The notes below the pieces were generated by a model. That model worked only from the letters and a program-made list of their open reading frames with translations. It ran no database searches and had not been told where the DNA came from. A DNA stretch of 28,116 nucleotides. It comes from a virus. Position 1 is the stretch's first letter. Each line of letters begins with the position of its first letter. Positions 1 to 28,116 of the stretch are shown piece by piece. The stretch covers positions 1 through 28,116 of the IMG/VR virus record IMGVR_UViG_3300032220_001039. One strand, given 5' to 3'. The translations under genes and the position numbers were made by a program.

Positions 1-807
1 ATTCTTTTGAATACCCTGACCATAGATTTCACCATAGATTATTACACCAGTTTCAAGATCTTCAGGTTCATAAGTATCTCTGACGTGATCCCACAATTTT
101 GATCTTATATCATATTTATTAGCAACATCTTTCCAAACATCAGTTGAATAGAATCCTTGAGAATCTGACCCCTTTTCGACATTGTGACTTCCGTATATGT
201 AATCAAACTCAACCCATTTGAATCCCAATAGTTTTTTAACTCTATCAAAAAAAGATAACTTCTTTTTTCTTATTATACCATAACGGGCGTTAGTTCCATG
301 AAGTTTTCTAGTTATAACAACCTCATCTTCGTCATTGAACATATCAGGTACATTCTTTTGATTAGGAAACTTGTGGTAAACGTGGAAGTTTGGATTCTGA
401 TGGTACTTTACTTTACGTCCACCAACACTTAACTGAACGGTTTTAACTGGTGGTTCGTATTTGTATATGTTCAAAGTACCCATAACATCAGCACCTTCAT
501 AATGATATCTTTCACCAACATAATTTATTGGTATCAATAAGCATTCAGAATAAACTCCACGAAGTTTTATGGTTCTAACACGTTGCCCCTTACGAAGGTA
601 ATTTGTAACATTCATTTGGTTTGATAAGATCTCAGGTATAACCGCGTCGGTTGTTGCAACTATTACCATATCACCCACTTGGTATTCTCCTTTTTTGGTG
701 ATTGCATTCCATCCGCCAACAGTAACTAATTCTATGTTATCAGATCCTTGTATTTCACTAACGGATCCTATTTTTCCAACATATGCAACACTATTTAAAT
801 TTTCCAT
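1..807 (-). CDS. RNA ligase, DRB0094-like family (C-terminus beyond window)
   Basis: The first 269 codons of a nucleotidyltransferase that would seal RNA ends using ATP. Residues 1-95 match the OB-like N-terminal domain of the Deinococcus DRB0094 ligase family (VGDMVI..., then RTIKLRG). The catalytic motif I, KLHGTN, is at 168-173, with K168 as the predicted AMP-accepting lysine. A GSHN motif lies at 206-209 and a motif III-like YGEIYGQG at 258-265. The remaining motifs (IV, V) lie off the left edge. The start at 807 is the only ATG before the domain. A degenerate promoter-like TAAATTAG ends 4 nt upstream. In a phage such a ligase is usually seen as a repair enzyme for host RNA damage; that role here is inference. 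Confidence 0.85.
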   Translation of the reverse strand, partial: MENLNSVAYVGKIGSVSEIQGSDNIELVTVGGWNAITKKGEYQVGDMVIVATTDAVIPEILSNQMNVTNYLRKGQRVRTIKLRGVYSECLLIPINYVGERYHYEGADVMGTLNIYKYEPPVKTVQLSVGGRKVKYHQNPNFHVYHKFPNQKNVPDMFNDEDEVVITRKLHGTNARYGIIRKKKLSFFDRVKKLLGFKWVEFDYIYGSHNVEKGSDSQGFYSTDVWKDVANKYDIRSKLWDHVRDTYEPEDLETGVIIYGEIYGQGIQKN

Positions 808-834
808 ATTGCTAATTTAATATTTTTTTTCTAA

Positions 835-1359
835 TTATTCAACGTCGTCCTCAAGATAATTTATTTTCATAGATCTTGGTTCGGTAAAATCCCAAGTTTT
901 TGATTCAAACTCTTTTGTAAATTCCTCAACCTGTTCTTTGGTCCATATTGGAGCAAACATTGGTCGGTGCATTAATGGTTTATCTTTACATTCTTCCCAT
1001 TCATTAACTTTTTCGGTCACACTATCAACAAAATATTTTTCTTTGTTGTATTTAACCCATTCACGATAATCATACTCTGATTTTATAAATTCAACATCAC
1101 CGTAGTTATAAAAGTCCATTTCAGGAAATTCTAAATTTGGATTGTTAGTATATACATCAACAATACCATTGTCACCGTGATATGAATCACAGAGTTCTTT
1201 TAATGAATATAAACTAGATGGTCTTTCTTCCCAAACACTACCAAACTGACGAACTGAGCAGATATAAAGATATCCGTCTTCAAAGGAATGTATTCTTCCT
1301 TCAATTTCATTTCTTAATGAAATAAGCTCATCCATTGTTAGTTGATCTAAGTTCATCAT
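835..1359 (-). CDS. Hypothetical acidic protein, 174 aa
   Basis: I do not recognise a family. The protein is acidic and rich in aromatic residues, with charged segments such as EWEECKDK, and has no signal peptide, membrane segment or catalytic motif that I can see. Its start overlaps the end of the upstream gene by 4 nt (ATGA-type overlap), so it belongs to the minus-strand operon that begins at 2200. It could be a small regulatory or host-interaction protein, but nothing in the sequence shows this. Confidence 0.75.
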   Translation of the reverse strand: MMNLDQLTMDELISLRNEIEGRIHSFEDGYLYICSVRQFGSVWEERPSSLYSLKELCDSYHGDNGIVDVYTNNPNLEFPEMDFYNYGDVEFIKSEYDYREWVKYNKEKYFVDSVTEKVNEWEECKDKPLMHRPMFAPIWTKEQVEEFTKEFESKTWDFTEPRSMKINYLEDDVE

Positions 1360-1625
1360 TTAGCGTATTTTCTAACTAGTTTAAAAATTTCTGTGATGTC
1401 CGTAAATTCAGATGGTGGACTATCGTTCCTACCAGGAAGGAAGATCAAAGTAAATCCGTGATTTGCCTCAAATCTTTCAGTCACTCTTTTACCACAGATT
1501 TCATCAATATAAACCCAAGGAAAGTTCCCTGATAGTTTTACATCAATCCCTATTTTTTTCAATCTTTCAACAAACCTTGTGATTTTATCACTGGTTAGTT
1601 TTGTTGGACTATTTTTTGCTTCCAT
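1356..1625 (-). CDS. Conserved hypothetical phage protein, 89 aa
   Basis: I place the start at 1625 (MEAKNSPTKL). The open frame continues upstream to 1754, but that stretch is basic, low in quality and lies over the better-supported gene at 1609-1806. The body (VERLKKIGIDVKL, then GNFPWVYIDEICGKRVTE, then NHGFTLIFLP) resembles a small protein family I associate with Bacteroidetes phages; its function is unknown. It overlaps the gene upstream by 17 nt and the gene downstream by 4 nt, typical of translational coupling. Confidence 0.75.
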   Translation of the reverse strand: MEAKNSPTKLTSDKITRFVERLKKIGIDVKLSGNFPWVYIDEICGKRVTERFEANHGFTLIFLPGRNDSPPSEFTDITEIFKLVRKYAK

Positions 1626-1806
1626 ATTCTTCTTTGTAATATTGTTTACCATCTTGGAACCCTCTTCTATATTCGGTCTCTTTTTGTAGTTGTTCCATTT
1701 CTTTGGCTTGTTCAAAAATTTGAATTTCTGATAGCTGACACGTACCATTAACAATTTTAATTATTTGGTCTTGAAACCATTCTACTGCTGTTTGTTTTAC
1801 TTCCAT
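1609..1806 (-). CDS. Small hypothetical phage protein, 65 aa
   Basis: It starts MEVKQTAVEWFQDQI and continues as a Glu/Lys/Gln-rich, probably helical polypeptide, ending in YYKEEYGSKK. This opening is one I associate with many small early proteins of Bacteroidetes phages; no function is known to me. It ends with a TAG stop, which shows that TAG acts as a stop codon in this genome. The first 50 nt overlap the 3' end of the upstream Cys-rich gene. No other in-frame ATG gives a credible start. Confidence 0.7.
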   Translation of the reverse strand: MEVKQTAVEWFQDQIIKIVNGTCQLSEIQIFEQAKEMEQLQKETEYRRGFQDGKQYYKEEYGSKK

Positions 1807-1963
1807 AACATTCTAATTTTTTATCTTTAACATTCCACAAATCTTTTTTTCCTTCCGTCATATGACAATTGTGTTTCTTACCAGTTCTTTCAGCAAAATC
1901 AACAATAATATCGTTGTGACGATTACGAATAAAGTGGGGACATTCTTTACAGGATTTTTTCAT
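1757..1963 (-). CDS. Small Cys-rich protein, possible metal binder, 68 aa
   Basis: The N-terminus contains C-x2-C (CKECPHFI, residues 5-8), followed by HNCH at about residues 32-35 and a further Cys near residue 52. This spacing suggests a small zinc-binding fold, but that is inference. The phrase IRNRHNDIIVDFAERTGKKH belongs to a phage protein family I have seen before without a known role. The start codon follows the stop of the upstream gene with no gap. Confidence 0.7.
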   Translation of the reverse strand: MKKSCKECPHFIRNRHNDIIVDFAERTGKKHNCHMTEGKKDLWNVKDKKLECYGSKTNSSRMVSRPNN

Positions 1964-2200
1964 TTAACAATGAATTTTATAAATTAAAAACCCTTGAATA
2001 TCTCTTAGGATTTGATTGATACCGTTTTTAGCAGAGTCCAAATATAAAAAATCACCACCATTTTTAATAGTAACAATTTTTCCGTTTGATAGGTGGAGCC
2101 TTTTTTTTGTTTTTTTGGTTACAATAATATCATTGTAACCCTCACCAACGTTCAAGGATAATAAAAACTTTTCGGACTCTCTAAAATCTGTCATATTCAT
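1964..2200 (-). CDS. Hypothetical protein, first gene of a promoter-led operon, 78 aa
   Basis: This is a basic 78-residue protein with no recognisable domain. It contains alternating beta-like and turn-rich segments (RLHLSNGKIVTIKNGGDFLYL). It is the first gene of the minus-strand operon running from 2200 to the RNA ligase. Its ATG lies exactly 4 nt after a Bacteroidetes-type promoter element (TAGTTTTG), so its transcript may begin at or very near the start codon. Confidence 0.65.
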   Translation of the reverse strand: MNMTDFRESEKFLLSLNVGEGYNDIIVTKKTKKRLHLSNGKIVTIKNGGDFLYLDSAKNGINQILRDIQGFLIYKIHC

Positions 2201-2204
2201 AACA

Positions 2205-2236
2205 CAAAACTAAGAAATATTTTTTAATAAACCAAA
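2205..2236 (-). promoter_or_regulatory. Bacteroidetes-type promoter (TTTG-N20-TAGTTTTG)
   Basis: On the minus strand a -33 TTTG (2233-2236) and a -7 TAGTTTTG (2205-2212) are separated by exactly 20 nt, matching the Bacteroidetes consensus TTTG-N19/20-TAnnTTTG. The ATG at 2200 follows 4 nt later. It sits in the 38-nt gap after the recombinase gene and would drive the operon down to the RNA ligase. Confidence 0.75.
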
Positions 2237-2238
2237 TA

Positions 2239-3039
2239 TTAAATTGGTAATTTCACTTTACTTAACATTTGATTTGAGACATGAGTATATATTTCAGTAG
2301 TTTTAACATTGCTATGTCCTGCAATTTTCTGGATGATTCTCAGATCACAACCTAATTCTAAAAGATTTGTGAAACAAGAATGTCGTAACTGATGAATATG
2401 ATATTGTTCTCCCAAATATTTTTTAACAATCTTATTACAACTATTTGAACTATATTGTAATGAATTTTGTCCGTTAAACAAGTATTCTTTTGGTTTATAT
2501 TGTATGAAATAATTTCTTAATAATTCTAATACAGTTTGTGATAGAGGTACAATCCGGTCCTTTCTACCTTTTGCGTTTTTAATATATATTACCATTCTTT
2601 TAGAGTCAATATCCTCAATTTTTAGATTTATAACCTCAGACACCCTTAACCCAACAGAATATGTTATTGTAAGTATTGTTTTGTGTTTTAGGTTTTCAAT
2701 TTTTGATAATTGTTCTTTGATGTATTCACCATCAATAACAACAGGTAGTTTCTTTTCCGATTTTGGTCTTTTGAAACTTACTTTGTCGTATTTCTTTTCC
2801 AAACCAAATTTATATAAAAACCTAATGGAGTTTATAACCTGGTTTTGTTGTGACACAGACTTAAAACCATACTGATCCAAATAGGACTGGAAATCATCGG
2901 ATTTTAGTCTGGTTGGTGGTATTTTAGTATTATCCAAAAATTGTTTTATATAAAAAAGATAGGACTTTATTGTCCTATCTGAATAGTTTAAATACTTCAA
3001 TTTTTGATTACAAATTTCGTAATAATTTGTCTTATTCAT
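2239..3039 (-). CDS. Tyrosine recombinase, Xer-like, next to attC-like array
   Basis: This 266-residue site-specific recombinase breaks and rejoins DNA through a tyrosine. A SAM-like N-terminal core-binding domain spans about 1-90 and the catalytic domain about 100-266. All six catalytic positions are visible: R132 (GLRVSEV), K157 (AKGRKDR), H216 and R219 (HQLRHS), H242 (GHSNVKTTEIYTHV) and Y251. The segment between K157 and H216 is short, so the extra helical insert that marks true integron integrases (IntI) appears absent; it is closer to XerC/XerD or phage integrases. It lies at the left end of four attC-like sites and reads away from them, the position intI holds in an integron. No clear promoter was found upstream. 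Confidence 0.9.
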   Translation of the reverse strand: MNKTNYYEICNQKLKYLNYSDRTIKSYLFYIKQFLDNTKIPPTRLKSDDFQSYLDQYGFKSVSQQNQVINSIRFLYKFGLEKKYDKVSFKRPKSEKKLPVVIDGEYIKEQLSKIENLKHKTILTITYSVGLRVSEVINLKIEDIDSKRMVIYIKNAKGRKDRIVPLSQTVLELLRNYFIQYKPKEYLFNGQNSLQYSSNSCNKIVKKYLGEQYHIHQLRHSCFTNLLELGCDLRIIQKIAGHSNVKTTEIYTHVSNQMLSKVKLPI

Positions 3040-3041
3040 CT

Positions 3042-3098
3042 TTAAAACGTTGTTTTATAGAGGGTTTTTGGGTAGGTGTTGATATAATCTAGTTATAA
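3042..3098 (+). other. Candidate attI-like region between recombinase and first cassette
   Basis: Positions 3042-3058 repeat the loop and right-arm sequence of the first attC-like site (3341-3357) with one mismatch in 17 nt, as half a site. Further right, GTTATAA at 3092-3098 resembles the GTT boxes that end the four attC-like sites and is the only good candidate for the left edge of the first cassette. The position, between recombinase and first cassette, is where attI would be. There is no direct proof that it recombines. Confidence 0.4.
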
Positions 3099-3104
3099 GT
3101 AATA

Positions 3105-3278
3105 TTATTTTTGTTTTGAGTTTTTTAATTCCTCAATCAAAAGTTTTTCAACTTGCTTTCTAATTTTCTTTGGTATTACAATTTCTGGTGTACCTTCTTC
3201 AACAGTTATCGCAGTTTTGATTTGAAAAACTTCGCACTCAATTGTTTTTGTTTCTAATTTTAAGTTTATCTCTTTCAT
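3105..3278 (-). CDS. Cassette 1 gene: small hypothetical protein, 57 aa
   Basis: The frame runs from ATG at 3278 (MKEINLKLETKTIEC) to TAA at 3105 and encodes a charged protein whose last third (IPKKIRKQVEKLLIEELKN) is probably a helix. I know of no family. It occupies the whole of cassette 1, between GTTATAA at 3092 and the attC-like site at 3319. It runs toward the recombinase, opposite to the usual direction of a cassette gene. A possible promoter lies between it and the attC-like site: TATTTTTG at 3303-3310 with TTTG 17 nt further upstream inside the L'' arm. That spacing is short, so this is weak. Confidence 0.6.
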   Translation of the reverse strand: MKEINLKLETKTIECEVFQIKTAITVEEGTPEIVIPKKIRKQVEKLLIEELKNSKQK

Positions 3279-3318
3279 AATTTATTTTTTTATAAGGTAA
3301 AACAAAAATAATACATAC

Positions 3319-3372
3319 TTATAACAACAAATAAAACACATTAAAACGATGTTTTATTTGCAACCGTTATGT
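3319..3372 (+). repeat. attC-like site 1 (54 bp)
   Basis: The order on the plus strand is R'' TTATAAC (3319-3325), spacer AA, L'' arm CAAATAAAACA (3328-3338), an 11-nt loop CATTAAAACGA, L' arm TGTTTTATTTG (3350-3360, a perfect 11-bp reverse complement), spacer CAACC, and R' GTTATGT (3366-3372). This is the attC plan: RYYYAAC and GTT boxes as outer arms, an unpaired spacer, then an inner stem. The expected cut is between G3366 and T3367. Confidence 0.8.
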
Positions 3373-3384
3373 GTAATTTATTAT

Positions 3385-3636
3385 TTAAACCAAATCTCGT
3401 TTAACTTGAATCTCTTTCAAAGTTATCGTTCTTGTATCTTTGATGTGTTCTATCAATTGGTCTAAATTTTTACTCACATATTCATCAAATTGAGTTTCAT
3501 TCTCGTAATCAACACCACCATCAAATTGAACATCAAATCCATTTTCACGTAAAAAATTTTTCAACAGTAAAGTTAAACGAGATTTTCCTGAATTAACTTC
3601 ACCTGATACACTAATAATTAAATTTTTCTTTTCCAT
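3385..3636 (-). CDS. Cassette 2 gene: small P-loop NTP-binding protein, 83 aa
   Basis: The N-terminus carries a Walker A motif, GEVNSGKS (residues 12-19), directly after a beta strand (NLIISVS), as in P-loop NTPases and kinases. At 83 residues it holds only the first part of such a fold: strand, P-loop, helix, then FDVQFDGGVDYENE, which could be a lid or switch segment. No Walker B is evident. It may be a minimal or degenerate NTP-binding protein. It fills cassette 2 and reads toward the recombinase. A strong Bacteroidetes promoter inside the loop of the second attC-like site points at it. Confidence 0.7.
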   Translation of the reverse strand: MEKKNLIISVSGEVNSGKSRLTLLLKNFLRENGFDVQFDGGVDYENETQFDEYVSKNLDQLIEHIKDTRTITLKEIQVKRDLV

Positions 3637-3670
3637 TTTATTTTTGTTTTTAAATTAAATAATAAACTAC

Positions 3671-3763
3671 ACATAACAAGGTGTATATGTAATTTTTTTA
3701 CAAAGATACAAATAAGTTTTCACATTTCCAAACAAAAACTACATATACACCCAACCGTTATAT
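3671..3763 (+). repeat. attC-like site 2 (93 bp), with a promoter in its loop
   Basis: R'' ACATAAC (3671-3677), spacer AA, L'' GGTGTATATGTA (3680-3691), a 48-nt variable loop, L' TACATATACACC (3740-3751, a perfect 12-bp partner), spacer CAACC (3752-3756), R' GTTATAT (3757-3763). The boxes and spacer sizes match site 1 while the arm sequence differs completely, which is the covariation expected of attC sites. The expected cut is after G3757. Confidence 0.8.
3701..3732 (-). promoter_or_regulatory. Bacteroidetes-type promoter inside attC-like site 2
   Basis: On the minus strand TTTG (3729-3732) and TATCTTTG (3701-3708) are exactly 20 nt apart. The promoter lies wholly within the variable loop of the second attC-like site and faces the P-loop gene of cassette 2. 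The expected transcript would begin near 3695 and carry the L'' and R'' boxes in a leader of about 60 nt. Confidence 0.6.
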
Positions 3764-3764
3764 G

Positions 3765-3893
3765 CTATTTTATTTCCTCACACCAAACCCAACAATCCTC
3801 TTTTAGCTTATATCCTTCTAAGTCATACCAACCAAGTCCATCTTTATACTCTGCTAATACTTTGAATCCGTCTTTATGTGTTAATTCAAACAT
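3765..3893 (-). CDS. Cassette 3 gene: small hypothetical protein, 42 aa
   Basis: ATG at 3893 (MFELTHKDGFKVLAEYKDG) to TAG at 3765. The product is acidic and rich in aromatic residues, ending in DCWVWCEEIK, with two nearby Cys. No family is recognised. It is the only credible frame in cassette 3 and ends 2 nt after the R' box of the second attC-like site. I saw no good promoter between it and attC-like site 3. Confidence 0.5.
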   Translation of the reverse strand: MFELTHKDGFKVLAEYKDGLGWYDLEGYKLKEDCWVWCEEIK

Positions 3894-3914
3894 AATTATA
3901 AAATTTAAAACAGC

Positions 3915-4045
3915 CTATAACATACGCTATACAAAAGTGGGGCTGTGTGCCAAATCTGTACAGTTGTGCATCTAATTTGCTTTTATACGGCAAGCAAGGG
4001 TTGCTCATCTTTATCCCCACCTTCGTATAGCGTCAGCCGTTATAC
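3915..4045 (+). repeat. attC-like site 3 (131 bp)
   Basis: R'' CTATAAC (3915-3921), spacer AT, L'' ACGCTATAC (3924-3932), then an extended imperfect stem (AAAAGTGGGG at 3933-3942 facing CCCCACCTTC at 4015-4024) around a long variable loop, L' GTATAGCGT (4025-4033, perfect partner), spacer CAGCC, R' GTTATAC (4039-4045). It is the longest of the four and the one most like large environmental attC sites. R' provides the stop codon of the next gene. Confidence 0.8.
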
Positions 4046-4252
4046 ACAATATTTTTTTTCACCCTCATCCCAACCAGTACCACATAAATCTTTATGTTGA
4101 TATTGAAGTAACCCTTTATTCACAACAGGGTTCTGTATTTTAAGATAAACATTTTCATCTACTTCGTGAACTTTTGAAACTCTTACATAAACATTATTAG
4201 TGTCACCAGTATAATCATATACTAAACAATGCACTTTATTTCTATTATCCAT
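4040..4252 (-). CDS. Cassette 4 gene: hypothetical protein, 70 aa
   Basis: A 70-residue protein, probably beta-rich (KVHCLVYDYTGDTNNVYVRV, then ENVYLKIQNPVV), with three Cys; the C-terminal third is LCGTGWDEGEKKYCV. No family is recognised. Its TAA stop is read from the TTA of the R' box GTTATAC of attC-like site 3, so the coding frame ends exactly at the predicted cassette edge. It has its own promoter within the same cassette (TATATTTG at 4266-4273). Confidence 0.65.
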   Translation of the reverse strand: MDNRNKVHCLVYDYTGDTNNVYVRVSKVHEVDENVYLKIQNPVVNKGLLQYQHKDLCGTGWDEGEKKYCV

Positions 4253-4265
4253 ATTTACTTTTTCA

Positions 4266-4297
4266 CAAATATACTAATTTATTTCTAATTTATCAAC
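4266..4297 (-). promoter_or_regulatory. Promoter of the cassette 4 gene (GTTG-N20-TATATTTG)
   Basis: On the minus strand GTTG (4294-4297) and TATATTTG (4266-4273) are 20 nt apart, and the ATG at 4252 follows after 13 nt. It lies between the gene and attC-like site 4, so the cassette would carry its own expression signal. Confidence 0.6.
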
Positions 4298-4316
4298 CAT
4301 CCCACAAAAATACTGG

Positions 4317-4370
4317 TTATAACAAATGATAAACAACATTAAAACGATTGTTTATCATCAGACGTTAGAT
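4317..4370 (+). repeat. attC-like site 4 (54 bp)
   Basis: R'' TTATAAC (4317-4323), spacer AA, L'' ATGATAAACAA (4326-4336), loop CATTAAAACGA (4337-4347, identical to the loop of site 1), L' TTGTTTATCAT (4348-4358, perfect partner), spacer CAGAC, R' GTTAGAT (4364-4370). GTTAGAT fits the classical GTTRRRY consensus exactly. The expected cut is after G4364. Confidence 0.8.
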
Positions 4371-4682
4371 AAAATAAAATTTATCAACCTGGATTCTTTT
4401 TTCCATATAGTTTTTGTTTGACTTGTATGTTACTCTCAACTCAGTTCTATTTCTAAAGAATGTAACATCCCAACCGTCAACAGATTGACCTTTTGTCATA
4501 GGTGCATAACCGATTAAAGTGTGAGCTTCATTAGTTTCAAAGTAAAAACCATTACCAAAGTTTGCCATTTTTTTGATAGTATATTCGCCATCAATAGTAG
4601 AATTAACACCTTTGATCACAAGTTTTGTAAAACTTTTGTGTTTGTCTTGTCTAAAGTCCTCTATCGTCATTTCAAAATCCAT
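4365..4682 (-). CDS. Hypothetical protein abutting the last attC-like site, 105 aa
   Basis: I start it at 4682 (MDFEMTIEDFRQDKHKSF) because a TATATTTG promoter element ends 4 nt upstream; an open frame continues to 4796 but overlaps the plus-strand gene. The protein appears beta-rich (NGFYFETNEAHTLIGY, then VTFFRNRTELRVTYK). Its TAA stop comes from the TTA of the R' box GTTAGAT, just as in cassette 4. No attC-like site follows on its right, so it is either the chromosomal neighbour or a cassette that has lost its site. No family is recognised. Confidence 0.65.
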   Translation of the reverse strand: MDFEMTIEDFRQDKHKSFTKLVIKGVNSTIDGEYTIKKMANFGNGFYFETNEAHTLIGYAPMTKGQSVDGWDVTFFRNRTELRVTYKSNKNYMEKRIQVDKFYFI

Positions 4683-4686
4683 AGAA

Positions 4687-4694
4687 CAAATATA
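4687..4694 (-). promoter_or_regulatory. Promoter -7 element TATATTTG, 4 nt before ATG
   Basis: TATATTTG on the minus strand lies exactly 4 nt before the ATG at 4682. The -33 region at N20 is degenerate (ATATG). It lies in the divergent gap before the plus-strand tail-fibre genes. Confidence 0.5.
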
Positions 4695-4749
4695 TGAAAC
4701 TTTCTTTAATAAAACATATTTACTATTGTATTTATATAAAAATAAAATT

Positions 4750-5052
4750 ATGTCATCATTTAAAATTTTAACACAAGACTTTAAAAGGATCGTCACAGAA
4801 AACAGACTTTTTAATTTAATTTATAAAAGAGTCCCCGATGAAAATAATTGTAATACCAATTATTATAATACCGTTGTGACCGGATTTTTGGTCACAGGTC
4901 AAACACAATCGGAAATAACAGGCGAAATTGAATATGAAGGAGAAATAGTGACATATAAAACACCAAAATCAAAATGGACAGATGGTGAAAATAATAACAC
5001 CAATCAATGTAATACAATAACTATTGGTGGATTTAATGGTTTAAATAATTAA
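4750..5052 (+). CDS. Hypothetical protein before the tail fibre genes, 100 aa
   Basis: The start is placed at 4750 (MSSFKILTQDFKRIV) because the open frame upstream runs over the divergent promoter and the 5' end of the neighbouring gene. The second half is rich in Asn, Thr and Gly (TGFLVTGQTQSEITGEIEYEG), like phage fibre proteins. It is the first of three plus-strand genes with gaps of 2-4 nt, so it is probably a small structural or fibre-associated protein; that is inferred from position and composition. Confidence 0.65.
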   Translation: MSSFKILTQDFKRIVTENRLFNLIYKRVPDENNCNTNYYNTVVTGFLVTGQTQSEITGEIEYEGEIVTYKTPKSKWTDGENNNTNQCNTITIGGFNGLNN

Positions 5053-5056
5053 AAAA

Positions 5057-8002
5057 ATGGAAGATAAAATAATATCAGAATTAGACTACGTTGGTAGTTC
5101 AGGTTATACACTAAACGATTTACTTGTTTTAGTTAATTACGACATACCTGAAGGTACCACAAAAAATACTAAAATAACAGATATACAAAATTATGTTTTA
5201 GAATCATTTACTGGTTCAACGGGAGGGACCATTTCTTTAACATACTCTGAACTTGTAGATAAAATTACAAATAGTTTATTAATACCAGGAAGATTTTATT
5301 TAATGACAGATTATCAAACTTGTTATGATCAACCAAACTATGATAATACCAAAAATCCCATCACAACGGGTAACTACATGACGGGTAATACCGAACCAAT
5401 TTTATTATTGTCAATATCTACAACAGATTTTTCACCTACGGTATATTCCACAACACATCCTCAAGATCATATAACTTACGATATTACTTGGGATACGACT
5501 GAAATCACTAGTAGTCCAGCAAAAGGTAGAATTACAGAAAGAATTGATCAATACAATAACAGAACCGACTACGATCACAGAAGTATCTTATTTAAAAGAT
5601 ATAATGGATATTCATATGACGAAGATAGTCCATTAAGTGGTCTTGTTGGTATAAGTGGTTTAACAGGGACAACCGGTGTTTTATACGGTAACACAGGCAC
5701 AACATTTGTTTCAAATTTCTCAACTGGTGACATTGTTTCAGTACGAAATTTAGATCCTGTGTTTTTTGAAATCATCTCTGTAGAGAGTAATTCTTTAGCA
5801 ATTATATCAGGTGTGACAATAAATGAAACTACTGACTCACTTTATTATTTTGGAAATGACGATGGTATTATGAGTTATTATCAACCTAATGTAAAACAAG
5901 ATGAAGTTTACGAATACACAACATTTGGTGACGCTATTGATGATGGTGGGGCGGTTAATAACTATATTGGTAACTATTCTAATTTACATTTAGAATTTGG
6001 TACTGGGGATTTTTTACTGGCAAATAATGTATTATTAGAAGGTTCATTTAGAAACAACACCATTGGTAACGGATCTTATAATAACACCTTTAATGATGAT
6101 TGTGATAATAATCAAATTGGTGATAGTTTTTATAACAACTCAACAAATGATGATTTTGACGGTAACATAATTGGGGAAAATTTTAGGAACAATTACATCA
6201 CATCAAATTTCAACAATAATAGAATTGGTAGTGATTTTAATAGTAACACTTTACTAGGTGGGTCTTTTTATAGAAACAATATTGGAAATGATTTTAGGGA
6301 TAACGTTTATACTTCTGGTGATTTTCAAAATAATGAAATAGGAAATCAGTTCAATAATAATAAAGTTTATAATGACTTCTATAATAACGATATTGGTAAT
6401 GGATATTATCAAAATGAAATCTATTCAGAATTTTATCGTAATTTAATTGGAAACGGTTATAATGGTAATACCATATATTCAAATTTCTACGAAAATAATA
6501 TTGAACACGTTTTTAATAATAATGATATCGGGACCAATTTAACTATTGGGTTATATGATTTTAGTGGAAATAAGATTGGTAATGATTTTAACCAAAATGC
6601 CGTACTAGGAGATCTTCAATATAATGTAATTGGAGACGATTTTAATAATAATGCGGTTGGTGATAAGTTCTCATATAACCAAATTGGAAATTTATTTAGT
6701 AACAATACTATTGAACCTGATTTTGGATTTGGTGGTTCATCTAATCAAGGTAATAGGATCGGGAATTATTTTTATAATAATACTATTGGTGAATACTTCT
6801 ACAATAATACAATTCCTGATAACTTTTACAATAACACAATTGGGGAATTCTTCCAATGGAATGTTGTTGACACATATGTAAATAATGTTGATTTTACAAC
6901 AAATTACGGTATTATAACTGCGTTTACCTATACCTCATTAGGTACTGGTGCAACAGATGGTATATACTTTAATATTGTTGGGACAACAAACGGTAACGGT
7001 ATTAATGCGTCTTTTGATATTACAGTTTCGGGGAATACTGCTACAGGTGTCAGTGGTAATACATCAGGTAAGTTATACCAAGTAGGTGATACAATAACAA
7101 TACCAGGAACTGAAATTGGTGGATCTTCGGGTACTATAAATGGATTTTCAATTAATAACAAACTAAGTGTTAAAATTTATAAACCTGCCGATTCAACATA
7201 TACTTACCCAAGTAATGAAACAGAAATGGATTATCTAATAAATAATAGTCCTCTTTTTGATACATACAATTCTCCTAATATTCAGGGCGTTTCATATTCA
7301 ACACAAACAGGTGTTGATCAAAGTGACTATGGAATGGTAATTGAAGGTATTATAAACATTCCTTCCAACAATACATACTATTTTGGATTAAGTAGTGATG
7401 ATGGTTCAGACGCATTCATTGATGGAATTAAAGTTGCTGATTGGTATGGGGCGCATGGTGATAGTGGAAATCTTCCGAGCGGAAATCAGTATCCTATAAC
7501 ATTAACAGGTGGAACATATCCTATCAAAGTTAGAATGCAGGAAAGAAGTGGTGGTGACATTGTAATTTTATTATATAGTTCGGACTCCGGTAGCACTTGG
7601 AACATTATCCCTAATAATTGGTTTGTGAGTAGTGTAACAGGTGTCACAGGTTCATACCCTAATATATTTGCACAAGGCACTGGTGGTGAAAACGCAACAT
7701 TTGATGTTGAGGTTGTTGATGGATTAGTTAATAGTGTAGTATTAAATCAGGGTGGTACTGGATATGCAGTTGGGGAAATATTAACAATAACTGGATCTGT
7801 ATTTGGTGGTACGGAAGATATATCAATAACAGTAGATTCAGTTTATTCTAATGGTGTTATTGTTACCGTTACGGGTGTTAGTCAAACACCATCTGTTTAT
7901 GAATTATACACTTGTCAGATTTTTAAAAATTCATCATTAACAAATAGGTTATCATACTATGACGAATCAGATGTATTAACCATAAAAAATATAAATGAAT
8001 AA
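5057..8002 (+). CDS. Large tail fibre / receptor-binding-type protein with beta-helix and PA14-like domain
   Basis: A 981-residue modular protein. Residues 1-55 (ELDYVGSSGYTLNDLLVLVNY) look like the phage-attachment end of a trimeric fibre. Residues 60-190 form a domain seen with such fibres (SLLIPGRFYLMTDYQT). About residues 315-600 are a long run of short repeats built on NN-x-IG-x-x-F (for example FYNNTIGEYFYNNTI), expected to form a right-handed beta-helix or solenoid. About 704-857 resemble a PA14 carbohydrate-binding domain (YFGLSSDDGSDAFIDG, then YPIKVRMQERSGGD). Two Gly/Thr-rich jelly-like segments flank it. It probably binds host-surface glycans. No lytic motif was seen. Confidence 0.8.
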   Translation: MEDKIISELDYVGSSGYTLNDLLVLVNYDIPEGTTKNTKITDIQNYVLESFTGSTGGTISLTYSELVDKITNSLLIPGRFYLMTDYQTCYDQPNYDNTKNPITTGNYMTGNTEPILLLSISTTDFSPTVYSTTHPQDHITYDITWDTTEITSSPAKGRITERIDQYNNRTDYDHRSILFKRYNGYSYDEDSPLSGLVGISGLTGTTGVLYGNTGTTFVSNFSTGDIVSVRNLDPVFFEIISVESNSLAIISGVTINETTDSLYYFGNDDGIMSYYQPNVKQDEVYEYTTFGDAIDDGGAVNNYIGNYSNLHLEFGTGDFLLANNVLLEGSFRNNTIGNGSYNNTFNDDCDNNQIGDSFYNNSTNDDFDGNIIGENFRNNYITSNFNNNRIGSDFNSNTLLGGSFYRNNIGNDFRDNVYTSGDFQNNEIGNQFNNNKVYNDFYNNDIGNGYYQNEIYSEFYRNLIGNGYNGNTIYSNFYENNIEHVFNNNDIGTNLTIGLYDFSGNKIGNDFNQNAVLGDLQYNVIGDDFNNNAVGDKFSYNQIGNLFSNNTIEPDFGFGGSSNQGNRIGNYFYNNTIGEYFYNNTIPDNFYNNTIGEFFQWNVVDTYVNNVDFTTNYGIITAFTYTSLGTGATDGIYFNIVGTTNGNGINASFDITVSGNTATGVSGNTSGKLYQVGDTITIPGTEIGGSSGTINGFSINNKLSVKIYKPADSTYTYPSNETEMDYLINNSPLFDTYNSPNIQGVSYSTQTGVDQSDYGMVIEGIINIPSNNTYYFGLSSDDGSDAFIDGIKVADWYGAHGDSGNLPSGNQYPITLTGGTYPIKVRMQERSGGDIVILLYSSDSGSTWNIIPNNWFVSSVTGVTGSYPNIFAQGTGGENATFDVEVVDGLVNSVVLNQGGTGYAVGEILTITGSVFGGTEDISITVDSVYSNGVIVTVTGVSQTPSVYELYTCQIFKNSSLTNRLSYYDESDVLTIKNINE

Positions 8003-8004
8003 AA

Positions 8005-8613
8005 ATGTCAATAACAAAATATATTGTAAATAATTTATCAGGACAAACAATATCTGAAATAAATTCAACAACAATTAATTCAGATACAATTTCTGCAACA
8101 ACAATTAGTGGAGTTACGTTTTATGGTGATGGTTCTAATTTAACCGGTATTAGTGGGACTAATGGTTCTTCGGGTACAAGTGGAATAAATGGAACATCAG
8201 GTACGAGTGGTATTAACGGAACTTCGGGAACATCAGGCGTTAGTGGTATTTCTCCTACCATTGGAAGTTGGACTTTATCTGCGGGTACAAATACTGTTAG
8301 TTTTACAGTTCCTCAGGGTGAATCATATGTTATGTGGGTAAATGGAAATATCCCAAATGGTATTGTTAATTGGAATGCAACAGTAACACTATCAAACTCA
8401 AACGTACCTGCAATAGGTGCGCAGTATGGGTGGTATTATCTTGCCGGAAATGCTTTGGTTTTAACATCAATACCAAGTCAGATAGTTGGAACTGCGGGAA
8501 GTATTGTTACCACATCACCAGCGGTGTCGAATTCAAATACTTTTACGTTTGGTATAACCAATAACAGTGGAGCATCTCAAATAATATATTACGGATACAT
8601 TAAAATAAGTTAA
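8005..8613 (+). CDS. Collagen-like short tail fibre protein, 202 aa
   Basis: The N-terminal third (TINSDTISATTISGVTFYGD, then GSNLTGI) is typical of phage fibre shafts. About residues 50-82 are a collagen-like GTSGTSGINGTSG repeat expected to form a triple helix. The C-terminal 110 residues are a beta-rich Asn/Ser/Thr domain that could be the receptor-binding tip. The start follows the previous stop by 2 nt, so it is co-expressed with the large fibre. It ends the plus-strand block; the 78 nt to the next, convergent gene show no clear terminator hairpin. Confidence 0.75.
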   Translation: MSITKYIVNNLSGQTISEINSTTINSDTISATTISGVTFYGDGSNLTGISGTNGSSGTSGINGTSGTSGINGTSGTSGVSGISPTIGSWTLSAGTNTVSFTVPQGESYVMWVNGNIPNGIVNWNATVTLSNSNVPAIGAQYGWYYLAGNALVLTSIPSQIVGTAGSIVTTSPAVSNSNTFTFGITNNSGASQIIYYGYIKIS

Positions 8614-8691
8614 ACAACAGAATTTACCATATTAGATTGATTATTGGTTCTATTTATATAAAATAAACGGTTAACTAACTACTTCCACAAA

Positions 8692-9948
8692 TTATTTTTT
8701 AAATGGATACTTGTAATTAGTTTCAATTTTTCTTTTACCATACTTTTTTTCCATCATTTCATGGTACAAATCCCAATTAATGATACAGTTTTCTTCTTCT
8801 CGTATTTTTGACTCACTTAATAGTGAATAGATTTTGGATAACCTTTTTATAAGCTTTGTCGATACGTAATTGAACCTATCACATTCATCTTTAAAAAAGT
8901 CTATTTCTCTATTTTGATATTTAATAACGTAGTTTATGTAATTGTTTCTAACATTTTCCTTCTCTTCTGATGGTTCCATACCTCTACCAAAAAGACCCGC
9001 CAGTGGTCCAAGTTCTCTAAATATTTTTTCTTGTGTGGTGTAGAACATTCTATCAAATATCTCTACTTTTGTACTTGCTAAATTAACATAAACCAATCTT
9101 AATGTTTCTTTTATTTTTTCATCGTCAGACATATCCGTTATGTCTATATCAAGATGCATTAAAAGGTCATCTATTTGATCCATTTGATCATTTAATGATT
9201 CTATTAAATATTCATAAGTGAAATTTTTTATATTTTTCAACTCGACAATAATTTCATCACTATTGAAAAAATCATAGAATTGATCTTTTGTTATTCCTTT
9301 TTGAACCATTCTTGATGCCAATTCGGTTGGTCTTACAAGATTTTCAGCTATTTGTATATAATAGCTATATTTCATGAAATCATTAATTACTGAAATTCCA
9401 AATTGCATACTACCTGAACTATAAGCTCCATAATCTGATGTTCCACCCATTAATTCATATGGTTTTTTAAAGTGTGAAAATTTATGCATTAATTCGTGAG
9501 ATAATACTGAAGTTGTATGTATTTTATCTTTTGTGAATACATCATAAAGATCTTCAGGTTCCCATTCTGGTGAAGCCAAATAAGTAATACTTAAAATAAG
9601 TGTTTTTGTTTTTTCATTTACCTGCATCATTAATCCTTCATCAAAATGATGTCTTTCTCCAGATCCCATAGCACCAATAAGTACAGGACCATTATAACCA
9701 TCAATTTCTTCAACAACGATTGATAAATAAATGTTGTCAACAATTATATCAGAAATAGGCAATTCAACATCATCAATATCAAATTCATAGTTAGTCTCTT
9801 TATCATTTATGTTTTTTAAAACTTTTGAAACCGATTGATAAAGTTTTTCCCCTGATTCTAATATATATTCAGGAACACCCACCGCTTCACTAACTAAAGA
9901 TCTGGTAAGGTTATTAAATTGCGATTCTGTTATAATAATTTTTGTCAT
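8692..9948 (-). CDS. Zinc-metallopeptidase-like phage protein, 418 aa
   Basis: The opening MTKIIITESQFNNLTRSLVS is a leader I associate with many phage virion or auxiliary proteins. A zinc-binding HExxH motif is present at 151-155 (SHELMHKFSHF), and glutamates at 202 and 209 (ENLVRPTELASRM) could supply the third ligand as in gluzincins. The second half is helical and charged with no recognised domain. No signal peptide is seen. It could act in virion maturation or on host proteins. The call rests on the HExxH motif and its context, so the peptidase function is likely but unproven. Confidence 0.6.
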   Translation of the reverse strand: MTKIIITESQFNNLTRSLVSEAVGVPEYILESGEKLYQSVSKVLKNINDKETNYEFDIDDVELPISDIIVDNIYLSIVVEEIDGYNGPVLIGAMGSGERHHFDEGLMMQVNEKTKTLILSITYLASPEWEPEDLYDVFTKDKIHTTSVLSHELMHKFSHFKKPYELMGGTSDYGAYSSGSMQFGISVINDFMKYSYYIQIAENLVRPTELASRMVQKGITKDQFYDFFNSDEIIVELKNIKNFTYEYLIESLNDQMDQIDDLLMHLDIDITDMSDDEKIKETLRLVYVNLASTKVEIFDRMFYTTQEKIFRELGPLAGLFGRGMEPSEEKENVRNNYINYVIKYQNREIDFFKDECDRFNYVSTKLIKRLSKIYSLLSESKIREEENCIINWDLYHEMMEKKYGKRKIETNYKYPFKK

Positions 9949-9974
9949 ACATATAAATATATTGGTGCTATGGT

Positions 9975-10628
9975 TTAACCCACAACACCAACCAAATCAT
10001 CCAAGTGATGATCATCTTCCATATCAGATAAAATAGGTCTTTTATCCATCATTTTAATAATGTCTGAAATATCATATGGATCCAACCCGTTTCCATCAAC
10101 ACCGACATCCATTTTCTTTCCATTACCAAATTTTTTATGATCGGGTAGATGTACATGCCCATGAAGATGGATAACTCCTTTTGCTAAACCATGCCAACTT
10201 TGAAATGGATAATGACATAACACAAAATCTTTACCGGAAATGTTTGCTTCCATATAGTGTTGAACACTCAAAAATCGTCCTTGAACATAATCGCGATTGT
10301 TTTCTATATGCGTATCATGATTTCCAAGTATTAGATGAATATTATGACAAACTAACCTTTCAAGAAAAATTCCAATATTGTCAAATCCCCCAAATGAAAC
10401 ATCACCAAGCATAATAAGTGTATCATCCTGACCAACAACATTATTTATACCATCAACAAGGCGATTGTTCATTTGATCAATTGTTTGAAAGTCGCGAGTG
10501 GAATCAACCGGTACTTCACCATCTTGTGTTCTCCAATTTGTAGTTCCTCTCACAATGTTTTTGTGACCAAAATGTGTATCACTTGTAATCCACACTTTTC
10601 CTGTTGTCAATAATTTTTTAAAACTCAT
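9975..10628 (-). CDS. Calcineurin-like metallophosphoesterase, 217 aa
   Basis: All the dimetal-site motifs are visible in order: DTHFGH (17-22), GDVSFGG (75-81), GNHDTH (102-107), CHYP (138-141) and HGHVH (156-160). The family hydrolyses phosphomono- or phosphodiesters; the substrate here is unknown. Short phage versions like this are often small-molecule or nucleic-acid end phosphatases. The start at 10628 lies 4 nt after TACATTTG. The C-terminal tail (DMEDDHHLDDLVG) is acidic and outside the fold. Confidence 0.85.
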   Translation of the reverse strand: MSFKKLLTTGKVWITSDTHFGHKNIVRGTTNWRTQDGEVPVDSTRDFQTIDQMNNRLVDGINNVVGQDDTLIMLGDVSFGGFDNIGIFLERLVCHNIHLILGNHDTHIENNRDYVQGRFLSVQHYMEANISGKDFVLCHYPFQSWHGLAKGVIHLHGHVHLPDHKKFGNGKKMDVGVDGNGLDPYDISDIIKMMDKRPILSDMEDDHHLDDLVGVVG

Positions 10629-10632
10629 AATA

Positions 10633-10640
10633 CAAATGTA
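10633..10640 (-). promoter_or_regulatory. Promoter -7 element TACATTTG, 4 nt before ATG
   Basis: TACATTTG on the minus strand matches TAnnTTTG and ends 4 nt before the metallophosphoesterase ATG. The usual -33 position falls over the start of the divergent nuclease gene and has no good TTTG. Confidence 0.5.
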
Positions 10641-10655
10641 ATAATATTTATTAAT

Positions 10656-11249
10656 ATGAAAAAGTTTTTATTATCCTTATTTTTTATTTTCCCCTTTATT
10701 TTATTATCTCAAAAAGTATTAAGAGATAGTGTTATTGTAAACACAGACATTTTTAAAATTGTTTATTCAGAAAAATTACAACAACCATTATCTGCCAAAT
10801 ATATGGTTCAATGCCCATCAGGTACTGCATCAAGAAAAGGTCTTGATTTTTATACTTGTGATTCAATTATTACTTCAGACAAAAATGACTATAATAATAA
10901 TGTTTGGGATAAGGGACATATGGCTCCTGCCGCAGATTTTAATTGTACAAGAGAATTAATGAAAAAAACTTTTACTTATTTAAATTGTACTTTACAACAT
11001 CAAGATCTTAATAGAACCACTTGGAGGCTTTTAGAAACATATGAAAGATTGTTAGCTTTAAAATATAAAATAGTTTCTGTTGAAATTATTTGTGAGTTCA
11101 GTAAGACCTCCAAAGTTTTATCTTCAGGTGCAACTATACCTGACGGTTATTATAAAATAATTAAATATAATAACACAACCGAAACCTATTATTTCAAAAA
11201 CGAAAAACCTTCTTCAACTGATTATAAAAAATATCAAGTTAAAGGTTGA
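10656..11249 (+). CDS. Secreted DNA/RNA non-specific endonuclease
   Basis: A 197-residue nuclease of the beta-beta-alpha metal (Serratia nuclease/NucA) family. A signal peptide covers residues 1-19 (MKKFLLSLFFIFPFILLSQ), so it would act in the periplasm or outside. The catalytic motif is DKGHMAPAADF at 85-95 (H88 as general base; K replaces the usual R of DRGH), with the metal-binding region LNCTLQHQDLNRTTWRLLE at 109-127 (N119). It is the only plus-strand gene in a long minus-strand block, 27 nt from a divergent gene, and its 3' end overlaps the convergent neighbour by 11 nt. It may have been gained separately. Confidence 0.85.
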   Translation: MKKFLLSLFFIFPFILLSQKVLRDSVIVNTDIFKIVYSEKLQQPLSAKYMVQCPSGTASRKGLDFYTCDSIITSDKNDYNNNVWDKGHMAPAADFNCTRELMKKTFTYLNCTLQHQDLNRTTWRLLETYERLLALKYKIVSVEIICEFSKTSKVLSSGATIPDGYYKIIKYNNTTETYYFKNEKPSSTDYKKYQVKG

Positions 11250-11628
11250 TCTCAAACCGATCTTTCATCATTTGGATCTTATCTTCCGGAACTCCATGTT
11301 GATTCACTCCTCCATGCCGGTTTTCAACTATAATTGAGAAGGTTTTATATCCATACTTCTTAGCAAGTTCAAAATATGGTTCCATCTCCCACTCTTGGGT
11401 AAAGGTATTTGATACTGCAATTTTTGAAATACTTGACTCCATAGCATATCTTACATTATCTTGACAATCTTTATGTGCGTCTTTAATTTTAGATGGGTCA
11501 AAATTGTAATTACCTTCATTATCAATAAAATAATGGTCAGCTTCAAACACGTTTGATGTAAGTTGTTTTGCAAATGTTGATTTTCCTGACCCTACAACCC
11601 CTCTAACACAATATAATATTTTTTCCAT
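11239..11628 (-). CDS. Polynucleotide-kinase-like P-loop protein, 129 aa
   Basis: Walker A is GVVGSGKST (residues 10-18), followed by FEADHYFIDNEGNYNFDP and AHKDCQDNVRYAM, then VSNTFTQEWEMEPYFELAKK. This is the pattern of the N4BP2-like branch of P-loop kinases related to the 5'-kinase domain of polynucleotide kinases. The product would phosphorylate a nucleic acid or nucleotide end. It has no phosphatase domain of its own, but phosphatase-family genes lie nearby. The start follows TATATTTG by 4 nt. Confidence 0.8.
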   Translation of the reverse strand: MEKILYCVRGVVGSGKSTFAKQLTSNVFEADHYFIDNEGNYNFDPSKIKDAHKDCQDNVRYAMESSISKIAVSNTFTQEWEMEPYFELAKKYGYKTFSIIVENRHGGVNQHGVPEDKIQMMKDRFEINL

Positions 11629-11632
11629 ATTA

Positions 11633-11640
11633 CAAATATA
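11633..11640 (-). promoter_or_regulatory. Promoter -7 element TATATTTG, 4 nt before ATG
   Basis: A perfect TAnnTTTG on the minus strand ending 4 nt before the kinase-like gene. No TTTG is present at the -33 position. Confidence 0.5.
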
Positions 11641-11649
11641 ATAATTTTT

Positions 11650-12450
11650 TTATTCTTTTATTTTATTTTCTATTAAGTCATTAACTTCATCTTGATGATA
11701 CCATTCACTGCCTGACATCATAACTTTAACACCTGTACCTGTTTCAATAATATCATCCATATATCTATTTGAATGGTTCGCAAATGGATGTAACCAACTA
11801 ATTACTTTAACCCCATTTTTAATTGTGTCTTTAACATTTATATCACCCTCAAAATAATGCGGATAACTTTCTTTTACACCATTTTGAATGGTGTCATCTA
11901 CTTCATAATAATTGTCTCCAGCGCCCGAAAATGTATTTTTAACACCATTTTGTATAACGTTTTGAATATTATTTTTACTTGGGGGTGGAAATGACCCAAA
12001 ATGACTCAGGGTGTGTTTCACCCCATTTTGAATGGTATCTTCAACATCTGTGTTTACACAATTTGTTCCTTGAATGGTGTGTTTCACCCCATTTTGAATG
12101 GTATCTTCAACCAATTTCAAAGATTCACCACCATACGACTGACTATTTTTCACACCATTTTGAATGGTATTCTCAACCTCAATACCCAAAAATCTTGATT
12201 CAAACCATTTTTTAATAATGTCTTTTGACTCAACACAATCTATACTAAGTAAATTTAATTCACTTTGGAAGGTGTTGTAATTAAACCAAAGAATTTTTTC
12301 TTTTGTAAATTCTAAAACCCATCTTCTCTCTTCTGTGAATATTAACCAAGTTGATGATTCAGAAATGTATTTATCAGCGCCTTGTATCATTGTATCAAAC
12401 ATACCAAAAATCAAGTTTTTTATTTTTTGATCTTTATTCATTTTTACCAT
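11650..12450 (-). CDS. Protein with tandem DTIQNGVK repeats, 266 aa
   Basis: Residues 1-95 form a compact N-terminal domain (STWLIFTEERRWVLEFTKE, LWFNYNTFQSE) seen, to my knowledge, in phage proteins of unknown role. From about residue 95 a motif close to V(E/D)DTIQNGVK occurs six times, separated by variable 12-18-residue linkers, then twice in degenerate form (DDIIETGTGVK, NDLIENKIK). The motif could form short amphipathic helices. At the DNA level the copies are near-identical, so copy number can change by recombination. The start overlaps the upstream phosphoesterase by 7 nt. The function is unknown; variable linkers on constant motifs suggest a binding or display role. Confidence 0.75.
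   Translation of the reverse strand: MVKMNKDQKIKNLIFGMFDTMIQGADKYISESSTWLIFTEERRWVLEFTKEKILWFNYNTFQSELNLLSIDCVESKDIIKKWFESRFLGIEVENTIQNGVKNSQSYGGESLKLVEDTIQNGVKHTIQGTNCVNTDVEDTIQNGVKHTLSHFGSFPPPSKNNIQNVIQNGVKNTFSGAGDNYYEVDDTIQNGVKESYPHYFEGDINVKDTIKNGVKVISWLHPFANHSNRYMDDIIETGTGVKVMMSGSEWYHQDEVNDLIENKIKE
11809..12178 (-). repeat. Coding tandem repeat, period about 65 nt
   Basis: Six copies of a 26-35-nt unit centred on CCATTTTGAATGGT (plus-strand reading) begin at about 11809, 11876, 11941, 12011, 12077 and 12150. The copies at 12011-12045 and 12077-12111 are identical over 35 nt and lie exactly 66 nt apart. They encode the DTIQNGVK motif; the linkers between them are not repeated. Confidence 0.85.
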
Positions 12451-13139
12451 AATATCTCATTTGTAATTGGATCCCACTCAAAACTCCAAGGCGTATGCCC
12501 ATAAAGATATTGTTCGTTAAGAACTGCAGCGTTGAAGTAATGAGTATTACCATCAAAGTAGTATCCGTGCCCTGAATGAATATGACCAGAAACAAAGATT
12601 TTTGGTTTGATCTCTTTAATTCTTTCAGCTAATAATTCACAACCAAGATGAGTGCCTCGTCGTCCTTCAACATCATCATTGATTCCCCAACTAGGTCCGT
12701 GAGTTATAAGAATATCAATACCTTCAGGTATCATATCCCACTTTGCCTTTAATTCTTCACCATTGCGAGGAAGATTAAATGCCCAATCATAAAACTCCGG
12801 TTGCCAAGGACTTCCCCAAATTTTTATCTCAGGGTTATCACCATCTTGGATCCCCATAATCTCATCTTGAAGATAGTCAATATCTTTATATCCTGTAAGT
12901 AATCCTTTGATTTTTTCAGCGTTGTTTTGAAAACCCCAATCGTGATTTCCAGCAATGAAGATTTTGTGATCGTAATTGTCAAGTTTATTAAACCAATGTG
13001 CGAATCCTTCAATTTCATGCTCATAACCCATAGAAGAGATATCTCCACAGTGGAGTATTATATCACCACCAGGAAGATCCTGAGTTATGCGATTGTGTTT
13101 GTTATGTGTGTCAGATATTAAAGTCAGTTTATATTTCAT
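12444..13139 (-). CDS. Calcineurin-like metallophosphoesterase, MPPED-like, 231 aa
   Basis: The motifs are DTHNKH (10-15), CGDISSMG (31-38), GNHDWGF (64-70), THGPSWG (146-152) and GHIHSGHG (185-192). The overall pattern (LISDTH..., GGDIILHCGDI, THGP, then YFNAAVLNEQY near the end) matches the MPPED/UPF0046 branch of phosphoesterases. The substrate is unknown. It is the second metallophosphoesterase within 3 kb, but the two are only distantly related. It starts 4 nt after TATATTTG and overlaps the repeat-protein gene by 7 nt. Confidence 0.85.
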   Translation of the reverse strand: MKYKLTLISDTHNKHNRITQDLPGGDIILHCGDISSMGYEHEIEGFAHWFNKLDNYDHKIFIAGNHDWGFQNNAEKIKGLLTGYKDIDYLQDEIMGIQDGDNPEIKIWGSPWQPEFYDWAFNLPRNGEELKAKWDMIPEGIDILITHGPSWGINDDVEGRRGTHLGCELLAERIKEIKPKIFVSGHIHSGHGYYFDGNTHYFNAAVLNEQYLYGHTPWSFEWDPITNEILW

Positions 13140-13143
13140 AATA

Positions 13144-13151
13144 CAAATATA
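13144..13151 (-). promoter_or_regulatory. Promoter -7 element TATATTTG, 4 nt before ATG
   Basis: A perfect TAnnTTTG on the minus strand ending 4 nt before the MPPED-like gene. The -33 region is poor (ATGG). Confidence 0.5.
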
Positions 13152-13162
13152 TTAAATTATTT

Positions 13163-13753
13163 TTAATCCCACCATCTTTCAATTTCAGATTCCATTATTT
13201 TAAAAATAAGTTTTCTGCAACGATCTTGATTTTTATGAGACATTTTCATCGCAATTTCTTTTTTGGTTTCAACATCCATTAGAGGTTCACCTGATACCAT
13301 TATTTGGCATAAAGTCTCTTTAAATATTCTAGGATATTTTTTAAAGTAGTCTTCGAAATTCTCAGAAATAAGAGTATCCTCCATTCTATACCATTTTTTC
13401 GTTTCGTCAGTTGGAACAAAATCATACTTAGTATCATGGTATTCCATGTATTCCATATGATAGAAATCGTCTTGTTGTAACTTGATGAGTTTTGAAACCA
13501 ATCTCATCTTTTCAGCATCTCTTTTTGCTGTTGTGTGTCTATCACGACCTCCAATATATTTTGCTTGGTGTTCCAATTTAACACGGATCACTTCAAAGAT
13601 GTAATGACCATCATAGTCACGATCTTTCCAAATGGTAGGAAACCATCTCCATAGATTTTTTACTCCACGAGCAAAATCCTTGTGATAGTATTTTGATTCA
13701 AATCTCCACCAAAGTGATATTTTTTCAAATATGTTTAATTTTTCATTTTTCAT
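13163..13753 (-). CDS. Conserved hypothetical phage protein, 196 aa
   Basis: The protein contains NLWRWFPTIWKDRDYDGHYI, then KLEHQAKYIGGRDRHTTAKRD, a combination I have seen in hypothetical proteins of many large phages. No known catalytic function. It is Trp-, Tyr- and Lys-rich with predicted long helices and no membrane segment. It has the best-formed promoter of this region immediately upstream, so it is probably transcribed strongly or at a defined time. Confidence 0.75.
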   Translation of the reverse strand: MKNEKLNIFEKISLWWRFESKYYHKDFARGVKNLWRWFPTIWKDRDYDGHYIFEVIRVKLEHQAKYIGGRDRHTTAKRDAEKMRLVSKLIKLQQDDFYHMEYMEYHDTKYDFVPTDETKKWYRMEDTLISENFEDYFKKYPRIFKETLCQIMVSGEPLMDVETKKEIAMKMSHKNQDRCRKLIFKIMESEIERWWD

Positions 13754-13757
13754 ACGA

Positions 13758-13789
13758 CAAAGATATGAAAAGTTTTTGGATTTTACAAA
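13758..13789 (-). promoter_or_regulatory. Bacteroidetes-type promoter (TTTG-N20-TATCTTTG)
   Basis: On the minus strand TTTG (13786-13789) and TATCTTTG (13758-13765) are 20 nt apart, and the ATG at 13753 follows after 4 nt. It fills the 36-nt gap between two genes. Confidence 0.75.
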
Positions 13790-14098
13790 TTAATAATCAG
13801 CTATAGTTTTTCCAACCCCAATTGTAAAAACCACAGATCCCGACACCATGGCAAGCGCTCTTGCTCCTTGTTTATAAAATGGTTGTTTTTGTGTTGTTGA
13901 TCCACCAACCATAATTGGAGGTGTTAGTACTCCTGCAACAAATATTGCAGCGCCTCCTATCATCATACCAGTCCCAACCTTTAATGTTGGTGTATAACTT
14001 GAGGGTAAATTTAAAATGATCTTTTGTTTTGGTGGTGCTATTTGAGCTTTACACAAACCCGATAAGCTCATCATTAAAAATAAAATTAACTTTTTCAT
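13790..14098 (-). CDS. Exported or membrane hypothetical protein, 102 aa
   Basis: A signal peptide is evident (MKKLILFLMMSLSGLCKAQ, cleavage likely after about residue 19), followed by a Gly/Ala-rich hydrophobic stretch (VGTGMMIGGAAIFVAGVL, about residues 41-58) and a second one near the end (ALAMVSGSVVFTIGVG). It is probably an inner-membrane or periplasmic protein. The start overlaps the HAD gene upstream by 4 nt. No family is recognised. A host-envelope role such as superinfection exclusion is possible but only guessed. Confidence 0.7.
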   Translation of the reverse strand: MKKLILFLMMSLSGLCKAQIAPPKQKIILNLPSSYTPTLKVGTGMMIGGAAIFVAGVLTPPIMVGGSTTQKQPFYKQGARALAMVSGSVVFTIGVGKTIADY

Positions 14099-14499
14099 AT
14101 CTTATGTTCTTTTTTTATTATTTCATAAAATCCATTTGCGCCCTCTTTTGATAAATGATATCCGATAGTATTTGGGCATTTTTGTTCAATATAATAGATG
14201 TCAGTTTTATCATCATCCATATGATATTCAATACCCAATTCATTTATCTTTTCCCATTTCCAAGCTCTGTTTGTGAAATGGATGTTTTCAAGATTAACTC
14301 CTAAATTGTTTGCAATTTCATAAACAATTCTATTTTCTCTTAACATTGGATTTGAATAACGTCTTGTAATAATATGAATATCATAACCTTCATTGATCAA
14401 AACTTTAACCATATTTTGAACATCATTTTCAAACGGATTTGATGTTCCGTTGAAATGTCTTGATATTGTTCCGTCAAAATCTACACTAATTTTTTTCAT
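14095..14499 (-). CDS. HAD-superfamily phosphatase, 134 aa
   Basis: The first HAD motif is DFDGT (residues 7-11; D7 nucleophile, D9 acid/base). Motif II is IITRR (about 48-52), followed by the Lys region NRAWKWEKI and motif IV HMDDDKTD. Length and layout match short capless HAD phosphatases such as phage 5'-nucleotidases and the phosphatase half of T4-type polynucleotide kinase. The substrate is unknown. It overlaps the thioesterase gene upstream by 14 nt, suggesting coupled translation. Confidence 0.8.
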   Translation of the reverse strand: MKKISVDFDGTISRHFNGTSNPFENDVQNMVKVLINEGYDIHIITRRYSNPMLRENRIVYEIANNLGVNLENIHFTNRAWKWEKINELGIEYHMDDDKTDIYYIEQKCPNTIGYHLSKEGANGFYEIIKKEHKI

Positions 14500-14905
14500 C
14501 TGTTTTTATGATTTCTAATTTTTCTGTTATTCTCCTAACTGATTTATCTTTTAATGGTATTGGGTTTCCATCCTCATCAATATAGACAAATTTGGTGTGT
14601 GTTTTTAACACAACATTTTGTTTTCCCGTCCTAACATTATGTGATCTTGCCTCCATATATAATGTTACAGAAGTATTACCAATTCCAGATGGGTATCCAA
14701 AAATTTTTAATACTTGACCTTCTTTTGTTGGTTTTTCAAATATGCATTTATCAATTGATACTGTTACCATTCTTGGAGTATCACATAACTGCATTGCATA
14801 TGCCACGGCAGCAGAATCTAAAATAGATAATAACTTACCCCCAAATAGATTTCCGTGAAACCCAAGATCCGATTTTTTAACAGGATATGTTGTAATTAAT
14901 TCCAT
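14486..14905 (-). CDS. Hotdog-fold acyl-CoA thioesterase, YciA-like
   Basis: A 139-residue single hotdog domain. HGNLFGGKLLSILDSAAVAYA (about 17-37) is the signature region of acyl-CoA thioesterases, with D30 in the position of the conserved acidic residue, and VTVSIDKCIFEKPTKEG forms the central strands. Such enzymes hydrolyse acyl-CoA to free fatty acid and CoA in the cytoplasm. This gene is unusual in a phage region; it could alter host lipid or acyl-CoA pools. It lies in the operon with the HAD phosphatase, overlapping it by 14 nt. Confidence 0.8.
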   Translation of the reverse strand: MELITTYPVKKSDLGFHGNLFGGKLLSILDSAAVAYAMQLCDTPRMVTVSIDKCIFEKPTKEGQVLKIFGYPSGIGNTSVTLYMEARSHNVRTGKQNVVLKTHTKFVYIDEDGNPIPLKDKSVRRITEKLEIIKTDEKN

Positions 14906-14909
14906 TTCT

Positions 14910-15146
14910 TTAATTTATAATTTTAATTTCACCTTCAGTTTCAATAACAACTCTAGCACCACAACTAAGCAATGGTTTTGCATCACAACCATGACCACCA
15001 TATATCACCTTACTCGGTCCCAGTATTTCAACTTCATTACAATATGTGTTTTTTCTTCCTTGTTTAATAGTAATAACAGGTAGGTCAGTTCCTTTTGTTT
15101 TATTAGATCTTACGTGGTGTTGATTTACGTGAATCCTTGTTTTCAT
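14910..15146 (-). CDS. Conserved small phage protein, 78 aa
   Basis: It starts MKTRIHVNQHHVRSN and continues with PVITIKQGRKNTYCNEVEI and SKVIYGG, then LLSCGARVVIETEGEI. I recognise this as a small conserved phage protein of unknown function that is beta-rich throughout. The start overlaps the stop of the upstream coiled-coil gene by 4 nt. Confidence 0.75.
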   Translation of the reverse strand: MKTRIHVNQHHVRSNKTKGTDLPVITIKQGRKNTYCNEVEILGPSKVIYGGHGCDAKPLLSCGARVVIETEGEIKIIN

Positions 15147-15466
15147 AAAGAATCAATCTTTTTTGTTATTTTATCCATTAACTCTTTATCCGAAATATCT
15201 TCAGTATTTATAATTTCTTCTAAAAGTTGTTTAATATCTTTTTTGGATCTTTCTTTAGAATGTAATCTATTTTGTTGTTCAACCATATATAAATGGTATG
15301 CCACTTCATCAAGATCTTTTAGTTTTTTATAATATTTAGATATTCTACCATCCAGTTTTCTACTTCTTTCCATATTTGTTATGGTAGGATACGCTTTGTG
15401 TAATTCATCCAATCTACCCTTGAGGTATTGAATTTCTCCGTATTTTTCTATTTCAAAATCAGTCAT
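15143..15466 (-). CDS. Hypothetical helical protein, 107 aa
   Basis: Almost entirely helical and highly charged (KLDGRISKYYKKLKDLDEVA, then RSKKDIKQLLEEIIN), compatible with a coiled coil. There is no membrane segment or catalytic motif. It may bind a partner or dimerise. It lies 2 nt after the HAD gene upstream and overlaps the downstream gene by 4 nt. Confidence 0.65.
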   Translation of the reverse strand: MTDFEIEKYGEIQYLKGRLDELHKAYPTITNMERSRKLDGRISKYYKKLKDLDEVAYHLYMVEQQNRLHSKERSKKDIKQLLEEIINTEDISDKELMDKITKKIDSL

Positions 15467-15468
15467 AA

Positions 15469-15891
15469 CTATTTATTTTTCCTTTCATGCTTAACAATAG
15501 TTAATGCGTTTGTTAAAGTCCAATATGTATCCCAAAATCCGCCACGATCATCTAAGAAAATGTTTGCATATAACTTACCATTAACCCCATATGGTTTATC
15601 CCATTCAGGATGCATTTGATTGACTCCGTGAACCACAATACCAAGATCTTCAACTTGTTTTTTTGCATTTTCAAGTTGTCTCTCAGATCTCGCAGTGTTT
15701 ATTAAAAATATAATACCTTCTTCTTGACATTCCAAAATGAGATCAACCATTTTTTGACAATTGTCTTTTATTTCATCGTTGTAAGGAATGATCGTATCAT
15801 CAAGATCACAACCAATTATAATCTTTCCGTTTTTTAACCACTCGGTTACAAGACGATTTGTATAAAAATTTGCGTGATATCTAGTCTTCAT
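15469..15891 (-). CDS. HAD-superfamily hydrolase, 140 aa
   Basis: The N-terminal 20 residues precede motif I, IGCDLDDTI (D29 and D31). Motif II is LINTARSERQ (about 64-73) and the metal-binding motif IV is NIFLDDRGG (about 109-117). It is a second, separate HAD phosphatase-type protein, distinct from the one at 14095. Its substrate is unknown; phage members often act on nucleotides or nucleic-acid 5' ends. It overlaps the upstream gene by 11 nt. Confidence 0.75.
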   Translation of the reverse strand: MKTRYHANFYTNRLVTEWLKNGKIIIGCDLDDTIIPYNDEIKDNCQKMVDLILECQEEGIIFLINTARSERQLENAKKQVEDLGIVVHGVNQMHPEWDKPYGVNGKLYANIFLDDRGGFWDTYWTLTNALTIVKHERKNK

Positions 15892-16096
15892 ATAACTTTA
15901 TTGTTTTTGGGTCTACAGGCCATATTGGCATTCTTCCAATGGTCACTTGAAACTGATTGTGTAGATTGTCGTTTATACCCGCAAAATCAAGTATTCCAAC
16001 AACTTTTTTTCCGTCTTTATTCAAACACTTAACTTTTTTTCCAATCAAGTGTTTGAATCTGTCGTCTGTTCTGTCATAGAGTTTATTCTGTCCCAT
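15881..16096 (-). CDS. Small basic protein, possible SH3-like barrel, 71 aa
   Basis: The segment LIGKKVKCLNKDGKKVVGIL, then DFAGINDNLHNQFQVTIG, has the strand-turn-strand pattern of a small SH3-like barrel. No catalytic residues are seen. The start overlaps the previous gene by 52 nt, which is long but both frames look coding. Confidence 0.6.
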   Translation of the reverse strand: MGQNKLYDRTDDRFKHLIGKKVKCLNKDGKKVVGILDFAGINDNLHNQFQVTIGRMPIWPVDPKTIKLYED

Positions 16097-16248
16097 TCTT
16101 CTCTTTTAATTGCAACGGTTTCACCATCTATTTTGCAAAAAACTTCAGTTTGAAATATTCTTGGTTCTTTGATATTTTTTGGGTCTACACTTATTTTATT
16201 ATAATATATTCCCTCATTTGCAAATCTAACAAAAATTTCTTGTTTCAT
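16045..16248 (-). CDS. Hypothetical protein, 67 aa
   Basis: The protein has an N-terminal strand-rich part (EIFVRFANEGIYYNKISVD) and an acidic, polar C-terminal tail in the overlap with the next gene. No family is recognised. It overlaps the secreted-protein gene upstream by 4 nt. Confidence 0.55.
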   Translation of the reverse strand: MKQEIFVRFANEGIYYNKISVDPKNIKEPRIFQTEVFCKIDGETVAIKREEWDRINSMTEQTTDSNT

Positions 16249-16664
16249 TCTAATTGTTTTCTAATTTCTTTAATACTTGCATCATTTAAATAAAAATCAT
16301 ACTTATTCAGATTAAGTTCGGCAGTATGACTTGTTACACCCTTGATTTTAATTTTTTCTTTTTCCATATGATGGATGATAACCTTACTTTTTAAAATAGA
16401 TCTTTCAACCATATTTAAAAAACCTAATAGTTCATCTTTTGTATTAAAAACAACAAAATCATAGTTTTCTAAATTTGACACATCTCCATTACCATAGAAT
16501 AAAATAAAAGATGGGTTAGGACTTGTTTCATATCTAGTCAATACCTGTTTTTTATTTGTTGAAACATACAGGTTAGCGGCACTTACGTAATCTAAATGTT
16601 TTAAAGATTGTGAATTAACAAACAAAGTTGTTAATAAAAATAAAATTGTAGTTAGTTTTTTCAT
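16245..16664 (-). CDS. Secreted hypothetical protein, 139 aa
   Basis: The signal peptide MKKLTTILFLLTTLFVNSQS would be cleaved near residue 19, so the product is exported. The remainder (YVSAANLYVSTNKKQVLTRY, and KEKIKIKGVTSHTAELNL) is beta-rich with no known domain. The ATG overlaps the TGA of the tiny gene upstream. Confidence 0.7.
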   Translation of the reverse strand: MKKLTTILFLLTTLFVNSQSLKHLDYVSAANLYVSTNKKQVLTRYETSPNPSFILFYGNGDVSNLENYDFVVFNTKDELLGFLNMVERSILKSKVIIHHMEKEKIKIKGVTSHTAELNLNKYDFYLNDASIKEIRKQLE

Positions 16665-16795
16665 TTTTTCTTTTTTTTACTAAATAATTTAAACCATATA
16701 TTTTTTTCTTTAACATATTCATCGTGATTATTTAAACGTTTTATAAACGATTCATATGTTTCATTTGGTTGTGGTGGTGGTATTTGATATCCCAT
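16661..16795 (-). CDS. Tiny Pro- and Lys-rich protein, 44 aa
   Basis: The frame runs from ATG at 16795 (MGYQIPPPQPNETYESFIKR) to TGA at 16661 and ends in a run of lysines (LFSKKKKK). The stop overlaps the ATG of the next gene (ATGA), and the start lies 3 nt after the clpP stop, so the spacing supports a real gene. The function is unknown. Confidence 0.55.
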   Translation of the reverse strand: MGYQIPPPQPNETYESFIKRLNNHDEYVKEKNIWFKLFSKKKKK

Positions 16796-16798
16796 AAT

Positions 16799-17521
16799 TT
16801 ATATTCTTACTTCTTTATTATAATAATCTTCAAATCCGTCTAACATATTGGTAATTGATTTATTTTTATCAACCCCAATTACCTCATCTATTAAGCCAAA
16901 CTGTAACGCTTCATCCGAATTGTACCATCTATCTCTTCTTGAGAATTCCAATACCTCATCAAATGTTTTACCACAGTTTTCAGCCAACATTTTAAATAAA
17001 ATGTAATTATATTTTTCAGCCTCCATTTGATTAATTCTTGTGTCTTGAATATTACCTTGCGTTCCATGACTAACTTGGTGAGTCATAACTTTAGAATAAA
17101 TTAAAGAAGATCTTTTACCTTTTGTCCCTGAAGAAAGTAACACAGATCCCATTGATGCACACATACCCACATTAGTTGTTGCAATATCAGGAGTCACGTA
17201 GTTCATTAAGTCAACAATACCTAACCCACACAATACAGATCCACCAGGACTATTAATATAAAGCGTAATATCTTTTTTCTTATCTACCGAATCCAAAAAC
17301 AATAATTGTGCTTGAATAATATCTGACATATGTTGATCAACACCTCCTGACACCCACACAATTCTATCTAAAATCAACCTTGAGAAAATATCCATCTGGG
17401 TTGCTCTTAATTCTCTTTCTTCCAAAATGTATGGTGTTAATCCATTTTCAAAACGATCCAACGATAATGAAGATATTCCTTCACTTTTTGCAAAACTTCT
17501 AAATTCCTTTCCGTAATTCAT
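16799..17521 (-). CDS. clpP: ClpP-family serine protease
   Basis: A 240-residue serine peptidase of the ClpP fold. The catalytic triad is visible as S123 (GMCASMGSVLLSSG), H148 (VMTHQVSHG) and D197 (RRDRWYNSDEA), along with YINSPGGSVLCGLG (88-101). It resembles the chromosomal ClpP of Bacteroidetes (TPYILEERELRATQMDIFSR), and likely forms a barrel of rings. Phage-encoded copies may serve head maturation or replace or modify host proteolysis; the close match to the cellular form favours the latter. No ClpX partner is in the window. Confidence 0.9.
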   Translation of the reverse strand: MNYGKEFRSFAKSEGISSLSLDRFENGLTPYILEERELRATQMDIFSRLILDRIVWVSGGVDQHMSDIIQAQLLFLDSVDKKKDITLYINSPGGSVLCGLGIVDLMNYVTPDIATTNVGMCASMGSVLLSSGTKGKRSSLIYSKVMTHQVSHGTQGNIQDTRINQMEAEKYNYILFKMLAENCGKTFDEVLEFSRRDRWYNSDEALQFGLIDEVIGVDKNKSITNMLDGFEDYYNKEVRI

Positions 17522-17539
17522 ATATTTTATTGTAAATTT

Positions 17540-17917
17540 TTATTCACCACCCCAAGCTGAGACGATTGTTATTGTGTATAATGGATAGTTCTTTTCTTTG
17601 ATATAGTAAATGTCACTTATATAACCATTTTCTTGTTCTACCGTCCAGTAAGGGTCACCATCAACATCTTTATCATTTGGTAACTCAATTTCCATATCAA
17701 ATTGACCCAATAGATTTTTAAGAGTATATACCGCTAAATCTTCATTTTCAAAAGTGATATATAGATTGTCCTCTCTATCCTTTTCGTGTATAGTATACCA
17801 CATATTAAGTGGTACTGATTCATTTTTTTTGAGTGTGATTACACCAATCTGTGCTATTGTTAAAAAAGTACTAAAAAACAACCCTAATGTTAAAATAAGT
17901 TTTTTCATAATACTCAT
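17540..17917 (-). CDS. Secreted hypothetical protein, 125 aa
   Basis: A signal peptide (MKKLILTLGLFFSTFLTIAQ, with an alternative start 9 nt upstream at 17917 that adds three residues) precedes an acidic mature region. It is likely cleaved after AQ, a typical flavobacterial end. The mature part contains MWYTIHEKDREDNLYITFEN and SDIYYIKEKNYPLYTITIVS. No family is recognised. Confidence 0.65.
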   Translation of the reverse strand: MSIMKKLILTLGLFFSTFLTIAQIGVITLKKNESVPLNMWYTIHEKDREDNLYITFENEDLAVYTLKNLLGQFDMEIELPNDKDVDGDPYWTVEQENGYISDIYYIKEKNYPLYTITIVSAWGGE

Positions 17918-17919
17918 TT

Positions 17920-18225
17920 TTATCTTTTATAGGTTGATATTACTTGAACTTTATCATTATGATGAAGTGTATGAACATAATAAATGATGTTGTCAATTGT
18001 TGTAACAGTATCGTTTAATTGTTCAAGACATAACTCTCTAACCACTTTTCCTCTATATAATTCTATTTCATAATGAGTGAAAACCGCAGTAGGTGTGTTG
18101 TTATACATAAGAGTATCATTAACAACTTTCCAATTTTTTATTTCGTTTTTTGTCAATAAATTTTTTCTTGTAATACAAGAGGACATAATTAAAAGTCCAA
18201 ATAGGGGTAATAATATCTTTTTCAT
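17920..18225 (-). CDS. Lipoprotein, 101 aa
   Basis: The N-terminus MKKILLPLFGLLIMSSCITR has a lipobox-like LIMSSC, so Cys17 would be lipidated and the protein anchored to a membrane. The mature domain (KVVNDTLMYNNTPTAVFTHY, then RELCLEQLNDTVTTIDNI) appears beta-rich. No family is recognised. It stops 2 nt before the next secreted-protein gene. The start codon lies within one copy of a 47-bp repeat. Confidence 0.7.
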   Translation of the reverse strand: MKKILLPLFGLLIMSSCITRKNLLTKNEIKNWKVVNDTLMYNNTPTAVFTHYEIELYRGKVVRELCLEQLNDTVTTIDNIIYYVHTLHHNDKVQVISTYKR

Positions 18226-18263
18226 AATTTAATTATAATAATTATTTTTGATCAAACCAATAC
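18217..18263. repeat. 47-bp direct repeat, copy 1
   Basis: It matches 19739-19785 with one mismatch. It covers the start codon of the lipoprotein gene, the short gap and the stop end of the small gene at 18242-18439. The second copy has the same context next to its paralogue, so this is a duplicated gene junction. Confidence 0.85.
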
Positions 18264-18439
18264 AATCCAAAAAACATCTTCATACACTGTCTATGAAGCC
18301 ATTTTGGTTTGTAGTTTAAATTCATTTGTGTGTAATGAGTTGAAGCATTTCCAAATCTATAACCACCCACAGAAGGTGGAGGGGTTTTGGCAATTTTAAG
18401 CTCTCCTTGTTTTTCTGCTGTTTTCATCTTTTCTACCAT
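18242..18439 (-). CDS. Small protein, paralogue of 19764-19997, 65 aa
   Basis: The C-terminal 45 residues share a pattern with the second paralogue: PPxVGGYRxG, then NLxYKP, then HRxxMK and GxYWFxQK. The N-terminal parts differ. I associate such GGYR/YWF proteins with large Bacteroidetes phages; the role is unknown. A start four residues later (MKTAEK) is also possible, because the first 44 nt overlap the small gene upstream. Confidence 0.7.
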   Translation of the reverse strand: MVEKMKTAEKQGELKIAKTPPPSVGGYRFGNASTHYTQMNLNYKPKWLHRQCMKMFFGLYWFDQK

Positions 18440-18509
18440 ATTTTTTATTAAAATCTTTATCTGTTTTTAATTTCTCTAAAAACTCTTCTTTTGTTAATTT
18501 TTTACTCAT
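18396..18509 (-). CDS. Tiny Lys-rich protein, 37 aa
   Basis: It starts MSKKLTKEEFLEKLKTDKDF and ends KTRRA. Its start overlaps the upstream TGA stop (ATGA), which supports a real gene, while its end overlaps the paralogue gene. The opening resembles the EEFINKIKTDDEF stretch inside the local ThyA, perhaps by chance. Confidence 0.4.
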   Translation of the reverse strand: MSKKLTKEEFLEKLKTDKDFNKKYGRKDENSRKTRRA

Positions 18510-18721
18510 AATTTAAGTCTATTTATTATTTGAATATAAGAATTTATTGGTAATTTCTCATTCAAATACGTTTTTATTATTTCTGGATTATTGTATTTTT
18601 TTGGATTGTTTAAAAATTCAAAAAATATCTCTTTGAATAAATTTTCTTCAATATCACTTTCCTTAGAATAAACCATAAAATCACCAAATGATGGGATAAA
18701 AGTGTTAACATCAATAATCAT
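18506..18721 (-). CDS. Hypothetical protein, 71 aa
   Basis: A mostly helical small protein (KEIFFEFLNNPKKYNNPEII, then SYIQIINRLKL). No domain is recognised. It overlaps the gene upstream by 11 nt and the tiny gene downstream by 4 nt, as expected inside a packed phage operon. Confidence 0.6.
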   Translation of the reverse strand: MIIDVNTFIPSFGDFMVYSKESDIEENLFKEIFFEFLNNPKKYNNPEIIKTYLNEKLPINSYIQIINRLKL

Positions 18722-19088
18722 AATTTGATGATTTTATTTCAATAATGATTTTTTTACCGTCAACAATCAATGGTATATTTATAGAATCATCTGTTGGATG
18801 ATACATCTTAGGAAATGGGTTAAATGATAACGGTTCTTTAGTTTCATACAACTTATTCAAACACTCACTAATTGCAGTTCCAATTTCTTCAATTTGTTCT
18901 GATTTTTTCATAAATTTATTTTTATTTGGTGCATTATTTTGTCTTTTAACTTCTTCATCAATTGTTTGGTTAAGTTGTTCTGCAACCCAATCCAAATTAT
19001 CTGAAGAAATACCTATTCCGTTTAGTTGTCCAAGTAATTCAATTTTACTTTTTTCCATTTGTTCTTTAGTTTGTTTTTTCTGTTCCAT
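18711..19088 (-). CDS. Hypothetical protein, 125 aa
   Basis: An N-terminal charged helical region (EQKKQTKEQMEKSKIELL) is followed by an acidic middle part and a C-terminal strand-rich end (INIPLIVDGKKIIIEIKSSN). No family is recognised. It lies 3 nt downstream of the HExxH gene's stop. Confidence 0.65.
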   Translation of the reverse strand: MEQKKQTKEQMEKSKIELLGQLNGIGISSDNLDWVAEQLNQTIDEEVKRQNNAPNKNKFMKKSEQIEEIGTAISECLNKLYETKEPLSFNPFPKMYHPTDDSINIPLIVDGKKIIIEIKSSNYDY

Positions 19089-19091
19089 ATT

Positions 19092-19490
19092 CTATTTTAT
19101 TTTTATTTGTTTAGTTGTTGGGTAATCTAATTTATCACCCCTTTTTATTAATTTACCAATAATCATTGAATTTAATTTACCATTTAACATCGCAAAAGGT
19201 TCATCACTTTTCTTAAACTTAAAACCATTATATTTCATAATTTTAGAAGTCAAATGATATATTTCGTGAGTTAAAGTATCAACATTAATACCTTTTTTAG
19301 TTTTCTTGATTAATACATAAATTATTTTATTTTTTGGGATAAACTCCCCAATAACAACACCATCAAAATCAATTTCATTTATTCTATAAAGTTTTTTCTT
19401 ATTATGATTTTTCTTTATTTTATTAATAGGTTTGTTCAAATGATAATCAAAATAAATTTTAATTTTAATATCATATAAAGGTATTTTCAT
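19092..19490 (-). CDS. Small HExxH metallopeptidase-like protein, 132 aa
   Basis: I place the start at 19490 (MKIPLYDIKIKIYF), whose ATG overlaps the TGA of the homing-endonuclease remnant; an in-frame ATG five codons upstream (MGLCRM) lies inside that remnant. A zinc-binding HEIYH motif is present at residues 75-79 (LTHEIYHLTSKIMKY). The compact basic protein is of a kind I associate with phage M-family-like peptidases of unknown substrate. It is a second HExxH protein in the window, unrelated in length or sequence to the one at 8692. Confidence 0.65.
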   Translation of the reverse strand: MKIPLYDIKIKIYFDYHLNKPINKIKKNHNKKKLYRINEIDFDGVVIGEFIPKNKIIYVLIKKTKKGINVDTLTHEIYHLTSKIMKYNGFKFKKSDEPFAMLNGKLNSMIIGKLIKRGDKLDYPTTKQIKIK

Positions 19491-19747
19491 TCTACATAAT
19501 CCCATTCTTTAAAATTTTTGTTCTTAACTCTACCTCTAACAGTATTTTCTGAAATACCTAATTGTCTCGCTGCCTCTGCAACACACCTATAGGTTATACT
19601 TTCAATAACACATTGTTTGTTATTAGGTGAGTTTTTACTTATGTTATTTTTATGTTCTTCAGATTTAGGTTCTGAATTAACCTATCTTAATTTTTGAATA
19701 TGTTCTTCACTATGAGTTTTACCTCTAAATGGATTATTCTTTTTCAT
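19487..19747 (-). pseudogene. Broken homing-endonuclease remnant (NUMOD3 and NUMOD1)
   Basis: An 87-codon frame begins ATG at 19747 with NPFRGKTHSEEHIQK, a NUMOD3-like piece, then meets an in-frame TAG at codon 22, and continues in the same frame to TGA at 19487. The second half carries CVIESITYRCVAEAARQLGI and SENTVRGRVKNKNFKEWDYV, a NUMOD1 DNA-binding domain. No nuclease domain is left. This is the C-terminal end of a GIY-YIG or HNH homing endonuclease that has lost its front and gained a nonsense codon. Its start codon sits in the duplicated 47-bp repeat. Confidence 0.7.
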
Positions 19748-19785
19748 AATTTAATTATAATAATTATTTTTGATTAAACCAATAC
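19739..19785. repeat. 47-bp direct repeat, copy 2
   Basis: It matches 18217-18263 with one mismatch. Here it covers the start of the homing-endonuclease remnant and the stop end of the second paralogue. Confidence 0.85.
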
Positions 19786-19997
19786 CAACCCAAACATATT
19801 TTCATAAAAAATCTATGTATGAAGTTTGGTTTATAAGTAAGGTTGAATTGTATTGATCCTGTAAGATCTTTTCCTAATCTATATCCTCCAACCACTTTAG
19901 GTGGAGTATAGGCTTTAAACATAGATGGTTCATTAATTACAATTTCAGACCCTTCTATTTCTTGTGGATCCATTTCTTTAAAATCACTTATTTTCAT
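19764..19997 (-). CDS. Small protein, paralogue of 18242-18439, 77 aa
   Basis: Shares with its paralogue the C-terminal pattern PPKVVGGYRLG, NLTYKPNFIHRFFMK and GWYWFNQK. The N-terminal 30 residues (DFKEMDPQEIEGSEIVIN) are acidic and different. The two copies, with the 47-bp repeat at their 3' ends, point to a tandem duplication about 1.5 kb apart. Function unknown. Confidence 0.7.
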   Translation of the reverse strand: MKISDFKEMDPQEIEGSEIVINEPSMFKAYTPPKVVGGYRLGKDLTGSIQFNLTYKPNFIHRFFMKICLGWYWFNQK

Positions 19998-20002
19998 AAT
20001 TT

Positions 20003-20569
20003 TTAACTTAAATAATTTGACATATTTTTAGCAGCATCAAAAGCTTCTTCCATTGTCTCAATGATTTTTGAACCTCTAAGCTTAAATGGTATAACATATG
20101 AAATACCGTCAGCATCCATCCATTTTTTACCTAATTCATCTTCACTTTCATAAAGTTCATTGAATCTTTTTTCCCATTCGTCCCATTGATGCTCATCGTA
20201 ATCTCCTTTCTTTGGTTCGTATTTTTCATCAAATAATCTATCACCAATTTTAAACAGATTACCACCTCTGTGAGTATACCCATACATTCCTTCAATCACG
20301 GGATTTTCAGTTCCATATGTTTCTGGGGTAATAACACCAGCAACCCCGTGTGGATAATCTTCATCCACCATCATTTGATTTTTAACATACCAGCGAGCCT
20401 CATCAATACTCCCAATATATTGCCCGTCAATAGATAAAAATGAATTTTCTAATGTGTGTTCATTGTTTGGACCAAATGTATGTGTTCCAATTTTTCCACC
20501 AGTCAATCTTTCGATTTCTTGGATTTCTTCTTTTGTGACTAATTTGTCTTTTGTTGTTTTGCTATTCAT
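20003..20569 (-). CDS. Hypothetical protein, 188 aa
   Basis: The protein is acidic and Gly/Tyr-rich, with GVAGVITPETYGTENPVIEG and a C-terminal helical part (DAAKNMSNYLS). No family is recognised. It lies 11 nt after thyA in the same direction. It is probably soluble: no signal peptide or membrane segment. Confidence 0.7.
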   Translation of the reverse strand: MNSKTTKDKLVTKEEIQEIERLTGGKIGTHTFGPNNEHTLENSFLSIDGQYIGSIDEARWYVKNQMMVDEDYPHGVAGVITPETYGTENPVIEGMYGYTHRGGNLFKIGDRLFDEKYEPKKGDYDEHQWDEWEKRFNELYESEDELGKKWMDADGISYVIPFKLRGSKIIETMEEAFDAAKNMSNYLS

Positions 20570-20580
20570 AGTTTATATTT

Positions 20581-21858
20581 TTAGTTGGAAAGCGGTGCTT
20601 TAATTGCTGGGTGTGATTGATAGTTTTCAATTGTAAAATCATTAACGGAATAGGTTGGTAAACAATCACCCTCAGCCCATTTAACTTCATTTTCAATTTT
20701 CAATGTTGGTAGTGAATACGGTTGTCGTTTTCTTTTCGGAACACCTAACTCATCTAAAATTTCGTGTGTAATTAAATCACCACTATAGTCTATTTTTTTT
20801 AACAAATCAAGTTTATCAATGTGATATCTCATATGTCCAGCAAGATTCTTATGAATTTCATTTCTTTCTTCCAAACTCAATTCTCTACCAATTTGTTCTT
20901 TAGCTTGTTCAATATGATTTGAATATAGATGTGTATCACCCAAATTTCCAATTAATTCATCAGGAACCATATTAACTTCTTTTGCTATGATTTCCAATAA
21001 CAATCCATAAGATGCAATGTTGAACGGTAAACCTAAGAATGTATCTACTGAACGCTGATTCCACATTAAAGAGATTGATCGTTGGGGTATTCCATAATCA
21101 GTTAGTGCATCTTCTGAATTACCCATAGCAATATCTAAATCGAAACTATCATGACCCCTTTTTAAAGCCAAATCAATTCGTTCTTCCCAACTCAACTCTC
21201 TTGTATAAACTTGAAATCCATAATGACAAGGTGGAAGAACCATATGGTCTAATTCACCTACGTTCCAAGCGTTTACCATCAGTCTACGAGAATCTGGGTT
21301 TGTTTTAAGGTCGGTGATTAGGTTTGCGATTTGGTCTATTTTGGTTTTAATTGATTGGTTGTGTTTCATCCCAGTCCAAGTATCACCTGTATTGTGCTCC
21401 CAACTTCTCCACTGCTTACCATACACGGGACCGAGTGAACCCCACTTTTTAGCAAACTCATCATCTGTTTTGATTTTGTTAATGAATTCTTCTTGTGATA
21501 GTAACTCTTGTTGACCAATAGTGTCGACATCCATAGTTCTTAAAGTAACTTCCCAATTATTTTGTAGGTTTATTTTACGCTTATAATTAGCAAAGCAATC
21601 ACCATCCCAAATATGACAACCATTATCAACTAAAAACCTAATATCTGAACTGCCACGTAGGAACCATAATAGTTCTGTCACCATAGTTTTCCAAGCCATC
21701 TTCTTGGTTGTAAGTAATGGAAACCCCTCACTCATTTTATGGCGGATCTGTCTACCAAAAACACTAATTGTGCCCGTCCCAGTACGATCCATTTTACGGG
21801 TGCCATTTTCTAAAATGTCCTGTAATAAATCTGTGTATTTTTTATCTAAATTATTCAT
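20581..21858 (-). CDS. thyA: Thymidylate synthase
   Basis: The enzyme converts dUMP to dTMP using methylene-tetrahydrofolate. The catalytic Cys is C211 in LPPCHYGFQVYT. Other signatures are DRTGTGTISVFG (24-35), RRLMVNAWN (191-199), NQRSVDTFLGLPFNIASYG and GDTHLYSNH. At 425 residues it is longer than the 264-residue E. coli form because of insertions, notably about 40 residues after the catalytic segment (around 220-260) and one near 90-120; such insertions occur in Bacteroidetes and phage ThyA. The reading frame is intact with no intron. Its ATG overlaps the stop of the small membrane gene upstream. Confidence 0.97.
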   Translation of the reverse strand: MNNLDKKYTDLLQDILENGTRKMDRTGTGTISVFGRQIRHKMSEGFPLLTTKKMAWKTMVTELLWFLRGSSDIRFLVDNGCHIWDGDCFANYKRKINLQNNWEVTLRTMDVDTIGQQELLSQEEFINKIKTDDEFAKKWGSLGPVYGKQWRSWEHNTGDTWTGMKHNQSIKTKIDQIANLITDLKTNPDSRRLMVNAWNVGELDHMVLPPCHYGFQVYTRELSWEERIDLALKRGHDSFDLDIAMGNSEDALTDYGIPQRSISLMWNQRSVDTFLGLPFNIASYGLLLEIIAKEVNMVPDELIGNLGDTHLYSNHIEQAKEQIGRELSLEERNEIHKNLAGHMRYHIDKLDLLKKIDYSGDLITHEILDELGVPKRKRQPYSLPTLKIENEVKWAEGDCLPTYSVNDFTIENYQSHPAIKAPLSN

Positions 21859-22016
21859 AACTTTCTATTTTTTTTGTAAAATAACATTTTTAACATTGTT
21901 TCAACTATTCCAATATCACCAGTAACAATTGATATTAGTGTAACTCCAATTACAATCATAAAAAACAATACAATTACTGAAAGGGGTATTATATATAGTA
22001 GTTCTAAATTATTCAT
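21855..22016 (-). CDS. Small single-pass membrane protein, 53 aa
   Basis: ATG at 22016 (MNNLELLYIIPLSVIVLFFM) to TGA at 21855. Residues 5-31 are one long hydrophobic transmembrane helix, followed by a basic tail (FYKKNRKL). The stop overlaps the thyA ATG (ATGA). Size and topology resemble small phage membrane or holin-like proteins, but the position between thyA and a homing endonuclease gives no clue to function. Confidence 0.6.
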   Translation of the reverse strand: MNNLELLYIIPLSVIVLFFMIVIGVTLISIVTGDIGIVETMLKMLFYKKNRKL

Positions 22017-22018
22017 AA

Positions 22019-22804
22019 CTATTTATTTTTATATTCCCATTTATAACCACCAGCGGTTTCTTGTTTACCATTACAAACTCTACTAATATTGTAAATCCCT
22101 AAATTTATTTCAGCTTGTTTTATTGATGCCCATTCTTTTACTATTTGACCATCCAAATTAATCTGAACAATAGGTTTTATTTTTTTGTCTCGTAATTTAG
22201 ATTTATGTTCGTCAGAAAAAATTTTACCTTTGTTAGATTTAGATATTTTTAAAGAATGTTCTAAAGTTCTTGGTGTTTTAGGTTTTTTTAATTTAATCGA
22301 CATTTTTTTCTTATATTCTTCTGAATCCCATCTTTCTTTCATTTTATTTTTAGTTTCTTCAGATAATTTTTTACCGATTTGTCTATTTCTACATATTTCT
22401 TTATGTTCGGGTGTGTTAAATATTTTATTTAATTTTTCTTTATATTCTTTTGATTCCCATTTTTCTTTCATTTTATTCTTCCATTCATTAGATTTTGGAC
22501 CAGACACACCTTCACCGCCATCAGTTAAATTCATACCATTCCCATTTGGGTATCTTACTATATTTGATTTATGTTTAAAAATTGTTTCAATTTCTAACTG
22601 TGGTAATTCGGATTTATCATTCGCTTCTAATAATACCTCTAATTTATGATTATCCCATCCGTATTTTTTTATTGACGAATAAAGTAACCTCTGATCTTTA
22701 CATAATAATTTTTCGTAATGTATTTTTCGTTTTTTAATGTCATTAGTTTGTCCAATATAAATCTTACCCGAAGGTGATGTTATTTTGTAGATGTATCCTT
22801 TCAT
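22019..22804 (-). CDS. GIY-YIG homing endonuclease (NUMOD3, NUMOD1)
   Basis: A free-standing homing endonuclease of 261 residues. The GIY-YIG nuclease domain covers residues 1-100: MKGYIYKI, then KIYIGQT, R26 (KKRKIHYEK), and E at about 73 (QLEIETIFKH). Residues 105-210 contain NUMOD3-type repeats (SEETKNKMKERWDSEEYKKKM, FSDEHKSKLRDKK). The end (PIVQINLDGQIVKEW, ASIKQAEINLGI) is a NUMOD1 helix-turn-helix. It nicks or cuts a target site to copy itself. It lies two genes from thyA, the type of gene in which the related I-TevI resides in T4, so a thyA-region target is plausible. Confidence 0.9.
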   Translation of the reverse strand: MKGYIYKITSPSGKIYIGQTNDIKKRKIHYEKLLCKDQRLLYSSIKKYGWDNHKLEVLLEANDKSELPQLEIETIFKHKSNIVRYPNGNGMNLTDGGEGVSGPKSNEWKNKMKEKWESKEYKEKLNKIFNTPEHKEICRNRQIGKKLSEETKNKMKERWDSEEYKKKMSIKLKKPKTPRTLEHSLKISKSNKGKIFSDEHKSKLRDKKIKPIVQINLDGQIVKEWASIKQAEINLGIYNISRVCNGKQETAGGYKWEYKNK

Positions 22805-22828
22805 AAAACCACTTTATAATAAATATCT

Positions 22829-23215
22829 TCAAAGTAAAAACATTTCTATTGTTTTATCGTTGTATGTTATTGTGATTAGTTTGGTTGGGATGTTATGTAA
22901 ATTCATCCAGTAATGAATCACTTTATCTGTAAATGGACTTATATAACCAAAACCTGTTCGTTGTCCATTCTCTATAATAGTCCCATCGTATTGTTCTGGA
23001 GTTAGCAAATCTCTACGTTCTTCAAAACTCAACAATCTTTCATTTAAAGATATTCCAAATAATTGACCAAATCCATAATTGTTGGTTACTTTTTTAATAA
23101 AATCTTCTTTTGATAGATCCATTTCTTCTTGTAAAATAAATGGTTCATACTGGTGTGTTTCCAAGTAGTGATTATACACCTCATCAACAATTTTGTTAAA
23201 CTCCTCTGTTTTCAT
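22829..23215 (-). CDS. Hypothetical protein, 128 aa
   Basis: Contains a long acidic helical N-terminal part (FNKIVDEVYNHYLETHQYEP) and a mixed C-terminal region (KVIHYWMNLHNIPTKLITIT). No family or catalytic motif is recognised. It lies 1 nt after the small lipoprotein's stop codon. Confidence 0.65.
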   Translation of the reverse strand: MKTEEFNKIVDEVYNHYLETHQYEPFILQEEMDLSKEDFIKKVTNNYGFGQLFGISLNERLLSFEERRDLLTPEQYDGTIIENGQRTGFGYISPFTDKVIHYWMNLHNIPTKLITITYNDKTIEMFLL

Positions 23216-23216
23216 T

Positions 23217-23336
23217 TTATTTAGAAGTATGTGTTGTATGTTCTATTTTGTCTTTCGATCCGTAAGCATCACAATCCGCTTTTTTAGATGTCTTACAAGA
23301 AAACAGTAGAGGTAAAATTAATAATAGTTTTTTCAT
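23217..23336 (-). CDS. Tiny lipoprotein, 39 aa
   Basis: ATG at 23336 (MKKLLLILPLLFSCKTSKKA) to TAA at 23217. LLFSC is a lipobox, with Cys14 as the lipidation site, leaving a mature peptide of only 26 residues (CDAYGSKDKIEHTTHTSK at the end). It lies 1 nt after the stop of the upstream gene. Small lipoproteins of this kind in phages can block superinfection, but that is inference. Confidence 0.6.
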   Translation of the reverse strand: MKKLLLILPLLFSCKTSKKADCDAYGSKDKIEHTTHTSK

Positions 23337-23337
23337 T

Positions 23338-23703
23338 TTATAGTATTTCGTGATTTATTGTTTCAACTACAACTACCTCAAAAAATAAATCAGATCTAAA
23401 TTCTTTGTTTTTCTTAATTACTGATTCCGCCATTTCATAACTATCACAATAATCAACACCATACTCTGGATGCCACTTTTTTAATAGATGTTCTATATTC
23501 CAAGATCTATCACCATCTAAAGATACACTCATCGTTGGATAAAATCTACCATTACCATCACTTAGTTTTTCTTCTGTAATGTAATACGTTTCTAATCCTC
23601 CGTAATTTGATTCTTTCATTGGATTTGGTTGTCCTGTTAATCCTTCATAATAAGGATTTAATTCTCCGGTGTAGGGATCATACATTGGGATTTCTTTTTT
23701 CAT
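23338..23703 (-). CDS. Hypothetical protein, 121 aa
   Basis: The N-terminal half is Pro/Gly/Tyr-rich and probably extended (YDPYTGELNPYYEGLTGQPN); the rest is mixed helix and strand (SWNIEHLLKKWHPEYGVDYC). No family is recognised. The start overlaps the upstream zinc-ribbon gene by 4 nt. Confidence 0.65.
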   Translation of the reverse strand: MKKEIPMYDPYTGELNPYYEGLTGQPNPMKESNYGGLETYYITEEKLSDGNGRFYPTMSVSLDGDRSWNIEHLLKKWHPEYGVDYCDSYEMAESVIKKNKEFRSDLFFEVVVVETINHEIL

Positions 23704-24080
23704 AGTTTGTCTTTTTTTTCAATATAGTGGTTTTCACATAAAGTTAAATACCAACCGATATCATTTCTTAATTCACCTTTTTCTCCGCACCTTTCACAAG
23801 TTTTATAACTTACTTTTTCTGCGATGGTTATTCTTTTATATATTTCATCAGATCCCTCGTTGATATAAAACCTAAGTCCCCCAAACTTTTCTTTAACTTG
23901 GCAAACTTGTTTATTCCAACCAAGTTTAATAAGATCATCAACTAGGTCCTTAACCAATGGGTACCAACCTTCACTTATATCAAAATAGTCGGCATTTTTA
24001 ATTGTAGGTCTATCGTTATAAAATCCATTTTCAAGCCCACCAATTGACTCCAGAAATTCGTTCATTTGTTGTTTGTCCAT
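23700..24080 (-). CDS. Conserved phage protein with zinc-ribbon-like end, 126 aa
   Basis: The pattern GWYPLVKDLVDDLIKLGW, then QVKEKFGGLRFYINEGSDE, matches a small protein family I associate with phages and mobile elements. Its C-terminus carries C-x2-C (TCERCGEKG) and a later LCENH, which could bind one zinc ion. Function is unknown; nucleic-acid binding is a reasonable guess. It overlaps the next gene by 4 nt. Confidence 0.7.
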   Translation of the reverse strand: MDKQQMNEFLESIGGLENGFYNDRPTIKNADYFDISEGWYPLVKDLVDDLIKLGWNKQVCQVKEKFGGLRFYINEGSDEIYKRITIAEKVSYKTCERCGEKGELRNDIGWYLTLCENHYIEKKDKL

Positions 24081-24087
24081 TTTTTAT

Positions 24088-24792
24088 TTAATATGGTGTA
24101 TATGTAAAATCCTTTATTACAAAATTTGAATGTGGTGGGTTAGAAAGATCAACATCAGATGTAACCCCATTATTTATAATTACATTCATAGTTGTATCGC
24201 TTAATTGTTTTAAGATTTTTTTATCATCAATTGTTCTAACCAATCTATTACCATAATAAAATTCTATTTTATCTTTTTTCCAACTAACGGTATATTCCAT
24301 AAAATTTTTAGAAGGATCTTTAAACCCAAAATAATGTGTTTTTCCTCCAAGCATTTTACTTTGGCTACCGTTAAGATAATGGACATTTGTTTGCACATTC
24401 CAAAAACCTAATGGGTTTGAAAATCTTGGTTTTAGATAAGATCCTTTTGAATCAGAATACCCTTCAAGTACATCAATTTCAGGTGGCCAAGTGTCCCAAG
24501 ACCACATCCAAAATGCTGGCCATAAATTTGATCCTTCAGGTAGTTTTGCAACAATTTTAAATACCCCAAAATTAAACTTTCCTGTACAAGAAACTAAACC
24601 AGCACCTACTACTGCTGTTTTATTTAAACCAGGAAAATACTTCGGGTTTCGTTTTGTCATCAAATTAAGATTATTTTCATTGTCAATCAAAACGCAACTT
24701 TCATCATACCACCAATGTGATTTTTCAGGGTGTACCTGACCCCATCTTTCTTCAGTTATCCATTCATAACCTTTCCATCTAATCGTTGCCAT
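24088..24792 (-). CDS. Glycoside hydrolase family 16 (beta-glucanase-like)
   Basis: A 234-residue jelly-roll enzyme. The active-site signature is PPEIDVLEGY, with catalytic E105 and E110 (ExDxxE), preceded by GKFNFGVFKIVAKLPEGSNL and WPAFWMWSWD, as in laminarinases and other GH16 enzymes. It would cut beta-1,3 or mixed-linkage glucans or galactans; the exact substrate cannot be told. There is no signal peptide, so export would need phage lysis, a virion position or another route. GH16 is common in marine Bacteroidetes but unusual in phage regions. Confidence 0.85.
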   Translation of the reverse strand: MATIRWKGYEWITEERWGQVHPEKSHWWYDESCVLIDNENNLNLMTKRNPKYFPGLNKTAVVGAGLVSCTGKFNFGVFKIVAKLPEGSNLWPAFWMWSWDTWPPEIDVLEGYSDSKGSYLKPRFSNPLGFWNVQTNVHYLNGSQSKMLGGKTHYFGFKDPSKNFMEYTVSWKKDKIEFYYGNRLVRTIDDKKILKQLSDTTMNVIINNGVTSDVDLSNPPHSNFVIKDFTYTPY

Positions 24793-24910
24793 CCTCTTTG
24801 GTGTTTTCTTCTACATTATTACCTTCATCTATAACAATTTTAATTGTTTCAGGAAAAAACATATTCATCCCGACACCTAAACTTACTTCAATTTCTTTTC
24901 TCATTTCCAT
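24779..24910 (-). CDS. Tiny protein, 43 aa
   Basis: ATG at 24910 (MEMRKEIEVSLGVGMNMFFP) to TAG at 24779. It overlaps the GH16 start by 14 nt and the small gene upstream by 23 nt. The tail is acidic (EGNNVEENTKEDGND). No family is recognised; the start could also be at the second ATG (MRKE). Confidence 0.45.
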   Translation of the reverse strand: MEMRKEIEVSLGVGMNMFFPETIKIVIDEGNNVEENTKEDGND

Positions 24911-25007
24911 ATTTTTTTCTTACGTATTCAGCCCACACGGCTTGTTTTCTCCCGTTGACAAATACCCACCCCCAGTTTATTTCAAACCATTTAATTATTG
25001 TCTTCAT
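24888..25007 (-). CDS. Conserved tiny phage protein, 39 aa
   Basis: ATG at 25007 (MKTIIKWFEINWGWVFVNGR) to TGA at 24888. The Trp-rich core FEINWGWVFVNGRKQ recurs, to my knowledge, in small hypothetical proteins of Bacteroidetes phages. It overlaps the genes on both sides by 17-23 nt. Confidence 0.6.
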   Translation of the reverse strand: MKTIIKWFEINWGWVFVNGRKQAVWAEYVRKKYGNEKRN

Positions 25008-25230
25008 AGAATTCTACTTCTGTTAGTTTATAAACATTTTTTTTATCAGATATAATATTAACCTCAATTGATTCAACAACCACATCCCCATTTTTATGAT
25101 TAATTACTTCACAAACACTAATGTCTTCACATAATATATTTTCAACGGTACCGCCATACTTTGAATTGTATCTGAATTTTTTACCCGCATACCTTTCTTT
25201 AAATTCCGTATTTTCAACTTCTTTTTTCAT
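24991..25230 (-). CDS. Hypothetical protein, 79 aa
   Basis: I start it at 25230 (MKKEVENTEFKERYAGKKFR), 1 nt after the stop of the upstream gene; a longer frame reaches 25278 but lies over that gene. The protein is strand-rich (GGTVENILCEDISVCEVINH) and may be a small barrel. No family is recognised. Confidence 0.55.
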   Translation of the reverse strand: MKKEVENTEFKERYAGKKFRYNSKYGGTVENILCEDISVCEVINHKNGDVVVESIEVNIISDKKNVYKLTEVEFYEDNN

Positions 25231-25231
25231 T

Positions 25232-25528
25232 TCATAAAATTTTATTTGTATCTGACACAACTGGGTTAGCCACCTCAATAGTGTTTTCTTTTTTAATGAT
25301 AGGTTTTATTGTTTGTTTTTTAGGTTTTTTAATGATCGTCATTTTACTGATCTTTTGTTTCAGTTTTTCATTTTGATATTGAAGTTTCAAAATGATACTA
25401 TCTTTTTGTCCTATCTCATTTTCAAGTATTTTTACATCTTCAGTTAAAAACATTTTTTCATCATAAATGTCCTTTACTGTTATAAAATAAAATGAGAAAA
25501 ATAATGTAATTAAAATAAACGATTTCAT
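25232..25528 (-). CDS. Membrane-anchored coiled-coil protein, 98 aa
   Basis: Residues 1-20 (MKSFILITLFFSFYFITVKD) form a signal anchor or signal peptide. About residues 25-62 are a heptad-like coiled coil (LENEIGQKDSIILKLQYQNE), followed by a basic Lys/Pro/Ile tail. The layout of an anchor plus coiled coil resembles envelope-bridging phage proteins such as spanins, but no cognate partner is evident, so it remains hypothetical. A strong promoter lies upstream. Confidence 0.6.
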   Translation of the reverse strand: MKSFILITLFFSFYFITVKDIYDEKMFLTEDVKILENEIGQKDSIILKLQYQNEKLKQKISKMTIIKKPKKQTIKPIIKKENTIEVANPVVSDTNKIL

Positions 25529-25563
25529 CTTTTTTTGTCTTTAGTATAATATTTTTAATAATA

Positions 25564-25594
25564 CAAATATACGAAAAATCACATCACAATCAAA
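25564..25594 (-). promoter_or_regulatory. Bacteroidetes-type promoter (TTTG-N19-TATATTTG)
   Basis: On the minus strand TTTG (25591-25594) and TATATTTG (25564-25571) are 19 nt apart. It overlaps the end of the gene at 25579 and leads to the coiled-coil gene at 25528 after 35 nt. Confidence 0.7.
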
Positions 25595-25884
25595 TACCCT
25601 ACAGAATCTTTTTTAAATGTTATTTGAATGTACCAATTACCAATTTGATATATAAGTTTGAATCTATTATATCCCCACCTATAACATTCCAATATATCAT
25701 ATTTCGTTGTGATCGGAAACTCACAATCATCAGGAACAAATCTGTAATAGTCAGAAATGGTTTTTCCGTGAACCTTTAAAATAGATTCAACTTCGGTTAA
25801 TGTTTCAAGTATTTCTTGATCTGTAAGTTGGGCGTTAAAAGAAGTTAAATTAAATATTAATAATATGGTTATTACCCACCTCAT
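25579..25884 (-). CDS. Secreted hypothetical protein, 101 aa
   Basis: The signal peptide MRWVITILLIFNLTSFNAQ would be cleaved after AQ at about residue 19. The mature region has two Cys (DDCEFPITTKYDILECYRWG) that could form a disulphide bond in the periplasm. No family is recognised. Its 3' end carries the promoter of the next gene. Confidence 0.65.
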   Translation of the reverse strand: MRWVITILLIFNLTSFNAQLTDQEILETLTEVESILKVHGKTISDYYRFVPDDCEFPITTKYDILECYRWGYNRFKLIYQIGNWYIQITFKKDSVGYLIVM

Positions 25885-25888
25885 TAAT

Positions 25889-26119
25889 TTAGTTGCACAT
25901 AATTAGATTTTGATTTTCAACAAGATCTCTTCTTTTATTTTGAATTCTTACTTCTAAATCAATTATGTATGGTAACATTAACATTTCATCATATCCATTT
26001 TTTACCATCTGATGTTTAAAGTTTTTTACCAATTTTTCACAAGTAGTTAGTTGTTCCCAAGTCAAAGATGATTTAATAACACTTGAGATCCATTTTTTTA
26101 TTTCATAATTACTTTTCAT
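25889..26119 (-). CDS. Hypothetical helical protein, 76 aa
   Basis: A mostly helical protein (TWEQLTTCEKLVKNFKHQMV, then LEVRIQNKRRDLVEN) with a few Cys. The N-terminal KKWISSVIKSSLTWEQL looks like a small helical bundle. No family is recognised. It overlaps the gene upstream by 4 nt. Confidence 0.6.
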   Translation of the reverse strand: MKSNYEIKKWISSVIKSSLTWEQLTTCEKLVKNFKHQMVKNGYDEMLMLPYIIDLEVRIQNKRRDLVENQNLIMCN

Positions 26120-26370
26120 CTCACAATAGACTTATTTAATTTGTTAACCAATGTTTGTACTTCTTCCATTTTGTTAAATCTGATAGCCGGATCGGTGTTG
26201 AAAAATTCAACATACCAATCATTATTTTTAATGTCATCATTACTTGGTGTAATAAATGTTATCCCATCAACAATATCTAAAGCGTAGTAATAATTAGGAT
26301 TCACTTCCCCTTCATATTCAACCATTTCTTCTTTTACGAATCCTAATAGTTGTATTTCTTTTTCTGTCAT
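26116..26370 (-). CDS. Conserved hypothetical phage protein, 84 aa
   Basis: It starts MTEKEIQLLGFVKEEMVEYE and contains YYYALDIVDGITFITPSNDD, WYVEFFNTDPAIRF and a terminal helix. I associate this pattern with small phage and bacterial hypothetical proteins. The function is unknown. It overlaps both neighbours by 4 nt. Confidence 0.7.
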   Translation of the reverse strand: MTEKEIQLLGFVKEEMVEYEGEVNPNYYYALDIVDGITFITPSNDDIKNNDWYVEFFNTDPAIRFNKMEEVQTLVNKLNKSIVR

Positions 26371-26786
26371 TTTGAAACTTTTTTTAATATGCCCTGAAGG
26401 CTGTTACTAATCTGTGATTTGATTTGACTCTCGTAGTCTAATCTAATTTTTTCTGTCTTATTATCAAATAAAGTATGGATTCTTTTTGCAGTTCTTTGGT
26501 TGAATTTAACTTCATAATGATATACGTGGTTTGTTATCTCTACATTTGTCTCTTGCAGTACCACAAAAATTCCAAGATTCTCATTAACGATATATTTTTT
26601 ATCTGAAAGAGGTGCAATTGAAAATTTAGAGTATTTGTCATTCATTAATCTTCTACAAATAGACGCACAAGTTTTTTCATATTCACTGATAGGTTCATCC
26701 GTTTTAAAAAGACTATGACTCCTCTCTATCTTAATAAAAAAAACTTTAACCCTTTTTAATTTGTATCTTACCCAATTTCTAAACAT
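26367..26786 (-). CDS. Conserved hypothetical phage protein, 139 aa
   Basis: I start it at the ATG at 26786 (MFRNWVRYKLKRVKVFF). The frame is open further to a TTG at 26831, close to the previous stop, which could also serve. The middle region CASICRRLMNDKYSKFSIAP, then KYIVNENLGIFVVLQETNVE and ITNHVYHYEVKF, is a pattern I recognise from phage proteins of unknown role. The C-terminal part is helical and charged. Confidence 0.65.
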   Translation of the reverse strand: MFRNWVRYKLKRVKVFFIKIERSHSLFKTDEPISEYEKTCASICRRLMNDKYSKFSIAPLSDKKYIVNENLGIFVVLQETNVEITNHVYHYEVKFNQRTAKRIHTLFDNKTEKIRLDYESQIKSQISNSLQGILKKVSK

Positions 26787-26832
26787 ATCATTTTTTATTA
26801 TAAATTTAATAATATTACTTGTAACAATCAAA

Positions 26833-27819
26833 CTAATTTAAATGATTTTCAAAAATATCATTTAATTCGTCTAAAATTTTAAAATCAAAATCCGGTAAGT
26901 CTTCAATATATAAACCACCAAACTTACTTCTATAATAACTTGGAAAACTTCTCCGTATTTCTAATGTGTAGTCAGTACTACCATTTCCTAATTGAGGATT
27001 TGATAGTAATGATCTAAAGTTACTAATTTTTAAATTAAGCATCCCCCCTTCTTCAAAAATATCTCCAACAAAAATTTCACTTAAATTATCAAGTATAAAC
27101 GCAAAGTTATCGTCATATAAAATATTGTTAGTAGCAATTATTGCAATATCATTAAGTTTATCAATTAGTTCAGGAATATATTTTTCAATTATTATTTTTA
27201 ATGAATCAGGATCTTCAATAACCTGCATTATATTTTTTTCAGTAAGAATAAACGAATCTTGATTATTTTGTTTAAATGAAATATCTTGAAAAACTACGGT
27301 TTGAAACTCATCTAAAAATAATTCTTCTTCTCCAACTTTATTTAAAATGTAATCCCCCAATATTATTTTATTCTCAAAAGATAAGTTATCTATAATATCT
27401 ACATAATCTAAGTCAATTAAACCTTCAATTAAAGATTCAGGTACTGGTTCATTTTTAATTATCCTATAAACAAACCATTCATCTCTTTTATGAAAAAACC
27501 CTGCCAGACTTTCGTAGTCATAAAATACATAAAAAAATTCGTCCCCCTCATTTTGAATGTCATAAAAGTAGACCTTTGAAATTATTTTTAAACTTTCTTT
27601 TGGTTTCAATTTTAACATCTCATCCCAAAATCCAAAAGGTGCTCCGTCTGAAACAATATTAGGCTTATCATATGATATCTCTTCAATGTAGTGGAACCCA
27701 TCGTTTTTGATAACAAATTTTAAAAATGTTTCAATGTCGTTAAAGTATGGATAAACATCCTCTTGGTAATATCCGGTCATGCACCTATAAACAAGTGTTT
27801 TTAAAACGTTTTGATCCAT
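26833..27819 (-). CDS. Hypothetical acidic protein, 328 aa
   Basis: A large acidic protein with no recognised domain. It alternates between aromatic, Asp-rich stretches (VYPYFNDIETFLKFVIKNDG, FYVFYDYESLAGFFHKRDEW) and Ile/Leu-rich helical parts. No membrane segment is seen. The ATG shares one nucleotide with the stop of the upstream gene (TAATG), so translation is probably coupled. Confidence 0.7.
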   Translation of the reverse strand: MDQNVLKTLVYRCMTGYYQEDVYPYFNDIETFLKFVIKNDGFHYIEEISYDKPNIVSDGAPFGFWDEMLKLKPKESLKIISKVYFYDIQNEGDEFFYVFYDYESLAGFFHKRDEWFVYRIIKNEPVPESLIEGLIDLDYVDIIDNLSFENKIILGDYILNKVGEEELFLDEFQTVVFQDISFKQNNQDSFILTEKNIMQVIEDPDSLKIIIEKYIPELIDKLNDIAIIATNNILYDDNFAFILDNLSEIFVGDIFEEGGMLNLKISNFRSLLSNPQLGNGSTDYTLEIRRSFPSYYRSKFGGLYIEDLPDFDFKILDELNDIFENHLN

Positions 27820-28116
27820 TATTTAAACTTCTTAACTTTTTGTTTAGATAGGTTTTCCTTTGCCCAATTCATCCATATTTTTTTAACGTCTTTCCAGTCA
27901 TTTTCGTTTTCAAAGTTTCTATTGTTTTCTTCGTACCATTGATCCATCGCCTGATCTAATGTTATCCTTTTTGTTTTTGATCTTTTTATAAGACCTTTAA
28001 CAAAAGCAGGAATTTCAATTTTTTTCAAAAAGTAATTATACTTACCACCCCTTTTATCTTCATCATAATCACTTTCAAAAGGATTGATATAGGTGTCTTC
28101 AAAGTTTTGTTGAATG
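27819..28116 (-). CDS. Hypothetical protein, N-terminus beyond window
   Basis: The frame is open to the right edge, so the first part of the gene is missing; a TTG at 28028 is probably internal, since the upstream codons (ending KRGGKYNYFL) look coding. The visible end is Lys-rich with ITLDQAMDQWYEENNRNFEN and KKIWMNWAKENLSKQ. The family is unrecognised. It shares one nucleotide with the start of the gene downstream. Confidence 0.65.
   Translation of the reverse strand, partial: IQQNFEDTYINPFESDYDEDKRGGKYNYFLKKIEIPAFVKGLIKRSKTKRITLDQAMDQWYEENNRNFENENDWKDVKKIWMNWAKENLSKQKVKKFK

Follow-up and report, generated by a model that had tools for sequence, protein, structure and literature searches.

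The closest described relatives of the system analyzed here are the integrons of bacteria and archaea, class 1 and Vibrio integrons among them, with their integrase IntI and their recombination sites attI and attC. An insertion specific to IntI is held to be necessary for the recognition of attC, and textbook integron cassettes are mostly promoterless, relying on a promoter beside attI. The Xer enzymes, which are also relevant for the comparison below, act in chromosome dimer resolution at the dif site. Two elements of our argument are already known. Promoters carried by cassettes occur in ordinary integrons, namely, in cmlA1, in toxin-antitoxin cassettes, and in an array of V. rotiferianus (PMC8876359). 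Furthermore, the parts of Qi et al. 2023 on which we draw describe phages, some of them virulent, that carry attC sites along with cassettes, DNA methyltransferases among the latter; phages with an integrase are described there with Vibrio, class 1, or Shewanella integrons, and virulent phages with attC clusters that lack an integrase (PMC9892861).

We analyzed a stretch of viral DNA of 28,116 nucleotides (IMG/VR record IMGVR_UViG_3300032220_001039, positions 1 to 28,116; referred to as the window here). The host is probably a member of the Bacteroidota, judging from the promoter type and from the related recombinases found in Bacteroidota genomes. Upstream of a recombinase gene, the window contains four hairpins of the form NNNTAACA...stem-loop-stem...CGTTA. 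The features of the region are as follows (G/TTA denotes a crossover between G and TTA; L numbers denote related loci).

2239 to 3039, minus strand: tyrosine recombinase of 266 amino acids, IntI/XerA-like, without the IntI-specific insertion (Pfam PF00589, 1.6e-36, and profiles)
3085 to 3100, plus strand: attI-like crossover, G 3092 / TT 3093 (comparison with L001)
3093 to 3366: cassette 1 (G/TTA crossovers at both ends)
3105 to 3278, minus strand: gene of cassette 1, 57 amino acids
3322 to 3366, plus strand: attC-like site 1, short class, loop CATTAAAACGA (stem covariation of short sites)
3367 to 3757: cassette 2, a gene with its own attC-like site 2 (co-travel test and G/TTA breakpoints)
3385 to 3636, minus strand: gene of cassette 2, P-loop protein of 83 amino acids with SGEVNSGKS (open reading frame list), stop 18 nt from the cassette start
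3637 to 3696, minus strand: predicted 5' leader of gene 2, 60 nt (from the promoter position), with only one arm of the attC hairpin inside
3674 to 3757, plus strand: attC-like site 2, arms 3680 to 3697 and 3734 to 3751, loop 3698 to 3733 (predicted folding)
3701 to 3732, minus strand: predicted promoter of the Bacteroidota sigma-A type, TTTG-N20-TATCTTTG, inside the loop of site 2
3758 to 4039: cassette 3
3765 to 3893, minus strand: gene of cassette 3, 42 amino acids
3918 to 4039: attC-like site 3, in cassette 3
4040 to 4364: cassette 4 (recurs in L023)
4040 to 4252, minus strand: gene of cassette 4, 70 amino acids
4266 to 4296, minus strand: another promoter-like site, TTG-N20-TATATTTG, located within the cassette 4 body and 13 nt upstream of the ATG of the gene
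4320 to 4364: attC-like site 4, a short site, in cassette 4
4365 to 4682, minus strand: phage gene that adjoins the array on its right (border exactly at GTTA by comparison with L001), with TATATTTG 4 nt before its ATG (4687 to 4694)

Like integrons, this locus has a recombinase gene beside an attI-like crossover, followed by tandem cassettes of small genes. The borders can be placed exactly by comparison with L001, a 99.8% identical relative (99% identical to the window phage in the integrase): the two sequences match up to AGTTAT, with GTTA at 3092, and again from the GTTA at 4364, whereas the arrays enclosed by these two points differ. Identity between cassettes shared by other arrays likewise starts and stops exactly at G/TTA, so that homologous-cassette breakpoints and both L001 borders show the integron pattern of recombination at G/TT with one attC per cassette. 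Among pairs of arrays that share a cassette body, 11 had the right-hand hairpin (the one with the CGTTA end) in common and differed in the left one, versus 2 with the reverse outcome. Cassette 4, for example, recurs with 98% identity in the different array of L023, where it has the right hairpin of the window but not the left one. Co-travel and breakpoints together define cassette 2 as 3367 to 3757, including both site 2 and the promoter, in agreement with the initial annotation, which had described the site as attC-like, the array as cassette-like, and site 2 with its promoter as part of the cassette of the P-loop gene. Since the hairpin that is kept lies next to the start codon, promoter and gene move together; the opposite polarity, with the hairpin at the 3' end of the minus-strand gene, was ruled out by the same two lines of evidence. 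The gene of cassette 4 also occurs in L001, but its 5' end and its hairpin are not those of the window, which looks like a swap of the hairpin end inside a cassette.

This arrangement is reversed relative to integrons, where attC lies at the 3' end of the gene. Of 357 cassettes, 346 have their open reading frame in antisense to the top strand of attC. The stop codon lies ∼14 nt from the cassette start, and the hairpin is located at the 5' end of the gene. In ∼10% of cassettes the stop codon lies within the GTTA box itself; in the window, the box at 4040 to 4042 reads TAA on the minus strand, the stop of the cassette 4 gene. At the other end, the longest open reading frame begins inside the hairpin in 116 of 346 cassettes (e.g., L005, L008, and L085). 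In such cassettes the recombination site may encode the N terminus of the protein, and some cases may reflect an upstream overextension of the frame.

We used a profile search of IMG/VR, in which some contigs recur across searches, and took the best 80 of 214 loci with relatives of the recombinase, many of these 80 being located on contigs of 100 to 360 kb. A site finder applied to these best 80 loci retrieved 334 sites, compared with 3 in shuffled sequence, a search that understates the range of sites since it demanded TAACA and CGTTA. All 334 were on the strand opposite the integrase and none on the integrase strand, and a site was located 5' of the integrase in 58 of the 62 loci with enough flank. 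For a single short site type, at least 119 stretches matched. In the alignment of 28 short sites, 99% of the cells at paired positions form pairs, and stem covariation was 0.84 versus 0.21 after shuffling (0 of 500 shuffles as high), so that the hairpins combine a conserved structure with a variable sequence, as the attC sites of integrons do. The apical loop CATTAAAACGA of the short sites (3322 to 3366 and 4320 to 4364 in the window) is nearly invariant and the stems vary freely, some of this invariance being built in because the loop was the pattern of the first collection scan. In a class of 83 to 88 nt, the loop is also conserved but has a different sequence, AACTTTCAAATTA (minus strand).

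The ends of the cassettes show a further integron property, the complementarity of the R'' box to the start of its own cassette. All 7 bases are complementary in 280 of 364 cassettes, compared with 36 for shuffled partners. The complementarity reaches ∼15 nt and is interrupted at position 11 by a nearly constant mismatch, which is an A opposite a C in 269 of 364 cassettes and becomes a G.T wobble on the bottom strand; the end inverted repeat of ∼15 nt with A.C at position 11 is found in cassettes of L002 to L213. A matching A follows AAC at position 15 of the inner stem, again a G.T wobble on the bottom strand. These positions possibly replace the extrahelical bases of classical attC sites, and the strand bias appears to come from them. 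According to fold prediction, which addresses folding and not recombination, the bottom strand is more stable in 349 of 361 cases, and in 318 of 361 the circular form is favored over that in the array. For site 2, the predicted energies are −14.1 kcal/mol (z = −5.1) for the bottom strand and −10.8 kcal/mol (z = −3.5) for the top strand. Stable hairpins between small codirectional genes could also be terminators or other RNA structures that have nothing to do with recombination. However, the G/TTA breakpoints between related arrays, the complementarity of a cassette's own ends in the circle form, and the greater stability of the bottom strand all speak against this explanation, which we consider very improbable. 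Neither the array nor the window as a whole contained an RNA family according to Rfam scans, and a search for tRNA and tmRNA genes found none.

In three respects the locus departs from integrons. Although GTT is invariant in the set, the core GTTRRRY fits only 32 of 364 cassettes, the usual core being GTTA[T/G]NN with a GTTA that the finder required, so that its conservation is partly built in. The recombinase matches recomb_XerA_Arch (1e-54) better than the integron integrase profile TIGR02249 (2e-45, below the cutoff), leaving model positions 179 to 260 of the latter unmatched; recomb_XerA_Arch is its best profile match and 4a8e its best match among solved structures. It is 28% identical to IntI1 over the shared parts and lacks the IntI-specific insertion, i.e., the additional domain (I2 region); the insertions of IntI1 are absent from all aligned phage enzymes. 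Thus, the system works like an integron but departs from integrons in two defining features (IntI insertion and GTTRRRY) and in a usual one, the location of attC at the gene's 3' end, and we refer to the system as integron-like rather than as an integron in the strict sense. It shares with integrons the structure-conserved hairpins, the cut in a GTT box, and the site polarity relative to the integrase, and it differs in the ∼15-nt outer stem complementarity with its fixed A.C. XerA/XerC-like recombinases of archaea and Bacteroidota are the closest match by profile and structure, but the enzyme of the window adjoins an array of hairpins that are conserved in structure and variable in sequence. 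Fifteen bacterial genomes with related recombinases contained no match to the short-site pattern. L216, a Bacteroidales MAG, contains a related recombinase with 5 attC-like sites and L256 (Niabella) one with 2; these bacterial contigs may be prophages, or the system may have a cellular relative in them.

The 36-nt loop of site 2 (3698 to 3733) encloses the whole of TTTG-N20-TATCTTTG, which on the minus strand of 3701 to 3732 reads TTTGGAAATGTGAAAACTTATTTGTATCTTTG and faces the P-loop gene of cassette 2, as the initial annotation had stated. The housekeeping promoter consensus of Bacteroidota consists of TTTG at about −33 and TAnnTTTG at −7 (PMC7366714, PMC9723704), and both boxes are present here at suitable spacing. 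Given that the −7 box spans −12 to −5 relative to the start (PMC9723704), RNA is predicted to start at ∼3696, close to the 3695 proposed earlier, which would give gene 2 a leader of 60 nt. In an AT-rich window, a single match of this kind could be chance. The strict motif has 4 matches in the window, versus ∼1.5 expected on both strands, and although all four are on the minus strand, that is, on the coding strand just upstream of genes, such numbers mean that one match proves nothing. For that reason, we compared site 2 with the hairpins of other cassettes.

The comparison set comprised 364 distinct cassettes from relatives located on dozens of IMG/VR contigs. A strict promoter inside the hairpin on the strand facing the gene was found in 13 of them, versus 1.3 expected (maximum of 4 in 100 shuffles), although these 13 form two homologous groups and are not 13 independent events; the strand not facing the gene had 0, versus 1.2 expected. 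A relaxed form overlapping the hairpin edge added 8 more (1.3 expected). Eight of the 13 are loops homologous to site 2, located in several stem sequences and mostly followed by unrelated or different proteins. Their spacing is always 20, with a pairwise identity of 1.0 for the −33 TTTG and of 0.95 for the −7 box, while the distal 12 nt of the spacer have diverged (0.61). The other five belong to a differently built class, in which the −7 box is part of the hairpin arm next to R''. This comparison makes the observation at site 2 convincing as a predicted promoter.

Two further explanations have to be weighed against these data. The match could be a promoter look-alike in AT-rich DNA, with expression of the cassette genes depending on phage promoters to the right of the array (e.g., 4687 to 4694), which would read through to give a polycistronic RNA reaching the integrase. 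The low number of strict matches in the window and the lack of a consensus promoter in most cassettes fit this view, as do the common direction of all cassette genes and the integrase and the TATATTTG box of the right-flank gene. It does not account for the excess inside hairpins, which is tenfold and confined to the strand facing the gene, or for eight loops that keep spacing and boxes while the distal spacer diverges, and we regard it as unlikely. The conserved loop could instead serve recombination, its sequence being dictated by a protein or by the fold, with the promoter likeness incidental. Other site classes do have conserved loops without promoter boxes (CATTAAAACGA in the short sites, AACTTTCAAATTA in the 83- to 88-nt class), and in the promoter loops the proximal half of the spacer (GAAAT-TC) is conserved as well, which could point to another cause of loop conservation. 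Still, the conserved positions comprise both boxes at the right spacing, and the same boxes recur in the second hairpin class with the −7 box in a stem arm. We consider an incidental likeness unlikely as well.

We therefore favor, with a probability of about three in four, a reading in which the phage encodes an integron-like system, cassette 2 recombines through the hairpin of site 2, and the loop of this hairpin acts as a functional promoter of the host type for the gene of the same cassette. This reading builds on the array, the exact breakpoints, the stem covariation, the linkage of gene and hairpin, the reversed orientation, and the conserved boxes, all visible at the sequence level; from these we infer single-strand recombination by the recombinase, transcription from the site 2 promoter, and expression independent of position. 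The recombinase would act on the folded bottom strand, cutting and joining at G/TTA, with each cassette carrying one hairpin at the 5' end of its reversed gene. The attC-like loop, being free to vary, could hold a promoter with the stem undisturbed. This promoter would stay intact through excision and insertion and, because the hairpin is at the 5' end of the reversed gene, together with the gene. RNA starting at ∼3696, in the near arm, would have a 60-nt leader without the full hairpin, in contrast to read-through RNA, which would contain it. Cassettes without a promoter of their own would need read-through from the right flank.

The proposal that such cassettes are expressed wherever they land follows for cassette 2 if its promoter works, as promoter and gene belong to the same cassette. 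It is not a general property of the array, given that a recognizable promoter in or overlapping the hairpin is present in only ∼4 to 6% of cassettes and absent from ∼94%. The contrast drawn in the initial annotation with cassettes that depend on a common promoter needs to be reworded: since the genes point toward the integrase, a classical Pc or any promoter at attI could not express them, and the alternative to a cassette's own promoter would be read-through from the right flank. The link of the site 2 promoter to the P-loop gene is shown only in the window itself, because in L112 the hairpin with the promoter precedes a different gene, and the homologue of the P-loop protein comes second. 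For this protein, Pfam gives only weak AAA-type matches.

As with the cassette-borne promoters of integrons (PMC8876359), a promoter that moves with its cassette would make expression independent of position and, if it works, also of the host integron. The cmlA1 promoter, however, is located in the 5' untranslated region of its cassette (PMC8876359), whereas the predicted phage promoter lies in a hairpin loop, that of the recombination site which belongs to the gene itself and is located at its 5' end. The phage integrons and attC clusters of PMC9892861 resemble the window system in combining attC sites with cassettes that include DNA methyltransferases; an I2-less integrase, reversed genes, and loop promoters are not among the features described in the parts of that study considered here. 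Our search of the open-access literature, preprints excluded, found no promoter in a gene's own attC loop, no reversed cassettes, and no such recombinase, which is weak evidence of novelty. It is possible, although we would put it forward only tentatively, that Bacteroidota phages have a separate class of integrons, defined by an IntI-like recombinase without I2, strand choice through fixed A.C (bottom-strand G.T) positions, reversed genes, and a loop that doubles as a portable promoter. If so, folding of the site for recombination and transcription would be mutually exclusive states of the same piece of DNA. A recombinase without the part held necessary for attC recognition would also make the origin of structure-specific recombination directly testable. 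The cassette cargo of the wider system includes DNA methyltransferases and RNA-repair enzymes, which are plausibly counterdefense genes, and the wider system looks like a gene-capture platform owned by phages.

A second promoter had been proposed for cassette 4 at 4266 to 4297. TTG-N20-TATATTTG is indeed present at 4266 to 4296, but base 4297 gives GTTG instead of TTTG, and this site sits in the body of the cassette and not in a loop. The window phage does appear to use the TAnnTTTG box elsewhere too. In 6 of 58 open reading frames of the window, TAnnTTTG is located exactly 4 nt before the ATG (2200, 4682, 10628, 11628, 13139, and 13753, minus strand). The same spacing peaks in related viral loci, with 14 cases versus ∼2 at neighboring spacings, suggesting leaderless phage transcripts, given that the box lies at −12 to −5. 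Elsewhere in the window, the minus strand of 11650 to 12450 encodes a 266-amino-acid protein with a repeated DTIQNGVK-like motif, which weakly matches an uncharacterized phage family only.
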